From Myxacorys almedinensis A (GTDB taxonomy: Bacteria; Cyanobacteriota; Cyanobacteriia; Leptolyngbyales; Leptolyngbyaceae), in assembly GCF_010091945.1 (NCBI RefSeq), contig NZ_WVIE01000005.1, positions 1-64,000 on the forward strand: DNA of 64,000 bases, written 5' to 3'. Position numbers and translations under genes: made by a program. The notes below the pieces were generated by a model that was given only the letters and a program-made list of their open reading frames with translations, was not told the origin of the DNA and did not search any database. The first letter of the stretch is position 1. Each line of letters opens with the position of its first letter. Of the stretch, positions 1-64,000 are shown piece by piece.

Positions 1-279
1 GCTCATCAGGACAAATCAAACAACGCTTTCCTAATCTTGCTTCCTTTCCTCTCCTTCAAGATGGATAAAGTCGAGCTTAGAACAGAATCGGAACTTGCGA
101 TCGCCAAAACTGCATCCCCACATCTGAGATGCAAAACCATCAGATGGGCACACTGAACCAGACATCGATATCAAGCGTCGCTGTTGTCTACCATTCCCTG
201 TCAAGCTCAACCCGTGGGCTTAGAGCAGAGTGGAAGTCGTCAACCTTCACCTTGTGATTGACTCAGTAGGAAGTTCAGC
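1..279. other. Leading intergenic sequence
   Basis: I see no convincing coding region here on either strand. The last bases carry an AGGAAG ribosome-binding site about 6 nt before the ATG at 280, so the stretch probably holds the promoter and 5' UTR of that gene. One HIP1-like GCGATCGC is present near 98. Confidence 0.5.
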
Positions 280-657
280 ATGTCCATCGAGAAACTTCAG
301 CCCGCTCCCACTCAGCAAGTCGGGGTTTATGTGCCTTACTATCCGCAAGCTGGCAAAAAGCAACTCTTACCGTTTGCCATCAGCCTCTACCAAAAAGGCG
401 CACTAGAAGGTCAGCGCAAAATTGAAGGAGCCGAGAGCATTCCGTTTATCGCAACCTGGAATGTCTCCACGCTGCCTGCCGACTTGTGCCGTTGCCGCAT
501 TCAATTTGATGGTAATGCTGAACTGAGTTACGAAGTCATGATGGCAAATTTTGAATTCGTCGATTTTTTGATCGATGTCATCACCACTTTCAAACGGAGC
601 CGCCTGGCAGATTTCTCACAAGCATTCTATCGTAAGCTGCTTCGCCTAGAAGATTGA
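280..657 (+). CDS. ebsA: Probable type IV pilus biogenesis protein EbsA
   Basis: A 125-residue soluble protein with no signal peptide or membrane segment. The sequence (VYVPYYPQAGKKQLLPFAIS, then FIATWNVSTLPADLCRCRIQ, then FYRKLLRLED at the C-terminus) resembles from memory the cyanobacterial EbsA family, which is needed for pilus assembly and biofilm self-suppression. EbsA is reported to form a complex with the pilus ATPase PilB and Hfq; a cyanobacterial hfq also lies in this window at 59.4 kb. The start is supported by AGGAAG upstream. An intrinsic terminator follows directly, so it is likely transcribed alone. The family assignment is from recollection of the conserved pattern; otherwise this is a conserved cyanobacterial protein of unknown function. 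Confidence 0.6.
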   Translation: MSIEKLQPAPTQQVGVYVPYYPQAGKKQLLPFAISLYQKGALEGQRKIEGAESIPFIATWNVSTLPADLCRCRIQFDGNAELSYEVMMANFEFVDFLIDVITTFKRSRLADFSQAFYRKLLRLED

Positions 658-712
658 GTGGCATCAGGTGTTTCAGCCTATGGTGCATTAGCATCGTGCG
701 TTTTTGACCAGA

Positions 713-738
713 GGGGGCATTGCAGTGCCCCCTTTTTT
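713..738 (+). terminator. Intrinsic terminator downstream of ebsA-like gene
   Basis: GGGGGCA and TGCCCCC form a GC-rich stem with a short loop, followed by six T. It lies 55 bp after the stop codon of the gene at 280-657. Confidence 0.85.
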
Positions 739-882
739 GCGGCAATAAAATTCGTCTCCCTCTACAATTAGGAAAACCAAGACTCGACTCTTCTACCCTG
801 TAAATACATCGTAAGTAGGAATAGGTGGGGGGCTGAGGTTTAAAACACTCTGATCAATAAGCGTTAACTGGGGGAGAGGAGC

Positions 883-1974
883 GTGCCGAAATCTGCAAAG
901 TATCTACTGATTGGATCGCTCGAAGCTTATAGTGGCAAGTCAGCAATCATCTTAGGAATTGCCCATCAACTCAAGACAAAAGGGCTAGATATTGCTTACG
1001 GAAAGCCGTTGAGCGGAGGCTGGGGGCAAACTCAGATGGCAGATAGCGATGGCGATATTCAGTTTGTGGCTCAGACGCTTGATCTTCCTAAAAACCGCTT
1101 GCAGCCCTCTATTTTGACGCTAGACGCAGAAACCATAAAAAGCCGTCTGAGCCTGGGCGATCAGCCAGATTATCGCCAGAAACTTGCCGAGCAAAGGCTA
1201 GATCAAGGCGGTGAGTTGGTGTTGTTAGAAGGACCAGGAACGATCGAGGAAGGTAAACTATTCAACTTGTCGTTGATAGAGGTCGCTGAAACGATGCAGG
1301 CGTCTGTGCTGCTGGTGGCAAGGTTTCATTCAATGCTGCTGCTCGATGGCTTGTTAACCGCAAAGGAAACGCTAGGCGATCAACTATTGGGCGTGTGTAT
1401 TAATGATGTTCCCAGTGATCAACTCGAAACTGTGAATTCTTTGATGGTTCCGTTTCTTGAAAAGCGCGGAGTGGTTGTGTTTGGGGTATTGCCAAGAAGC
1501 GCTTTGCTGCGGAGTGTCAGCGTGGCAGAGTTAGTTCATCAGCTTAAGGCAGAGGTGCTTTGCCGCCCCGATCGCTTGGATCTGATGGTTGAGAGTTTGA
1601 CCATTGGCGCGATGAATGTGAATTCTGCCCTCAAATATTTCCGGGCGCGGCGGAATATGGCAGTTGTCACGGGGGGCGATCGCACCGATCTCCAGTTTGC
1701 GGCTTTAGAAACTTCGACTCAGTGCCTCATCCTCACAGGGCATATTCCTCCTAGCAAGGAAATTATTAGCCGCGCTGAAGATCTAGAAATTCCAATTTTA
1801 TCCGTCGATCTAGACACGCTAAGTACCGTCGAGATTATTGATCGTGCCTTTGGTCAGGTGCGGCTGCACGAGCCGATTAAGTTTCAGTGCATTTGTCAGA
1901 TGATTGAAGAACACCTCGATAGCGATCGCTTGCTTTCGTCCCTCGGTTTAGCACCGGCTGGCGCGCTGCCGTAG
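883..1974 (+). CDS. Phosphotransacetylase-family protein with AAA_26 (BioD/CobB-like) and DRTGG domains
   Basis: A 363-residue protein starting at GTG, with GGGGGAGAGG as ribosome-binding site. The N-terminal two thirds form a BioD/CobB-like P-loop domain; the Walker A-like loop is GSLEAYSGKSA (residues about 11-21) and a second nucleotide-site motif is LLEGPGT near residue 115. The C-terminal part carries the DRTGG-type motif VVTGGDRTDLQFAALET near residues 262-278. This architecture matches the N-terminal regulatory part of long phosphotransacetylases (Pta) without the catalytic PTA_PTB domain, so it is unlikely to be an acetyltransferase itself. A ligand-sensing or regulatory role is inference. 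It ends 9 bp from the convergent cysteine desulfurase gene. Confidence 0.75.
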   Translation: MPKSAKYLLIGSLEAYSGKSAIILGIAHQLKTKGLDIAYGKPLSGGWGQTQMADSDGDIQFVAQTLDLPKNRLQPSILTLDAETIKSRLSLGDQPDYRQKLAEQRLDQGGELVLLEGPGTIEEGKLFNLSLIEVAETMQASVLLVARFHSMLLLDGLLTAKETLGDQLLGVCINDVPSDQLETVNSLMVPFLEKRGVVVFGVLPRSALLRSVSVAELVHQLKAEVLCRPDRLDLMVESLTIGAMNVNSALKYFRARRNMAVVTGGDRTDLQFAALETSTQCLILTGHIPPSKEIISRAEDLEIPILSVDLDTLSTVEIIDRAFGQVRLHEPIKFQCICQMIEEHLDSDRLLSSLGLAPAGALP

Positions 1975-1983
1975 AGGCTTTTA

Positions 1984-3177
1984 TCAGACTTCAGCCATCA
2001 AACCTTGCGTTAGCTGTGGCTGTGGGATCAGGCGAGCCAAAATTTGCTTGAGTGCCATCGCTGTCCAATCGATGTCTGCTTCGGTGGTGTCGCGTCCTAA
2101 TGTGAGGCGAATTCCGGCTTTGGCAACGCGATCGCGGTATCCCATGGCGGTTAAAATCGGGCTGGGGAGCAATGTCCCGCTGCTACAGGCGGCTCCAGCG
2201 CTGATGCCGATGCCGGCTAAATTCATGTGCCGCACTAAAACTTTGCCATTTAGCTGCTCTCCGTCGGCATGGGGTAAACAAAAGCTGACGTGATGGGGCA
2301 ACCGATGAATGAGATCACCGGTGGGCAGCAGGTCTGGCATCTCTGAGAAATGAGCAAACAAGCGATCGCGCAATCGGATCAGCCGAGGGGTTTCCGTCGC
2401 CATTTCTTGAGCAATCAATTCGGCAGCAATGCCAAAGCCCGCGATCGTTGGCACGGATTGCGTCCCCGATCGCACTTTACTTTCTTGCCCACCTCCACTG
2501 AGCAACGGCACCAGCTTCACCCCTGGGCGAACGTACAGCGCCCCAGCCCCTTGAGATCCATACAGTTTATGGCTTGAGAGAGACAGCAAATCAACCGGAA
2601 GCTGCTGGACATCTAAGGGCAACCGTCCGGCAACTTGCACCGCGTCAGTATGGAACAGAATGTCTTGGGACTTTTTGTAGGAGCGGGTGATGTGGCAAAG
2701 CTCAGCGATCGGTTGCACCGTTCCGACTTCGCTTTGTCCATAAATAATTGAGACCAGCACCGTATTTGGTTGCAGTGCTGCCTTGAGATCGGCTGGATTC
2801 ACCCGCCCCAAAGCATCGACGGGAAGCCGCGTCACTGCCCAGCCCCACTGTTCCAACAGCCGCACGGGTTGCTCGATCGCAGAATGTTCGACCTGCGAAA
2901 TAATAATGTGTTGTGGGCGGGTATAGTGCTGGGCAACGCCGAAAATGGCGAGATTGTTAGACTCAGTGCCGCCCGATGTAAACACGATCGCTTCTGGCGG
3001 AGCGTTGATCAGCCGCGCCACCTGAACTCGCGATCGCTCCACCAAGGTTGCCGCCCGTTGCCCCCAAGCGTGGATGCTCGACGGGTTGCCCCACTGCTGC
3101 GACAAGACCTCTTGCATCAGCGCGATCGCTTCGGGTCGGGTGGGCGTTGTTGCACTGTAATCTAAGTAGACCTGCAT
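1984..3177 (-). CDS. Cysteine desulfurase family protein (NifS/IscS-like)
   Basis: A 397-residue PLP-dependent class V aminotransferase-fold enzyme that takes sulfur from cysteine for Fe-S clusters and other thio-cofactors. Visible features: N-terminal YLDYSATTPTRPEA; TSGGTESNN (68-76), which holds the PLP phosphate; the PLP lysine K204 in SLSSHKLYG; and the persulfide-forming cysteine C331 in GAACSSGT. The short loop around the cysteine resembles NifS/IscS (group I) more than SufS. It sits alone on the minus strand with no iscU/sufU neighbour, so the in vivo acceptor cannot be read from context. Confidence 0.9.
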   Translation of the reverse strand: MQVYLDYSATTPTRPEAIALMQEVLSQQWGNPSSIHAWGQRAATLVERSRVQVARLINAPPEAIVFTSGGTESNNLAIFGVAQHYTRPQHIIISQVEHSAIEQPVRLLEQWGWAVTRLPVDALGRVNPADLKAALQPNTVLVSIIYGQSEVGTVQPIAELCHITRSYKKSQDILFHTDAVQVAGRLPLDVQQLPVDLLSLSSHKLYGSQGAGALYVRPGVKLVPLLSGGGQESKVRSGTQSVPTIAGFGIAAELIAQEMATETPRLIRLRDRLFAHFSEMPDLLPTGDLIHRLPHHVSFCLPHADGEQLNGKVLVRHMNLAGIGISAGAACSSGTLLPSPILTAMGYRDRVAKAGIRLTLGRDTTEADIDWTAMALKQILARLIPQPQLTQGLMAEV

Positions 3178-3295
3178 GAGCGTTCAGAAAAATAACGGAG
3201 TAGTTCAAATAGCGACTGGGGTATCCTACGGATGTTCACGCCGCACAGATCGATTTTTAGCGTAGCGGTCAATCTAATTTTTGGGAATCTGGCTT

Positions 3296-4975
3296 GTGGT
3301 TACATTACCTCGCTCTGTCCAGTTTAAACTTTGCGGTGCTTTAATGGCGTTAGGACTCGCTGCCTGTCAGCCGGTTCAACCTCAAACCGTTCTTCCAACG
3401 CCGTTATCGCCGGATGCCGTAAGACCCAGCCCGCTACCGCAAGATCCCCTCATTCAGGTTTACAGTAACCACAATCCTGCGTCTCAGTACCGAGAACCCT
3501 ATCGGCAGCAGACGCGATCGGGAGATGACTTAGAGCAGCTTTTGGTAGACGCAATCAACACTGCCAAATTGAGCATAGACATTGCCGTGCAAGAATTTCG
3601 GCTGCCCAACGTGGCGAGGGCATTGCGCGATCGCGCGGCATCTGGGGTTCAAGTTCGCGTCATCCTGGAAAACACCTACTCTCGCCCCTTCAGTACATTT
3701 ACGGCGGATGAAGTTTCCACCTTGCCAGCGCGAAACAGAAGTCGGTATACCGAAGCGCGCCAGCTAATCGATCGCAACGGAGACGGGCAGCTTAGCCTTG
3801 AGGAAATCAACGATAACGATGCGCTTGTCGTCCTTGACAACGCCAAGATTCCCCGTATTGACGATACGGAAGATGGCAGTCGGGGTAGTAAACTGATGCA
3901 CCACAAATTTATGGTGATCGACGGGCTTACCGTGATTTCCACATCTGCAAATTGGACAACCTCAGACGTTCACGGAGATTTTTCCCATGCTGCCAGCCGA
4001 GGCAACGCCAACAATCTTCTCAAGATTAAAAGTTCGGATCTCGCAAACCTCTTTTTACAAGAATTTTCTTACCTCTGGGGCGATGGGGTGGGCGGTCAGA
4101 AAGATAGCCTATTTGGGGTCAAAAAACCCTATCGCGCTCCGCAGTTGGTCAAGGTAGGAGCCACTCCGATCGTGGTGCAGTTTTCGCCTTCATCTTCTAC
4201 ACGTCCCTGGGCGCAAACCACAAATGGGCTGATTAGCCAAACGTTGGTCAAGGCAAAGCAGTCGATCAAACTGGCACTATTTGTGTTTTCTGACCAACCT
4301 CTGGTCAACGCTTTAGAACCGCTTAGCGATCGCGGGGTGCAAATCCAGGCATTGATCGAGCCAACGTTTATGTATCGTTCCTACAGTGAAGGACTCGATA
4401 TGCTAGGCATTACGCTGTCTGATCAGTGCAAGGCAGAGCCAAACAATCGCCCCTGGAAAACCCCGATCACCACGGTGGGTGTGCCCCGGTTGCCGCCCGG
4501 AGACTTGTTGCACCATAAGTTTGGCATTGTCGATCATCACACGGTGATCACTGGCTCTCACAACTGGTCAGATGTCGCCAACCGGGGCAACGATGAAACG
4601 CTGCTCGTCATTGCTAACCCGACCGTCACGGCTCACTTCCGGCGAGAATTTGAGCGTCTTTACAAAACAGCAACCCTGGGCATTCCTCCCGCGATTCAAC
4701 GAAAAGTGGATGCTCAGCAGCAAGCCTGCCCTCAACTTGTTGTGCCGCAAACGTTTGAGAAGATCAAGGCGTCTGATCCCATTGGGCAGAAGGTGAACCT
4801 CAATACTGCGCCCCAAGCGGAACTAGAAGCCTTACCGGGTGTTGGATCTGGCATGGCAAAACGAATTATCGCGGCTCGTCAGCAGCAGCCTTTTGCCACA
4901 CTAGACGATGTAGAGCGGATTCCGGGCGTTGGGGCAAAACTTCTAGCCAGATGGCGCGATCGCATTACCTGGTAA
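3296..4975 (+). CDS. Secreted phospholipase D-like lipoprotein with EF-hand loop and C-terminal helix-hairpin-helix
   Basis: I prefer the GTG at 3296 (GGGAA about 9 nt upstream) over an upstream TTG at 3281; residue numbers below count from the TTG. The N-terminus is a lipoprotein signal with lipobox LAAC (C29). Two HxKxxxxD motifs of the PLD superfamily follow: H207/K209/D214 in HHKFMVID and H411/K413/D418 in HHKFGIVD, each followed by the expected Ser/Asn-rich stretch (STSANW, TGSHNW). A canonical EF-hand calcium loop, DRNGDGQLSLEE (164-175), is inserted in the first domain. The last 60 residues are a ComEA-type helix-hairpin-helix (LNTAPQAELEALPGVG, then ERIPGVGAKLLARW), usually DNA-binding. 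A phosphodiesterase acting on nucleic acid or lipid outside the cytoplasm is likely; the substrate is unknown. Confidence 0.85.
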   Translation: MVTLPRSVQFKLCGALMALGLAACQPVQPQTVLPTPLSPDAVRPSPLPQDPLIQVYSNHNPASQYREPYRQQTRSGDDLEQLLVDAINTAKLSIDIAVQEFRLPNVARALRDRAASGVQVRVILENTYSRPFSTFTADEVSTLPARNRSRYTEARQLIDRNGDGQLSLEEINDNDALVVLDNAKIPRIDDTEDGSRGSKLMHHKFMVIDGLTVISTSANWTTSDVHGDFSHAASRGNANNLLKIKSSDLANLFLQEFSYLWGDGVGGQKDSLFGVKKPYRAPQLVKVGATPIVVQFSPSSSTRPWAQTTNGLISQTLVKAKQSIKLALFVFSDQPLVNALEPLSDRGVQIQALIEPTFMYRSYSEGLDMLGITLSDQCKAEPNNRPWKTPITTVGVPRLPPGDLLHHKFGIVDHHTVITGSHNWSDVANRGNDETLLVIANPTVTAHFRREFERLYKTATLGIPPAIQRKVDAQQQACPQLVVPQTFEKIKASDPIGQKVNLNTAPQAELEALPGVGSGMAKRIIAARQQQPFATLDDVERIPGVGAKLLARWRDRITW

Positions 4976-5018
4976 TCATCTACAGCACAAGAGGGCGATT
5001 CTGCTACACAAATCCCGT

Positions 5019-5372
5019 CTAAAGCAGCGAAACTTCTTCAGGGATAGACAGTGACGCCAGCAGCGCCTCATAGGTTTCAAAAATGGTGAAGACGCGATCG
5101 AGTTGCGTGATGTCGAAAATTAATTGCGCTGAAGGGCGCAAGCCACATAAAATCAGCCGTGCCCCTGCCTGGGTTGCCGCATTTAGCCCCCCTACAAGCG
5201 CAACCAGCCCAGAGCTATCAATAAATTCTACAGAAGATAAATCAACTACCCAAAATTTGTAGCGTCTGGGGGCGATCGACTCTAACTGTTGCTGTAACCA
5301 CCGTCCTCCTCGCAAATCTAAGCAACCTTGGGGTCGGAGTAGAATTTCTTCACAGTTGTTTGCTAAAGCCAT
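5019..5372 (-). CDS. STAS-domain protein (anti-sigma factor antagonist, RsbV/SpoIIAA-like)
   Basis: I place the start at the ATG giving MALANN (GGAAAGG 6 nt upstream), yielding 117 residues; an ATG 39 bp upstream would give 130. The core VVDLSSVEFIDSSGLVALVG is the STAS signature, with the serine after ID usually the one phosphorylated by a partner-switching kinase. The C-terminal half (RLILCGLRPSAQLIFDITQL) fits the family. No anti-sigma kinase or sigma factor is adjacent, so this is an orphan switch protein whose partner must be elsewhere. Confidence 0.85.
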   Translation of the reverse strand: MALANNCEEILLRPQGCLDLRGGRWLQQQLESIAPRRYKFWVVDLSSVEFIDSSGLVALVGGLNAATQAGARLILCGLRPSAQLIFDITQLDRVFTIFETYEALLASLSIPEEVSLL

Positions 5373-5411
5373 AGCGCCTTTCCCGCATGTATTGTTTCTC
5401 AACACCTTCAC

Positions 5412-6111
5412 CTAAAACACCCCATCCAAGACACCTTCACCCCATGCCAGACGCCTAAATCGCCGCTTCTGAAGCAGCGTATTTTTTAGCACTATGTTTA
5501 TCAATGCCATACTTATTCAGTACTATGGTTATTAGTACTACATTTATATGGTAACAGCGCAGTACCTTTGAGTAGATGGGCAACTTACGAGATACTGAAC
5601 CTACCTTAAGATTGTAGTAATATCACTTAGTTAGCTCAATTATTCAGTAAATGTACTTAAAGTTTAGACATTTTCAATATAGAGACTAGATCCACTTGCA
5701 TTGACTGAGATTCCAAAAGGTTTACGGAAACTTTATGACTTCCCGAACTGGATTCTAGTTTTTGTGAAGTCTCCTGCTAGGTTTGCTCAACTATTTGCAT
5801 CTGCTCAACTTGCATCTGCTCAACCATTACGTCAGAAATTGCGTCAGAAATAGAGACCCAAGCGATAGGCAATTTCCTCAAACGTCTTCACCCCTAGAGA
5901 ACCGGAGGTGAGAGAAATCTTCATCAACCTGTCACGGGAGAGGGCGATTGTTATGCAACTGCCCGAATAAACCCCTTGCTGCGCTTGGATGAGCCTATAA
6001 TCTTCTGGGGATGGGTCGTGCCCACTGCCCTGGGAAATCTCGGCGTTGACACAATTAGTGAAACTACGCCAAGATCAAAAAGAAGGATGAAGCTTTGTAA
6101 AGGTAATTTCG
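5412..6111. other. 700-bp intergenic region with local tandem duplications
   Basis: I find no supportable protein gene. The stretch is AT-rich at first and contains a hairpin followed by a T-run (5461-5487), degenerate repeats of TACTATGGTTAT around 5490-5550, an exact 15-bp tandem duplication of TTGCATCTGCTCAAC (5795-5824), and a near-exact repeat of CGTCAGAAATT (5830-5852). The last part presumably holds the promoter of the DedA gene. A small RNA is possible but I recognise none. Confidence 0.5.
5461..5487 (+). terminator. Terminator-like hairpin in the 5.4-6.1 kb spacer
   Basis: CGC-C-GCTT / AAGC-A-GCG forms a stem with one mismatch and a 3-nt loop, followed by TATTTTTT on the plus strand. 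No plus-strand gene lies immediately upstream (the STAS gene is on the minus strand), so it could end a small RNA, an antisense transcript, or read-through from the PLD gene. Confidence 0.45.
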
Positions 6112-6762
6112 ATGTCCCTTGACTTTCTCTCGCCAGAAGCCATCCAAGAAATCGCTCAGCAGTATGGATACTGGGCTATTTTTTTCGGAATTTTGCTGGA
6201 AAATTTGGGGTTGCCGATTCCTGGAGAAACGGTGACGATCGTAGGCGGCTTTCTTGCTGGCAGCGATCGCTTGAATTATTGGTTCGTTCTCGGCGATGCA
6301 GCCCTGGGGGCAGCGATCGGGGGCAATTTTGGCTACTGGATCGGGCGGCTTGGAGGATGGGCACTGCTGCTAAGGCTGGGCAGTATTTTCCGCATCCAGG
6401 AGACACAACTTCAAGATTTGAAAAACCAGTTCAGCGAAAATGCCGGAAAAGCGGTGTTTTTGGGTCGCTTTATTGCGCTACTCAGGATTTTTGCGAGTCC
6501 ATTAGCAGGCATTGCGGAGATGCCTTACTGGAAATTCATGCTTTATAACGTGGTCGGCGCGATTTCTTGGGCATCGGTGATGGTGACATTGGCATTTTTT
6601 GCAGGGCAACTTGTGCCGCTTGAGAAGTTAGTGACGCTGGCATCTCAGTTTGGCGCAGGGGCATTATTGCTAGTTGTCGCCTGGATTGCAGTGCCGCTCT
6701 GGCTAGAGTCTCGTAAGGCAAAACAGGTGATTGCCGATCCTCCTGCGAGCGACGGCGAGTAA
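6112..6762 (+). CDS. DedA family membrane protein (VTT/SNARE-associated domain)
   Basis: A 216-residue polytopic membrane protein with AAAGG upstream of the ATG. It has the DedA hallmarks: ENLGLPIPGE near residue 30, the amphipathic G[FY]xxGR-type segment with FGYWIGRLGG, and the motif GRFIALLRIFASPLAGI (residues about 122-138). DedA/VTT proteins act in membrane lipid (undecaprenyl phosphate or phosphatidylethanolamine) translocation and proton-dependent homeostasis. Most bacteria carry several paralogues, so the exact lipid cannot be inferred. It is monocistronic, converging on argG. Confidence 0.9.
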   Translation: MSLDFLSPEAIQEIAQQYGYWAIFFGILLENLGLPIPGETVTIVGGFLAGSDRLNYWFVLGDAALGAAIGGNFGYWIGRLGGWALLLRLGSIFRIQETQLQDLKNQFSENAGKAVFLGRFIALLRIFASPLAGIAEMPYWKFMLYNVVGAISWASVMVTLAFFAGQLVPLEKLVTLASQFGAGALLLVVAWIAVPLWLESRKAKQVIADPPASDGE

Positions 6763-6774
6763 TAGCGCGATCGC

Positions 6775-6821
6775 GAGATCTCCAATATTGTCAAAATAAT
6801 GGTCTCAAAATCGGAGATCTC
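6775..6821. terminator. Inverted repeat between convergent dedA-like gene and argG
   Basis: A perfect 9-bp inverted repeat (GAGATCTCC at 6775-6783 and GGAGATCTC at 6813-6821) encloses a 29-nt AT-rich spacer exactly between two converging genes. It may serve as a bidirectional terminator, but there is no strong T-run after it. Confidence 0.4.
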
Positions 6822-6829
6822 TAACGCTG

Positions 6830-8032
6830 TTATCCGCGACCCGTTTGCGACCAGACACGGGTTGGCAACCCCCAAACGTAGATGAAGCCTTCTGCTGCCT
6901 TGTGGTCAAACTTGTCGTCTGCACCGTAGGTTGCCAGGTCAGGGGTGTAAAGCGAGTGTGCCGACTGACGCCCCACAATCATCGCATTGCCTTTAAACAG
7001 TTTGACCCGAACTGTTCCTGTGACTCGCTCTTGAGTTTTGAGCACAAACGCATCCAGTGCTGCTTTAAGCGGGCTGTACCACAAGCCGTTGTAGACGATC
7101 TGGGAATAGGTTTCCTCAATGCCGCGCTTGTAGTGCATCACATCCGAGGTTAAGGCTAGGCTCTCTAGGTCGCGGTGAGCATGAATCAGCGTTAGTAAGG
7201 CAGGTGCTTCGTAAATCTCACGAGATTTGATGCCCACGAGGCGGTTTTCCACCATATCGATCCGACCGATCCCATGATTGCCCGCCCGATCGTTGAGGTG
7301 GGTGAGCAACTCGATGGGGCTAAAGGGCTGACCGTCTAGACTCACCGGAATGCCTCGCTCAAAGCCAATTTCCAGGTATTCGGGTTCATCAGGGGTATCG
7401 GCGATCGCACGGGTCATCAAATACACTTCTTCGAGGGGTTCATTCATCGGATCTTCAAGCGGGCCCGCCTCGATGCTGCGTCCTAGCAAATTGCGATCGA
7501 TGCTGTAAGGAGACGACTTTTTCACCGGCGAAGGAATGCCAAACCGCTCTCCGTAGGCGATGGTTTCTTCACGGCTCATGCCCCACTCGCGGGCAGGCGC
7601 AAGCACTTTTAGATCAGGGTTGAGGGCGGCGATCGAGACATCAAATCGCACTTGGTCGTTACCTTTACCGGTGCAGCCGTGGGCAACGGCATCTGCCCCA
7701 TATTCTGCGGCGGCATCCACCAACAACTTAGCAATCAACGGGCGAGCAAGTGCCGTCGAGAGCGGATAGCGATTCTCGTAAAGTGCATTGGCTTGAATGG
7801 CAGGGAAGGCATAGTCTTTAACAAAGGTCTGCGTTGCATCTGCAACCAGAGATTGGGACGCTCCTGACTTCAGCGCTTTTTCCCGAATCGGTTCAAGTTC
7901 ATCCCCCTGACCCAGATCTGCCGCTAGGGTAATCACCTCCTCGACTCCCCATTCTTCTTTGAGGTAAGGGATACAGACCGAGGTATCCACTCCACCTGAA
8001 TATGCCAGCACAACCTTTTTGGCTCGACCCAT
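6830..8032 (-). CDS. argG: Argininosuccinate synthase
   Basis: A 400-residue enzyme that ligates citrulline and aspartate with ATP, the penultimate step of arginine synthesis. The N-terminus shows the PP-loop ATP-binding motif [25 protein letters not shown] (about 117-130) and the [15 protein letters not shown] segment are diagnostic of ArgG. Length and collinearity are normal. It is transcribed alone; the roughly 380 bp upstream separate it from the divergent glycosyltransferase gene. Confidence 0.97.
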
Positions 8033-8415
8033 GACGTTTCCTCGGTTTCGTTAGAACAACAAGTTTATAATTATGCAGCTAATCGACAACGGCAATAGTT
8101 AGAAGATGCACAGAATTAAACCTGCTCGGAATGTTAAGCAGTAGTGGAGGTCGAGCTTGTTAACCCGAAGCGGAACTGAGCTTGGGTTTGCGCGTCTTTT
8201 GGTAATAACCTGAAATGCCGAGCTTTTTACTCGACACGCCGCTTTCTAAGGTTAGAGTGTCAGCTAGCGATCGCTTACGATCGAGCAATAGTCTTCAACG
8301 CCAACTCTTCCCCTTCTCAGGCTTTCTCAAGATCACAGCTACCTCACTTGATAAGATACATAGAGATGGAGTCTGGAGAGTCTGGAGACGAGGGCAGTTT
8401 GCTGCAAAACCGATC
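8033..8415. other. Divergent intergenic region argG / glycosyltransferase
   Basis: This presumably holds both promoters. An open frame extends the glycosyltransferase upstream to 8215, but its 67 extra residues lack family similarity and carry an unusual Arg-rich composition, so I treat it as untranslated. I see no RNA gene. Confidence 0.45.
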
Positions 8416-9372
8416 GTGTCTGAGAAGAAAGCTGTGCAATTTAGTGTCGTTATTCCCACGTATAACCGTAAGCCAATTTTACAGCAGTGTTTGAGGGCGC
8501 TAGAGCATCAAGCACCCAGTCCGCTATTTTCCAATTACGAGGTGGTGGTGGTCGATGACGGCTCGACAGATGGCACGGTCGATTGGCTCAAGTCGGCTCA
8601 CCTGCCCCACACTCGATTAATTTGTCAGGCGCATTTAGGGGCGTCTGCCGCGCGAAATCGGGGGGTTGAAGAGGCGACGGGCGACACGATTATTTTCATC
8701 GATAGCGATTTAGTGGTGACGGAGGTGTTCCTCCAGTCTCATGCAGCCGCATTAGTTCAAGGGCGGCAAGCGATCGGGAGTGATTGCCTATTTACCTACG
8801 GGCGAGTCATTAACACCTGCAATTTTGAGAGTCCCACGTCTGAGCCGTATAAAGTCACAGACTTTTCAGCAGCCTATTTTGCGACGGGTAATGTTGCGAT
8901 CGCGCGTCACTGGCTGATCAAAGCCGGACTGTTTGATACCGGATTTCAACTCTACGGGTGGGAAGATCTGGAACTAGGCGTTCGGCTCAAAAAACTTGGT
9001 CTCAAACTGATCAAATGTCCCGATGCGGTTGGATATCATTGGCATCCCGCATTCTCACTAGACCAAATTCCAAGCCTGATTGACAAGGAAATTCAACGCG
9101 GACGGATGGGAGTTCTGTTTTACCAAAAGCACTCCACACGGGATGTGAAAATGATGATCCAGATGACCTCCCTGCATCGCACCTTGTGGGGGTTGCTCAC
9201 GCTTGGCGGCTTACTCAATGAGCGCACCTTGGCTCCTCTGTTGCGCTGGCTAATTCAAAATGGTAAACCGCAGTTAGCGTTAGAAGTCGCCCGGATTTTT
9301 CTCAACTGGTACAACGTTAAAGGCGTATATGCAGCCTATGCCGAAGCTCAAGCAGCGAAGCCAAGGCACTAG
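8416..9372 (+). CDS. Glycosyltransferase family 2
   Basis: I choose the GTG start at 8416, just before the GT-A fold, giving 318 residues. The fold opens with FSVVIPTYNRK and VVVVDDGSTDGTVDW (nucleotide-sugar binding); IIFIDSDLVV carries the DxD metal motif. A C-terminal acceptor segment contains GWEDLELGVRL, typical of the ED acidic motif found in chondroitin-polymerase-like family 2 enzymes. The remaining helical tail has no membrane segment. The acceptor is unknown; a cell-surface glycan is likely. Confidence 0.85.
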   Translation: MSEKKAVQFSVVIPTYNRKPILQQCLRALEHQAPSPLFSNYEVVVVDDGSTDGTVDWLKSAHLPHTRLICQAHLGASAARNRGVEEATGDTIIFIDSDLVVTEVFLQSHAAALVQGRQAIGSDCLFTYGRVINTCNFESPTSEPYKVTDFSAAYFATGNVAIARHWLIKAGLFDTGFQLYGWEDLELGVRLKKLGLKLIKCPDAVGYHWHPAFSLDQIPSLIDKEIQRGRMGVLFYQKHSTRDVKMMIQMTSLHRTLWGLLTLGGLLNERTLAPLLRWLIQNGKPQLALEVARIFLNWYNVKGVYAAYAEAQAAKPRH

Positions 9373-9378
9373 CGTTTT

Positions 9379-9520
9379 GGGCAAGCAGAAGCACGGGCAG
9401 ATCACGAGCAAGAAGCACGGGAACGATTGGAGGCAGTTTTGAGATTAGCGCAGAGCGCAACTCCGTAGGAACCGCGGGGCATTGACCCAAATCAGTTGCC
9501 AGAGGTTGAATCGATCGGGT
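9379..9520 (+). pseudogene. Decayed C-terminal tail of a Uma2-like endonuclease gene
   Basis: In one plus-strand frame the DNA reads GQAEARADHEQEARERLEAV, then LRLAQSATP, a TAG at 9466, then EPRGIDPNQLPEVES. The charged Ala/Arg/Glu heptads ending in L-R-x-x-GIDPNQLPE match, from memory, the usual C-terminal tail of cyanobacterial Uma2-family (DUF820, PD-(D/E)XK) proteins. The nuclease domain is absent and the tail carries an internal stop, so only a relic remains, abutting the end of the glycosyltransferase gene. Confidence 0.55.
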
Positions 9521-9548
9521 TGCACTCATGGGCTGTAAAACTCATTAA

Positions 9549-10373
9549 TTACCGTGCCAGCATTTGATTAATTAATTCGCCCCACTGCGGGATGAAGAAG
9601 GTATCTAGCAACCAACCCAACCACAAACCTTCCCAACTCACCCCCACGATCGTCCGCACAATCTGCATTTCTTTTGGAGTGGCGCTCTGCCCCCATGGCT
9701 CCACTCCCATCGACTCCATCCGAAATCTTGCCCCACCCACTGCCCAAAACCAAGCTGCCGCTATTGCCAGCCCCAACGCCAGCGATCGCACCAGGGGTTG
9801 AAAAAGTGGCATATTCGCGAAGAACCCCAAGGACGCAACGAGCATGGCAATCGCCACCACGCCTGCCAAAATAAAGGATCGCAGCCCCATCATTCCTAGT
9901 TCAACCGATCGCACCTTGGCGATCGCACCACACCCACTGATCACTCCAACCCAAACCCACCAAACCGCGTTATAAACCCCCAACAGCCAGCCGAAAAAAA
10001 TATGAATGCTCAATAAAACCAGCAACGCTGAACCCGGTAACTGCCCGATTCTCTCTTTGGGATATTGGATGGCAACCATGGCAGTAACCATGATTCCAAG
10101 GAGCGCGATCGCAAAATTCAACTCGGTTGGTGCATAGCGAGTGCTCACCAAGTCTGACGCTGCCCACGCCGCGCCGTAAGTAGATGGGAGCACCGTTGAT
10201 AGAAGGAGTGCCATCAGCGCTTTGCTCAATCGCATCCAAACCCGACCCAAGCACCACAGGGCACCTTGCCGATGCCAGGTCGTTAGTACCCGAAAAAAAA
10301 GAGATTGACGTCGCCTAAAACGAGGGCGCGATCGGGGAAAATGTCGCGAAGCAAATCGGTTAGCAGGAGCCAT
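9549..10373 (-). CDS. Conserved cyanobacterial integral membrane protein, function unknown
   Basis: A 274-residue protein with a very basic N-terminus (about 46 residues, Arg-rich) followed by six or seven hydrophobic segments, e.g. NFAIALLGIMVTAMVAI, ALLVLLSIHIFFGWLLG, SFILAGVVAIAMLVASLG and ALGLAIAAAWFWAVGG. The last part, MQIVRTIVGVSWEGLWLGWL, is an amphipathic/membrane stretch. A later start at the Met giving MRLSKALMALL would leave a cleavable signal-like segment ending in AAWA and may be the true one. I do not recognise the family. It is divergent from rpsB. Confidence 0.6.
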   Translation of the reverse strand: MAPANRFASRHFPRSRPRFRRRQSLFFRVLTTWHRQGALWCLGRVWMRLSKALMALLLSTVLPSTYGAAWAASDLVSTRYAPTELNFAIALLGIMVTAMVAIQYPKERIGQLPGSALLVLLSIHIFFGWLLGVYNAVWWVWVGVISGCGAIAKVRSVELGMMGLRSFILAGVVAIAMLVASLGFFANMPLFQPLVRSLALGLAIAAAWFWAVGGARFRMESMGVEPWGQSATPKEMQIVRTIVGVSWEGLWLGWLLDTFFIPQWGELINQMLAR

Positions 10374-10599
10374 GATAAACCCGTAGCAAAGCGTTTTCTT
10401 AGACAGATTAGATAACTCAAGGATAAAGGTCTTGTGTTACCGTAGAGAGGTTGTCAAATTCACACATCCAGGATTTCGGGTGGTTAAACGGTAGACAGTG
10501 GTCAGTGGGCGGCACGGATTTTTTTATCCCCTAACCCTCTAATCCTTACCCTTTAAACTACTTCTGGATTGAGGATTAACCCGAATAAGGAACTAAAAA

Positions 10600-11391
10600 A
10601 TGCCAGTTGTTTCACTAGCTCAATTGCTTGAGTCGGGCGTTCACTTTGGTCATCAGACCCGAAGATGGAACCCCAAGATGAATCCCTACATCTTCACCGC
10701 TCGCAACGGCGTCCACATCATCGACTTGGTGCAAACCGCTCAGTTGATGGACAACGCCTACAATTATGTGCGGACTGCCTCCGAGCAAGGGAAAAAGTTT
10801 CTATTTATCGGAACCAAACGCCAAGCGGCGGGGATCATTGCTCAAGAAGCCTCTCGCTGCGGTGCCTATTATGTCAACCAACGCTGGTTAGGTGGCATGC
10901 TTACCAACTGGGCAACGATTAAAACTCGCGTCGATCGCCTCAAAGATTTAGAGCGTCGTGAGGAAACAGGTGGACTGGATCTGCTGCCGAAGAAAGAAGC
11001 GGCTGTTCTTCGTCGTGAGCTAGAGAAGCTTCAGAAGTATTTGGGCGGCATCAAGCTGATGCGAAAGATTCCTGATGTTATCGTCATGGTGGATCAGCGG
11101 CGGGAATACAACGCGGTTCAGGAATGCCTCAAGCTAAATCTGCCGATCGTAGCCTTGCTCGATACCAACTGCGACCCTGATGTGGTTGATATTCCCATTC
11201 CAGCAAACGATGATGCGATTCGCTCGATTAAGCTAATTGTGGGTCGGTTGGCAGATGCGATCTACGAAGGTCGCCATGGTCAACTCGAAGCTGAAGACGA
11301 GTACGAAGATTACGAAGGCGCTGAAGACGAGTACGAGTACGATGAGACCGAGCCTGAAAGTGAAGGCGAAACTGCACCTGCAACCGCATAA
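10600..11391 (+). CDS. rpsB: 30S ribosomal protein S2
   Basis: A 263-residue S2 protein; the N-terminus [20 protein letters not shown] and the central FIGTKRQA and [14 protein letters not shown] segments are diagnostic. AAGGA lies upstream of the ATG. The C-terminal 35 residues are a strongly acidic, repetitive extension rich in Glu, Asp and Tyr ([18 protein letters not shown]), longer than in E. coli and typical of cyanobacterial S2. It is followed after 79 bp by tsf, the standard pairing. Confidence 0.97.
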
Positions 11392-11470
11392 GGGTTTGAG
11401 ATAGGTGGCTAGAGCACAGTCTGTTCTGGCGACCTGACGCGATTAGCAATTGAACGCACTGGAAAAACAT

Positions 11471-12133
11471 ATGGCAGACATCTCAGCAAAGGACGTAAAG
11501 CAACTGCGCGATAAGACTGGCGCAGGCATGATGGATTGCAAGAAAGCCCTCGCTGAAAACGGCGGGGATTTGCAGAAGTCGATCGACTGGCTGCGTAAAA
11601 AAGGCATTGCATCAGCAGACAAAAAAGCGGGCAAAACTGCCGCAGAAGGGTTGGTTGGTAGCTATATTCACATCGGTGGGCGGATTGGCGTTTTGGTTGA
11701 AGTCAATTGCCAAACAGACTTTGTAGCTCGCAACGAGGCGTTTCAAGATCTCGTCCGTAGTATTGCGATGCAGATTGCAGCAAGCGCAGAAGTAGAGTAC
11801 GTCAGAATTGAAGATATTCCGGCGGAGATTGCTGAGAAAGAGAAAGCGATCGAGATGGGCAAAGATGATTTGGCGGGTAAGCCAGACAACGTGAAAGAAA
11901 AGATTGTTCAGGGGCGTATCGACAAGCGCCTGAAGCAAATGAGTCTGGTGGATCAGCAATACATTAAAGACCCAAATATCACGGTAGATGAGTTGGTGAA
12001 GCAGCACGTTGCCCAACTTGGCGAAAATATTCGGATTCGCCGTTTTGTGCGCTTTGTTTTGGGCGAAGGCATTGAGAAAGAAGAGAGCGATTTTGCGGCG
12101 GAAGTTGCGGCTCAGATCGCAGGCGGCAAGTAG
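11471..12133 (+). CDS. tsf: Elongation factor Ts
   Basis: The guanine nucleotide exchange factor for EF-Tu. The start is the ATG at 11471 giving [10 protein letters not shown], not the TTG 21 bp upstream; the protein is then 220 residues. The N-terminal UBA-like domain contains [16 protein letters not shown] (the EF-Ts signature) and the core carries [13 protein letters not shown]. The C-terminus (FAAEVAAQI) fits the short cyanobacterial form. It is co-oriented with rpsB and ends in an intrinsic terminator. Confidence 0.97.
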
Positions 12134-12194
12134 GTTGCGTTTATCAGCAGCAGAATTTAACCGTTGAGGATCTCAGAGGTTCTCAATGGATCAG

Positions 12195-12223
12195 GCAGGA
12201 AGAATCTCTTCTTCCTGCTTTTT
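12195..12223 (+). terminator. Intrinsic terminator after tsf
   Basis: GCAGGAAGA / TCTTCCTGC form a perfect 9-bp stem with a 6-nt loop, followed by five T. It lies 60 bp after the tsf stop codon. Confidence 0.9.
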
Positions 12224-12298
12224 CGTGGGGGTGCGATCCGGTGGAGCTTGGCAACGCCAATCGCGCCTACCAAGCATCGGAGCAACTGCCAACCGCCC

Positions 12299-12445
12299 TT
12301 AGCCCTGACCTGTGGTTCGCCGAATGTGATCTAGAATGCGCTGTCTCCGCTCAGGAGAACGAGTCTCAGCCGGTTGCGAGAACCCGTTGGTGCTACGAGC
12401 AAGATGCTCCATAATTCGTTTCTTACGATCGTCTGATGCTGCCAT
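12299..12445 (-). CDS. 48-residue basic protein with two copies of an RKxRIxxH motif
   Basis: A short open frame from ATG (12445) to TAA, 49 codons. It starts MAASDDRKKRIMEHLARSTN and ends with PERRQRILDHIRRTTGQG. The two halves are clearly repeats: (D/E)R(K/R)(K/Q)RI(M/L)(E/D)H(L/I)xR(S/T)T, joined by a Pro/Ser-rich linker. Such conserved duplication argues against a chance frame. The protein is strongly basic with two predicted short helices, so nucleic-acid or acidic-partner binding is possible; this is inference. It lacks a clear Shine-Dalgarno sequence, as is common in cyanobacteria. I do not know the family. Confidence 0.6.
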   Translation of the reverse strand: MAASDDRKKRIMEHLARSTNGFSQPAETRSPERRQRILDHIRRTTGQG

Positions 12446-12525
12446 GAGGTGACGTTGCCCAAATGCGGTCTACTCTCTGTATTCTGACGCATTTATGAAG
12501 ATTTGTGACGCTTAATCAACACGAC

Positions 12526-12792
12526 TTAATTTATTTTGTTAGAGGCTTCTAAATACCCAATGAAACCTTTGAAGTTACGCTCAATTCTGATGGTAGAGCC
12601 ATCTTCATTGCGAATGTAAGTTACCTCAGCCAGTTCGAGGTTAAAGCACCGAGAGAGCAACATATTGAGCGTGATACTTTGAAACGCAACCGTGGCAAAC
12701 TCGCTCAGGTGTTTTGTGATTGCGATCGGCATTCCAGCCCGGTCGAACGTACCAATACATACAGAAACTTCGGTTCTATCTTCGCTATCCAT
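12526..12792 (-). CDS. Hypothetical protein, 88 residues
   Basis: A small soluble protein starting MDSEDRTEVSVCIGTFDRAG, with an alternating pattern that suggests a mixed alpha/beta domain (FNLELAEVTYIRNEDGSTIR). There is no signal peptide or membrane segment. I do not recognise it. Neighbours on both sides are spacers; the 48-residue gene follows on the same strand, 80 bp downstream, so the two could be co-transcribed. Confidence 0.5.
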   Translation of the reverse strand: MDSEDRTEVSVCIGTFDRAGMPIAITKHLSEFATVAFQSITLNMLLSRCFNLELAEVTYIRNEDGSTIRIERNFKGFIGYLEASNKIN

Positions 12793-13026
12793 GGTTGAGA
12801 ACTGTTGAGAACCCGCCGCCTGACTTGGCTATAGTGCCCAAGCATCAAGAAGGAAGAGCGCTTTTAGACACCCAAACTGACGTACATAGCCTCGGACGCC
12901 CTCACCCCTAGCCCCCATCCCGCAGGAGAGAGAAACAAAAGGGTTAGCTAGATTGCTCTGCTTTGGGCAAAGAGCGAGTGAGGGCTGGCTCCTAAAGCAT
13001 GAAGGCTCTAAACATTACTGCGGATA

Positions 13027-15246
13027 TTACTGCGCGAGTTGCAATGCTCGCTTAACGATCGCATCTGCCGTAATGCCATTTACTGCCAGCAATTCACCCG
13101 GCGTTGCGGTCGTTTCCCCTCGTTTCCACGCAAACGTATCTCGCTTGGCTGTGCTTCGCAGCATCACTGGCTCTAGCATGCCGCTGACCCCGCCGCTAAT
13201 GCCAATGACGACATCGCCACTAAACAATCGCTCAAAGGTCGCATCATCAGCAAAGTCGCCATCTGGCTCAGAGCAACTATCCCAGGCGACATCGTGAGGG
13301 CGATACAGCCGACGCGGATTTACAACCGAGACGACCCGCACCGAGTAACCTTGACCTTGCAGATTGGTTGCCGCTTCAAAGACAGGAGCGAGAATCATAT
13401 CTCCCACCACTGCAAATACGATGGTTTGAGGTAGAGAACCTGCCAGTTCTTGGAGTGCGATCGCGCCCTCTTTCAATCCCTGTCTGGTCTGCTCAAAGGT
13501 CGTCCGAATCGGCAACGGCGACTTGCTTGATGTAATCACAACACCCTTATTCTGCGTCGTCAATGCCCACTCATAACATGCCTGAATGCTATTTGCATCG
13601 GGTGGAAACAGCGGAAAAACGTTGCCGTTTCGCATCATCGCCGCAAAGTAAGCTTCGATTTCGGGGCGTTGGTGAGTCCAGCCGTTGCGCCCTTGCTCTA
13701 AAGCGCCTGCGGTGAAGAGCGTGATCGTCGAAGGGGCTGGGCGTCGCAGTTCTGCCATGGCTTGGGTGACGGTTTGCCAAATCGGTAAGCCATTGATCGC
13801 AAACGATTCATACGAACACCACAGCGTCCGAGATCCCATCAGCGCTAGCCCGGCAGCGAGTCCAGCACAGGCATCCTCACTGAGCGGCTCATAAACCTGA
13901 CCCTGGGGAGATTGGAAATAGAGCGGATCTTCGGTGGGGTGAATAATTTTGAGGGCTTGGTTGATATTCGCAATGCCGGAGGCTTCATTTCCGTCTGCGT
14001 TGGTGACCAGGAAGTTGCGATCGCGCCCGCCGACATGCCCAACTAATCGCCCCATCGCCGTGGTAGAAACCTTTGCCTCGCCGCCCACTTCATATTCTTC
14101 TAACGGCAACTGACCGAGATCAGGCAAAGGCAGCACCGATTCTGTCACGACCGTTTTACTGGCAGACCCACCGCCTGCCCGCTCACAGTTCGATCGCACC
14201 AATGCCCACGCCTCTGGAGTCAAGGCAAGGTTTTGCAGCGCTGCCACAATGTCGCTATGGTCTAACTTATGATGAGCATACAAATTGTGAGACTTCGAGC
14301 CTCTAGCATGGACGCCTGCACCTTTTAGCTGCTTAATGATAAAGACGGTCAGCGTTCCGCCTAGGGCAGATTTTGCAGCTTGGTCTGCCGCCGAGACCAC
14401 CGCTTTTGCAAACTCGATGCGCCGCTCTAGCGAGAAGAGCGTGTTATCGGCATACGCACCCGGCTGGTTTTGGTCGTCGAAGTCTTTGGCATCTACCAAC
14501 ACCACTTGCTCAAACCCATTGCCTTTCCAGTAGGCAATCATTTCCTCGTTAGATTTGAGCGAGACCATGCTGTGATGCTCTTGCGAATAGCCATTCCATA
14601 CCAGCACTGGTAGAAAATTGGTGACCGTTGGAAACGCCGTGTTGAAGTGCGCCATCGAACTCATGATGTAGGGTTCGCCCAAGCCCCCATCGCCGATCGT
14701 GAAGGGAAACAGGGTCTCGCGGTGCAAAAATGCGGCAGACATGGCGAAGTGTTGTCCCTGTCCTAACGGCCCGGCGGGGGCGAGAATGCCCGGAATGAAG
14801 CCGGAGAGGTGACCAAGTAGCCCGTGTTTTTCGCGGAAGCGATCGCGCAGGTGCTGTACGGTTTCGATGCCCATGGCTTCTAGCGATCGGTCTAAAAACA
14901 TGGCGCAGTAAAAGCCGGGGGCGTGATGCCCGACTTCGGTGAGAATATTTTTGTGACCCAGCATCACAAACGCGGCGTAGGCTTCGGCTTGGCTGGCAAA
15001 CCCACCGGGGTGACCAGACGCTTTGCTGGCGGTCATCTGCACGATCAAGTAGCGGAGAGCATCGGCGGTGAGCAGTGTTTGGTAGGCGGCGTTGGCATCG
15101 TGCGGATCGGCGATCGCACGTGCTCCATCTGCGATCGCACTAATCTTGCCATAGGTCTCAAAGCCGGGGATGCGATCGCTAAAATATTGAATCCCCTCGC
15201 AGAAGGCAGGCGCGGTAGAGGGCGAATTTGAAGTAACGGCGGTCAT
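13027..15246 (-). CDS. Phosphoketolase-like (XFPK2-type) thiamine diphosphate enzyme
   Basis: A 739-residue enzyme of the transketolase/phosphoketolase superfamily. The ThDP motif is visible as GDGGLGEPYIMSS followed about 30 residues later by VLVWNGY. Further marks are KASGHPGGFASQAEAY (about 73-88), GPLGQGQHFAMS (158-169), and YEPLSEDACAGLAAGLALMG with SYESFAI in the pyrimidine-binding domain. Canonical phosphoketolases have GDGEAETGP and NGYKI; here these are GDGGLGEP and NGYSQEHHS. The protein is also shorter than the usual roughly 800 residues. It therefore fits the divergent second phosphoketolase group of cyanobacteria (I recall a Synechocystis homologue), which would split xylulose-5-P or fructose-6-P to acetyl-P. 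A different keto-sugar substrate remains possible. AGGAACC precedes the ATG. Confidence 0.75.
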   Translation of the reverse strand: MTAVTSNSPSTAPAFCEGIQYFSDRIPGFETYGKISAIADGARAIADPHDANAAYQTLLTADALRYLIVQMTASKASGHPGGFASQAEAYAAFVMLGHKNILTEVGHHAPGFYCAMFLDRSLEAMGIETVQHLRDRFREKHGLLGHLSGFIPGILAPAGPLGQGQHFAMSAAFLHRETLFPFTIGDGGLGEPYIMSSMAHFNTAFPTVTNFLPVLVWNGYSQEHHSMVSLKSNEEMIAYWKGNGFEQVVLVDAKDFDDQNQPGAYADNTLFSLERRIEFAKAVVSAADQAAKSALGGTLTVFIIKQLKGAGVHARGSKSHNLYAHHKLDHSDIVAALQNLALTPEAWALVRSNCERAGGGSASKTVVTESVLPLPDLGQLPLEEYEVGGEAKVSTTAMGRLVGHVGGRDRNFLVTNADGNEASGIANINQALKIIHPTEDPLYFQSPQGQVYEPLSEDACAGLAAGLALMGSRTLWCSYESFAINGLPIWQTVTQAMAELRRPAPSTITLFTAGALEQGRNGWTHQRPEIEAYFAAMMRNGNVFPLFPPDANSIQACYEWALTTQNKGVVITSSKSPLPIRTTFEQTRQGLKEGAIALQELAGSLPQTIVFAVVGDMILAPVFEAATNLQGQGYSVRVVSVVNPRRLYRPHDVAWDSCSEPDGDFADDATFERLFSGDVVIGISGGVSGMLEPVMLRSTAKRDTFAWKRGETTATPGELLAVNGITADAIVKRALQLAQ

Positions 15247-15370
15247 GCTTGGTTCCTGCTGTGTGTGTTGCCTAATTCATCATGGTACACAGCCCGTTGA
15301 CCAAAACGGAAACAGCAGACCGAATATTGCTTCCGATCTTCTTTCGATTTGTATAAGTAAGCGTTATTAA

Positions 15371-15455
15371 CGGAGAGGGAGGGATTCGAACCCTCGGAAC
15401 CTTTCGGTTCATTCGATTTCAAGTCGAACGCGATCGACCACTCTGCCACCTCTCC
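15371..15455 (-). tRNA. trnS: tRNA-Ser (anticodon TGA)
   Basis: The minus strand folds as a class II tRNA: 7-bp acceptor stem GGAGAGG/CCTCTCC, T-arm GAGGGTTCGAATCCCTC, anticodon loop CTTGAAA with anticodon TGA, and a long variable arm built on GAACCGAAAGGTTC. CCA is not encoded. Discriminator base G is as expected for serine. Confidence 0.95.
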
Positions 15456-15496
15456 CAGAGACAAACATTATATTAGCTTAGTTAGACGCTAACCAA

Positions 15497-15647
15497 TACC
15501 AAATTAATCTGTAAATGCTACAGACGTGCGACCTCCCCCAACCCCTGCCGTCACTAAGGAGAGGAGCCGGAAAGCCCCTCCTGACCAAGGGAGGATGCCG
15601 TAGGCAGGGGGGTCGAGGATCGGTCGTAGTAAAAAATCAATTTGGTA
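15497..15647. mobile_element. 151-bp palindromic miniature element (MITE-like)
   Basis: The ends are inverted: TACCAAATTAAT at the left and its near complement ending AATTTGGTA at the right. Inside lie long GC-rich inverted arms (CGACCTCCCCCAACCCCTGCC around 15529-15549 against GGCAGGGGGGTCGAGG around 15603-15618) and a nested GGAGAGGAGCC...GGAGGATGCC region. There is no coding capacity. Such TIR-bounded palindromes with CCCCAACCCC cores are common dispersed elements in cyanobacteria. The family is not identified. Confidence 0.65.
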
Positions 15648-15673
15648 CAAGACGGTTGTTTGCTACTTGCGTG

Positions 15674-16621
15674 CTATTTGCGATGGCTGGCACGCAGCGT
15701 CGGAGCGTTTTCGACGAATTTCAGGCGCGGAGCCTGGTAGAGTACTTGCTCTGAGGCAACTTCAAAGTCTCGGTTGAGCCACAGCAACGATGCCTGAGAG
15801 ACCAGACCCTGGTGCAACGTGACAATCGAGAAATTGCGGAAGCGATCGCCGTTTCGTTCTACAATTCTCGGCACATTCGCAGCATTGAGATAAACCGTTC
15901 CGGCGTGATCGACATGAATAGCACGGCGGGTTTGCTCTTTGGTGTGGCGCAGGGTGTGATGCATGTGCCCAAAGGTGGCAAAGGGAATGGTTTTGCCCAG
16001 TTGCCGAGTCTGTGCGATCGCGGCTGCGAAATCTGGATCACCATGATCGCCGCCGATCGGTTGCCAGTCTTTACCACAGGGATCTTCGGCTCCCTCGCCC
16101 ATGCCGAGTGGTCCGTTATGTCCAATAAATAGCAGTGTGTCACACTGCGTAGCGCTTGCCGCGCTCACAATGCGCTCTGCCGATTCTTCAAAGCTCTGCA
16201 CGCCAAAACGCTCTCGGTAAAAGCGATTGTTCTTCCAACTCGACCCGCCCCAGCTAAATGGGCGACTGCCTACAACGCTGAGATTCAACTCTGGAAAATC
16301 GAGCTTTCCAAACCCCACATGGGCGTCTCCCAAAAGATCTAGCTGCTGCTGCACTCGATCTTCTTTCATACGATCGTAGGGACATTTGCTAATGCCCCAA
16401 TCGGTTGCGTTATACCAGGCATCGTGGTTGCCCATAATCGCCGCTTTCGGAATATTAATATTAGCGATTTGTCGCACAACCTCGACCGATTCGTTGCCAA
16501 AATCACCAACAAACAGGGCAAGATCAACGCCTAGATACTCCAGGGCGGCTTCATCTTCCGACTCCCATCGGTCGTGAATGTCCCCGATCGCGGCAATTCT
16601 AATTCCCTGACTTTCTGCCAT
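15674..16621 (-). CDS. Metallophosphoesterase (cyanobacterial TIGR04168-type)
   Basis: A 315-residue calcineurin-like phosphoesterase with all five metal-binding blocks in order: GDIHDRW (13-19), GDFGNE (39-44), GNHDAW (64-69), GHNGPLG (near 170) and GHMHH (near 218). The family is widespread in cyanobacteria and plants but its substrate is not established. The spacing is normal and no signal peptide is present, so it should act in the cytoplasm. The 3' end runs to within 27 bp of the miniature element. Confidence 0.85.
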   Translation of the reverse strand: MAESQGIRIAAIGDIHDRWESEDEAALEYLGVDLALFVGDFGNESVEVVRQIANINIPKAAIMGNHDAWYNATDWGISKCPYDRMKEDRVQQQLDLLGDAHVGFGKLDFPELNLSVVGSRPFSWGGSSWKNNRFYRERFGVQSFEESAERIVSAASATQCDTLLFIGHNGPLGMGEGAEDPCGKDWQPIGGDHGDPDFAAAIAQTRQLGKTIPFATFGHMHHTLRHTKEQTRRAIHVDHAGTVYLNAANVPRIVERNGDRFRNFSIVTLHQGLVSQASLLWLNRDFEVASEQVLYQAPRLKFVENAPTLRASHRK

Positions 16622-16748
16622 GTGTCTATCCTTTGTGTCCAGAAGCCTTGTGCCTAGCTGCGTCTAAAAGAGCAGGGCGTAGCTCCCCTATCATGCCTTG
16701 TCTGCCATCGTTCTGTCTGCTACGGTGTGGGGCTACTCTCCTCATTGC

Positions 16749-17684
16749 TCACTCGTTAACCCAGGTAGATTTCCACGCAAGGCGCGCTTCTGCGATCGCA
16801 TAATCTCGCTGTTTCTTGCGATACTGCTGCGCCAACGATTGAAATTGTTTTCTCAGAGCGCGGAGTTTGGCGCGATCGCTTGTCACACTCATATCGTTAA
16901 ACTCAATTTCTGCCAAACGCAAATTTACCGCGATCACATGCACCATAGACGCAGGATCGGGCTTTTTCGATCGCATCGATTTTTCGCTGGCATCAATCAA
17001 TAAATTCAGCAAATTAGGATGCCCAGACGATGGCTCGTTGCCTTTGGCTTTAGCCGCCGCTTCTAAAATCGGCGGGGGAACTTGTTTTGGCAAAATCTCG
17101 TGCTGTTGCAAAAGTTGATTGGCAGCTTGAGAGGTGATTTGCAGCGTTCTCACGATCGATCGCTCTACCGTAGATTGCCACTGACCGAGCAGATCGATCG
17201 GCGTTAGCGGCGGTTGCTCGGTCGAAGAGGAAATAGCTTTCGACAACAGGGCTTCTAGTTCGTTTTCATCCTCCAACTCCAACTCTTCGATCTCAGCGTC
17301 ATGGCTCAGTAGCTCAAGGTCGTCATCGCTCAAGGTAAACTCTAGCTCTTCGTCGAGTTCATTCAAGGTGTCGTCGTCTTGAATCTCGGTTTCTTCGTCG
17401 GCTAGGGTGAGCGTGTCGAGCAAGTCATGTTCTGACTGCTTTGCCAAGTCGCGCAGGGCAGCTTGAAGTTGTTGGCGGTGGCTGAGCGATAGGGCAAGAA
17501 AGGCTTGAGGATAGCCTTCGGTGCAAATATGGTGGCACGACAAGATTAGCTGCTGGCGAGTGACCTGTCCCAACGTCTTTAGATAGCTGGCATAGGCGCT
17601 ATGAAACTTTTCTTGCAGTTCCTCTACTGTGCGATCGAGGGCGGCAAGGTTTTGGGTAATTTGCTCGAGCGATCCGACCATCAA
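16749..17684 (-). CDS. Conserved hypothetical protein with acidic central region
   Basis: A 311-residue soluble protein in three parts: an N-terminal helical segment (residues 1-90, starting VGSLEQITQNLAALDRTVEE), a strongly acidic linker (about 95-150, e.g. DEETEIQDDDTLNELDEELE), and a C-terminal helical domain rich in basic residues (LRALRKQFQSLAQQYRKKQR) that is probably a coiled coil. I do not recognise a named domain. No co-transcribed partner is evident. Confidence 0.6.
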   Translation of the reverse strand: MMVGSLEQITQNLAALDRTVEELQEKFHSAYASYLKTLGQVTRQQLILSCHHICTEGYPQAFLALSLSHRQQLQAALRDLAKQSEHDLLDTLTLADEETEIQDDDTLNELDEELEFTLSDDDLELLSHDAEIEELELEDENELEALLSKAISSSTEQPPLTPIDLLGQWQSTVERSIVRTLQITSQAANQLLQQHEILPKQVPPPILEAAAKAKGNEPSSGHPNLLNLLIDASEKSMRSKKPDPASMVHVIAVNLRLAEIEFNDMSVTSDRAKLRALRKQFQSLAQQYRKKQRDYAIAEARLAWKSTWVNE

Positions 17685-17994
17685 TTCTCACCTGGGCGAC
17701 AAAGCACGTTCTTCTAGACACGTTCTTCTAGGATAGACGAGGGGGAGGAGATAGGGGACATTTTACCGGGGTACCGCGCGGACGATCGCCGGATCAAAAT
17801 TGCATCAGAACGTCTACCTTAGCAACAGATTTAGAACCGGATGGCACAGCAGAACCGATGGGGTGGAGCCTTTCTGCCCTGTGCTCAGGCTCTGAAGCTT
17901 TTTCGAGCTTGAAGCAAGCCCGCGTGTGAAGGGGAGCGTTTTGCGATATGAATAATCAGAAGATCCTCATGCCGTTTGGGTATGACTTGGAGTT
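17685..17994. other. Divergent spacer upstream of pyrB
   Basis: It holds an exact tandem duplication of CGTTCTTCTAG with period 14 (17707-17731) and a short hairpin GAAGCTTTTTCGAGCTTGAAGC near 17895. No gene is supported; a short in-frame ATG at 17948 is out of frame with pyrB. Confidence 0.4.
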
Positions 17995-18984
17995 ATGGCT
18001 TGGACTCGTCACCACGTTTTGTCGCTCGCAGATTTTACGCCAGAGGAATACGATACCGTTTTGCAAACGGCGAGTAGTTTTCGCGAAGTGCTGTCGCGCC
18101 GTACTAAGAAGGTGCCAACCCTTCAGGGGCAGGTCGTGGCGAATCTGTTTTTTGAACCCTCTACGCGGACGCGCAGTAGCTTTGAGCTTGCCGCAAAACG
18201 GCTCTCGGCAGACACGCTAAACTTTGCGCCCGGCTCATCATCGCTGACGAAGGGAGAAACCATTCTCGATACGGCAAAAACCTATTTGGCGATGGGAACC
18301 GATATGATGGTGATTCGCCATAAAGAAGCGGGAGTGCCCCGTGCGATCGCAGATGAGATGGATCGTTTGGGCGTCAAAGTTGGGGTTCTCAATGCTGGCG
18401 ATGGGCAGCACGAGCATCCGTCCCAGGGCTTGCTCGACTTGTTTACCATCTGTTCGCTGCTCGATGCAAATACTCCTCGGTTAGGGCTGTTGCAGGGGAG
18501 AAAAATTGCGATCGTGGGCGACATTCTGCATTCACGAGTCGCACGATCCAACATTTGGAGCCTTACCGCAAGCGGAGCCGAGGTGCATTTAGCCGCGCCG
18601 CCAACGCTGTTACCCAAAGAGTTTGCCGATTTTGTAACAGAAGATGGGCTGCCTCGAAAGCTCGTTGTCCATTGGTCGCTCGATCCAGCGCTGACAGATG
18701 CCGATTTTGTGATGACGTTGCGCTTGCAAACAGAGCGAATGACCGATCATCTCTTGCCCAGTTTGCGAGAATATCATCAGCAGTTTGGCATTACCCGCGA
18801 TCGCTTGCGGCAGTGTCAACCGGGCGTCAAGGTTTTGCATCCAGGACCTGTCAATCGGGGTGTAGAAATTAGTTCGGATCTGATGGATGACCCGGAATTT
18901 AGTTTGATTTCACAGCAGGTCACAAGCGGTGTTGCCGTGCGGATGGCATTGCTGTATCTGATGGGCGGCGGCAAGGTTGGATGA
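17995..18984 (+). CDS. pyrB: Aspartate carbamoyltransferase catalytic subunit
   Basis: A 329-residue enzyme that condenses carbamoyl phosphate and aspartate in pyrimidine synthesis. The carbamoyl-phosphate motif [13 protein letters not shown] is at about 53-65, the [14 protein letters not shown] segment near 140, and the C-terminal [10 protein letters not shown] is diagnostic. GGAG lies 4-7 nt before the ATG. No pyrI or pyrC is adjacent. The gene ends 1 bp before the stop of the convergent TspO-like gene. Confidence 0.97.
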
Positions 18985-18985
18985 C

Positions 18986-19801
18986 TTAGAGATCGCCAGA
19001 TTTGTACTGCTTAGACTTATACTGCGTGAACCCGATGAGTAGCAGTAGGGCGATTGCCAGTCCAAACGCTGTGGCAGAAAGCGCCAACTGACCCGACTGC
19101 CGCACTGCGATCGCAATCAGTGCCCAAACGATCACAAAGCCAAAGGCTGCATCCTGAAATTGAATCGTGATGATGGTTGTCATGGCGGCTGCGATCGCAA
19201 GCATCACCCCTGTCCACACGACAGGAGCAATGCCCCAACCATCCCAACCTGAGATATATAGGGCTGATGCCACGTTCACGATCGATGCTACACTGATCCA
19301 TCCAAGGTAAAGACTGATTGGAATTTGACTAAAGATTTTCTCGTCTTGAGCTACCCGATTTGCCCCGCGAAGCTCGGAAGACTCCATCCGGCTCCACCCA
19401 TAGGCAGCAATCAGGCTTAAGAGAATGCCGAACATTAGCACCACAGATAGCCAAAACTGTTGAGCGGTAAAAAGAAACACCCAAACCATTTGAAACACAC
19501 AAGCTGCCACAATCGGAGCGCGCACTTTCTCTAAACGGGCGTTATCTCGCTGCGCCGGAGACGCCTGATAAATACCAAAAGCAATCAGCCCAATGTAAAT
19601 CAAGCCCCAAATAGCGAAGGCATAATTTGCGGGGGTGATCAAAACAGGGGCAAAAATCGTGTTGGAAATTTCTCCAATGTTTTGTCCACTGATCGGAAAG
19701 AAGTTGGAAAGGGCATTGATAATAATTGCTGCCAAAATCGAAATGATGACCGCACTTTGCCACACCTTGTTCTGAGAAGAACCCTGTTGAGAGCCTTGCA
19801 T
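18986..19801 (-). CDS. TspO/MBR-related integral membrane protein
   Basis: A 271-residue polytopic membrane protein with eight or so hydrophobic segments. The segment LITPANYAFAIWGLIYIGL is the signature of the larger TspO-like family annotated as tryptophan-rich sensory protein in cyanobacteria. It is longer than classical TspO (about 160 residues), so a porphyrin/tetrapyrrole binding role cannot be transferred safely. The C-terminus is short and basic (TQYKSKQYKSGDL) and contains a small YKSK duplication. Confidence 0.7.
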   Translation of the reverse strand: MQGSQQGSSQNKVWQSAVIISILAAIIINALSNFFPISGQNIGEISNTIFAPVLITPANYAFAIWGLIYIGLIAFGIYQASPAQRDNARLEKVRAPIVAACVFQMVWVFLFTAQQFWLSVVLMFGILLSLIAAYGWSRMESSELRGANRVAQDEKIFSQIPISLYLGWISVASIVNVASALYISGWDGWGIAPVVWTGVMLAIAAAMTTIITIQFQDAAFGFVIVWALIAIAVRQSGQLALSATAFGLAIALLLLIGFTQYKSKQYKSGDL

Positions 19802-20092
19802 ATGTTTTTCCTTAACTCACTCTTTCAGGTTAACAAAGCGATTTAGCCTAACCTCCAACTAACGGCTTGATCCATTCTGAGGGGTTTGCTCTTTTGCAAA
19901 ATCTTAGGGCGGTGCGGCGCGTTTCTGGGGAGTTGAGTGAAGCCGCGATCGCGCCCATCCCCAAAGTGCAATTTTTCTACTGCTATAACTTCCAATGTGA
20001 GCAACACAACGATTAAGGTCAAGAAACTTTGCAGACGCAGACAACCTTTGCCACTCAGCCAAGTATCTTTATAGGATGGGCGTGCAGCAGAA

Positions 20093-20893
20093 TTATGATG
20101 CGGCTGTTTGGGCTGTAACCCCCACCGTTGCATAGTAAATTGCCCAGGCATTTCGATCTTCTGAGAATAGACAATACTGCTCAATATCGTCTTGGGTTGC
20201 TTCGCCTGTGGCAATATATTTTTCTGCAAGTTGCACGGTAGACATCTTCATCACTGTTGCTATGCCTGAACCACCATTGGATAGGGGAACATCATTTTCC
20301 ACAGATAGCTGCCGTAAGCCGAGCGTTTGAAATGTTGCAGGCAATTTAACACCCAATGCATAATCCATGTTTCTATCTGCAAACATCTGCAAAATAGCTC
20401 GATTCACTCGATTCACCGAGTCACAAGCCCTTTCCTCGCCAGTGATCGCTCTTGCCGCTGAGAAATCAGGCTCCTCAATGACGATCCATCCACCCGGCTT
20501 GAGCAAATCTAACATTCTTGCCAACGCTACTTGGAAGTCTGGAATGTGGATGAGAACATAACGGGCATGAACAAGATCAAAAGAGCGATTTTCAAGCGAA
20601 AGATGCCGAATGTCAGCTTCCAAAACCTCAACGTTAGGTAATTGAATATTCGCGACAAAACGAGTATCTAAATCAACAGCAACAACTTTGCCATTTTCTC
20701 CAACAACTGCTGCCATCCACTGCGCGACCGACCCTGCTCCTGCTCCAACTTCAAGGCAACGCCAATCTACTGTAATTCCGGTTGCTTGAATCCGCTTGCG
20801 GCTTGCTAGATCAAAGACTTGCTCAATTGCCTGAAGTCGTTCAAGTTCTTTGACATATTGAGAATCAGTAAAAACGTATTGAGACTTTGACAT
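20093..20893 (-). CDS. Class I SAM-dependent methyltransferase
   Basis: A 266-residue protein with motif I LEVGAGAGSVAQWMA (about 47-61), the acidic end of strand 2 in VVAVDLDTRF, motif II around FDLVHARYVLIHI, and LLKPGGWIVIEEPDF as motif III/post-III. This is a UbiE/Methyltransf_25-type small-molecule methylase. The substrate cannot be read from sequence or neighbours. Confidence 0.85.
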   Translation of the reverse strand: MSKSQYVFTDSQYVKELERLQAIEQVFDLASRKRIQATGITVDWRCLEVGAGAGSVAQWMAAVVGENGKVVAVDLDTRFVANIQLPNVEVLEADIRHLSLENRSFDLVHARYVLIHIPDFQVALARMLDLLKPGGWIVIEEPDFSAARAITGEERACDSVNRVNRAILQMFADRNMDYALGVKLPATFQTLGLRQLSVENDVPLSNGGSGIATVMKMSTVQLAEKYIATGEATQDDIEQYCLFSEDRNAWAIYYATVGVTAQTAAS

Positions 20894-21277
20894 TTATACC
20901 TCTGCTCAACTGTGCAAGCCGACACAAATCCAACTCTAATTGCTACCTCAAAAATTGACAAGTGTACCGCCTTATTGATAACCAAAGTCTAATAACAACT
21001 GGGTTCAGCAGCGACCAGTAACACCAAAACGAAATCATAAGACTTTGACCCGTCTGCTCCAACCGAGTGATTAGGTTTTATCATTGTGTACCACTGTTAT
21101 GGTTATTTTCCCGTTTCTATTGGGCTGAACTATTCCGTCTATGATCCCCAATCTGGGTAACGCTGAAAGAAACGCGCCTCACAATAGTTATTACTCACTC
21201 CCAACAGGGCAGAAAGCAACTTTTGAATGAGTCGAAATAATTATCACTTCCCCAATCAGAAATAAATCCAAGTTCAC
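20894..21277. other. Intergenic region without visible genes
   Basis: AT-rich spacer between the methyltransferase and the 3' end of the ribosomal protein operon. I see no open frame or RNA fold beyond the rplL terminator at its right edge. The methyltransferase promoter must lie in its left part. Confidence 0.45.
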
Positions 21278-21316
21278 AAAAAAGGAGCCGCGATCGTAGG
21301 TTTAGATCGTGACTCC
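21278..21316 (-). terminator. Intrinsic terminator after rplL
   Basis: Read on the minus strand, GGAGTCACGATC pairs with GATCGCGGCTCC (one G-T and one mismatch) around a 9-nt loop, followed by six T. It lies 33 bp beyond the rplL stop codon. Confidence 0.85.
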
Positions 21317-21348
21317 GATACGTATCAAAACAGGTAGGCTGGTTTGGC

Positions 21349-21744
21349 TTACTTGATCGAAACCTTACCGCCAGCTTCCTCAATCTGTTTCTTGATGTCT
21401 TCAGCTTCAGCCTTTGCTGCACCTTCTTTGATGGCTTTAGGAGCAGCTTCTACAAGGTCTTTGGCTTCTTTCAGACCCAATCCAGTAATCGTCCGAACGA
21501 CTTTAAGAATTGCAATCTTCTTATCAGCCGGAACTTCTTCCAAAATCGCGTCAAACTCGGTCTTTTCTTCAACTTCTTCCGCCACTGCCCCGCCGCCTGC
21601 GCCCGGAGCCATCATCATCATGCCCCCCGCCGGAGCCGCCGCGCTAACGCCAAACGTCTCTTCAATTTGCTTGACGAGTTCAGAAGCTTCCAAAAGGGAC
21701 AACCCCTTTAACTTTTCTACAATTTCATCAGTAACAGCAGACAT
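21349..21744 (-). CDS. rplL: 50S ribosomal protein L7/L12
   Basis: A 131-residue stalk protein that recruits translation GTPases. It has the helical dimerisation N-terminus, the Ala/Gly/Met-rich flexible hinge ([15 protein letters not shown]-type) and the conserved C-terminal domain ([32 protein letters not shown]). Last gene of the operon, 48 bp after rplJ. Confidence 0.97.
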
Positions 21745-21792
21745 GAGTTAACTCCTTGAAAATAATGAGTGAAATCGAACCGTAGCAGCCGA

Positions 21793-22323
21793 TTAAGCCG
21801 CCTCTTCCTTCTCGGAAATTTGCTGGATAGCACGAGCCAAACCAGACGGCACTTCGTTGATGCCAACTGCCAACTGAGTTGCCACACCATTAATTGCGCC
21901 AGCAATTTGGGCAATGAGTTGCTCTTTAGAAGGGAGATCAGCGATCGCTTTCAAGTCTGCCTCTTTCAGCAGCTTGCCTTCCATAACGCCGCCGCGCATC
22001 TCAGTCTTTTTAGTGACCTTCTGAAATTCTTGGTAGGCCTTAATCGCCCCACCAAGATCATCTTGAACAATCACAAAAGCAGAGTCGCCTTTGAGGATTT
22101 CGCTAACAGGCTGCCATCGCTCATCGCCCTGAATCGCAATATTCATCAGGGTATTTTTCGACACGGTGCAAACCGCACCCTTTGGGCGAAGCCGATTTCG
22201 CAAGTCAGAAATTTCAGCAACCGTCAGCCCACTGTAATTAACGATGAACATTAACTGAGCAGTACTGAGCGACTGTTGAATTTCCGCAACAGCGTTTTTC
22301 TTGTCTTGCAGCGTTTTTCCCAT
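21793..22323 (-). CDS. rplJ: 50S ribosomal protein L10
   Basis: A 176-residue stalk base protein. MGKTLQDKKNAVAEIQQSL and FIVNYSGLTVAEISDLRNRL are characteristic, and the C-terminal helix that binds L7/L12 dimers is present. AAGGAGGTG is an ideal ribosome-binding site 8 nt upstream of the ATG. Expression is probably controlled by the leader hairpins lying between rplA and rplJ. Confidence 0.97.
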   Translation of the reverse strand: MGKTLQDKKNAVAEIQQSLSTAQLMFIVNYSGLTVAEISDLRNRLRPKGAVCTVSKNTLMNIAIQGDERWQPVSEILKGDSAFVIVQDDLGGAIKAYQEFQKVTKKTEMRGGVMEGKLLKEADLKAIADLPSKEQLIAQIAGAINGVATQLAVGINEVPSGLARAIQQISEKEEAA

Positions 22324-22383
22324 TCGTTTTCACCTCCTTAAACTGGGGATTTGTGAGACAAAAATTGCCCTCACATTCCAAAC

Positions 22384-22500
22384 AAAAAACCTCGATTTGG
22401 GTAAACCGAGGTCGCTTAATTTCTACGTGCCGTTGCAAAGCGGCAGACGAGAAATCAAACCTCGGCAGGACATTAAGCCTAAAGCCCCTGCTATCTTTGG
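22384..22500 (-). promoter_or_regulatory. Ribosomal protein L10 leader with attenuator hairpin
   Basis: In the 230-bp rplA-rplJ spacer the minus strand reads GATAGCAGGGGC, then CTTAATGTCCTGCCGAGGT, matching the conserved core of the L10 leader (L10 binding kink-turn region). It is followed by a hairpin CCTCGGTTTACCCAAATCGAGG (22390-22411) and then six T (22384-22389), an intrinsic terminator placed before rplJ. The arrangement suggests L10(L12) binding controls read-through. Confidence 0.75.
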
Positions 22501-22553
22501 TTTGGAATATTTAGTTAGAGCAAAATGCTTCGATAGTGTGCCTCTAAAACGGG

Positions 22554-23264
22554 TTAGGCTGCCTCAAGCTTGAGGTCGCGCAGAGCATTTACATCCACCT
22601 GGATCGACGGACCCATCGTTGAAGACACATATATCGTACGCCAATAGCGACCCTTTGCACCAGAAGGACGGTTACGATCGACAGTTTCTTGCAGAGCTTT
22701 GAGGTTGACCAGCAAATCTTGTGCCGAAAACCCCGCTTTGCCAAACATGACGTGAACAATCCCCGTCCGGTCTGCCCGAAATTCGAGCTTTCCAGCTTTG
22801 AACTCTGCGATCGCTTGCGGCAAATCAAACGTAACTGTACCGCCCTTAGGAGACGGCATCAACCCACGAGGCCCCAAAACCCGACCCAGTTTTGCCACTT
22901 GCGGCATCATATCGGGCGTGGCAATCAGCAGATCAAAATCCATCATGCCTTTGGCGATGTCCTCGATCAGTTCTTCAGAACCCGCCAGATTAGCCCCTGC
23001 ACTCGTTGCTTCAGCCACCTTTTCGCCCCGAGCAATCACCGCAACCCGAACATCTTGACCTGTGCCTTTGGGCAAGGCAACCGTCGTTCTAAGCTGCTGA
23101 TCGGTATATTTTGGATCGATGCCCAAGCGAATATGGGCTTCAGCCGATTCAGGAAATTTTGCGGTCGCGGTCTCTTTCAACAAATTTAGCGCTTCCAAAG
23201 GCTCGTAAGGACGATCTTCTACCTTTGCCAGCAATTCTTTCAATCGCTTTGATACTTTTGGCAT
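22554..23264 (-). CDS. rplA: 50S ribosomal protein L1
   Basis: A 236-residue L1 protein. It begins [20 protein letters not shown] and contains the L1 signature region [20 protein letters not shown] and [11 protein letters not shown]. Normal length. Follows rplK by 62 bp. Confidence 0.97.
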
Positions 23265-23326
23265 TGCTTTCTCCTGGGGTCATAGCGAGGAAGTCCTCTC
23301 CCCCAATAAATAATGTGGGCGGTGAA

Positions 23327-23749
23327 TTACTTGACAGTTACACCCATATTCCGGGCGGTTCCTTCAATAATTTTCATGGCAGCTTCAATGTCATTCGCAT
23401 TAAGGTCAGGCATTTTAGTTTTGGCGATGTCCTCAAGCTGAGCGCGGCTAATACTGCCGACTTTCTTTTTGTTCGGTTCGCCAGAACCTGTGGAAATTCC
23501 TGCGGCTTGAGCAATCAACTTCGATGCCGGAGGCGTTTTCAAGATAAACGTAAAACTCCGGTCTTCGTACACCGAGATTTCTACCGGAACCACCATTCCT
23601 GCTTGATCCGCAGTTCTGGCGTTATATTCCTTGCAGAACATCATGATGTTGACCCCATGCTGACCGAGGGCAGGACCGATCGGCGGCGCAGGGTTTGCTT
23701 TGCCAGCGTTAATCGCCAGCTTAATCACGGCGGTGATTTTTTTAGCCAT
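23327..23749 (-). CDS. rplK: 50S ribosomal protein L11
   Basis: A 140-residue protein of the GTPase-associated centre. [20 protein letters not shown] is the conserved N-terminal domain, and [14 protein letters not shown] the linker. The C-terminal rRNA-binding domain ends [13 protein letters not shown]. It follows nusG by 17 bp. Confidence 0.97.
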
Positions 23750-23766
23750 CGGTTACTCTCTATCGA

Positions 23767-24396
23767 TTAGATCTTCTCAACTTGGTTGACTTCCAGTTCT
23801 ACTGGCGTATCTCGCCCGAAGATTGAAAGCAGCGCCTTGAGTTTACTGCGCTCTGGGCTAACTTCGATGACTTCGCCTTCAAATTCCTTAAACGGACCTG
23901 AAAGCACTGTGATCTTGTCGCCTGCTGCCAGATCAATTTTTCTGACTGGCTCCTGCTCTTGAGACTGCTTGAAGATGCGTTCCACTTCTGAGTGTCCCAA
24001 GGGCATTGGTTTGACGTGACCCCGCCCGCGCCCATAGCGCCGCTTTTGCTCTGCGCCGACGAAGTTGATCACGTTGGGAGTGTTCTTGACGACCTGCCAA
24101 CTCTCATCATCCATTAACATCCGGATCAAGACGTAGCCTGGAAATACTTTCTCGGCGGCTTCCTTCGAGCGTCCATCTTTTTGATGTCTGAGGATGGGAG
24201 TTTCAGGAATCTGAACTTCCAAAATTCGATTGGCAACGTCGAGGGTATCAATACGCTGCTCTAGGTTGGCTTTAACACGCTTTTCGCAGCCCGACGCGAC
24301 CTGCACGGCATACCACCGCGCCTTGCCTGGCTGAAGATCGTCTGGGCTATCGTCGGAGCGATCGTCAAACTGCGTTTCGTCTGAGGTATAGGTCAT
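23767..24396 (-). CDS. nusG: Transcription termination/antitermination factor NusG
   Basis: The start is the ATG giving MTYTSDETQFDD, whose ATGA overlaps the secE stop codon by 4 nt, so translation is coupled; the protein is then 209 residues. It has the NGN domain (RWYAVQVASGCEKRV, then FPGYVLIRM), and a C-terminal KOW domain (GDKITVLSGPFKEFEGEV). A short acidic N-terminal extension precedes the NGN domain, as in other cyanobacteria. Confidence 0.96.
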   Translation of the reverse strand: MTYTSDETQFDDRSDDSPDDLQPGKARWYAVQVASGCEKRVKANLEQRIDTLDVANRILEVQIPETPILRHQKDGRSKEAAEKVFPGYVLIRMLMDDESWQVVKNTPNVINFVGAEQKRRYGRGRGHVKPMPLGHSEVERIFKQSQEQEPVRKIDLAAGDKITVLSGPFKEFEGEVIEVSPERSKLKALLSIFGRDTPVELEVNQVEKI

Positions 24397-24617
24397 CCAA
24401 ACACCTTCCCTTGTCCCCACTGAAACAACTGGTCAACCAAGTAAATCAGGGTTGCTGACAGCGTAACCATCAAGATCACAGCGACGGATTCGCTGATGAG
24501 TTGCTGACGGCTAGGCCAAACCACCTTGCTGAGTTCTTCCTTGGTTCCGTCGATAAACGAGCTTGGGTTAAATCCAGTGTTTTGCTCTTGGATAGACGCT
24601 TCTTCTTTTTTTGCCAC
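24393..24617 (-). CDS. secE: Preprotein translocase subunit SecE
   Basis: A 74-residue single-span protein: a cytosolic amphipathic part (SFIDGTKEELSKVVWPSRQQ) and one membrane helix (VAVILMVTLSATLIYLVDQL). The W-P-S-R motif is diagnostic. It is the first protein gene of the secE-nusG-rplKAJL cluster, following tRNA-Trp. Confidence 0.95.
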   Translation of the reverse strand: MAKKEEASIQEQNTGFNPSSFIDGTKEELSKVVWPSRQQLISESVAVILMVTLSATLIYLVDQLFQWGQGKVFG

Positions 24618-24850
24618 AGTGTTCAGCGCTCCATCATGTCGGGTAAATCAGAGACTCACGTTAGCGAGCCATCTGAGCGGGTGAAATCCGATAGATGATC
24701 GGAAACCTTTATTTTAGGCTAATCCGCAATTCTCAGCTAAAAGAGGACACAATCTCATACGAACGGCGGAGTGTGCCCCCAAGCTATGAGTTGATCAGCG
24801 ACTCAAGCTGCACCGAGATGCAATAGCCAAGACAAATTCAGAGTATTCAG

Positions 24851-24923
24851 CGCGCCCTGGAGGACTTGAACCCCCGACATCAGGTTTTGGAGACCTGCGT
24901 TCTACCAACTGAACTAAGAGCGC
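24851..24923 (-). tRNA. trnW: tRNA-Trp (anticodon CCA)
   Basis: The minus strand folds into a 73-nt cloverleaf: acceptor GCGCTCT/AGGGCGC, D-arm TAGTTCAGTTGGTAGAAC, anticodon stem CAGGT/ACCTG with loop CTCCAAA (anticodon CCA), and T-arm GGGGGTTCAAGTCCTCC. CCA is not encoded. Its place between rplS and secE is the usual cyanobacterial order. Confidence 0.95.
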
Positions 24924-25024
24924 GTGAGCCGAATGACTCTGAATGCTTAATCTTTACTATCTGTTCTTTGCTATTTGTATAGTCTAACAGGTCTTGGAAT
25001 CGCAAGGTCTGGGTTATGGGTTTT

Positions 25025-25045
25025 CCTGCGGAGTATTGCCGCAGG
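25025..25045 (-). terminator. Hairpin after rplS
   Basis: CCTGCGG/CCGCAGG form a perfect 7-bp stem with a 7-nt loop, 27 bp past the rplS stop. It is not followed by a T-run on the minus strand, so it may be a processing or partial termination signal before tRNA-Trp. Confidence 0.4.
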
Positions 25046-25071
25046 CGTCTTCTAGCCCTGATCGCTTGAGC

Positions 25072-25437
25072 TTAGGTGAGGGCGCGATCGAAGCGCTGCT
25101 TCAGGCGGGTTGCCTTACCGATACGATCGCGTAAGTAGTAGAGCTTTGCCCGGCGCACTCTTGAGCGACGCAAGATCTTGATGGTCTCGATGCGAGGGGA
25201 ATGAACGAGGAAAACCCGCTCTACGCCGACGCCTTGAAAGGTCTTACGGACGGTGATGGTTTTGGAAATGCCAGCACTTGCCATGGCGATCACAACGCCT
25301 TCATAGGGCTGGGTGCGCTCTTTCTCGCCCTCTTGAATGATCACGCCAACTTTGACGGTATCGCCAATCTGGATATTCGGCAGATCTGACTTCATTTGCT
25401 CCGCTTCGATCGAGCGGATGATTTCTTGCGCTTTCAT
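25072..25437 (-). CDS. rplS: 50S ribosomal protein L19
   Basis: A 121-residue protein: [20 protein letters not shown], then [20 protein letters not shown] and [20 protein letters not shown], the conserved L19 core and C-terminus. It is upstream of tRNA-Trp and the secE cluster on the same strand. Confidence 0.97.
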
Positions 25438-25652
25438 AAAGGGCGTTAAAACTCACAATTCCTCACTTTAGCTTATGCAAGGGCGTTCCGTCTAGAGTCC
25501 GTCTAAAAACTTTTGCAACAATCGTTAATTCACACTTAAGTTCCTACTCTAATGCCCCCTTGGGGGATTGAATTCGGCAATCTAGGTAGCTTTACTGACG
25601 TTAGGAAAAGACACTGCTCTGCATCACGAGCGACAGCCAAAGGAATTTACCC

Positions 25653-26372
25653 ATGTTCGCAATATCTTCCCTGTTTCAGCCTCAGCTAGCCTTGCACATT
25701 CCCGATGGCTTTCTGAGCTTGCCTGTCATTCTAGTTACTTGGATTCTGGCGATCGCGCTGATTGGCATTAGTCTTCAGCGTGTCCAAGCGACCTACCAAG
25801 AACGCGCCGTTCCGCTGATGGGGGTGTGTGCTGCATTTATTTTTGCCGCACAGATGATTAATTTTCCCATTCCGGGCGGTACGTCGGGGCACTTGCTGGG
25901 CGGCACGTTGGCAGGAGCCTTGTTAGGACCGTGGGCGGGATCACTGGTAATGGCAGTGGTTTTTGTAGTGCAAACCCTCTTGTTCCAAGATGGCGGCTTG
26001 ACGGTGCTGGGAGCCAACATTGTGAACATGGGGCTGATTGGCACGTTTGGCGGATATTATCTCTATAAAGTAATTCGCTCAGTGCTGGGGCAAGACTCGC
26101 TGCGGGGTGTCTTGGTAGGAGCCGCGATCGCAGCGTGGATGAGCGTTTTTGTCTCAGCCATTGTCTGTGCCATTCAGCTTGCTATTTCGGGCACGGTTCC
26201 GCTTGCGGTAGCAATATCAGCGATGGCATTTTGGCACTTCATGATCGGCATCGGAGAAGCGATCATCACGGTGGCTGCCCTAAGCTACATTTGGCGCACC
26301 CGTCCAGACATGTTTCACAGACCGCCCCGCCATGCCATAGCAGATAAGTCGCGCTCCTATTCAGCGCGTTAG
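25653..26372 (+). CDS. cbiM: Energy-coupling factor transporter substrate-binding component CbiM (Co/Ni)
   Basis: A 239-residue membrane protein, the metal-binding S component of a cobalt or nickel ECF importer. The motif HIPDGFLSLPVI and the NFPIPGGTSGHLLGGTLAG loop are diagnostic. The ATG at 25653 has a good AAAGGA site and adds 13 residues before the usual Met-His N-terminus. A TTG at 25692 would give exactly MHIPDGF, which matters because the free N-terminus helps bind the metal in this family. It starts a four-gene operon with the PDGLE, CbiQ and CbiO genes. Confidence 0.93.
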   Translation: MFAISSLFQPQLALHIPDGFLSLPVILVTWILAIALIGISLQRVQATYQERAVPLMGVCAAFIFAAQMINFPIPGGTSGHLLGGTLAGALLGPWAGSLVMAVVFVVQTLLFQDGGLTVLGANIVNMGLIGTFGGYYLYKVIRSVLGQDSLRGVLVGAAIAAWMSVFVSAIVCAIQLAISGTVPLAVAISAMAFWHFMIGIGEAIITVAALSYIWRTRPDMFHRPPRHAIADKSRSYSAR

Positions 26373-26427
26373 AGTTGTGCCACAAATCTGCCTTGCCTAT
26401 CGTTCGTTAAAAAAGGAAAAGTTGGCT

Positions 26428-26769
26428 ATGAGTGATGCTTCCAGAACTAGAAATCGGGCGTTTGTCCTGACGGGATTAGGAATTTCTCTGTTGATTGCGG
26501 TGTTTGTGTCACCTTTTGCAAGCGGCGATCCAGACGGTCTCGATCGCGTGTCGCAAGATCAAGGGTTTGATGAGAGAGCGGTGGAAGATCCGATCACCCA
26601 CAGGCTGCCGTTTTATCAGCTATTTGATGAGTATGCCGTGCGGGGTGTGCCAGAACAGGTGGCAACCCCGATCGCAGGGCTAGTGGGTACGTTGGCTGCA
26701 TTTGGGCTAGCTTGGGGAGCAGGAAAAGTGTTGATTCGCAACAAACACGAACGAGGCGATGAGATGTAA
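26428..26769 (+). CDS. PDGLE-domain (CbiN-like) component of Co/Ni transporter
   Basis: The start is the ATG at 26428 (AAAAGGAAAA upstream), giving 113 residues. Two membrane helices (VLTGLGISLLIAVFVSPFA and IAGLVGTLAAFGLAWGAGK) flank an extracytoplasmic loop that begins SGDPDGLDRVSQDQGF. The PDGLE/PDGLD motif marks the CbiN-like family that helps CbiM load metal. It lies between cbiM and cbiQ. Confidence 0.88.
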   Translation: MSDASRTRNRAFVLTGLGISLLIAVFVSPFASGDPDGLDRVSQDQGFDERAVEDPITHRLPFYQLFDEYAVRGVPEQVATPIAGLVGTLAAFGLAWGAGKVLIRNKHERGDEM

Positions 26770-26877
26770 CTTTGAACGCGCAGACTGATGGAATTTAGAA
26801 TTCCGCCTGATGATTTCCAAGTGATCTGTTTTGTTTTACATCTTATTCTGTCTACTTAACCTACTGCTCAGTTCCGA

Positions 26878-27648
26878 ATGCTTTTACATCTTGGAGCCGC
26901 CCACCTCGCGACCGAACGTCAGACAAACACAGTTTGGGCGAGGTTGACGGCGCGATCGCGTCTTTTGTGTGTGCTGCTGCTGGTTTTTGCAATTGCCCTT
27001 ACTCCAAACGGGCGCTGGTGGACTTGGGCAACCTATGGAGGCGCGATCGCACTGCTGATTTTAGTCAGTCGGGTGCCTTGCCTGCCTTTGCTAAAGCGAG
27101 TAGCAGTCGAACTTATTTTTGTGGGTGTTGTGCTCATCGGCACGTTGTTTCGTCAGGGCGGAGATGTGTTGTTCCACTGGGGATGGATACAGATTACAAC
27201 TGAAGGTGTTACCGTTTTGGGTAGCGTTACCTTAAAAGCATTTTTATCGCTTCTAACTGTGAATATTCTCATTCTCACAACGCCCATTACAGCATTGCTC
27301 CATGCGTTAGCTGAACTGAAGACGCCGCCGCTATTAGTCGCCATTTTTTCATCGATGTATCGCTACATTTATGTGTTGATTGATGAATTTAATTCTATGC
27401 AGAGAGCAGCGCGATCGCGCAACTTGATGAGCGATCCCCGGCGGCAGCGTACCGTGATTGGCAATATGATTGGCTCTTTGTTTATCCGAACCTATGAACG
27501 GGGCGATCGCGTGCATCAAGCCATGCTGGCACGGGGCTATTCAGGATTGCCGCCCCTTGCAGACCTGACCAAATCATCAAGTCTTGATGTTGCTGCGCTC
27601 ACGTTCACTGCTGTTATTTTGCTGATTGGTCAAGCGATTTATCTGTAA
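26878..27648 (+). CDS. cbiQ: Energy-coupling factor transporter transmembrane component CbiQ
   Basis: A 256-residue membrane T component with about five helices. The coupling motifs that contact the ATPase are visible: AARSRNLMSDPR (about 175-186; ARG-type box 1) and MLARGYSGLPPL (about 219-230; box 2). It ends 3 bp before cbiO, so translation is probably coupled. Confidence 0.93.
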   Translation: MLLHLGAAHLATERQTNTVWARLTARSRLLCVLLLVFAIALTPNGRWWTWATYGGAIALLILVSRVPCLPLLKRVAVELIFVGVVLIGTLFRQGGDVLFHWGWIQITTEGVTVLGSVTLKAFLSLLTVNILILTTPITALLHALAELKTPPLLVAIFSSMYRYIYVLIDEFNSMQRAARSRNLMSDPRRQRTVIGNMIGSLFIRTYERGDRVHQAMLARGYSGLPPLADLTKSSSLDVAALTFTAVILLIGQAIYL

Positions 27649-27651
27649 TTC

Positions 27652-28422
27652 ATGCATCACAATCCAATCACAATTTACAATCTCAGCTATTGCTACCCCG
27701 ACGGCATCAAAGCTCTCAACTCGGTAAGTCTGTCGATCCGAGCGACTGAGCGAGTCGCGTTGGTAGGTGCAAACGGCTCAGGAAAATCAACGCTATTGAT
27801 GCATTTTAATGGCTTAATTGCACCCCAGGTTGGCGAAGTGATTGTCGGTGAATTGAGCGTTGAACCTCGAAATTTGAAGCAGATTCGCAACTTTGTGGGG
27901 CTGGTGTTTCAAAATCCTGACGATCAGATTTTTATGCCGACGGTTTGGGAAGACGTAGCGTTTGGATTGCTAAATCAAGGCATTAGAGGTGCAGAATTAG
28001 ATCACCGCGTTGCTCATGCTCTCAAATCGGTGGAGCTTGAGCCAGATCTCTATGGCGCTCGCAATGCCACTGGGCTATCTGGCGGCGAGAAAAAACGAGT
28101 GGCGATCGCAGGAGTTTTAGCGATGCAGCCACAGGTGCTTGTCTTGGATGAACCCTCCGCCCAACTCGATCCGCGATCGCGCCGTCGATTAATTGAGTTA
28201 TTAGATGCATTGCCTCTGACCCAACTGATTGCCACTCATGATTTAGATCTAGCGGTGGAGTTGTGCGATCGCACCATTGTTCTGAGCGAAGGACAAGTTG
28301 TATACGATGGTGATACTCATCGTGTCATGAGCGATCCGGAACTGCTTGAGAGACATGCTTTAGAATCACCACTTAGTTATAGCCGTCCCTATTGTCAAAT
28401 CGAACATTCTCCTTTGGTGTAA
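27652..28422 (+). CDS. cbiO: Energy-coupling factor ATPase CbiO
   Basis: A 256-residue ABC ATPase driving the ECF importer. Walker A GANGSGKST (38-46), Q-loop VFQNPDDQIF, ABC signature LSGGEKKRVAIAG (about 140-152), Walker B VLVLDEPSAQLD and switch His in IATHDLDLA are all present. It is the last gene of the four-gene operon. Confidence 0.95.
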   Translation: MHHNPITIYNLSYCYPDGIKALNSVSLSIRATERVALVGANGSGKSTLLMHFNGLIAPQVGEVIVGELSVEPRNLKQIRNFVGLVFQNPDDQIFMPTVWEDVAFGLLNQGIRGAELDHRVAHALKSVELEPDLYGARNATGLSGGEKKRVAIAGVLAMQPQVLVLDEPSAQLDPRSRRRLIELLDALPLTQLIATHDLDLAVELCDRTIVLSEGQVVYDGDTHRVMSDPELLERHALESPLSYSRPYCQIEHSPLV

Positions 28423-28550
28423 ATTGCCACCCTAAACTACGGAAGATTTGTATTGCGTGAAGACTAGTTTTAGCAATTTAGACTGGTAAGTTTTCAACTA
28501 TTTTCCAACCTACATCCAACCTACAATCGGGATGGTTACTTGGATAACTT

Positions 28551-29156
28551 ATGTATAATTGGCTTCCACAAAAAGTTGAGCAGGCACAACAAATATTAAA
28601 CGCTCAAGACATTGAATTAGGATTCAAATTCAACCCTCCTGCTAGTCAAGCTGAAATCCAGCGCTGTGAAGAAGAGCTTGGCTTCATTTTGCCTGATAGC
28701 TACAAAAAGTTTTTGAAATTCAGCAACGGAGCCAATATTTTTTGCAGCGATCAGCCGAGATTTGAGAATACTCAGACTACGACATCCTGGTATGCTGATA
28801 GCGGAATTCTGATTCAAAGCACAAGCTCAATTATTCCATTTAATCAGTTTCAAGATAAGGTTTACGTTGAGGAGGAGGATGGTGAGAAAAAATATATTGC
28901 TTTTTGTTATTTAGGCTACATAGGTACAGGTGATTTTTGCAGTTTTGACCTCACAAGTTCTGTTGATTCAGAGTACAAAGTACTCGACAGTGAACATGAC
29001 TGTTCGTTTGAAGAGTGGCAAGCAGAACACATTATTGCCAACTCTTTTGAAGACTGGCTCCTCAAAATTTTTGATGAAGTGATTCAAAACAACGGTCATC
29101 CAGAATATTGGATTCCATATCACCTTTGCGAGGATGATATCTTGTACCTCGATTAA
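28551..29156 (+). CDS. SMI1/KNR4 (SUKH) family protein
   Basis: A 201-residue acidic protein, more AT-rich than its neighbours. The core is SUKH-like: IQRCEEELGFILPDSYKKFL followed by KFSNGANIF (about 35-65), then a strand-rich part with YIAFCYLGYIGTGDFCSFDL, and the C-terminal EEWQAEHIIANSFEDWLLKI. SUKH proteins often act as immunity proteins for secreted nuclease toxins, but many are unrelated to toxins. No toxin lies beside it, so it is an orphan. Confidence 0.8.
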   Translation: MYNWLPQKVEQAQQILNAQDIELGFKFNPPASQAEIQRCEEELGFILPDSYKKFLKFSNGANIFCSDQPRFENTQTTTSWYADSGILIQSTSSIIPFNQFQDKVYVEEEDGEKKYIAFCYLGYIGTGDFCSFDLTSSVDSEYKVLDSEHDCSFEEWQAEHIIANSFEDWLLKIFDEVIQNNGHPEYWIPYHLCEDDILYLD

Positions 29157-29270
29157 GAGGCGTAGCGGCTGTTAAAAGCCCATAAAGAGGCGCTACAGTA
29201 GAACCTACACTCGTCGAGGGTCTTCAAAGCGAAGATTCCAATCCTCTCTTGAAAGGTGTTTCATCGTCTT

Positions 29271-32102
29271 ATGTCTTTTCTGACTTTTTTACGGCGATAT
29301 CGTCTGCCTAGCCTACTGTTTGCCCTCTGTCTCAGTACCGCGCTTTTGACAGGAGAAGTTCCGCTCTTAGAAGCTGCAAATGCTGTCGAAGTTCCTGCAA
29401 CACCATTAACCACCCAATCAGTCCGCAAGACCGTGCTTGAGAATGGACTCACGGTTTTAACGAAAGAAGTACCCACTGCGCCTGTTGTCACTGTGCAAGT
29501 TTGGTATCGCCTGGGATCGCGTGACGAGGCTCGCGGTGTCAATGGCATCGCTCACCAGCTTGAACACTTAATGTTTAAAGGCACCCAAGATCGCCCGATT
29601 CAGTTTGGTCGATTGTTTAACGCGCTGGGCAGTCAATCCAATGCATTCACAAGCTATGACCAAACGGCATATTTCGGAACAGTCGAGCGTGATAAGCTGC
29701 GATCGCTCCTCGCCCTCGAAGCCGATCGGATGCAAGGCGCACTGATGACGGCAGACGCCCTGAAGAGCGAAAATCGCGTCGTAATTTCTGAATTGCAAGG
29801 CTATGAAAATAGTCCAAGTTATCGCCTCAGTCGCGCGGTGATGAAAGCTGCAATGCCAACTTCTCCCTATGGGTTACCCGTCGGCGGAACGAAAGCTGAT
29901 GTGGAAAAATTTACGATCGAGCAAATTCGCTCTTATTACCAAAACTATTACAGCCCTAATAATGCAACGCTGCTGATTGTTGGTGACTTCCAAACCGAAC
30001 CGACTTTAAAGGCAGTTGAAGACCTGTTTGGAAAAGTGCCGAATCGCGGTAGAGCGGCTCAAGCGGCGACCGATACACCAATGGCTCAAGCACAGATCCC
30101 TCAAAGAGCATCCGAGGCACAAAAAGCGAACAGTCCAAACAACGCGCCTCAGAATCCTGTGAAGTCGCCGATCGTTCTTCGCGAACCGGGTAGTGCCTTT
30201 TTGATGCAAGCCGTTTACCCCCTGCCCGCTGCCAAGCATGCCGATGTTCCTGCCATCAATGTTCTCGATTCAGTTTTAACTCAGGGGCGTAGCTCTCGCT
30301 TTTATCAAACCTTGGTCGAAGGCGGACTTGCCAGCGACTTTAGCGGGTATGCCGCCACCATGATTTCCGACGGCTGGTATCACCTTTCTGCCACCGCCGC
30401 GCCAGAGCAAACTTTGACCAAGCTAAGCCAAGCGGTCGAATCGGTTTTGGCAGATATTCGTAGCAAAGGAGTGACACCAGAAGAATTGCAGCGCGCGAAA
30501 ACTCAGTTGCGATCGTACATTCTGCTCCGAAACCGCGATGTTACCAGTCAAGCCTTTCAGCTTGGCGATGACCAGACCACGACCGGAGATTACCAGCGCA
30601 CCGATCGGCTGTTAGCGGCGATCGAGACCGTTTCTGCGGCAGATATTCAGCGAGTTGCCAAAGCATATTTTACCCCTGAGAAGCTGACGCTGGGCTACTT
30701 TGAGCCAAGTACATTCGATAAAACAGCAGGCGGCACGGCAAGCCCTGGTCAAACGACAGGACAAACGGTCGAGCAGTTTAATGCAGGCCCGCCTGTTGCT
30801 CCGTCTCTAGTTGCAAAATACCTTCCAGCTATAGCAAAAGCGCCAAATCAACCCGCCCAAGCCCTACCTGAAAAGGTTGTGTTGCCAAATGGGTTGCGGG
30901 TTCTGTTGCTGAGAGACCCAAGCACTCCAACAGTGTCTCTGAGCGCTCATGTGTTGGCGGGTCAGGAGTTTGATCGGGCAGAAAAATCAGGTCTGGCAAA
31001 ACTCACAGCAGATAATCTCACGAATGGCACAACCACAAAAGATGCGCTAACGCTAGCGAAAACGCTAGACGATCGCGGGATCAGTTTTGAAATTAGCGCC
31101 AATCGCGAAAGTGTGTTGATGAATGGAAGTGCCTTGATTGAGCACCTGCCGATATTGATTCAAACAATGGCAGATGTAACGCAAAATGCATCGTTTCCAG
31201 AACAGGAACTGGAACTGAGTCGGCAACGAGCAATCACTGCGTTGAAAGTGCAGATGGATAACCCCCAATACGTGGCGCGGCAAGTCTTTCAGCAAACGAT
31301 TTATCCTGAAAATCATCCCTTTCATTCTTTTCCAACGGAAGCAAGTTTGAGTGCGATCGCACGTCAAGATCTAGTGGACTTTCACAAAGCTCACTATCGC
31401 CCTGATACGACGATCATTGCGTTAGTCGGCGATTTTGATCCGGCAGCGGTAAAAACCCTTCTGCAAAACGAACTAGGCAACTGGAAGGCAGAAGCGAAAG
31501 CGCCCATGCTTGTGTTGCCTACGGTTGCCCAGCCCACTCAGGTAGTGCGTCGCTATCAAGGGATTCCGGGTAAAACTCAATCGGTAACCTTGCTCGGAAA
31601 TGCGGGCATCGATCGCAAAGATCCGCGTTTTTACAATGCGCTGGTGATGAACCAAATTTTGGGCGGCGATACGTTATCGAGTCGGCTAGGCGGAGAGATC
31701 CGCGATCGCCAAGGGTTGACCTACGGAATCTACAGCTATTTCCAAGCCGGAAATCGGCAAGGTCCATTCTTGGTGTCAATGCAAACTGCGCCCGAAGATG
31801 CGGATAAAGCGATCGCCAGTACGCTCAAGCTGTTAGAGCAAGTTCGCACTCAAGGCATTGAGACCGCAGAACTGACAACAGCCCAACGATCGTTAACAAG
31901 TAGCTACCCGGTAGATTTAGCAAATCCAGAGAGTTTGACAAATACGATTCTAATGAACGAAGTCTACGGTTTGAATGTTGCGGAGTTGCGCCAGTATCCC
32001 AACCAAATTGAACGGGTGACCCAGGCTCAAGTCGATCGAGCGGCTAACGAACTGTTGCATCCTGACAGAATCGTAGTTGTTACAGCCGGACCTCCAAAAT
32101 AG
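29271..32102 (+). CDS. Two-domain M16 family metallopeptidase, exported
   Basis: I prefer the ATG at 29271 over a GTG 15 bp upstream that overlaps the GAAAGG site. A signal peptide (RRYRLPSLLFALCLSTALLT) is present, so it is periplasmic. The N-terminal half carries the inverted zinc motif HQLEH (about residues 95-99), with the third ligand in ENRVVISELQGYENS. The C-terminal half repeats the M16 fold but lacks HxxEH and keeps the Arg/Tyr substrate motif IRDRQGLTYGIYS. This is the fused active/inactive pair arrangement of pitrilysin-like peptidases. The two halves are linked by a Gln/Pro/Ala-rich stretch. Confidence 0.92.
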   Translation: MSFLTFLRRYRLPSLLFALCLSTALLTGEVPLLEAANAVEVPATPLTTQSVRKTVLENGLTVLTKEVPTAPVVTVQVWYRLGSRDEARGVNGIAHQLEHLMFKGTQDRPIQFGRLFNALGSQSNAFTSYDQTAYFGTVERDKLRSLLALEADRMQGALMTADALKSENRVVISELQGYENSPSYRLSRAVMKAAMPTSPYGLPVGGTKADVEKFTIEQIRSYYQNYYSPNNATLLIVGDFQTEPTLKAVEDLFGKVPNRGRAAQAATDTPMAQAQIPQRASEAQKANSPNNAPQNPVKSPIVLREPGSAFLMQAVYPLPAAKHADVPAINVLDSVLTQGRSSRFYQTLVEGGLASDFSGYAATMISDGWYHLSATAAPEQTLTKLSQAVESVLADIRSKGVTPEELQRAKTQLRSYILLRNRDVTSQAFQLGDDQTTTGDYQRTDRLLAAIETVSAADIQRVAKAYFTPEKLTLGYFEPSTFDKTAGGTASPGQTTGQTVEQFNAGPPVAPSLVAKYLPAIAKAPNQPAQALPEKVVLPNGLRVLLLRDPSTPTVSLSAHVLAGQEFDRAEKSGLAKLTADNLTNGTTTKDALTLAKTLDDRGISFEISANRESVLMNGSALIEHLPILIQTMADVTQNASFPEQELELSRQRAITALKVQMDNPQYVARQVFQQTIYPENHPFHSFPTEASLSAIARQDLVDFHKAHYRPDTTIIALVGDFDPAAVKTLLQNELGNWKAEAKAPMLVLPTVAQPTQVVRRYQGIPGKTQSVTLLGNAGIDRKDPRFYNALVMNQILGGDTLSSRLGGEIRDRQGLTYGIYSYFQAGNRQGPFLVSMQTAPEDADKAIASTLKLLEQVRTQGIETAELTTAQRSLTSSYPVDLANPESLTNTILMNEVYGLNVAELRQYPNQIERVTQAQVDRAANELLHPDRIVVVTAGPPK

Positions 32103-32291
32103 TTCATACCTCAGAAACATACATCCTAATTTGGGCAACGCGAAAACCACTAGAATAAATCCTCCAACCAGCACCAAGCTTTGTCCCAACCACCACATGA
32201 AACGGCTTCTTGTCCTAATATTTTGTTGAACGATTCCAGATGCAAGAAACCAGGGAAAACATGCGATCGCAATCGGCAACCAAATTTCCAA
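31950..32291 (-). CDS. Doubtful small membrane protein or gene remnant
   Basis: An open frame from TTG at 32291 encodes two good hydrophobic segments (WLPIAIACFPWFLASGIV and LGQSLVLVGGFILVVFALP) in its first 60 residues. It then runs antisense into the end of the M16 gene, where the sequence looks non-biological. It may be a truncated remnant of a membrane protein gene. There is no clear ribosome-binding site. Confidence 0.22.
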   Translation of the reverse strand: MEIWLPIAIACFPWFLASGIVQQNIRTRSRFMWWLGQSLVLVGGFILVVFALPKLGCMFLRYELFWRSGCNNYDSVRMQQFVSRSIDLSLGHPFNLVGILAQLRNIQTVDFVH

Positions 32292-32966
32292 CGAGATAAA
32301 TTTTTACACGTATCTCGGCTCAACGCGTATTTAACGGGTTCGCATTGCCATTTTGAAATCATCTTGCCTGGAAAGGGAGCGGTGAATCTATTGGCATTGT
32401 TGACTATGCGAGGGGATGGGGCGAAGTTGTGATGTGACGTTGAAGAGTACCCTTTAGGGTAATTGTCAAGTCAAAGCATAATAGACATTCTAAAAGAGTA
32501 AGTCAACTCATTACTTCGGGTTGCGTATCCCCAACTTCCCAGGAGGAACCGTTATAAGCTTATCCCTCAGATATTTTGCTAGTAAATTCGCATGAATCGG
32601 TATTTCGGCATCCACCAGATGAAGAAATAACTCGCCAACAGCATCTGTACTTTACCTCAACATTTGTACTTTACCTCAACCCAACCTAAACAGGTTTTAT
32701 ATTTCATTTGTTCCACCTACTTAGCAGTCCTTAGTGATTTATCAGCCTGAAAGGTTCAGCGATCTCAAGATCTCAAACACGCATTCCTTTAAAGAAATCA
32801 ATTTTGCATAAAATTCACTTTTTCTACGTAAGTCATCATTAGCAACCAAGAGAAATAAGTGTTCTTTCTACTTGCAATTGACTTAGCATCATCAATTCAA
32901 CGGTGCAAATTCAACGGTGCAAATTCTGTAGAGACACATCATTCACTCATTCAAAGGAATTTTCCC
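32103..32966. other. 860-bp intergenic region rich in short tandem duplications
   Basis: Apart from the doubtful frame at its left edge I see no gene. It contains three exact two-copy repeats: TGTACTTTACCTCAAC (32646-32661 and 32665-32680), GATCTCAA (32761-32776) and TTCAACGGTGCAAA (32896-32923). The end carries AAAGGA before the ATG at 32967. Confidence 0.5.
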
Positions 32967-34262
32967 ATGAATAACAAAACCCGCAACTACTTCCATTGGT
33001 TAAGACTGCTCACAATCCGCAGGTGCGTCTGGCGTAATGCAACGACAGCGGCTCTGGCAATGGGGGCATTCGCTGTCTTGGCACCATCGGCAGATGCAGC
33101 CATAATCACCATGTACTGGGATGAGGGGCATTTAGATGGCTTTGCACCCACGGCTGGGATGAGGATATCTGGTAATCACTACGGGAATCAAATTGAAATT
33201 CCTGCCCATGCCTGTGGATTTCGGCTGGGAAACCATGATTGGGATGGTGGCTGGCATTTCGCGGAACCCCGGAAGCCGGGATCCTTTGTCAGGTATGCCG
33301 GGCGGACCTATTCATCTGACTCGTTTGGCACGGGTCCCATAGAAGCGATCGGTCCTATTAACAGCGACTGTAGCACCAGTACGGGGCTTTACGAATTTCA
33401 AACGCCTGCATCTAGTAGCATCACCGGTTCCGAAATGCCCCCTGGTGCAGGTTCTTTTGTAGCAGATGTTTACGACGGATCGGACATCGAATGGCTCGAT
33501 TCCAGAGGCAAACCTATCAAGCTTAAAGAAGAAAAACCTGCCAAACCCCCCAAGCTGCCGAAGGAATTCTTTGAAGATTTGAGCAAGCAAGGCTGCATCC
33601 AGGATTTTGAGCAAAAACAACATTGTGAGAAGTCGTCTGCTTTGATGCCTCAACCAGGGGACAAAATTCGCTCAATCAGTCTGGCACCTGCTCCCTCAGG
33701 TCAAACAACGTTAGCCTTGACCGCACCCAACACCGCTTTGAACACCGGCAGCAGCGCTTCCAGACAGAGCAACAAAGTAGAAATTAGCTGTCCTGCTGAA
33801 CTCATCCTCAAGGGCACCATTTCCAAGAGTCATGGGTTCGACCCAGCAACCGTTCAGTATCGCTTTCGCTGGACACACGGACCTATTTCCACCGTCTTCT
33901 CAACCTTTGTTGCAGAAAACACTGCGTCTGTCCTCCACAAGGTTCCCCTACCATTGCCTGCTCCAGTCCAGAGCGGTTCTACTCCAGGGCAAGGAGTTGG
34001 TAATGATCAAACCATTGATCCCGTTTTCCAATCCGATCGCGGCGATGACGGTGGTAACAGTGGTGGTGGACACAGCATTTCACCTCCTGTCTTGACGGAC
34101 AAGCCCCTGCCTAGCAACGAGCATAAGAGTGCTGTGCGATTGGAGATCGTTAACATCGAGAACGGTGATGTGGTGGCATCCAACTGGTGGAACTACCATG
34201 TCTCCTGCAAGCCCAGGGGTAACAACGGAGTCAGCGGACCCCGTGATTTCGAGAACAAATAG
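32967..34262 (+). CDS. Secreted protein of unknown function
   Basis: I choose the ATG at 32967 (AAAGGA 9 nt upstream) over a GTG-like start 108 bp earlier; the protein is then 431 residues. The signal peptide is unusually long, with a basic region (RLLTIRRCVWRNATT) and a hydrophobic core ending LAPSADAA. The mature part has an N-terminal domain rich in Gly/Trp/His (WDEGHLDGFAPTAGMRISGN), a Lys/Pro-rich linker (KLKEEKPAKPPKLPKEF), paired cysteines, and a Gly/Ser/Asp-rich segment before a final beta-like domain. I recognise no domain. It is probably extracellular or periplasmic. Confidence 0.6.
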   Translation: MNNKTRNYFHWLRLLTIRRCVWRNATTAALAMGAFAVLAPSADAAIITMYWDEGHLDGFAPTAGMRISGNHYGNQIEIPAHACGFRLGNHDWDGGWHFAEPRKPGSFVRYAGRTYSSDSFGTGPIEAIGPINSDCSTSTGLYEFQTPASSSITGSEMPPGAGSFVADVYDGSDIEWLDSRGKPIKLKEEKPAKPPKLPKEFFEDLSKQGCIQDFEQKQHCEKSSALMPQPGDKIRSISLAPAPSGQTTLALTAPNTALNTGSSASRQSNKVEISCPAELILKGTISKSHGFDPATVQYRFRWTHGPISTVFSTFVAENTASVLHKVPLPLPAPVQSGSTPGQGVGNDQTIDPVFQSDRGDDGGNSGGGHSISPPVLTDKPLPSNEHKSAVRLEIVNIENGDVVASNWWNYHVSCKPRGNNGVSGPRDFENK

Positions 34263-34512
34263 AGGTGCGTATTTTCACAACTTCGGGTTCATGTCAGCTT
34301 TTGGTGAATCTGTACAGTGCCAAATTAAATGACGTTAGGACAAATTCGTGTCATCAAGCAAGTCTGATCGCTGCACGTTTTCAGTAATTTAGTGTGATGC
34401 GAGTTTGTCCGTTCCCTGCACGTACTCAAAGCTAATGCTAGAAAAGACAGGTTTCACACCCTTGATGACATTAATTTGGCACCGCGATAAATAAAAAGTC
34501 AGTGTACATAAT

Positions 34513-35442
34513 TCATAAAGGCTGTTTACTATGTGTCGATAGAAATGTCGTTAGTTCTTCACGAGTTGGCAAGGATGGTTGCGCCCTGGCTTTCGTGACG
34601 GATAAAGCTGCGATCGCAGACGCTTGTATCATCGCTTGCTGGAGTGATAAACCTGTGGCTAAACCCGCCGCTAAACCTCCATTAAAAGCGTCTCCAGCCG
34701 CGACCGTATCTATTGCTTTCACAGGAAAACTAGGAATCAAAAATGTTTCAGTTTCGGTTAAACAAAATGCACCTAATTTACCAAGTTTTATGATCACCGT
34801 TGCAACACCGCGCTGATGAATTAGCGTTGCGGCTCGCATTGCGCTCTCTTGATCCTCTACCGCAAACCCGGCGAGTTGACTCGCTTCCACTTGGTTTGGA
34901 GTTAGGATATCAACCAACGAATACAGTTCCATTGAAATCGTTTGGGCAGGAGCCGGATCGAGAATCACCGTCACCCCTGCTTGTTTTGCCGCTTGAGCCG
35001 CCGCTACCACCGCTTCTAACGGAATTTCAAGCTGTAAGAGGAGAACCTTTGCATGCGGCAAAACCTGCTGCAATCGCGCCAAGTCAGCCTGCCCGACTCG
35101 CCCATTTGCACTGGGAACGACAATAATGTTGTTTTCGCTGGCATCATCCACCGCGATCGCAGCCACACCCGAATGAATCGACGCATCAGTTAAGACGCGA
35201 TCGCACCCTACCCCATTGGCAATTAATCCCGCCAACAAGTCCTGCCCAAACGGATCGTTTCCCACTCGTCCGACTAACTCGGTTGCCACGCCCAATCGAG
35301 CCACGGCAACGGCTTGATTAGCTCCTTTTCCTCCCGATATCATTTCAAACGAATGTCCAGTCAAGGTTTCGCCCGCAACAGGCAAGCGAGGCGTCCGGGT
35401 CACGAGATCCATGTTGATACTGCCAAATACGATCGCGCTCAT
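34513..35442 (-). CDS. rbsK: Ribokinase (PfkB family)
   Basis: A 309-residue sugar kinase. The N-terminus FGSINMDLVTRTPRLPVAGE and GGKGANQAVAVARLG (substrate-binding motif 1) match ribokinase, and AIDTVAAGDAFNGGLAAGLA (about 241-260) is PfkB signature 2 with the catalytic Asp. No ribose transporter is adjacent, so ribose probably comes from salvage. A tandem GGATTAACG/GGAATTAACG repeat lies immediately before the start. Confidence 0.92.
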   Translation of the reverse strand: MSAIVFGSINMDLVTRTPRLPVAGETLTGHSFEMISGGKGANQAVAVARLGVATELVGRVGNDPFGQDLLAGLIANGVGCDRVLTDASIHSGVAAIAVDDASENNIIVVPSANGRVGQADLARLQQVLPHAKVLLLQLEIPLEAVVAAAQAAKQAGVTVILDPAPAQTISMELYSLVDILTPNQVEASQLAGFAVEDQESAMRAATLIHQRGVATVIIKLGKLGAFCLTETETFLIPSFPVKAIDTVAAGDAFNGGLAAGLATGLSLQQAMIQASAIAALSVTKARAQPSLPTREELTTFLSTHSKQPL

Positions 35443-35555
35443 AGGGATTAACGGGAATTAACGTGAGTTCGACGAGTTTTTTCGCTTCGTTGACAGCGGC
35501 TTCTGCCCCCTAAATCCCTCATTTTGGGGGACTTTGAACCGGAAGTTTGGGCTTG

Positions 35556-35928
35556 AAGTCCCCCATTCTGGCAGGGCTAATTTATTGTGACAGGCATAAA
35601 AGTCGAGGAATATCATGGGCAATTTCTTGTAACGCTTGGGTCTCTGACGGCAGGCGCTGATACGGGAGTTCCAGGGCTTGAATCAAGGCATCTTTGTGCC
35701 GATTGGCAACTCGAGCGCCATGTACCCTTGGCATTGGCTCAGGATGCCGAGACTGATCAACAGCAGCACATCCACAGGGGGTAGCGTCTAGCGCGTGCCG
35801 CCCGGCAGTCAGGAACGGTTTTGAGAGGGTCGATGAGGCTGACGCTCAGGGTTGGTTTGAGTTACGTCCCGCCAGCCTAACTTATCTACAACCACAATAA
35901 ATCAGCCCTGCCCAGAATGGGGGGATTT
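35556..35928 (-). mobile_element. Degenerate ISAs1-like insertion sequence relic (MITE-like)
   Basis: A 373-bp segment bounded by imperfect inverted repeats of about 34 bp; the inner parts CAGGGCTAATTTATTGTG (35572-35589) and CACAATAAATCAGCCCTG (35893-35910) match 17 of 18. On the minus strand two frames encode pieces resembling the N-terminus of an ISAs1/H-repeat transposase: VDVLLLISLGILSQCQGYMA (from 35775) and, after a frame change, ANRHKDALIQALELPYQRLP ending at a TAA inside the inverted repeat. The catalytic part is absent. It can only be mobilised in trans, if at all. Confidence 0.6.
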
Positions 35929-36079
35929 AGGGGGCGACCAGGGTTACAAGCCCTGGAAGATGCATCCCTTGATTCAGCACCGTCAACAAAATATTACGAT
36001 AACTGGACGCACGCTCAATTTAAGGCAGTCGATTGTCCTCACTAATAGTATGGATTGCTTAAATGTCAGTCTTCGGCTA

Positions 36080-37345
36080 CTACAAATTAGGATTAATGAT
36101 CGATCCCATGAATAGAATCTCACCAGTTTTATTATCTCGAATCGCGCAAAAGAACGGACGATTAACCACCATATCAAACGGAGGTTCCTCTATCTGAACT
36201 GACGTGACTGTAATTCCCACAGATGTCACTGCTGCTGCTTCAGTGCCTTCTTCGTTGACTTCTACAAAAGTCTTATGTTTGACCTGGTTAATATTCGTTT
36301 CTACATCGCTCAAGCGGGAAAAATCTGCTTTTGATTTATCGAAGGCAACCGCCATTCCCAGGGCAGACAAAGCCTCTTTCAATTCAATATCATACGACAA
36401 TTTAAATCGCGGAATTTGAACCGATCCTTGCCGTTGGCTAAACTGCCCCATCCAAGTTTGCCAATTCTCAGAGTTCAGCGTTTTATGAAAATCGGATAGG
36501 CTCGATTTTTGGCTCGGCAAAAACAGATACAGACTCATCTGTTCGTTTCCATAGGGCAAACTTACAGCTTGAAACTGATCGTTTTCGTAGTAACGGTATT
36601 TACCTTTCTGCTGCATCAAAGGATGCTGTTTTTCCTTCCCATTAGCCAAATAAAACGAGCGCGCCTCAGTCTGGTTCTTATCAAATTCGTTTGTCCATTT
36701 GCCATTGAAATAGATGGCATTTATTAAAAACATGACCTGATCAGGTCGAATTTGATCGATAATTTCGCTGATTTTGCCATTAGTCTTTTCGTTGACCCAA
36801 CCGTTGATTTCGCGAGGTGCAGCAGCAGAATTGAAATCTAATGTTTTAATTTCAGCATCATAAAACGTTTGATTACGTTTGATAAACTCAGAATTAAATG
36901 AAACTCCGTTTCGTGCCCACAAAGAATTTGCGATCGCAACGGTGACACTCGGATCACCCTTCTCTAAATTAGTCTTTAAATTTGCATTGGCTTGGTTCAA
37001 TTCACTTAAACTTAACCCTTGCAGTTGCAGTGCGTTTGCCATTGCTTGCTGCGTTTCTCCGCTTGCTCCGTTATAGGTCATCGACAGCGCGATCGCAACA
37101 CTCGACGGAGAAACAAATACATTTTTCTGAGTATCTTTCTTTAAAATTTCCGAGAACAATTTAAAGCCAAACCGTGTATTTGCCGCCACTAGTTTGGGGT
37201 TAACCATCTCTACATTCTCCTGCTTAACGGTTGACTTAGGAGAGGGTGTTGATGTTGCTGCACCCGAACAACCTAAAGCACTCAGCGCCACGATCGCAGC
37301 GATCAAAATAACTCCAACTCTTGAACCCATGCGCGACGTTTTCAT
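36080..37345 (-). CDS. Serpin family lipoprotein (serine protease inhibitor)
   Basis: I choose the ATG giving MKTSRMGSRVG, 45 bp inside the longest frame, so the protein has 421 residues. The N-terminus is a lipoprotein-type signal ending LSALGC (the residue at -3 is Ala, so the lipobox is not ideal). The serpin core is complete: NTRFGFKLFSEILKK, VAIALSMTYNGASGET and LYLFLPSQKSSL. The hinge EVNEEGTEAAAVTSVG has the small residues expected of an inhibitory serpin, and the C-terminus has VNRPFFCAIRDNKTGEILFM. By alignment to alpha-1-antitrypsin the reactive loop is about 5 residues longer, so P1 is uncertain (around TVTSVQ). It follows the subtilase gene, 184 bp downstream on the same strand. 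Confidence 0.93.
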   Translation of the reverse strand: MKTSRMGSRVGVILIAAIVALSALGCSGAATSTPSPKSTVKQENVEMVNPKLVAANTRFGFKLFSEILKKDTQKNVFVSPSSVAIALSMTYNGASGETQQAMANALQLQGLSLSELNQANANLKTNLEKGDPSVTVAIANSLWARNGVSFNSEFIKRNQTFYDAEIKTLDFNSAAAPREINGWVNEKTNGKISEIIDQIRPDQVMFLINAIYFNGKWTNEFDKNQTEARSFYLANGKEKQHPLMQQKGKYRYYENDQFQAVSLPYGNEQMSLYLFLPSQKSSLSDFHKTLNSENWQTWMGQFSQRQGSVQIPRFKLSYDIELKEALSALGMAVAFDKSKADFSRLSDVETNINQVKHKTFVEVNEEGTEAAAVTSVGITVTSVQIEEPPFDMVVNRPFFCAIRDNKTGEILFMGSIINPNL

Positions 37346-37529
37346 AGCTTTATCCAGGCAAATTTTCATGGCATAAATGATTAAATTCAAAAAAAACTCG
37401 TAATCCGCAAATACTCTAATTTTTGCTGCGGAACCTCGTTTGCGGACTACGAATTCGTTTGACCTTTTCGTGTGCGGGCACCCTGTTAGTTCCTACCTTA
37501 ATCTGCTTTTGAGAAGGACAAAGCGTTGG

Positions 37530-39191
37530 TTACAGTTTTCGAGACGCAGGAGCCGTCCACCATGCCAACCCATAATTTTGAGTCGGCTGATTCACCTGTT
37601 CGTGAAACACAACCCGAATTTTATAGCGCCCGGTTTTTGGAACTTGCTGAAAGATATGCTCCACATTATCAATCTTGCTAACAGACGACCAGATACTTTG
37701 TTTCACATCAGTTGCTTCAGCTTTCATTAAATATAAATCGAGATTGTTAAGCCCGCGATCGCTAAAACTTTCCCCCACGTCATACGCACCATTTTTGTTT
37801 TTATCATTGAGTTCAACCAAGCGATCCCACGTCAGCGTTACCGATACATAACTTCCCTGTTGAAGCGGCTGCTCTAGAACATAATCCTGATGGTTTTGGG
37901 GAGACGCAAGACCTGGCAGTGCCTTAAATTTGCTGACTTTGCCATAGTTCCATGCGATCGCAGGCACAGGCTGAGAAGAATTCCATTCTCCTGGGCTAAA
38001 CTGCTGATAGGCACGAAAAGCATTGAGTTGTCCGGCTCCCATCTGAATATTGAGGGGAATCTTAGGATTTTTGAAAGCATCAGATTCAAGCCATGTCCGA
38101 TTGCTTTTCTCGAAAATAGTGCGTGTCATGCCCAGCGCTAGCCCATTGCCGCTATCTTTGATTTTGTCAGCCGAATTAATTAAAACTGCTTTCATCACTT
38201 CATGGCGTCGGGCGTCGGTTGTCCAGGGCAAAGCGCACCCCTCACCCCGTTTGCAGCTTAAACGGAGATTGCGATCGCCAAATTCTTGCAACAGCGCTAC
38301 CGTTCCTGTCACATGAGGAGCCGCAAAGCTTGACCCGATTTGATTTAGCTCGTCTCCCTTTAAACTTGCGACTGCAATTTTAGTTCCAGGAGCAGCAAGC
38401 GAAACTGATCGGCGTCCTCCCAAGCTTGTTTCAACTCCATCATTACGTTTGAAAATGCTAGGAGCAACATCGCCGATATTAGAAAAATCAATTTTTGAAA
38501 ACAGATCATTTACCTGGCGAGTAAACGAAATTGTCATGCCATTGTAGTTATCTGTTGGAATGGGAATACCACCTTTCCCTTGATTACCTGCAATCACATA
38601 AAGTACATCATGAACTCTAGCAGACCAGTCAACGCATTGAGTCAGCAGCGCATTGCCATCTAGCTTGGCATTTGGGCGCGGATCTTGCTGCAACGCCTCT
38701 CCAAAGCTAAAGTTAATTGCTCGTACATCGCCCCCATTTTGCATCGCCACATGCTCGGCAGAGCGGCATTCTTCTGCCTGCCCACCCCGTTGAGGAGTCG
38801 CCGCCGCCGAAGAATAAAGTTTGGCACTCGGAGCCACGCCTCGCACTGCTTTGCTGTCCCCCACCATGACACTTGCCACCTGTGCAGCATGGGTATCTAA
38901 ATTTGTGTTCGTCTTAGCAGGCTGATCTCGGTAGAATGCACGAGCCAACGACACCACCCGATTTCGGCTCGCGGCTTTATCTACGCCAAACTGCCCCGGT
39001 CGCCCAATCTCAACTTGCCCGATCGCAATCTTTCGACCCGTCAATCCGTAAGGTGGATACTGCAACCTCAGCGCATCAATCCCTTTTTGCGCGATCGACG
39101 AGTTTTGCACCAGCACGCCATAGACCGGAACCGCACCCAAAACCGCTCCTCCAATCCCAACTCCAAGCCAAAATCCTCTCACCGTCTTCAT
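37530..39191 (-). CDS. S8 family (subtilisin-like) serine peptidase with Glu at the usual Asp position
   Basis: A 553-residue exported protease; the N-terminus (FWLGVGIGGAVLGAVPVYG) is a signal or anchor. Catalytic His is H101 (LDTHAAQVASVMVG), the oxyanion Asn N203 (VIAGNQGKG) and the nucleophile S288 (GSSFAAPHVTGTVAL). The strand that normally ends in D-(S/T)-G reads KIAIGQVEIGRPG, with E61 at the aspartate position. The C-terminal 180 residues form a beta-rich domain (DYVLEQPLQQGSYVSVTLTW). It is followed by a serpin gene on the same strand. Confidence 0.88.
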   Translation of the reverse strand: MKTVRGFWLGVGIGGAVLGAVPVYGVLVQNSSIAQKGIDALRLQYPPYGLTGRKIAIGQVEIGRPGQFGVDKAASRNRVVSLARAFYRDQPAKTNTNLDTHAAQVASVMVGDSKAVRGVAPSAKLYSSAAATPQRGGQAEECRSAEHVAMQNGGDVRAINFSFGEALQQDPRPNAKLDGNALLTQCVDWSARVHDVLYVIAGNQGKGGIPIPTDNYNGMTISFTRQVNDLFSKIDFSNIGDVAPSIFKRNDGVETSLGGRRSVSLAAPGTKIAVASLKGDELNQIGSSFAAPHVTGTVALLQEFGDRNLRLSCKRGEGCALPWTTDARRHEVMKAVLINSADKIKDSGNGLALGMTRTIFEKSNRTWLESDAFKNPKIPLNIQMGAGQLNAFRAYQQFSPGEWNSSQPVPAIAWNYGKVSKFKALPGLASPQNHQDYVLEQPLQQGSYVSVTLTWDRLVELNDKNKNGAYDVGESFSDRGLNNLDLYLMKAEATDVKQSIWSSVSKIDNVEHIFQQVPKTGRYKIRVVFHEQVNQPTQNYGLAWWTAPASRKL

Positions 39192-39366
39192 TCCCCATCG
39201 TCATAACACTCTCTATTCTCACCCCAACACTCCATGCCTAGCCTCCAAACCTCAAATTAGGTACTTTTTCCTAAAGTTTCCTCAAATTCCTGCTAATTTA
39301 TGAGAGAAAAGATTCACAATTTGTTAAACTAAGCACAACTTTTGCAACCCAAGGGGACTAGTCACC

Positions 39367-40074
39367 ATGCCTCAATCGTCGTCCACAAAGCCGATCGTCG
39401 TTGCGCCATCCATTTTGTCTGCCGATTTTAGCCGCTTAGGAGAAGAGATCCGCGCGATTGATGCCGCCGGAGCAGATTGGATTCATGTTGATGTGATGGA
39501 TGGTCGCTTTGTCCCCAATATTACGATTGGACCGTTGATCGTGGAAGCCATTCGCCCTGTCACTCAAAAGCCGCTAGACGTTCACCTGATGATCGTTGAG
39601 CCAGAAAAGTATGTCGCTGATTTTGCGAAAGCAGGCGCAGATCACATCTATGTCCACGCCGAACACAATGCCTCACCCCATCTACACCGCACCCTCGGAC
39701 AAATTAAAGAATGTGGGAAAAAGGCGGGTGTGGTGCTGAATCCGGGTAGTCCCCTAGAACTGATCGACTATGTTCTTGAACTGTGCGATCTCGTGCTGAT
39801 CATGAGCGTCAACCCCGGATTTGGCGGACAGAGCTTTATTCCAGGGGTGCTGCCCAAGATTCGCAAATTGCGTCAGATGTGCGATGAGCGCGGTCTCGAT
39901 CCATGGATTGAGGTTGATGGAGGCTTAAAGGGGAACAACACTTGGCAAGTGATCGAAGCAGGAGCCAATGCGATCGTAGCTGGGTCAGCCGTGTTTAACG
40001 CGCCAGACTATGCCACTGCGATCGAAGGAATTCGCAATAGCAAGCGCCCCACGCAAGAGTTAGCAGCAGTTTAA
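39367..40074 (+). CDS. rpe: Ribulose-phosphate 3-epimerase
   Basis: A 235-residue TIM-barrel enzyme of the Calvin cycle and pentose phosphate pathway. [39 protein letters not shown] and [13 protein letters not shown]-type segments hold the metal-binding and phosphate residues. Length is normal. It is monocistronic with an intrinsic terminator. Confidence 0.97.
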
Positions 40075-40129
40075 GTACGGGAAATACAGAAGCTACGTAA
40101 CTCGCTGCACCACTCAAAAGCACTTAAGA

Positions 40130-40159
40130 ACGGACTGTCGATTGATAGTCCGTTTTTTT
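40130..40159 (+). terminator. Intrinsic terminator after rpe
   Basis: ACGGACT (40130-40136) and AGTCCGT (40147-40153) form a 7-bp stem, followed by a run of seven T. It lies 56 bp past the rpe stop. Confidence 0.88.
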
Positions 40160-40229
40160 GGTTTTATTTCTCAATATTAAGGGCGATATAATACGTATTT
40201 ACTTATCTAGACGAATATCAAAATGTTAC

Positions 40230-40286
40230 CTTATAGCAAACACTTATAGCAAACAATAGTAGATGTATAGCAAACAATAGTAGATG
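40230..40286. repeat. Nested exact tandem duplications upstream of the HNH cassette
   Basis: CTTATAGCAAACA occurs twice back to back (40230-40255), and TATAGCAAACAATAGTAGATG occurs twice back to back (40245-40286, 21 bp exact). The block ends 40 bp before the first cassette gene and may overlap its promoter. Confidence 0.85.
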
Positions 40287-40326
40287 ACTACGCCTCTATT
40301 GTTTGACCACTTTTTGGGGGCGAGTA

Positions 40327-40911
40327 ATGGCGTCAAAGAGCGAGCTTCAAACTACTTTGAAGGAAAAATATGGAGTTAATAAAAATATCAGCCAAGAATT
40401 GAACCAAGAAGAATGCGAGCGGTTACTTGTTCTTCTCAGTAGAGACCAAGGTTTGATAAAACTTGTTACATCTTTTTCTCAAAAAAATTCTAGCTTAGGT
40501 AGAAACAATGCTAACTTCGGGAGAATGCGAAGTGATGCAGAACGTAAACTGGAATCTCTCAAAGCACAGTATCACGAGCTAGAAGCCTCTATTCAAACAT
40601 TAGAAACTTCTAAACTAGCCCTTGAAGATAAGAAAAGGCGTTTAGAACAGGAAAGAGAAGCTCTTGAAACTGATACAAAAAAACTGTCTTCTGAAAATAT
40701 TGCACTCGCTTTTAAGGTGGAGGCTTTAACGTCTCAAAATGATGAATTATTTGATGCAAATGAGCAGCTTAAAAAAGATAATAAGGACTTGAAAAACATA
40801 GTTGACGCTATCAGATTTAGGCTAGCTAGGGATACAAAAGCACTGTTGCAGTATGAAGATAATGAGCTTCGTAAAGCGCTAATTCGGTTGTTTAGATGGA
40901 CTTTAGGGTAG
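40327..40911 (+). CDS. Coiled-coil protein of unknown function (HNH cassette, gene 1)
   Basis: The start is the ATG at 40327 preceded by GGGGGCGAG, giving 194 residues. The first 70 residues form a small domain (TTLKEKYGVNKNISQELNQE, LLVLLSRDQGLIKLVTSF), then a heptad coiled coil of about 85 residues (LESLKAQYHELEASIQTLET and on) leads to a basic C-terminal helix (FRLARDTKALLQYEDNELRK). No membrane segment. It is AT-rich compared with neighbouring genes. It begins a compact operon of three genes with gaps of 13 and 11 nt. I recognise no family; a dimeric scaffold or sensor role is inference. Confidence 0.72.
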   Translation: MASKSELQTTLKEKYGVNKNISQELNQEECERLLVLLSRDQGLIKLVTSFSQKNSSLGRNNANFGRMRSDAERKLESLKAQYHELEASIQTLETSKLALEDKKRRLEQEREALETDTKKLSSENIALAFKVEALTSQNDELFDANEQLKKDNKDLKNIVDAIRFRLARDTKALLQYEDNELRKALIRLFRWTLG

Positions 40912-40924
40912 GAAATTGGGCTTG

Positions 40925-41362
40925 ATGGCTACTCAAAAAACTAAAGCTAGAACATGGGATGGCATGGGTTATCGCCAAGTCCAGCGCGCTAACTCAGACA
41001 GCCGAGCGAAGTTACCGAAAAAACAGCAAATATGGTTAAAAAGCAATGGATATCGAAATACCGGCTGGGACAATATTATTAGTCTTTATAAAAAAATTGA
41101 GGAGTTTCTAAAAGATTCTTCAGATGATTTAACCCTTGAGGAACTATTTTTGCAAGCCGATCGTATTGGAAATAAATACCTTACAAATCAAGAAGTCGAA
41201 GACTTTAATCAGAAGCTATCGAAAGAGGTTAGTGAAGTTAGTGAAATAATTGATGCACAGTTTCCTGACACTGAAGTAGAAGTAATTGATTTTACAGATA
41301 AATCTGCGAATAAAGCTCGAAGAAAAGGCAGCCAAAAATCTTATAAAACGATCAAACTTTAG
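40925..41362 (+). CDS. Unknown protein (HNH cassette, gene 2)
   Basis: The start is the ATG at 40925, giving 145 residues. The N-terminus is basic with an unusual motif TWDGMGYRQVQRANSDSRAK; a central helical part reads DNIISLYKKIEEFLKDSSDD and the C-terminus is acidic then strongly basic (NKARRKGSQKSYKTIKL). The composition suggests DNA binding or a chaperone for the adjacent nuclease, but I do not recognise a family. It follows gene 1 by 13 nt and precedes the HNH gene by 11 nt. Confidence 0.7.
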   Translation: MATQKTKARTWDGMGYRQVQRANSDSRAKLPKKQQIWLKSNGYRNTGWDNIISLYKKIEEFLKDSSDDLTLEELFLQADRIGNKYLTNQEVEDFNQKLSKEVSEVSEIIDAQFPDTEVEVIDFTDKSANKARRKGSQKSYKTIKL

Positions 41363-41373
41363 AGAGAATTATT

Positions 41374-41832
41374 GTGGACGTTGACGGCAAAGACCTAAAA
41401 GACCTATTCAAATTTGCAGATTATATCGGTAAGAAACGCTATAACAGGCTCACGATCCGCGATTTTGAAGACTACAGAAAATTTGAAGACTGGCGCTATA
41501 TTAACGGCAAGTATGAATGCGGAACAACTCAAGAAAGCAGAGATTGGGTCAGAGATCATTCAGACTCACACTGCCCGATCTGCAACGAATATTACTCTCG
41601 TAGAGATGGAAAGACCGTAGATCACAAACTTCCACGATCGCAGTACCCTTGGCTCTCAATGGAATTTAAAAACCTGTGGGTCATTTGCTCTTGGTGTAAC
41701 AAAGAGAAAGGCGAGATGCACTGGTATGAGTATGAACACTATATGTTTCTGCATCACTCTGATCTCTACCTGACGGTAAAAGCTGCCCGACCGACCGAGT
41801 TACTACGATCGCTACGGCGCAAACTTCCCTAA
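41374..41832 (+). CDS. HNH endonuclease domain protein (HNH cassette, gene 3)
   Basis: A 152-residue protein starting at GTG. It has a zinc-binding HNH core: CPIC (67-70), the catalytic TVDHKLPRSQYPW with D83-H84, LSMEFKNLWVIC with N100, and CSWCNKEKG (105-113). The N-terminal 60 residues (FADYIGKKRYNRLTIRDFED) are helical and may bind DNA or gene 2. It has no intron, intein or phage terminase neighbours, so it is not an obvious homing nuclease or packaging enzyme. Operon position suggests it acts with the two preceding proteins. Confidence 0.87.
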   Translation: MDVDGKDLKDLFKFADYIGKKRYNRLTIRDFEDYRKFEDWRYINGKYECGTTQESRDWVRDHSDSHCPICNEYYSRRDGKTVDHKLPRSQYPWLSMEFKNLWVICSWCNKEKGEMHWYEYEHYMFLHHSDLYLTVKAARPTELLRSLRRKLP

Positions 41833-41869
41833 AATCTTAGGTCGCGATCGCGCCTGAGAGACATGCAAT

Positions 41870-42679
41870 TCAATCCTCTTTAGTATTGGAAAGCATTACA
41901 GGCTTCAACTTTCGAGAGCGAACCCACACTATGCCACCTGTAGTTGCAAGAAACAGTGCCAGAGCTAACGTGCTAGAAGGTTCGGGAACCGCACGACCGC
42001 AGAAATCACCTTGTTTTGGAGCCTGCACACAGGCAACTGTATTCGCGCGTTGCACGATTTTCAGGGTAGTGGGTCGGTAAAATGTGCGGGAATAGCTCCC
42101 TCCAACTTCTGCTACCACCGATTCTTCAAGCCCTCCAATGTTGGTGCGGGTGAGGTTAGGCAATAAGGCAAGATTGGTTCCGCCAGCGTTGATCCGGAGT
42201 CGATCGCCTCCTCCTGGTGTATTCAGCTTGCCGAATAGGTTGATATTGACTGAATCTAAAAGGGTTTCCACTCCATCGGTAAGGTCGTATAGCGCTAGCG
42301 ACAGCGAACCCTTCGCCTTTGCCAGTTCCAATTCTGGATTGTCAATCTCGGTGTCTAACGCCAACAGAGCCGCAAAATCAAAGCTAAAGATCGCAGGCGA
42401 TGATTCATCTGCGGCAAAAAATAGGTCTTCTACTCTAATCGATTGGCGAGCCGAGGCTTGAAAATCTGTCCCATCGCCAAGCACAAGGCTGGTTGCATCA
42501 ATTGTTGTTTTAAAGAACTCGGTTGAAGTTGGAGAAGAAATTTGACCCTCGATCAGAGTCTGCACCCCGGAGAACGCAAGGCTAGCAGCCTTAGCAGGGG
42601 ATGTTGCGATCGCAAAACAAGCCGTGACTGACCCAACTGCCAGCAGCCAAGGCTGACAAATTTTAGAGTTTAATTTCAT
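41870..42679 (-). CDS. PEP-CTERM sorted exported protein
   Basis: The start is the ATG giving MKLNSKICQPW (GGAG about 8 nt upstream), 269 residues. A signal peptide ends around SPAKAA. The C-terminus has the PEP-CTERM sorting signal VPEPSSTLALALFLATTGG followed by a basic tail (RSRKLK), recognised by exosortase. The body is a beta-rich domain of the kind found in cyanobacterial surface/extracellular matrix proteins. No exosortase is in the window. Divergent from the fasciclin gene. Confidence 0.82.
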   Translation of the reverse strand: MKLNSKICQPWLLAVGSVTACFAIATSPAKAASLAFSGVQTLIEGQISSPTSTEFFKTTIDATSLVLGDGTDFQASARQSIRVEDLFFAADESSPAIFSFDFAALLALDTEIDNPELELAKAKGSLSLALYDLTDGVETLLDSVNINLFGKLNTPGGGDRLRINAGGTNLALLPNLTRTNIGGLEESVVAEVGGSYSRTFYRPTTLKIVQRANTVACVQAPKQGDFCGRAVPEPSSTLALALFLATTGGIVWVRSRKLKPVMLSNTKED

Positions 42680-43123
42680 GCAGGCTACTCCCAACCTTCA
42701 TCAAGGTTGTATGGCTGTATTCAATGAATATCAATAGTTTAAAGAGTTTGAAGCTTAATTCTGGCGACTACTCGGTACACCACCCTGAAAAACTGCGGCT
42801 AAGGGGCTTATTGAGTTTGCACTGGAGGTGAACACGCTCTGTCTTAGGCAAGACTGCGCCCGTAGCATGACACAGCAGATAGAATCACAGTTGAGATTTC
42901 TGTATGTAACTGGTAGTGCTACACAGATAATAAACAAACTCTGGGAAAGCTTAAGTAAATAAACTGAGATTTTACAAAAAAAATATATAAATTGAACCAT
43001 TCTTTATCCGTAGAATTTAGGACGGGACAACCACCCTACAGTCCTCCCTTGGCATGATGTAACACCTGTCCTTCAACGCCTATTTCTTAATACAGAACAT
43101 GAGAGGTTTTAGAAAGGTACATC
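42680..43123. other. Intergenic region PEP-CTERM / fasciclin
   Basis: An AT-rich divergent spacer including TTTTACAAAAAAAATATATAAATT near 42968-42992. No gene is supported; a minus-strand frame of 81 codons (43000-42755) has no ribosome-binding site and an unconvincing composition. Confidence 0.4.
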
Positions 43124-43540
43124 ATGGCAAATCTTTTAGAAACAGCAGATCAGACCGGATCATTCAGTACATTCTTGAAAGCGGTAAACCAGTCTGATCT
43201 TGCCTCTACCCTCAACGGAGAAGGTCCTCTAACGTTGCTTATTCCTACTGATGACGCCTTTGCCAAACTGCCTGAAGGAACGCTAGAAGCCTTGCTGAAC
43301 GATGAGACTAAGCTGAAACGAGTGCTGATGTATCACGTTGTGTTTGGGGATGTGCGATCGCAAGACCTCGCCGAAATTGATGAAGCGCCAACCGCCGAAG
43401 GCTCTGTGATTGCCGTCGATCGCTCAAACGGTATAACCGTAAACGCTACCCGCGTGTTGGAAACCGATCTGCTTGCGGATAATGGTGTGATTCACAGCAT
43501 CGATGGCGTGTTGATGCCTGCGATCGTGGCAGGTCATTGA
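43124..43540 (+). CDS. Fasciclin (FAS1) domain protein
   Basis: A 138-residue single FAS1 domain. The H1 box LTLLIPTDDAFAKLPEGTLE, the YH motif VLMYHVVFGDV, and the H2 box VIHSIDGVLMPA are complete. There is no signal peptide, as in other short cyanobacterial FAS1 proteins. GAAAGG lies upstream of the ATG. Such proteins are often linked to adhesion or light/stress responses, which is not shown here. Confidence 0.92.
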   Translation: MANLLETADQTGSFSTFLKAVNQSDLASTLNGEGPLTLLIPTDDAFAKLPEGTLEALLNDETKLKRVLMYHVVFGDVRSQDLAEIDEAPTAEGSVIAVDRSNGITVNATRVLETDLLADNGVIHSIDGVLMPAIVAGH

Positions 43541-43625
43541 GCAACCTTCAAAATTAAATGGTACGACTGCGAACAAATTGTTATCCTAGATTCCTCTCAG
43601 ACACACGTTTAGAAGGAATAGGGCA

Positions 43626-44882
43626 TTGAATACAGTTGCCACATTGAACCCCCAAGCACGACGAAATTTGGGGGTTCTTTTTACGGCGGGGCTTTTATTT
43701 TGGTCGAGTTTGGCAAGTTTGCTGCCAACGTTGCCGCCCTATATTAAGTCGATTGGTGCCGCAGACGATCTGCTTGGCGTTGTTATGGGATCGTTTGCGG
43801 TGGGGCTGTTGATCGTTCGTCCTAGCTTGGGGCGAATGGCAGATACGCGGGGGCGCAAAGGAGTGCTGCTACTTGGGATTAGTGTGGCAGCGATCGCACC
43901 GGTCTGCCATCTGCTCACTCAGTCAATTCCGGTGCTCATTTTAGTGCGAATGTTCCATGGGGTCAGCATTGCTGCCTTCACAACAGCGTACAGTTCTCTC
44001 GTGGTAGACCTTGCCCCGCCTCATAAACGAGGTGAACTCATTGGCTACATGAGCTTGGTAAATCCCATTGGCATGGCGGTCGGTCCGGCAATGGGAGGGT
44101 TTCTCCAAGCTTGGCAGGGATTTGCTCCGGTGTTCTTCTTGGCATCAGGAATCGGCATGATGAGTTTGGTCTGTGCATCGCAGGTCACGCCGCCGCCGCT
44201 CCAACCGCAGCCCCCGATAGAGCAACACGGAGACCAGAGGTTTTGGCGATTGTTGCTGAGCGATCGCATCCGCATTCCAACAATGACGATGCTGTTGGTT
44301 GGCATCGCCTTTGGTGCGATCGCAACATTTGTGCCGCTTTACATTGCCGAAGCTCAGGTTAATTTAAACGCCGGATTGTTTTATACGGCGGCGGCAATCA
44401 CGAGTTTTGCAACGCGATTTCTCGCAGGAAAAGCCAGCGATCGCTACGGGCGGGGACGATTCATCACCCTCGGGCTTCTGTGTTACGGGGTCTCTATGCT
44501 GGTGTTGTGGCAAGCTCGAACGGCTCAAGGATTTCTGATTGCGGGGCTGATCGAGGGCATTGGCGGCGGCACTTTTTTGCCGATTATGATTGCTCTGGTT
44601 GCCGATCGCTGCCAACCGCACGAGAGAGGACGGATTTTCGGGCTGTTTATCGGCGGATTTGATTTGGGAATTGCGATTGCAGGTCCGCTCTTAGGCTCGG
44701 TTGCAAAATCAATTGGCTATCGTGGTTTATATGGCGTTGCTTCGGGTGTTGCTTTTGCTGCTTTGCTCATATTCATCACGCTTTCTAGTAAAAGTGTGTC
44801 CCACTCCGTTAAATTCGCCTTGGGATATGGAAAAGATCCCTACGCCATTCCCAGAGACAGTCCGATTACTCAAGTCGGATAA
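43626..44882 (+). CDS. Major facilitator superfamily transporter
   Basis: A 418-residue polytopic protein starting at TTG, with AAGGAA 8-13 nt upstream. Twelve membrane helices are apparent. The MFS loop 2-3 motif is GRMADTRGRKGVLLLG (about 67-82) and its second-half counterpart is AGKASDRYGRGRFITLG. Multidrug- or sugar-efflux-type; the substrate is unknown. A fasciclin gene lies 85 bp upstream. Confidence 0.88.
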   Translation: MNTVATLNPQARRNLGVLFTAGLLFWSSLASLLPTLPPYIKSIGAADDLLGVVMGSFAVGLLIVRPSLGRMADTRGRKGVLLLGISVAAIAPVCHLLTQSIPVLILVRMFHGVSIAAFTTAYSSLVVDLAPPHKRGELIGYMSLVNPIGMAVGPAMGGFLQAWQGFAPVFFLASGIGMMSLVCASQVTPPPLQPQPPIEQHGDQRFWRLLLSDRIRIPTMTMLLVGIAFGAIATFVPLYIAEAQVNLNAGLFYTAAAITSFATRFLAGKASDRYGRGRFITLGLLCYGVSMLVLWQARTAQGFLIAGLIEGIGGGTFLPIMIALVADRCQPHERGRIFGLFIGGFDLGIAIAGPLLGSVAKSIGYRGLYGVASGVAFAALLIFITLSSKSVSHSVKFALGYGKDPYAIPRDSPITQVG

Positions 44883-44944
44883 TTCATACCTTCTCAACCG
44901 GCATTCGCAATTTGCGACAGGTAGAGGTGCTCGTTTTGGGGATT

Positions 44945-45925
44945 TCACCCATGGTGGATCTTTCCATTGGGCATAATCGCCCCCGATAGTTTCGCTCCCG
45001 TCATTTTTACCATTACTCGATCGTCGAACCCTACTTTTGCCCCGCGCAAGTTTGCCCCGCGCAAGTCTGCCCCACTCAAATCGGCTCCAATCAAATTCGC
45101 GTCCTGCAAATCGGCTCCACACAAATTCGCTTCTAACAAATTCGCCCGAAATAGATTTGCCCGTTGCAACTTTGCGCCTTCTAAGTTGACCTTATGCATG
45201 AAAGCGTCACTCAGATTCGCGTTCGTTAAATCAGCACGACTGAGGTTATAACCAGATAAGTCTTTTTCTTGAAGATCTCGTCCGCTCAGATCTGCCCCAG
45301 TACAATCGCGCTCTTGAGGGCGAGAAGGGGTTTTCGGCATTTGGTGATACTCTGCCCGATAATGAGACTGCCGATAGTAGTTTGACTGAGACGACGGATC
45401 TCCCTGCTGAGCCGCTTGGCTTTGGGGCGGTTTGTGATACTCCGAGCGATACTGCGACTGTGAATAATAATCTTGGTAGTTTTGCGACTGCTGCGCCGTT
45501 TGCCTGTTGGCTGTCTGTCCATTGGTCTTCTGACCATGTTGAGAAGATTGCCCATGGCTAGACTGCTCGTTTTGAGGTGGCTGCCGGTTATACGACTGGT
45601 GACGGTGATAATAGTGAGATTGATAGTAGGTCTGCCGAGGTTCACTCTTGGTCGGTTCTTGCGATCGCGCCGTTTGGGGCTGAGGCGTTGGGTTGCGATT
45701 AGCGCTTGTCACACCTTTGGAAGAACCCTGCTTTCGCAACACATCACGAGCGTGGTTGAGTTCCTTAATTTTGGCTTCTGCTTTTTGCACCAAGCGCGGA
45801 TTATCCTTCGGCACACGGTCAGGATGCCAAACAAATACCAGATCTTTATACGCCTGGTTTACTTCCTCCCAGGGTGCATCGGGTTCAAGACCCAACACTT
45901 GATAACACCGTTCTAGTTCTCCCAT
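44945..45925 (-). CDS. DnaJ-domain protein with C-terminal pentapeptide repeats
   Basis: A 326-residue three-part protein. Residues 1-65 are a J domain (CYQVLGLEPDAPWEEVNQAY, with the HPD motif in VWHPDRVPKD) that would stimulate DnaK. Residues about 70-205 are a low-complexity Gln/Ser/Tyr/Asn-rich linker with local repeats (YYSQSQYRSEYHKPP and YYRQSHYRAEYHQMP). Residues about 210-310 are pentapeptide repeats A(D/N)Lxx (e.g. LIGADLSGADLRGANLRGAK), predicted to form a quadrilateral beta helix. The combination is cyanobacterial; its client is unknown. Confidence 0.9.
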   Translation of the reverse strand: MGELERCYQVLGLEPDAPWEEVNQAYKDLVFVWHPDRVPKDNPRLVQKAEAKIKELNHARDVLRKQGSSKGVTSANRNPTPQPQTARSQEPTKSEPRQTYYQSHYYHRHQSYNRQPPQNEQSSHGQSSQHGQKTNGQTANRQTAQQSQNYQDYYSQSQYRSEYHKPPQSQAAQQGDPSSQSNYYRQSHYRAEYHQMPKTPSRPQERDCTGADLSGRDLQEKDLSGYNLSRADLTNANLSDAFMHKVNLEGAKLQRANLFRANLLEANLCGADLQDANLIGADLSGADLRGANLRGAKVGFDDRVMVKMTGAKLSGAIMPNGKIHHG

Positions 45926-46120
45926 CTACTTCACCATCCGACTAGCCCGAAGTTTACAAGAACTGTGCACTCGCTTACCATGCCCCCTCGTGAAGTAGCC
46001 ATCGCGCGTTTGATCTAGTCTAGTCGCAACTCTTGCCTCCTGTGTCTATGTACAGACTGATTTAATCTCATTAACCCAAGGATTAGCAAATTTAATGGCA
46101 ACCCCCCTTTAGATTCCAAT

Positions 46121-46143
46121 AAAAAAGGGACGGCAACCGTCCC
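46121..46143 (-). terminator. Intrinsic terminator of polysaccharide operon
   Basis: On the minus strand GGGACGG pairs with CCGTCCC around a 3-nt loop and is followed by six T. It lies 27 bp past the SLBB gene stop. Confidence 0.92.
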
Positions 46144-46169
46144 CAAGGGTGTCTAACCAGATAACAGGT

Positions 46170-47669
46170 TTAGCGGAAAAGATTAAAGATACCAAATACG
46201 CTTCCCAGAGGGTTAAGAACGGTTCCCAAAACTCCACCCAGGGTGGCTAAGCCATTTTTTCCAACCACGATCGTATCGTTATTCCGCAATGCTGGATTAT
46301 TGGCAGAATTAATGCCTTGCTTAAAGTCAACGGCGAGTTGACGCCGATCCACCGTTCCGTTGGGCTGGAGTCGTAGAAACTCAACGCGGCTTTTCCGAGA
46401 ACTGGTGACAAACCCGCCTGCTGCCAAGATTGCCTGATTCATTGGCGTGTTGGGCGGCACCTGAATCTGACCGGGTTTACCCACTTCACCCACTACGTTG
46501 ACCGTGATTGAGTCGGGTGAGAAACTGGCACGAGATACCGTTGCGGCATCTTCCGGGGAGAGGGCTACCGCCGTTGGGATCACGATGCGATCGCCCTGCT
46601 GCAAGCGCACATCTTGCTTTGCATCCCCCGCTTTCAGCAGATTCATCAAGTTCACCTTAATGCTCTGTTCAGAGCCGTCTCGTGCCGTTCGCTTCACCTC
46701 AATGTCACGGATATCAGCCCGTTCGGTGATGCCTCCAGCAATCTGAATTGCCCGCGTAACAGTCGGCGCTTTTACCTTTGCCGCTACTGCCGTTTGTCCA
46801 TTTGCCGCAGCATCTCCCACCGGAACCTGTTCGCCAACGACACTATGAGGACCAGGACGGTTGACTTCTCCAGCCACAATAATGTCGATCGGTTCATTAT
46901 TGCTAGACTCTAGCGTTGTGCCTGCAAAATCGTTGCCCATCGCCGTGGTTGCCGCAGCAGCAGGCACAAGAATGCTATCTCCATCGCGCAGTTGAATATC
47001 TTGGCTCAAGTCGCCCGACTTCAACAGCGCTTGCAGGTTGACCGTGATCGGCGTTGTGCCAGCGTTGGTTCCAGGCAAACGGCGCAGAATCTGAACTCTC
47101 TGAATATCGGCGCTTTGGGTTAATCCGCCTGCCAGTTGCAGCATTTTTGTTAGGGTTGGCGCTCCGGCTTCCGCAAGGGATGTAGCGTAGGCTCCTGGGC
47201 GAGTCACTTCGCCCGAAACGGCAATCTGTACTGGACGAGAACTCATTAAACTTACCGTCACCACTGGGCGAGTCAGCCATTCTTGGTAGCGAGACTCGAT
47301 CGCGCTGGATGCCTGACGCAGGGTTAAGCCTCCGACTCGCACCGATCCAGCCAGGGGCAAATTGAGTGAGCCATCAGCCAGCACCTGATATTCGCCACTA
47401 TATTCAGGCACACCGAATACGTCTAGTTTGATCTTGTCTCCAGCACCTAGCAGATAGCTTTGATCCACCACTGGCGCGCTGGCTGGCGCAGAGATTGGGG
47501 CAGGTATATTGCTAGGCGGTAAGGCTCCGCTTCCTGGAGGAGCCGTCTGCGCGATCGCGGGGGCAGCAACCCCAGTTAACCCAAGCACCATTGCCACCAT
47601 CCACGACCCTGAAAATTTTGCTGTCGAACCTTTTAAGCTGACCTTTCTAACGGCTGATAGTTCAATCAT
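46170..47669 (-). CDS. Polysaccharide export protein (Wza-like, SLBB domains)
   Basis: A 499-residue exported protein: signal peptide (VAMVLGLTGVAAPAIAQ), the Poly_export domain SYLLGAGDKIKLDVFGVPEY (about 68-140), and three SLBB modules that each start VxGEVxxPGxx (residues about 160, 262 and 393). It would form an outer-membrane or periplasmic conduit for exopolysaccharide or capsule. The gene starts 7 bp after the adjacent glycosyltransferase stop, as last gene of the operon. The C-terminus is short and hydrophobic (LNPLGSVFGIFNLFR). Confidence 0.9.
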   Translation of the reverse strand: MIELSAVRKVSLKGSTAKFSGSWMVAMVLGLTGVAAPAIAQTAPPGSGALPPSNIPAPISAPASAPVVDQSYLLGAGDKIKLDVFGVPEYSGEYQVLADGSLNLPLAGSVRVGGLTLRQASSAIESRYQEWLTRPVVTVSLMSSRPVQIAVSGEVTRPGAYATSLAEAGAPTLTKMLQLAGGLTQSADIQRVQILRRLPGTNAGTTPITVNLQALLKSGDLSQDIQLRDGDSILVPAAAATTAMGNDFAGTTLESSNNEPIDIIVAGEVNRPGPHSVVGEQVPVGDAAANGQTAVAAKVKAPTVTRAIQIAGGITERADIRDIEVKRTARDGSEQSIKVNLMNLLKAGDAKQDVRLQQGDRIVIPTAVALSPEDAATVSRASFSPDSITVNVVGEVGKPGQIQVPPNTPMNQAILAAGGFVTSSRKSRVEFLRLQPNGTVDRRQLAVDFKQGINSANNPALRNNDTIVVGKNGLATLGGVLGTVLNPLGSVFGIFNLFR

Positions 47670-47676
47670 GTTGTAA

Positions 47677-48798
47677 TCACTCTTCTTCTAAGCGCATAGA
47701 GCTTGAGTCAGGTCTTTGATGCCCCGAACCAAACCTCTGTGTAGTCGCATCCTTGTAAACGGCTAGGGTTTCTTGATGCACCCGGTCGATCTTGAGCCAC
47801 TCTAAGTTTTTTTGAGCCGCCTGTTTCCAGCATTCTAACTGAGTAGGACTGTTCAGCAAGCTAGAAAGTGCCATAGAAAGAGCCGATACATCTTTCGGGG
47901 GCACTAAAAGCCCTGCTTTGCCGCCCTCCAGTGCTTCGGGTGTGCCATCTACTTCAGAAGCAACGATCGCACATCCAGCTTCTCGCGCTTCAGACAAGAC
48001 CAATCCAAATGGTTCTCGACTAGATGCCAAAACAAAAATATCTGTTGAGAGCAAATAGCGCTGAGGCTCTGGCTGGAAACCCTCGAAATGAATGCGGTCT
48101 GCACAGAAGGCAATTGCAGCCTGCCGCTCAAACACCGCCCGATCCGCACCATCTCCTACCAAATATAAATGAGCATCTGGATTGGCGTCAGCTATCTGCA
48201 CAAAGGCTTCAATTAACTCGGCGATGCCTTTACGGTAGAACATACCTGCTACAGTCGTGATGGCAGGGCGCTTTAGGGGCATTGGCTCGGTTTCACTCAA
48301 GGCAGGCTGACGAGGCGTTCCTATAGTGCCATTTGATACTACGCGAATTTTTTGCTGAGGCACCCTGCGCCGACTGATAGATTCGGCAACGGGCAGACTA
48401 ACGGCAATCAAGCGATCGGCAAGCCCCATTAAGATCGAGGCACGGGCATACTCGTTATGCAGCGTAGAGACAAGAGCGTAGCCTTTTCCTTCAAACTTAC
48501 AAACATAGGCAATGACGGCTCCGGTCATCATGTGGACATGAACAACATCTGGCTTAAATTGCTCAATGATGCGGCGAAAGTTGAGTATTGCTTTGAATAT
48601 TTGAATTGGGTTTCGGCGCTGATCTAAGTAAAAATGCTGAACTCTATACTGCTTCATTAGAGCTTCATATTCGCCCCCTCTGGAGGCAACAGCAACCGTT
48701 AGCCCTGCCTGAGACTGGGTGCAGACGAGATCAACCGCCACATTGATGATGCCATTGCCAATTTTTCGACAGTCATTAAGAACATGTAGAATTCGCAT
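47677..48798 (-). CDS. Glycosyltransferase family 4 (operon, gene 3)
   Basis: A 373-residue GT-B fold enzyme. MRILHVLNDCRKIGNGIINV opens the acceptor domain; the nucleotide-sugar domain has FVLASSREPFGLVLSEAREA with the Ex7E motif. The start overlaps the stop codon of the previous glycosyltransferase by 1 nt (TAATG), so translation is coupled. Confidence 0.9.
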   Translation of the reverse strand: MRILHVLNDCRKIGNGIINVAVDLVCTQSQAGLTVAVASRGGEYEALMKQYRVQHFYLDQRRNPIQIFKAILNFRRIIEQFKPDVVHVHMMTGAVIAYVCKFEGKGYALVSTLHNEYARASILMGLADRLIAVSLPVAESISRRRVPQQKIRVVSNGTIGTPRQPALSETEPMPLKRPAITTVAGMFYRKGIAELIEAFVQIADANPDAHLYLVGDGADRAVFERQAAIAFCADRIHFEGFQPEPQRYLLSTDIFVLASSREPFGLVLSEAREAGCAIVASEVDGTPEALEGGKAGLLVPPKDVSALSMALSSLLNSPTQLECWKQAAQKNLEWLKIDRVHQETLAVYKDATTQRFGSGHQRPDSSSMRLEEE

Positions 48799-49943
48799 TA
48801 GGTATCCTGCAATATTTGATGGATAATATCAACGTATTGTTTGATCACGCGATCGCTGGAAAATGCTAACGATCGAGCCTTCAAAAGTTCAGCCTGGGCG
48901 GGGTGATCTAATGTCTTAATAATTGCAGATGCCATCGCCTCCGGATCTGCGATCGCGACTAATGTGCCATAGTTGCCGTTCTCTAGAATCTCTGCTGGCC
49001 CACTTGGGCAATCTGTTGAAACAATAGATGTACCTGCCGCCATCGCCTCAGCAACTACGTTTCCAAACCCCTCATATTTAGAAGAAAGCGCAAATACAGC
49101 CGCTTTTGCCATGTAAGCATAAGGATTGTCTACAAATCCAGGCAGGGCAACATCGTCTTCGAGGCTTAAATTTTGAATCAGCTTCTCTAAGTCTGAGCGA
49201 TCGCTGCCTTCCCCCAAAATCATCAGCCGTGCAGGGCGCTGCTGTCGGACTTGCTGAAAGGCACGCACCAACGTGAAAAAATCTTTCTGAGCGACTAATC
49301 GCCCCACCCCTAAGATAACGGGTGGTTCTCCTGGGGAAAACCAGGGATGCTCTATCGGCTCTTGGATTTTTTGAAGAACGGCAGGAGTGATCACCGGGTT
49401 GTAAACCACTCGAATTTGCTCTACCGGCACGGCGATCAGGTGAGCCAAATCTTCGGCGGTTCCGTGGGATGCTGCAATTAGCCCATTGGCTTTGGGATAG
49501 AGCCAACGCACCATCTGAGCACGAATCGGAGCGATCGTATAGCGCTGGTCATCCTGAAATTGACCTGATAAAAAAGTCTGGATGCACATGACCACTCGTG
49601 TTGATACACGGGTTGATCCATGAGGTTGCGAGTTAGCCCACCACTTAGCCCATAGCGCTGAGCCAACCAGGTCTAAAGCCGAAAAAATAATGGCGGGGTT
49701 TTCATGCTGCAAATAGCGCCGCAATGCAATTGTTTTCGAGAGGACAAGGGGAAATTTGGAGCGAAGATCGACAATTCGTACAGCAGAGGGAACAAGATCT
49801 AAATAGTCTCCCTCTGCTTTTACTAAGACTAGATCAATCTTAAATCCATGTTGGCATAGACCTTCAGCTAGATGGAGCATGGCGCGTTCCGCCCCGCCGC
49901 CACTTAAATTAGGTAGAAATATACCAATAGATAGATCTGTCAC
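48798..49943 (-). CDS. Glycosyltransferase family 4 (operon, gene 2)
   Basis: I place the start at the GTG giving VTDLSIGIFLPNLSGGGAER, since the 32 upstream residues of the longest frame (from 50039) have no family similarity; 381 residues result. GGGAERAMLHLAEGL is the usual phosphate loop, and ALSSKYEGFGNVVAEAMAAG contains the Ex7E motif. The acceptor is unknown. Confidence 0.88.
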   Translation of the reverse strand: MTDLSIGIFLPNLSGGGAERAMLHLAEGLCQHGFKIDLVLVKAEGDYLDLVPSAVRIVDLRSKFPLVLSKTIALRRYLQHENPAIIFSALDLVGSALWAKWWANSQPHGSTRVSTRVVMCIQTFLSGQFQDDQRYTIAPIRAQMVRWLYPKANGLIAASHGTAEDLAHLIAVPVEQIRVVYNPVITPAVLQKIQEPIEHPWFSPGEPPVILGVGRLVAQKDFFTLVRAFQQVRQQRPARLMILGEGSDRSDLEKLIQNLSLEDDVALPGFVDNPYAYMAKAAVFALSSKYEGFGNVVAEAMAAGTSIVSTDCPSGPAEILENGNYGTLVAIADPEAMASAIIKTLDHPAQAELLKARSLAFSSDRVIKQYVDIIHQILQDT

Positions 49944-50106
49944 AACTCTGACCTCAAGCCCTTCTGTCCCCCCGCTTCTAGAGCATGGCTTGAGGTGCTG
50001 CTGATGTCCATCTCCCTTTAGCGAGACCACATATCTCATGATCGTAAGTCTTTACCCTGCCATTTGAAGTAGTCCGATAGAGCTATATTTTTGGAGAAGG
50101 AAGAAT

Positions 50107-51261
50107 TTATTCGTAAGAGGAGGAAAAAACCTTCGATTTCAGCAAAGCCGTGCTCTGTTGGTTAATAGTCTCTAGGTCAAATCGGCGGCGAGCCTCACTC
50201 TGAGCATACTGAGCGATCGCATTTGCCTGAGTGTGGTTTTGCTGACAACCTGCGATCGCATCTGCTAACATCTGCGGATCTCCTGGCTCTACTAGCCAAC
50301 CTGTCCTCTCTGGCTCAACTAATTCCAATGCCCCCCCTGCTTTTGCCGCAATCACTGGGGTTCCACACAGCATTGCTTCTACAATCACCCGCCCAAACGG
50401 TTCGGCAGCCGTGGAGGTGTGAGTTACGATGTCGCACATTTGCATCAGGGGAATGACATCAGAGCGAAAGCCTAAAAATTGGACGCGATCGCCAAGTTCT
50501 AATCGCTCAACCTGCTCGTGCAACTGCTGCACGTAGGCTTGCTCACCAAAAAGGGCATCCCCTACAAAAATAGCTGTCACGTCTGCTGAGCAACGGCTAA
50601 GAGCATCTAACAGCACATGCTGACCTTTCCATGGAGAAAGCCGACTGAAATGCCCAATCACAAATTTTCCCTCCAATCCTAAAGTAAATCGAAGGGATTT
50701 AGCTCTATCACGATTCTCCTGATATTGTGAAAGTTGAAAGCCGTTGTATACAACATACACCTTCTCGCGCTGCCCGCCCGCTTCCAAAAATGCTGCCTTA
50801 CTTGCTTCAGAATTAGCAATAACCAATGCAGCACGGTTTGCTAGGGTCACTGCTAGGCGCTGGTTGGTTAAGCTGAAATGCTCTAGAGAAAGGATATCGT
50901 GCAGGTGGTAAATCAGAGGACGCCGACTCAAAAAGCTAGCGATCGCACCTACCACTAGTGCCTTTTGTGTGTTCGCATAAATCGCATCATACTGGCGACT
51001 CAGCCGCACCACTCTAGCGCTCAGAGGCAACAGTTGCCTGACGCTTTTGACGCCAGCCAGCCAACTGCTTTCCTTACGAACTGAGATTGGTGTTTGGCTC
51101 AGTACCTGAACTGGTATATGGCTATCTTCTAGCAACTGCCGGAACGTACCATCCTCGAATAGGGCCACTAAAGAGCGATCGCGACAGCAGGCAGCAACGT
51201 CAAGCAAGCATAGTTCTGCACCCCCGACTCTGCCACTCTGGTCGAGAAAAAGAATTTTCAC
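50107..51261 (-). CDS. Glycosyltransferase family 4 (operon, gene 1)
   Basis: I place the start at the GTG giving VKILFLDQSGRVGGAELCLL, 45 bp into the longest frame; 384 residues. The N-terminal loop GRVGGAELCLLD and the C-terminal TAAEPFGRVIVEAMLCGTP with Ex7E are typical. It leads the run of three glycosyltransferases and the SLBB export gene, all on the minus strand. Confidence 0.88.
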   Translation of the reverse strand: MKILFLDQSGRVGGAELCLLDVAACCRDRSLVALFEDGTFRQLLEDSHIPVQVLSQTPISVRKESSWLAGVKSVRQLLPLSARVVRLSRQYDAIYANTQKALVVGAIASFLSRRPLIYHLHDILSLEHFSLTNQRLAVTLANRAALVIANSEASKAAFLEAGGQREKVYVVYNGFQLSQYQENRDRAKSLRFTLGLEGKFVIGHFSRLSPWKGQHVLLDALSRCSADVTAIFVGDALFGEQAYVQQLHEQVERLELGDRVQFLGFRSDVIPLMQMCDIVTHTSTAAEPFGRVIVEAMLCGTPVIAAKAGGALELVEPERTGWLVEPGDPQMLADAIAGCQQNHTQANAIAQYAQSEARRRFDLETINQQSTALLKSKVFSSSYE

Positions 51262-51325
51262 AAGAACTACAGCACTAAACAGATTTCCAGTTGATGGGGC
51301 TAGCAAAGCCTCAAACTTTCAAGAC

Positions 51326-51523
51326 CTAGCCTTCTATAGATTCTAGCCAGTTGTAAATTCGATCTAGCTGGTCTAAAGTGATCAGCCCATACTGCCATAA
51401 AATCATGGGTAGAGGTCCTGGGTTCTGTTCACGGTATCTCAAAGCAAGAGAAATCGATGCCGTAGATAGCGCAAGCTCATCGTGTAAAAAGCAAATAAAT
51501 CTAGAGTGTTTTGCAAGTGCCAT
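51326..51523 (-). CDS. DUF2949 family protein
   Basis: A 65-residue protein from the ATG giving MALAKHSRFICFL; an earlier in-frame ATG would add a few residues. The core LHDELALSTASISLALRYRE followed by LPMILWQYGLITLDQLDRIY matches the cyanobacterial DUF2949 family as I remember it. Function unknown. It lies 64 bp upstream of the glycosyltransferase operon on the same strand and might be co-transcribed. Confidence 0.75.
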   Translation of the reverse strand: MALAKHSRFICFLHDELALSTASISLALRYREQNPGPLPMILWQYGLITLDQLDRIYNWLESIEG

Positions 51524-52050
51524 TGTCACATCCATACAGTGAGATACATTATTGGCAAACAAACTTAGCTATAAGCAAGAGAATGGTTCAGTCTTTGATC
51601 TGGACTATGTACTTGACTGAATAAAACCAATCTGAGATCGCAGGAGCGGACTGGAAACAGAAGGATAGCGTCAGCAATTTGAAGATCAAATCAAGTTAAA
51701 CAATAGGATTTTTAGCAAACTTGTTGATTTCAGCCACCAGTCCTACACCCACGCAAATGTACTAATTTAGACGTCGCTTTTAAGGAAACCCACTTAAGGT
51801 GATAAGGATAATCGCCAGCTATAAATCGAACCTCTATCTATAGAGCGATTGCCCGGAGGTATTTCTTAAGGCACGTAACGAAATTTGAGTGTCAAGGTAT
51901 CTAAAAGAACATTCATCAAGCGATCGCACTGTCAAAACCAACCTGAGTCGCTTCAGATTGTAGCAAAATTCCTTAAAAAATTAACAATTTAGCAAATCGC
52001 GGTGCTAACTGAGCCATCCGCGCAATAGGCATGGAGTGTTAATACCAGTC
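51524..52050. other. Intergenic region without visible genes
   Basis: About 490 bp of AT-rich spacer with no supported open frame or RNA fold. It separates the DUF2949 gene from the 3' end of the DUF192 gene and presumably carries the promoter of the former. Confidence 0.4.
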
Positions 52051-52641
52051 TTAATTTCTTTGGGCTTCATTCACGCTGAAAAATTCTACTGGGATGCGAT
52101 CGCCAACCTTTAGTTTTAGTTCGGCAGCCCGCCCCCCTGCCAACTCAATCACTTGGTCAATGTTTCCCATCCGAGGACCATAGGTAGGGCAAGGAGCCGC
52201 TTGACAAGGAGGCACGTCATTCGCGATATATTTCACTACACCCTGATGCAAAAACACCATATCCAGGTTGATCAGCGTATTCTTCATCCAAAATTGCGTT
52301 GGACGCGCCGGCTCGAAGATGAATAGCATGCCGCGATTTGCCGCTAGACTGGTTCGATTCATTAATCCAATTTCTTGCTCTCGGGCAGTTCTCGCAACTT
52401 CTAGACTAATGGGCTGCCCCTCAATTTGAATTTGTGCTGTGATGGGTAACATTTGCCCTAAAGCGGTGCTTGCTTCTGCAACAGCAACCGAATCGGACGG
52501 CTGGGATGCCTGAAATAGCGTGCATCCCACTAGTAGTAAACTTAGCCCCAGCCCAACGAACCCGATTTGATACCCTAATTTATTTTGAAACTTAGTCCTC
52601 AATAACTTAGTCCTCAATTTAGTCTGACGCACTCGTAGCAC
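52051..52641 (-). CDS. DUF192 lipoprotein
   Basis: A 196-residue protein with a lipoprotein signal (GLGLSLLLVGC) and a complete DUF192 domain: LEVARTAREQEIGLMNRTSL, GMLFIFEPARPTQFWMKNT and VVKYIANDVPPCQAAPCPTY. DUF192 proteins are small beta-barrel proteins of unsettled function, often surface-exposed. The N-terminus has an in-frame 15-bp duplication that yields LRTKLLRTK. It starts 9 bp after the nblR-like gene, so both probably form an operon. Confidence 0.88.
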   Translation of the reverse strand: MLRVRQTKLRTKLLRTKFQNKLGYQIGFVGLGLSLLLVGCTLFQASQPSDSVAVAEASTALGQMLPITAQIQIEGQPISLEVARTAREQEIGLMNRTSLAANRGMLFIFEPARPTQFWMKNTLINLDMVFLHQGVVKYIANDVPPCQAAPCPTYGPRMGNIDQVIELAGGRAAELKLKVGDRIPVEFFSVNEAQRN

Positions 52642-52650
52642 CTTAACCCT

Positions 52651-53349
52651 TTATGACTCTCTTAAAACATATCCCACGCCGCGCACAGTTTGAATAAGTC
52701 GCTTCTCGCCCTCATCCTCAATTTTCAACCGCAAATACCGGACGTATACTTCTATAACGTTTGACTCACCCACAAAGTCATAACCCCACACATTCTCTAA
52801 AATCTGTTCACGGGTTAGCACCTCGCGGGGATGCTCCATCAAATATTTAAGCAGTTCAAATTCTTTCATCGTCAGGTCGATTGCCCGTCCATTACGTAAG
52901 GCGCGGCGGGTGGCAAGATCTAACGCCAAATCACCAAATCTCAATTGCTCGGCGCTGGGCGTATCAGGCTTGAGATAAAGCTGAACGAGCTTGAGAAATT
53001 CGTCACTGCGATAGGGCTTCAGAAAATAGTCATCGGCTCCTGCTTCTAGACACGCGACGCGATCGTCAACCGCATCGCGTGCCATCAAAAGCAACACAGG
53101 CGCACGCGCACCAGAACTGCGGAAATCTTGACAAAATGATAATCCTGATTCTCCTATTGTCAATAAGCGATCGACGACGACTAAGGCAGGGCTTCGTTCG
53201 AGAGCTTGCCGTAATCCTGAAAAGGCGTCGTGAACCACGATCGTGTCATATCCAGACTCTTTGAGGTCAAGGCTGACATGCTGCGCCAGTGCCTCGTCGG
53301 TTTCGACGATCAGGACACAAGGTGTAGATTCGAGAGAGATAGTGCTCAT
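52651..53349 (-). CDS. nblR: OmpR-family response regulator, NblR-like
   Basis: A 232-residue response regulator: receiver domain and a C-terminal winged helix (LTMKEFELLKYLMEHPREVL, NVWGYDFVGESNVIEVYVRY). The receiver keeps the phospho-acceptor Asp (VVVDRLLT) and the Lys (YFLKPY). It lacks the usual two acidic residues after strand 1 (VLIVETDE, with E-T) and the Thr/Ser after strand 4 (LLLMARD). This matches the atypical NblR regulators of cyanobacteria that control phycobilisome degradation and stress survival, for which phosphorylation-independent activity is reported. NblR identity is from memory of the family. Confidence 0.72.
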   Translation of the reverse strand: MSTISLESTPCVLIVETDEALAQHVSLDLKESGYDTIVVHDAFSGLRQALERSPALVVVDRLLTIGESGLSFCQDFRSSGARAPVLLLMARDAVDDRVACLEAGADDYFLKPYRSDEFLKLVQLYLKPDTPSAEQLRFGDLALDLATRRALRNGRAIDLTMKEFELLKYLMEHPREVLTREQILENVWGYDFVGESNVIEVYVRYLRLKIEDEGEKRLIQTVRGVGYVLRES

Positions 53350-53506
53350 ACGACAAACCGGAAAATCACAACAGGATCTATCTCGGTTAATTCTAAGTAT
53401 GAAGTAGGTTTTATCAGATTAGTTCCGAGCGATCGCTGCTTTTGTTGTAGCACGCATCCCCAAACCCGAATTGAAATTAACGGATTGCCTTTAGATTCAA
53501 GGGTTC

Positions 53507-54427
53507 CTAATAGCCTCGATCAGAGGGTTTTGCAATGTGAGGCAATCCCCAACCCAGTTTTTCTCGAAGAATGTGAAAAAACTCGTGGGGACGGAGCCGA
53601 ACAAATCGAACCGGGTAAGGAGATTTTTCAATGCAGACGTGATCATCGGGCAAGACATAGCAGCCTGCATTGCCGTCAGCCGTCAAAATCAAACGATTTG
53701 GCGTTGCGGGAAATAGGGTCACGGGCTGATCGTTGGCAAAGACGAGCGAGCGAGATGCCAACGAATGGGGGCAAATCGGCACCAAAATGATGACCGGTAC
53801 GCCGGGCGTAATGACTGGACCGCCTGCCGATAGTGAATAAGCTGTTGAGCCTGTTGGGGTTGACAGAATTAGCCCATCTGCTGCAATGTCTACGCGAGTA
53901 TGGTTTCCAACTTCAACTTCAAAATGACACATGCTTGTCAGCGGCTCTCGATGAAGCACCATCTCATTTAGGCAGAGCGCTTCCCAGAGCATGGTGCCCT
54001 GCCGAAGAATCTGTACTCTGAGCATGGTTCGTTCTTCAATTTCATAGTTGTTGCTGATCAGACATTCGATCGCTTCAGGCAGCTTATCGAGCAGAATTTC
54101 GGTTAGAAATCCCATGTGCCCGGTGTTGACCGCGAGGAGCGGAATGTTGCAAAAAGCCACCTGGCGACAGGCAGAAAGCACCGTGCCATCTCCCCCCAAT
54201 ACGATCGCAAACTTCATATCTGCATCAAATCCAGGAGGCATCAATCGATCGATCGGCGTGTGACACACCGGACTCTCTGGCGTCGCATAGCCCAAGATGC
54301 CTCCTGCTCCAGTTGCTAAGACGACCTCCCACCCACGACCCCGAAATTCATCGTCTAGCTCTTGAGCAACCTGACAAGCGATCGGTTTGTCATCGTTGTA
54401 AATAATGCCAACCTTAGACGAGCGCAT
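53507..54427 (-). CDS. nadK: NAD kinase
   Basis: A 306-residue enzyme making NADP from NAD. The GGDGT motif ([15 protein letters not shown], near residue 78), the NE/D motif [10 protein letters not shown] and the Gly-rich [15 protein letters not shown] are all present. It is one of the two NadK forms usual in cyanobacteria; I cannot tell which. It lies 157 bp upstream of the nblR-like gene on the same strand. Confidence 0.95.
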
Positions 54428-54558
54428 ACTAAATTGTAGTAAGAGAAAAGATGAACGCTTTGTCGTTGATGAATAAAATGATCAGTTACTTAACGATCAA
54501 TTTAAAGAAACAGATTAAGGCTGCAAAAGTTGTTCATCCTTCTGCCTAGCTATATTTC

Positions 54559-55545
54559 CTAAAATCGAGGATACGTCTTTTTCTTCTTTTTCTCCTGCTT
54601 TTTCTTGGCTTCTGCTTGGGCAAATTCAACTTCTTTCAGCTTTTTCATAATTCGGCTGAAGTAATCCTGCATGTAGGATTCCAGCGTTGTCATGTCCTTG
54701 CGATCGAGACCAAAGGTTTCATACACATCATCCATCGATGCATTCAGCGACTTCCCGGTTGCAACGACCTCAGTAAAGGCAAGACGATCGGCTACATTCA
54801 ATGTCCACTGGAAAAACCGTGCTACTCGTTGGATGCCACGCAATACCCCAATTGGCATTCGGGAAACCTTTGCTTCTCTGCCAGAGAGGCGCTCACACAG
54901 TTGAATGATTTCTTCGGCTCCCCAGGCACGAGATCCCACAACCGGGAAGGCTTTACCTTCGGTCTCAGGCACCTTAAGAGCACGAACCGCAAATTTGGCG
55001 ATATCGATCGTATCCATGTAGGCAATAGGGGCAGTGTCACCCATAACCCAGACCGACTGATTCTCTAAAATGGGAATCGCGTACTGACCGATCAACCCTT
55101 GCAAAAAGCCACAAGGGCGCAAAATCGTATACTTTAGCCCTGACTGTGCCAAAAATTTTTCGGTACAGGCTTTGATGTCCATCAAGGGGACGTTGGGAAA
55201 TTTTTCGGCATCCAAAATTGAGAAGAAGATATAGCGATCGATTCCTGCTGTTTTTGCTGCTTGAATCAGATTTACCTTGCCGTCCCAATCTACTTGCCGA
55301 ATAGTGAGCGAGTCGGTGGCTCGTGCGGTGGCAGCATCGATCACGGCTGTCACACCCTCCAGCACCTTTGGCAACGAATCAGGGGTACACAAATTTCCCG
55401 TCACCAACTCTGCGCCCCATTCCTTCAAGAATGTTGCTTTTCTGGGATTACGAACTAAACAGCGAACTTCGTATCCCTCGTCTAGGGCACGACGAGTCAC
55501 CTGTCTGCCAAGAGTGCCAGTGGCACCCACAATCAATACGCTCAT
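54559..55545 (-). CDS. ycf39: Ycf39-like SDR-family photosystem II assembly factor
   Basis: The start is the ATG giving MSVLIVGATGTLG, 54 bp inside the longest frame; 328 residues. The Rossmann motif GATGTLGRQVTRRAL is at the N-terminus. The atypical SDR sequence with YIFFSILDAEKFPNVPLMDI and LRPCGFLQGLIGQYAIPILE matches Ycf39/HCF244, which helps chlorophyll delivery to newly made D1. The C-terminus ends in a Lys-rich tail (KKKQEKKKKKTYPRF). Located near petM and nblR but on its own promoter. Confidence 0.85.
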   Translation of the reverse strand: MSVLIVGATGTLGRQVTRRALDEGYEVRCLVRNPRKATFLKEWGAELVTGNLCTPDSLPKVLEGVTAVIDAATARATDSLTIRQVDWDGKVNLIQAAKTAGIDRYIFFSILDAEKFPNVPLMDIKACTEKFLAQSGLKYTILRPCGFLQGLIGQYAIPILENQSVWVMGDTAPIAYMDTIDIAKFAVRALKVPETEGKAFPVVGSRAWGAEEIIQLCERLSGREAKVSRMPIGVLRGIQRVARFFQWTLNVADRLAFTEVVATGKSLNASMDDVYETFGLDRKDMTTLESYMQDYFSRIMKKLKEVEFAQAEAKKKQEKKKKKTYPRF

Positions 55546-55965
55546 GAGCAATTCGTGACAAATTGTAAACTTTTCGTTAAATTCTATCAGAAATCTCAAC
55601 CCAAGTTAGCCTATTTTTTTATTAAGGATGAGATTTGTAATAACTGCTGTTTCTTCTAACTGTAGCGTCAGTTCGGCAGAGTCACCCTTTGCCTACACCC
55701 CTGAGCTTTGTCATTCAGCCTTTTCTAGGGAGTCAGAGGCGGGAGGATAAGAACCAAACTCATGTTACTAAACGAACTTTGGTAACCCAGCAAGTCTAAG
55801 AATGGTGGAAAAATTAAACACTGCTAAGGTGATTGGCATAAAACGTTAGAAATGGGCAGTTAGCACGTCTAGATGTAAGCGTGCGCTACGCTGAAGACAG
55901 TGTTGATACCTACGCTGTGTAATGCTTAAACAGCCTACACAGCACCATTGCCAGTATTGTTTGTT
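55546..55965. other. Divergent spacer ycf39 / SmtB-type regulator
   Basis: About 420 bp. It must hold both promoters. A GGAGGATAAGAACC site followed by a 7-codon frame (ATG at 55760) is present but no gene is supported. I did not find a clear 12-2-12 SmtB-type operator by eye. Confidence 0.4.
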
Positions 55966-56382
55966 ATGCCGCACTCCAATTCACTTTCTGCCCAACCTTC
56001 TGATGCAATTCCTCAGCCTCGGCTAGAGCAGTTAAATTGTACTGTTCAGCACCCAGTTGATCTAAACAATGTCCGCCACTTGCAGCAAAAAATACTCGAT
56101 ACAGAAAAGGCGCAACGAATGGCAGAGTTTTTCAGCCTACTGGGTGATGCGAATCGGTTGAGAATTTTGTCTATGTTGGCAATTCAGGAGTTGTGCGTTT
56201 GCGACCTTGCGCTGGCAGTAGGCATGAGCGAGTCTGCGGTCTCCCATCAGCTTCGAGCGCTACGGGCAATGCGACTAGTGGAATACCGCAAGCAAGGACG
56301 CAATGTTTTTTATTCACTTAAAGATCATCATGTGTTCAACCTCTATCGCGAAGTGGCGGAACACTTGGATGAAGAAGATTAG
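55966..56382 (+). CDS. ArsR/SmtB-family metal-sensing transcriptional repressor
   Basis: A 138-residue winged-helix protein from the ATG at 55966. [15 protein letters not shown] and [20 protein letters not shown] form the DNA-binding core. The alpha5 zinc site is intact, D-H-H...H..E in [18 protein letters not shown] with the same spacing as SmtB. Helix 3 has CVC (ELCVCDLA) and the N-terminus has NCTVQH, so an alpha3N site is also possible, as in ZiaR and BmtR. No metal efflux gene is adjacent, so the target is elsewhere. Confidence 0.9.
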
Positions 56383-56440
56383 ATATTAGAAAAAGGGAAA
56401 AGCAGACCTCTAGAGAGCAGTTTCCCCTTGCTCTGGTTAC

Positions 56441-56545
56441 TTATTCCTCGCCGCCTTGGAGTTTGAGTAGCAAGAAGCCCAGGGACAGACCGACCAGAAT
56501 GAGGCTAAACGCTAAAAATGCGGTGTTAAAAATCTCTCCAGCCAT
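56441..56545 (-). CDS. petM: Cytochrome b6f complex subunit PetM
   Basis: A 34-residue protein, too short for length-filtered gene callers. The product begins [20 protein letters not shown] and ends [13 protein letters not shown]. One membrane helix and the GGEE C-terminus are those of PetM, the peripheral small subunit at the b6f dimer. It lies between the SmtB-type gene and pdxA, opposite to both. Confidence 0.95.
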
Positions 56546-56791
56546 TGTTTGAGGTCTCCAAATATAGATGTGAATTGAGTGTATGCTAGACAACCTGACT
56601 GAAGCAGCCTGACGTATGGACAGTGTGCTTGTCTAGAAACTAGAGTTCTTTCATAAAGTATTCTAAAGCAGTTCTCATCCTAATTTGAATAACGTTTGCG
56701 ATCGCGGCGATTTTACACAGCTTGCGTGCAAGCTCCACACTAGAGAAAGGCAGAGAAAGGCAGCTTTTTTACACGTTTTAAGTCTGAATTT

Positions 56792-57841
56792 ATGAATCGT
56801 GCTCGTTTAATCATTACGCTTGGAGATCCGGCTGGGATAGGTGCGGAAGTTGTTTTGAAAGCACTGGCTGATCCGACGATCGCAGCAAGGGCAGACGTTA
56901 CGATTTCTGGAAGTTCCGCTTATTTGCAAGCCACTTACGATCGCTTAAAACCCATTTGCGACGCCCTAGCCCATCCCTGCCAATTTAAGGTTTTAGACGC
57001 AGAGATACACAACCCAGTCACGCTTGGCATTGGAAATGCTAATAGCGGTGATGCGAGTTTTCGATGGTTAGAGGGCGCGATCGCGCAGACGTTGCATGGA
57101 AAGTTTGATAGCGTGGTAACAGCGCCCATAGCAAAGTCAGCTTGGAAAGCCGCCGGGCATTGTTATCCTGGGCAGACTGAGTTTTTAGCAGAACGAGCAG
57201 GGGTGAGTCGGTTTGGAATGCTATTTGTTGCTCAATCTCCTTATACAGGATGGATGCTCCGAACGTTGTTAGCCACAACTCATATTCCGCTTCGTCATGT
57301 TGCGGATACCCTCACTCCAGAACTGCTTACTCTCAAGTTGGAACTTCTTCTAGAGTGCTTACAGCATGACTTTGAGATTGCTCAGCCTCGGATCGCGATC
57401 GCGGGTCTTAATCCCCATAGTGGTGAGCAAGGGCAACTTGGGCGAGAGGAGTGGGATTGGATGAGTGCTTGGCTAGAGGCGATGCGGCAGCGCTTTCCTC
57501 AAGCGGTATTAGAGGGGCTTTTACCGCCTGATACGCTTTGGGTAAAGCCTGGGCAAGCCTGGTTTGGTACAGGTTCGGTAGAGGCTGCTCACGATGGGTA
57601 TCTTGCGCTCTACCACGATCAAGGGTTAATTCCAGTCAAGCTCATGGCATTCGATCGCGCTGTCAATACTTCAGTTGGTTTGCCCTTTGTTCGTACCTCT
57701 CCCGACCACGGCACCGCTTTTGATATTGCAGGTCAAGGCGTAGCTGATGCAACCAGCATGAAGGCTGCCATACACCTAGCGATCAAGTTTGCCGAGCAAG
57801 GGCAAGCGGCTTCTACAAGCGTAATTTCGCTGAGGTCGTGA
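56792..57841 (+). CDS. pdxA: 4-hydroxythreonine-4-phosphate dehydrogenase
   Basis: A 349-residue enzyme of the DXP-dependent pyridoxal phosphate pathway. [20 protein letters not shown] is the diagnostic N-terminus; the metal ligands lie in [15 protein letters not shown] and [20 protein letters not shown]. Normal length. A tandem AGAGAAAGGC pair (56742-56761) precedes it. Confidence 0.95.
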
Positions 57842-58176
57842 ATTGTGAAACTCGTTGTTGTCCGCGATGCCATTTAAGCCGGCTGTAAGACAGGTTAGAT
57901 AAGGTTTTCGCGCTACTACCCAAGGAGGAGGTTATGTCAGAACATCTTGACTTTAAAGAGGCTGCTTAATTGATTTTCTCAGCTAATCGGCTGACAATAG
58001 AAAATAGAATTCCGTATACCTCACTACCAAATATTTCACTACCAAACGTTCCACCTCAAAACTAAAATTAAGCTGATTTTTGCCCAAGTTGTGTTTCTGG
58101 TTCGGCTGCCATTTTTGGGTTCAGGCTTATATACCTCATTTTCTACACTTAAATCTTTGAGACAAGAAGGTGCCTT
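57842..58176. other. Intergenic region with a strong ribosome-binding site and an 11-codon frame
   Basis: No long gene. AAGGAGGAGGTT (57922-57933) is a near-perfect Shine-Dalgarno sequence placed before the short frame listed separately. Further on, TCACTACCAAATATT/TCACTACCAAACGTT (58021-58050) is a near-exact tandem pair. Confidence 0.5.
57934..57969 (+). CDS. Possible 11-residue leader or truncated peptide
   Basis: ATG to TAA encodes MSEHLDFKEAA. The frame is directly preceded by AAGGAGGAGGTT, far stronger than typical sites in this window, which suggests real translation. Such a short peptide may be a leader, an upstream ORF of the DUF4327 gene (about 210 bp downstream), or the start of a deleted gene. 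I cannot distinguish these. Confidence 0.3.
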   Translation: MSEHLDFKEAA

Positions 58177-58398
58177 ATGCTTCAGACTGCACAGTATTCG
58201 CTTAGCTTGATTCAAGACGAAGTGCGCCAATTGGTTGACCAAGGAGCCGTTAGCCGGTATCAGCCTATCTACACGCTTTGCAAGCATATTCCGGTTCGCG
58301 AATGGGTTCATTTTGAAGGCGAATTAGAGTGCTATGGGTTTCTCTTACGCGATCGCATTGGGGATCTGGTGGGTCATGAATCGTGGGAAAACGATTGA
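58177..58398 (+). CDS. DUF4327 family protein
   Basis: A 73-residue soluble protein. YSLSLIQDEVRQLVDQGAVS, RYQPIYTLCKHIPVREWVHF and LLRDRIGDLVGHESWEND match the cyanobacterial DUF4327 family from memory. Function is unknown; AGAAGG lies upstream of the ATG. Upstream of it is a spacer with local duplications; downstream it converges on dapF. Confidence 0.8.
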   Translation: MLQTAQYSLSLIQDEVRQLVDQGAVSRYQPIYTLCKHIPVREWVHFEGELECYGFLLRDRIGDLVGHESWEND

Positions 58399-58479
58399 TT
58401 GGCTTGAGCGTGTGAGTTCTGAAAGCTGTGGAACGAAAAGCTCCAAGACCCTCAGAACTCATGGTTTTCGAGAATAGGT

Positions 58480-59322
58480 TTAGACGATTCCAGTGAACAC
58501 TTTTTCAGCAGACCCCGTCATATAGACTCGGTTGTTGGTTCCCCACTCGATGGCAAGCAGCCCACCAGGAAGCTCGACGGTGGCTTTACGATCGCACTGA
58601 TCGGTTAGCACCCCTGCAACCAGCGCAGCGCACGCTCCTGTTCCGCACGCCAAGGTGATCCCCGCTCCGCGCTCCCAGACTCGCATTTTGAGGTAGTCTC
58701 GTCGTACCACCTGAATAAATTCTGTGTTGGTGCGTTGCGGAAATGCACTATGATGCTCAAACTGCGGACCAAGGTGGTCGAGGGCGATCGCAGCTACATT
58801 TTCTACAAAGGTGATGCAGTGGGGGTTTCCCATGCTCACACAGGTCACACTCCACGAGTTGCCCGCCACATCAAGCGGCTGATTCACCACTTTTTGGTCA
58901 GCCGCCGCGATCGTTGTTGGAATGTCCCCTGCCAAGAGACGTGGCTCACCCATATCCACTGTGACATGACCGTTTTCTTCAAGCTTTGGCGTCATAACGC
59001 CTGCCAGCGTATGAATTTGGTACTGCGCTCTTGATGCACCTGCATCAGCAATTTCCAGATCTGCTAGAAACCGCCCCAAGCAGCGAATGCCATTGCCACA
59101 CATTTCGGGTTCAGAACCATCGGAGTTGAAAATTCGCATTGTGTAGTCGGTTTGGTTTTGACCAGGAAGTGCGAAGATTACGCCATTTGCCCCGATTCCG
59201 AAGTGGCGATCGCACAATTTTATGGCTTGTGCTGGCGTTAGGAGCGGCTCTGATGAGGCTCGGTTGTCAATCAGAATAAAGTCGTTGCCGAGTCCGTGAT
59301 ATTTGGTAAATTCGAGAGTCAT
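58480..59322 (-). CDS. dapF: Diaminopimelate epimerase
   Basis: A 280-residue PLP-independent racemase making meso-diaminopimelate for peptidoglycan and lysine. [17 protein letters not shown] is the N-terminus. The catalytic cysteines are in [13 protein letters not shown] (about 73-85) and [14 protein letters not shown]. It is divergent from hfq across a 96-bp spacer. Confidence 0.96.
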
Positions 59323-59418
59323 GGGTCTTTTAGGCGTAAAGGTTAGGCTCAGATGTGCAGAGTTTTGAGGATTGAGGCACTCTATAAACGTTAGAGAGGT
59401 TGATGAAGGACTTTAATT

Positions 59419-59634
59419 ATGGCTCTTGAACTGGATACTGGATTGCCCAGCACCCGCCAAATCCAAACAATGATTCGTGAAGAAAAAGATGTCGAGATGA
59501 AACTGACGACGGGTGATGTGGTGGCGGGTAAAGTGCGTTGGCAGGATAGCCAGTGTGTGTGTTTGATTGATCCTGAGGATCAGCCGATGATTGTGTGGCG
59601 GCAAGCGATCGCATTCATTAGACCGAAATTGTAG
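59419..59634 (+). CDS. hfq: Cyanobacterial-type Hfq (Sm-like RNA-binding protein)
   Basis: A 71-residue protein with AAGGA before the ATG. The Sm1 part (VEMKLTTGDVVAGKVRWQDS) and Sm2 (MIVWRQAIAFIRPKL) fit the divergent cyanobacterial Hfq family, which has lost the poly-A and U-binding residues of enteric Hfq. In cyanobacteria it acts mainly through the pilus ATPase PilB and EbsA. Its small size is normal. Confidence 0.85.
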   Translation: MALELDTGLPSTRQIQTMIREEKDVEMKLTTGDVVAGKVRWQDSQCVCLIDPEDQPMIVWRQAIAFIRPKL

Positions 59635-59704
59635 AAGATTTGTGATGATTCGCGATCGCACTGAATCCATTACTAATTTGGATGATCAAATAATAAAATA
59701 GCCA

Positions 59705-59730
59705 TAGAGACGTGCCGGGGCGCGTCTCTA
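59705..59730. repeat. Short palindromic repeat TAGAGACG...CGTCTCTA
   Basis: An 8-bp perfect stem with a GC-rich 10-nt loop lies between hfq and the convergent antiporter gene. The GTAGAGACG-type palindrome is a widespread dispersed repeat in cyanobacteria. It may also act as a bidirectional transcription end. Confidence 0.6.
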
Positions 59731-59760
59731 CCTTTGGTAATGACCCCCTCAGAAGCCCTG

Positions 59761-62124
59761 TTATTCATTACCGAGATCCTCTGCCGTTGCATAGTCCAAT
59801 GTTCCATTCAAGCTAACCGTTGGAACTAACACCGAACGATCAGAAGACGCGTTTAACGCAGTTTCTGGGTTGCTATGCTCAGCGCTAATCGCTTGGCTAG
59901 CCTGGGTCAAAGAATGAAACCCACCACACAGCAGTAGCCGATCCCCAACTTGAACATCAACCTGGCGATCTGGAAATCGCAGAAACTTCCCTTCTCGCCG
60001 AACCGCCTGCACACGAATGCTGTACTGATCTAATAAATCTAGATCTGCTAATGTCTTTCCCGCGATCGGGCTTTCGAGCGGAACTTCTAACCACTGGCAC
60101 GACGCATTAAAGGCAGGAACCGCCGCTTCGCCCTTTGCCAGTTCATCAAAGACAGCCACTTCGTCAGGCTCTCCCACAATTAACAAGCGATCGCCTTGTT
60201 CTAGGGTGGCTTGAGCGTCGGGGTAGTCAATTTCTAGTCCTCCTGCCCGCCGAATCGCCATTAATGTTACCCCTGTGAGCCGCCGCATATCCGTTTCTTC
60301 TAAAGTCATGCCTGTTAACGGAGACAAATCGGGAAGCGCATACCAGCGACTGTTCATCTCCTTGGTTGCAGCCTTCAAGTCTCGCAAGATTTCTGACGAG
60401 GGGCGATCGGGGCGTAGCTCAAGATAGTGAGAGTTCCGAACTTGCTGCACCTCTCGCTGAACGGCCGATGGCGTCAGCCCAACCCCTTTGAGCAGATGGG
60501 CTGACAGTTCTAAACTGGCTTCAAACTCAGGTTGCACAACTTCTTTTGCACCCAATTGGTAGAGCAGTTCGATATCTTTATCTCGGATTGCCCTCACAAC
60601 AACATCTAACTCGGGCGCAATTTCTAGCGATCGCTTGAGACAAAGGCGCGTGCTCATCGCATCGGGTAGCGCGATCGCCATCCCTTGAGCGTGGGCAACC
60701 CCTGCTTTTTCAAGTACCTGCAAACTCACTGCATTACCGTAAACATAAGGCAGCCCCGCTTCGCGAACCTTCTGAATTTGACTTTCCGATTGATCGATCA
60801 CCACCACCGGGTAGTTGCGATCTTGCAACAGCCGAACGATGTTGCGTCCAATGCGACCGTAACCGCACACCACCACATAGTTTTGAGTGGGCAACTCATC
60901 GGAAACAGCAAGGGGAATATCGGACTGATCTAAATACTTGGCTAACCACGGAATCGATTCTGCCCAGGTAAATAAGGTCGGGATCAGCCGCAGAACAAAG
61001 GGCGTCAGCACCAGCGTGACTGCTGTTGTTCCTAAAATCAGCAGGTAAACGCGGTGAGAAACGAGTCCTAACGATCGACCTTCGCTGGCTAACACAAACG
61101 AAAATTCCCCAATTTGGGCAAGACCCAATCCCGTCAGCAGCGCTGTTTTGAGCGGGTAGCGAAAAGCGCGGACGATGGGCGTCACGATCAAGAACTTACC
61201 CACAAACACCAGAGCGACTAATCCTAGAATCAGTTCCAGATTGTTCCAAAGAAATATCGGGTCGATCAGCATTCCGATTGCCGCGAAAAACAGTGCCGCG
61301 AAAATATCTCGAAGCGGCTCGACGTATGCCAGCGTTTGATCGGCATATTCGACCTCCGAAATCATTAAGCCTGCAACAAAGGCACCCATCTCGATAGAAA
61401 GACCTAAATGTTCGGTTAGAAGGGCAATCCCAAAGCAAATTGCCACAACGCCAAGTAAAAATAATTCTCGGCTTTCGGTTTTGGCTAATAGTTTTAATAA
61501 AGGTGGAATGAGCCAGATCCCCGCCGCGATCGCGCCTAGGGCAAACAATCCGGTTTGCAGCAGCGCCCATCCCACCGCCAAACCAAGTTCTTCGACCGGC
61601 TTATCGAGCGCAGGCAGCACCGCCAACATCAGCCCTAGCGCCAAATCTTGGACAACCAGCATTCCCAGCATGACCTGCCCGTGGGGTGTACTGGTCTCGT
61701 TGCGCTCCATCAAGCACTTCAGCACCACCGCCGTTGACGAGAGCGACAGAATTGCGCCCAGAAAAATCCCCTGCGGCGGCGAGGTCACCCATCCCATGGC
61801 GAGGGAAACCAAAGTCGTGATCAAGATCGTGAGGGCAATCTGCAAGCCGCCACCACCGAGACTGATCCCTTTCACTTTCCTCAATTCTGAGAACGAGAAC
61901 TCGACTCCTAGGGCAAATAGGAGAAATGCAACGCCAAACTGCGCTAAAGTCTCGACCTGAATGATTTCCTTGATTAGCCCCAATCCGGTCGGACCAACGA
62001 TCACGCCTGCCAGCAAATATCCTAGCAGCACGGGTTGCTTCAGCAATGCTGCCAGCAGTCCACCCCCCGCTGCCGCCGCCAGCACCAAGACGAGATCAAC
62101 AATCAGCCTGAAGTCTTCTTGCAC
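59761..62124 (-). CDS. CPA2-type cation/proton antiporter with TrkA-N and two TrkA-C domains (KefB-like)
   Basis: I place the start at the GTG giving VQEDFRLIVDLVLVL, because the preceding 31 residues of the longest frame lack hydrophobicity and similarity; 787 residues. About 12 membrane helices (LLGYLLAGVIVGPTGLGLIK, and EMGAFVAGLMISEVEYADQT with the antiporter core) lead to a RCK/TrkA-N NAD-binding domain (YVVVCGYGRIGRNIVRLLQD) and two TrkA-C domains (SPLTGMTLEETDMRRLTGVT; ESPIAGKTLADLDLLDQYSI). It exchanges K+ or Na+ for protons under nucleotide control; the ion is not deducible. Confidence 0.92.
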   Translation of the reverse strand: MQEDFRLIVDLVLVLAAAAGGGLLAALLKQPVLLGYLLAGVIVGPTGLGLIKEIIQVETLAQFGVAFLLFALGVEFSFSELRKVKGISLGGGGLQIALTILITTLVSLAMGWVTSPPQGIFLGAILSLSSTAVVLKCLMERNETSTPHGQVMLGMLVVQDLALGLMLAVLPALDKPVEELGLAVGWALLQTGLFALGAIAAGIWLIPPLLKLLAKTESRELFLLGVVAICFGIALLTEHLGLSIEMGAFVAGLMISEVEYADQTLAYVEPLRDIFAALFFAAIGMLIDPIFLWNNLELILGLVALVFVGKFLIVTPIVRAFRYPLKTALLTGLGLAQIGEFSFVLASEGRSLGLVSHRVYLLILGTTAVTLVLTPFVLRLIPTLFTWAESIPWLAKYLDQSDIPLAVSDELPTQNYVVVCGYGRIGRNIVRLLQDRNYPVVVIDQSESQIQKVREAGLPYVYGNAVSLQVLEKAGVAHAQGMAIALPDAMSTRLCLKRSLEIAPELDVVVRAIRDKDIELLYQLGAKEVVQPEFEASLELSAHLLKGVGLTPSAVQREVQQVRNSHYLELRPDRPSSEILRDLKAATKEMNSRWYALPDLSPLTGMTLEETDMRRLTGVTLMAIRRAGGLEIDYPDAQATLEQGDRLLIVGEPDEVAVFDELAKGEAAVPAFNASCQWLEVPLESPIAGKTLADLDLLDQYSIRVQAVRREGKFLRFPDRQVDVQVGDRLLLCGGFHSLTQASQAISAEHSNPETALNASSDRSVLVPTVSLNGTLDYATAEDLGNE

Positions 62125-62464
62125 AGCTTTATTAGAAAAATTGTTACAGTCTATAAACTTTAGAATACTCAGTTTTCTTGGCGATCGGGTAACTCTTGGC
62201 GGCAAGTTTGGCGGCATCTGGGAAGCCAGCCGTAAATTATGGTCTAAATGAGTTGTATTTTTCTAAACGGGTGACGACAACGCAGGTTATATATGTTACA
62301 AGTTCTGACTCAGGGGGTTTCTGCGAATCGCTTACTCTAAATGGCTTCGCAAAATTTCACTTTGAACGAGATTTAACCGAACGTGTTGTCTGGCACTAAA
62401 ACTAGGGCAAAATGATTCGGGGGTTATCTGTACAAACTGCTGCTTTAGAGGTTAGGGAAGCGCT
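62125..62464. other. Divergent spacer antiporter / ComFB gene
   Basis: About 340 bp without supported genes. The 5' part overlaps the longer, unlikely start of the antiporter frame. GGTTAGGGAAGCGCT leads into the ATG at 62465. Confidence 0.4.
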
Positions 62465-63007
62465 ATGAGCATTGAAAAAATTGTTGAACAAGCGTTACAG
62501 GATGGCTATTTGACACCAGCAATGGAAGCGGAGGTTGGGCGGATCTGTGATACTGCCTCAGAACTGTCGATCGAAGAATATATGGCGCTGGATCGCCTCA
62601 TGGGAGCGCTGTTGACTGGCGAAGTTGTCGCTGTTCCTCGCAAGCAATTTATTAATGTAATGGAAGAGTTGGTGCTCACCGAAGCGATCTCACGGGTTGC
62701 CGAGATTGAGGCCACGAGCGATCGCACCTTAGATCTGGGCGATATTGCTGCCTATGCCCTAAACCGGCTCTTACCGCTCTATGCCACCACAGAAGAAGGG
62801 GCAACCTATCAACGGCAGCGAGCCAAGGAAGAATTGCAAGGTCTTATTGCTCAACAAGTCGGAGAAGCGATCGCCCGCAACTTGGATCGTCCTGACTTTT
62901 TCCCCGAACGACAAGCGCTCGGTAAAAGTTCTAAAGATGAAATCCTCACACAAGTTAATGCTTTGCTGCAAGCCTACGCTCCTACCTTTGAGCCAGAGCC
63001 AAGATAG
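62465..63007 (+). CDS. ComFB family protein (late competence/c-di-GMP receptor type)
   Basis: A 180-residue soluble protein. The central NVMEELVLTEAISRVAEIEA and DIAAYALNRLLPLYATTEEG are the ComFB signature; a DUF-like N-terminal helical part and a charged C-terminal part surround it. Cyanobacterial ComFB-like proteins (CdgR) bind cyclic di-nucleotides and affect cell size and phototaxis. The usual Bacillus cysteine motif is absent, as in other cyanobacterial members. Confidence 0.82.
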   Translation: MSIEKIVEQALQDGYLTPAMEAEVGRICDTASELSIEEYMALDRLMGALLTGEVVAVPRKQFINVMEELVLTEAISRVAEIEATSDRTLDLGDIAAYALNRLLPLYATTEEGATYQRQRAKEELQGLIAQQVGEAIARNLDRPDFFPERQALGKSSKDEILTQVNALLQAYAPTFEPEPR

Positions 63008-63037
63008 ACAATTGATTGCCGGATCTAATGTCCGCAG

Positions 63038-63069
63038 GTAACCCGCGATCGTGAGCGATCGCGGGTTAC
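63038..63069. terminator. Perfect 14-bp palindromic hairpin containing HIP1 sequence
   Basis: GTAACCCGCGATCG (63038-63051) and CGATCGCGGGTTAC (63056-63069) pair fully around TGAG. It sits between the ComFB gene and the convergent L,D-transpeptidase, so it likely terminates transcription from both sides, although it has no long T-run. Confidence 0.65.
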
Positions 63070-63070
63070 T

Positions 63071-63634
63071 TTATGGTCGGACAATCACCAGAGTTCCTAG
63101 CTCAATGTGCTGTGCCAAGGTTTCAATGTCGGCGTTTCGCATACGAAGACAACCATGGGAAACGGCTTCTCCAAGCAGCGATTCGTGAGGTGTACCGTGA
63201 AAGCCGATCAGCAGGTTGCTGTGATTGTGGAAGCCAAGCCACCATTTACCGAGCGGGTTGCGATCGCCCGGCGGAATTACTTCTCCCGTAATCGGATGTT
63301 GCCAAACAGGGTTTTCATATTTCTGAAAAACTTTGAACGATCCCGTTGGCGTTTCCCAGCCTTCTTGACCAATCGCCACAGGATAGCTTTTCTTTAATAT
63401 TTCATTTTTATAAAAATAGACCTTGCGATCGCTTAAATCTACTACCAGTTTAGAATCGGACGTTGGGATGGGCGAGGCGATCGGCTGTGATCGAGTCGAG
63501 GTGAACACTGACGGCAAAGTCAGCTTTGGGAAGGTTAGTTTGTGTCGTTGAGCGCCAAGCAGCATCAGTCCTGTACTGATACACATCAGCATCAGATACC
63601 GCACGAGAGGAGACGTTTGAACCTTAGTAGCCAT
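63071..63634 (-). CDS. L,D-transpeptidase (YkuD domain)
   Basis: A 187-residue exported enzyme. A short membrane anchor (YLMLMCISTGLMLLGAQR) precedes the YkuD domain: LVVDLSDRKVYFYKNEIL, then GFHGTPHESLLGEAVSHGCL with catalytic His/Gly/Cys in SHGCLRM. It would form 3-3 peptidoglycan crosslinks or attach proteins to the wall. Confidence 0.93.
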   Translation of the reverse strand: MATKVQTSPLVRYLMLMCISTGLMLLGAQRHKLTFPKLTLPSVFTSTRSQPIASPIPTSDSKLVVDLSDRKVYFYKNEILKKSYPVAIGQEGWETPTGSFKVFQKYENPVWQHPITGEVIPPGDRNPLGKWWLGFHNHSNLLIGFHGTPHESLLGEAVSHGCLRMRNADIETLAQHIELGTLVIVRP

Positions 63635-63974
63635 GGTGCTCTCACAAAACGTTTCTCAGCAAATCACGCAATGATTTCACTGTGACGGTTCACAGAAACT
63701 AAACAGTTTTAGAGCAAAATATCCGGTTTTTCCCGGAACCAATTGTGTTGAAGCGGAATCATCATAGGAAAACAGTCAGTTGAACGCTTTAACGTAGCCT
63801 TGACTTAAAGAACCCAATCAGTCCCAGTCAGGGCAGGTCATTTTAGATCTATTTGCTACACTCCTCTGTGAAGAATCAGTAGAGTAGGGTTCAAAGATTG
63901 AGGCTGAAACTACAATGCTGTCGAGTAGTGTGATTAATTTTTGATGTATTGCTGATGTGTGAGGAGTTACCGCT
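63635..63974. other. Intergenic region before the window end
   Basis: About 340 bp with no supported gene. TCCGG...CCGGA (about 63721-63736) could fold. The right end has GAGGAG before the ATG at 63975. Confidence 0.4.
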
Positions 63975-64000
63975 ATGCCTGAAAAGTTGCTACTAGCGAT
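63975..64000 (+). CDS. Start of a gene truncated by the window end
   Basis: ATG preceded by GAGGAG at 63961-63966, 8 nt away, opens a frame coding MPEKLLLA before the sequence stops. Only eight codons are visible, so the product cannot be named. Confidence 0.5.

Follow-up and report, generated by a model that had tools for sequence, protein, structure and literature searches.

Does a subtilisin-like protease encoded next to a serpin in a cyanobacterium represent an enzyme together with its own suicide inhibitor, or are the two genes neighbours for other reasons? According to the chloropin paper (PMC10090351), what many prokaryotic serpins act on is still elusive. The locus described here belongs to a series in which a serpin and a candidate protease are neighbours in members of several cyanobacterial families; the existence of genomes with both genes, one or none makes the target question directly testable.

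Organization of the locus

The analysed window is a stretch of 64,000 nucleotides from Myxacorys almedinensis A (contig NZ_WVIE01000005.1, positions 1 to 64,000). A first-pass annotation had placed an S8 protease and a serpin 184 bp apart on the same strand; these coordinates were confirmed, the protease being upstream and the serpin downstream. The features are as follows.

39367..40074, (+): rpe (ribulose-phosphate 3-epimerase), divergent from the protease gene; named by sequence recognition
37530..39191, (-): protease gene, an ORF of the S8 family, 553 aa, ATG at 39191, end at 37530; apparently exported
39009..39011, (-): Glu61 codon of the protease, in place of the catalytic Asp of subtilases (alignments, hhalign)
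38889..38891, (-): His101 codon of the protease (catalytic His), invariant in alignments
38583..38585, (-): Asn203 codon of the protease (oxyanion Asn), invariant in alignments
38328..38330, (-): Ser288 codon of the protease (nucleophile), invariant in alignments
37389..37457, (-): terminator-like hairpin between protease and serpin, stem up to 18 bp, long loop, then eight T (folding)
36080..37345, (-): serpin lipoprotein gene (PF00079), 421 aa from the chosen ATG at 37345, end at 36080
37268..37270, (-): lipobox-like Cys codon of the serpin (ALSALGC), from the sequence
36200..36253, (-): reactive centre loop of the serpin, P17 to P1' (EEGTEAAAVTSVGITVT followed by S), from sequence and loop comparison; P1 Thr by canonical count

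We take the gene names rpe, AI-2E, LCP and uvrB from recognition of the sequences. A genome search of the host (4.96 Mb) found one serpin and four S8 genes including the serpin's neighbour; among the three further S8 genes is one canonical, apparently exported subtilase.

The serpin

The downstream gene encodes a full-length serpin domain (MEROPS I4), as indicated by a match of 401.8 bits to PF00079 over profile positions 2-370 of 370. Among proteins of solved structure, miropin (5ncs, E 4.6e-80) comes closest to it. The hinge EEGTEAAAVT, earlier regarded as compatible with inhibition, is indeed present, and the small residues at P15-P9 (EEGTEAAAV) would suit an inhibitory serpin. Comparisons of loops, tree and LCP linkage were made on serpin rows that took adjacent loci first and part of the others; the share of adjacent rows is thus not a frequency, and some named genomes may still coincide with unnamed ones. 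Among these 148 rows, a much similar hinge was caught by a motif in 117, and the 31 that escaped it included fragments, hinges close to the standard form and a few that depart from it.

The N-terminus is hydrophobic (12-residue Kyte-Doolittle maximum 3.2), a property observed in 126 of the 133 rows examined out of 148; a lipobox-like Cys was recorded in 79 of these 133, the window serpin included. The protein would be exported and of inhibitory type, probably anchored in the membrane as a lipoprotein. By a canonical count taken from alpha-1-antitrypsin, its P1 is Thr and its P1' Ser. With hydrophobic P4, P1 Thr and P1' Ser, the loop would offer a cleavage site to subtilisin- or elastase-like proteases and, once cleaved, would insert and trap the acyl-enzyme.

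Resemblance to miropin, the serpin of Tannerella forsythia, consists in the serpin sequence and in the hinge EEGTEAAAVT, which appears in the alignment with 5ncs. A review (PMC6718151) describes miropin as an inhibitor of bacterial proteases, subtilisin among them. Its bacterium is human-associated and miropin is discussed there as a virulence factor, whereas here the host is a cyanobacterium, a protease gene lies beside the serpin and inhibition is predicted.

The protease

The match of the protease to PF00082 (68 bits) covered residues 82-348 only, and a match to PF04151 remained below its cut-off. The retention of H101, N203 and S288, already pointed out by the first-pass annotation, held throughout, these residues showing no variation in the alignments (12, 28 and 72 sequences). 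That annotation named no catalytic Asp, and a correction is needed here: the Asp is absent and Glu61 occupies its position. Glu61 was invariant in the same three alignments and extended to homologues of about 45% identity. In a scan of 188 protease loci, in which some genomes were counted twice, Glu was found in 186, that is, in 186 of the 186 covering the site; the other two represent one contig that begins past it. Around this residue the protease reads KIAIGQVEIG; the corresponding stretch of canonical subtilases, from this genome and from related ones, is VAVIDTG. Profile comparison with 15 canonical cyanobacterial subtilases gave, in default mode, an alignment beginning past Glu61, and three looser hhalign modes placed Glu61 on the Asp of canonical subtilases with low local confidence.

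A full-length AlphaFold2 model (28 sequences) was rejected as fold evidence for its mean pLDDT of 39.8. The catalytic domain modelled separately (residues 37-395, 72 sequences) reached a mean pLDDT of 61 and a pTM of 0.72, and displayed a subtilase fold: comparison with KP-43 (1wmd) gave a VIA Z of 23.0 with an rmsd of 3.7 over 272 residues, and subtilisins gave VIA Z values up to 22.9 (Foldseek was also run on the fold). The geometry of a triad with Glu61 is not readable from this model because Glu61, its residue 25, falls in a poor region (pLDDT below 50 at model residues 24-46). Like KP-43-type and other S8 subtilases, the protease appears to combine a subtilase fold with a beta-rich C-terminal region after it, suggested by strands in the full-length model that failed elsewhere. 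It differs from them by the Glu in place of the catalytic Asp and by having no recognised propeptide, and its identity to KP-43 is 22%. The protein therefore has the subtilase fold and likely the subtilase mechanism, yet it is not a Ser-His-Asp subtilase.

No Pfam match to an inhibitory propeptide (I9) was obtained up to E 0.01. Only 36 residues, signal-like stretch included, precede the modelled catalytic domain, and only about 25 separate that stretch from it. The N-terminus is hydrophobic (12-residue Kyte-Doolittle maximum 2.2), as in 71 of the 73 homologues examined out of 80 named loci. The closest named relative, from Myxacorys californica, shares 85% identity. Both proteins were earlier placed outside the cytoplasm, and their hydrophobic N-termini agree with apparent export of each. 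The conserved Glu in a subtilase lacking a recognised propeptide is the least ordinary feature of the locus, and it gives the protease an interest of its own.

The invariance of Glu61 at the Asp position might also be read as the mark of a weakened or regulatory pseudo-enzyme that is no target of the serpin, the latter acting only on other proteases. We consider this quite unlikely: the His, Asn and Ser are invariant too, which suggests that catalysis is kept, and certain other serine hydrolases, e.g. acetylcholinesterase, use Glu as their catalytic acid.

Conservation of the adjacency

The first-pass annotation drew the functional pairing from adjacency and proposed co-occurrence in related genomes as a check. 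Adjacency proved to be conserved: at least 35 of the 123 class genomes with both genes, from eight families (f1, f3, f4, f5, f7, f15, f23 and f52), carry the pair in one order and orientation. Adjacent means here that the serpin is downstream, on the same strand and within 2.5 kb, so that order and strand are fixed by definition; the genomes were picked by eye from match listings, and 35 is a lower bound. The number is beyond chance, for which a rough estimate predicts 0.03 of 123 genomes. Additional cases occurred in a phylum sample and in 31 of 80 named loci. Other arrangements were also recorded, with the genes on opposite strands about 7 kb apart (G366) or the serpin beyond rpe on the other strand (L174). 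In Leptolyngbyaceae CSU_1_3 (L097 and L157, the same contig), the serpin beside the protease is split over two overlapping frames, so that either the gene is broken or the assembly is faulty.

A serpin tree was built from 146 of the 148 rows (two rows under 360 aa were excluded). On it, adjacency changed 15 times versus 45.3 times in shuffles; because changes are so few, adjacency is inherited. It is, moreover, part of a larger block, with rpe divergent upstream of the protease, followed by the serpin, (an AI-2E permease-like gene), a small gene c3 and an LCP gene. The last three are found downstream in many lineages. The protease is bound more tightly to rpe, a gene without any obvious connection to it, which adjoins it in 68 of the 72 named loci with enough upstream flank, than to the serpin, which does so in 30 of 73. 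A shared divergent promoter may be the reason for the rpe linkage. Of 63 named loci, 26 carry the LCP gene downstream of the protease, and in ten of those no serpin intervenes; the LCP gene was also kept beside 13 of 89 non-adjacent serpin rows (matches below 200 bits excluded and four named loci repeating a fetched contig dropped). Adjacency alone was consequently rejected as proof of a functional pair, since rpe and the LCP gene show like linkage. We thus see an old arrangement passed on by descent, in which neither gene is tied to the other.

Presence and absence of the two genes

Among 388 class genomes, 123 contained both genes, 21 the serpin only, 117 the protease only and 127 neither, which amounts to 144 genomes with the serpin and 240 with the protease. 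Nearly all members of the window's own family have both (serpin in 41 of 42 genomes, protease in 38 of 42). Co-presence was favoured over the 388 genomes (odds ratio 6.4, Fisher test, kinship ignored). Either gene is nevertheless often kept without the other, and the two are gained or lost separately. Forty-three genomes, corresponding to 43 of the 49 named loci whose protease has no serpin beside it, were searched for a serpin elsewhere: 11 gave no serpin match and 32 did. Conversely, no protease match was found in 21 of the 144 serpin genomes, some of which are incomplete drafts, so that the inhibitor is not always accompanied.

One genome (G031, locus L251) displays rpe followed directly by the serpin, and a genome search did not find the protease; it is a natural serpin-only derivative of the block. 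Outside the class, a family of small genomes (f31) gave weak serpin matches, most of which fell in the C-terminal portion of the profile, in frames of about 340-380 aa; with E values from 8e-8 to 1e-3 and three over the cut-off, these were excluded from the class counts.

The patchy distribution of the serpin (144/388) would suit an inhibitor aimed only at foreign proteases, those of grazers or competitors, its place in the genome being simply inherited. An environmental response is also on record: in Nodularia spumigena UHCC 0039, a serpin gene is reported to show the strongest up-regulation of all genes at 0 g/L NaCl (PMC5853447). The host has S8 proteases of its own, and we regard an exclusively foreign role as somewhat doubtful.

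Reactive loops compared

P1 of the reactive loop was Thr in 40 of 49 adjacent serpins, in 46 of 58 located apart and in 7 of 10 whose genomes lack the protease, i.e. not clearly different by adjacency or protease presence. At P3, Val was commonest in serpins adjacent to the protease and Arg in those apart, a difference that kinship or specificity could explain. Tandem serpin copies with differing reactive loops were observed at four loci (L114, L122, L130 and L275) of families f20 and f26.

Intergenic region and transcription

The gap between the two genes ranged from 60 to 1628 bp among adjacent pairs (median about 300), and an ORF of at least 80 aa was present between them in 11 of 59 adjacent loci; one genome (G008) displayed two such ORFs. 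In the window, the gap contains the hairpin listed above. The 150-base stretch holding it folds no better overall than shuffles (z -1.09), which warns against over-reading, and a pattern tool restricted to loops of 3-8 did not report this long-loop structure. A dispersed repeat was considered and rejected, a genome search having revealed a single occurrence plus two short partial matches. In Myxacorys californica (L093), a hairpin with a different stem sequence is found between the same two genes.

More generally, hairpin-plus-T sites of -8 kcal/mol or below were present in 24 of 58 adjacent-pair gaps versus 29 of 290 shuffles (shuffles keeping single-base content only and cut at 400 bases, the serpin start taken as the first Met of the frame). 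The 34 gaps of 58 without a strong hairpin count against separate transcription. Because of the gap lengths and the terminator-like hairpins, a simple operon is disfavoured, and the protease and serpin genes are probably transcribed apart, as far as can be judged from sequence.

Relation between the protease and the serpin

Bacterial serpins that inhibit subtilisin have been described in a review (PMC6718151), where the serpin of Clostridium thermocellum is reported to do so, with the bacterium's own subtilisin-like protease as suggested target. This serpin and Tk-serpin of Thermococcus kodakarensis resemble the present one in being proposed or reported to act against endogenous subtilisin-like proteases (PMC6718151 and PMC8233489). 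The latter, a phylogenetic study, further suggests a housekeeping role for ancestral-like prokaryotic serpins, directed against proteases that are endogenous or come from the environment. In a literature survey by titles and abstract openings, with subscription journals mostly outside its range, no description of a pair such as the present one or of a Glu-His-Ser subtilase was found.

These precedents lend some weight to the original proposal that the two proteins form a unit, the serpin being the suicide inhibitor of a neighbouring protease that no recognised propeptide restrains. Several of its elements stood: order and strand are conserved in eight families, both proteins look exported, the hinge is of the expected type, and no propeptide domain was found in the few residues ahead of the catalytic domain. 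A functional role of the pair is possible and compatible with the conserved synteny. An exclusive bond between the two is less well supported. The adjacency belongs to a larger block; the protease occurs without any serpin in 117 of its 240 class genomes, the serpin without the protease in 21 of 144, and the latter is missing between rpe and the serpin in G031; P1 is not clearly different by adjacency; a hairpin and a long gap separate the genes; and three further S8 genes exist in the genome. Because of the independent presence of the genes, their likely separate transcription and the similarity of the loops, a dedicated pair is disfavoured, and we consider it unlikely.

The reading that we favour, with fair though not strong confidence, is that of a general envelope-guard serpin located beside an independently kept Glu-His-Ser subtilase, the two being neighbours through an old gene neighbourhood. 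The protease would represent a lineage of exported subtilases whose triad is Glu-His-Ser, retained with or without the serpin, and the genes would lie side by side since both belonged to an old cyanobacterial neighbourhood. The serpin would most likely guard the envelope against subtilisin- or elastase-like proteases generally, own or foreign, with the neighbouring protease as at most one possible target. The anatomy of the locus, its conservation and synteny and the separate occurrence of the two genes are observed, while export, transcription apart, trapping and the targets are inferred.

A more speculative scenario, which we hold to be rather improbable, is that an envelope subtilase lineage without propeptide swapped Asp for Glu and was restrained in trans by the ancestral neighbour serpin, lineages that lost the serpin having found another way.

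Other features of the window

Four further genes of the window deserve mention. Positions 41374-41832 encode a small protein in which an HNH-endonuclease-like motif (CPIC...DHKLPRS...NLWVICSWCN) was recognized by eye, and positions 41870-42694 a PEP-CTERM protein (TIGR02595, over cut-off). A 467-aa protein, perhaps exported, is encoded at 32859-34262 and gave no Pfam or NCBIfam match at E 0.01. Downstream of the serpin, positions 34513-35442 encode a ribokinase (TIGR02152, over cut-off).
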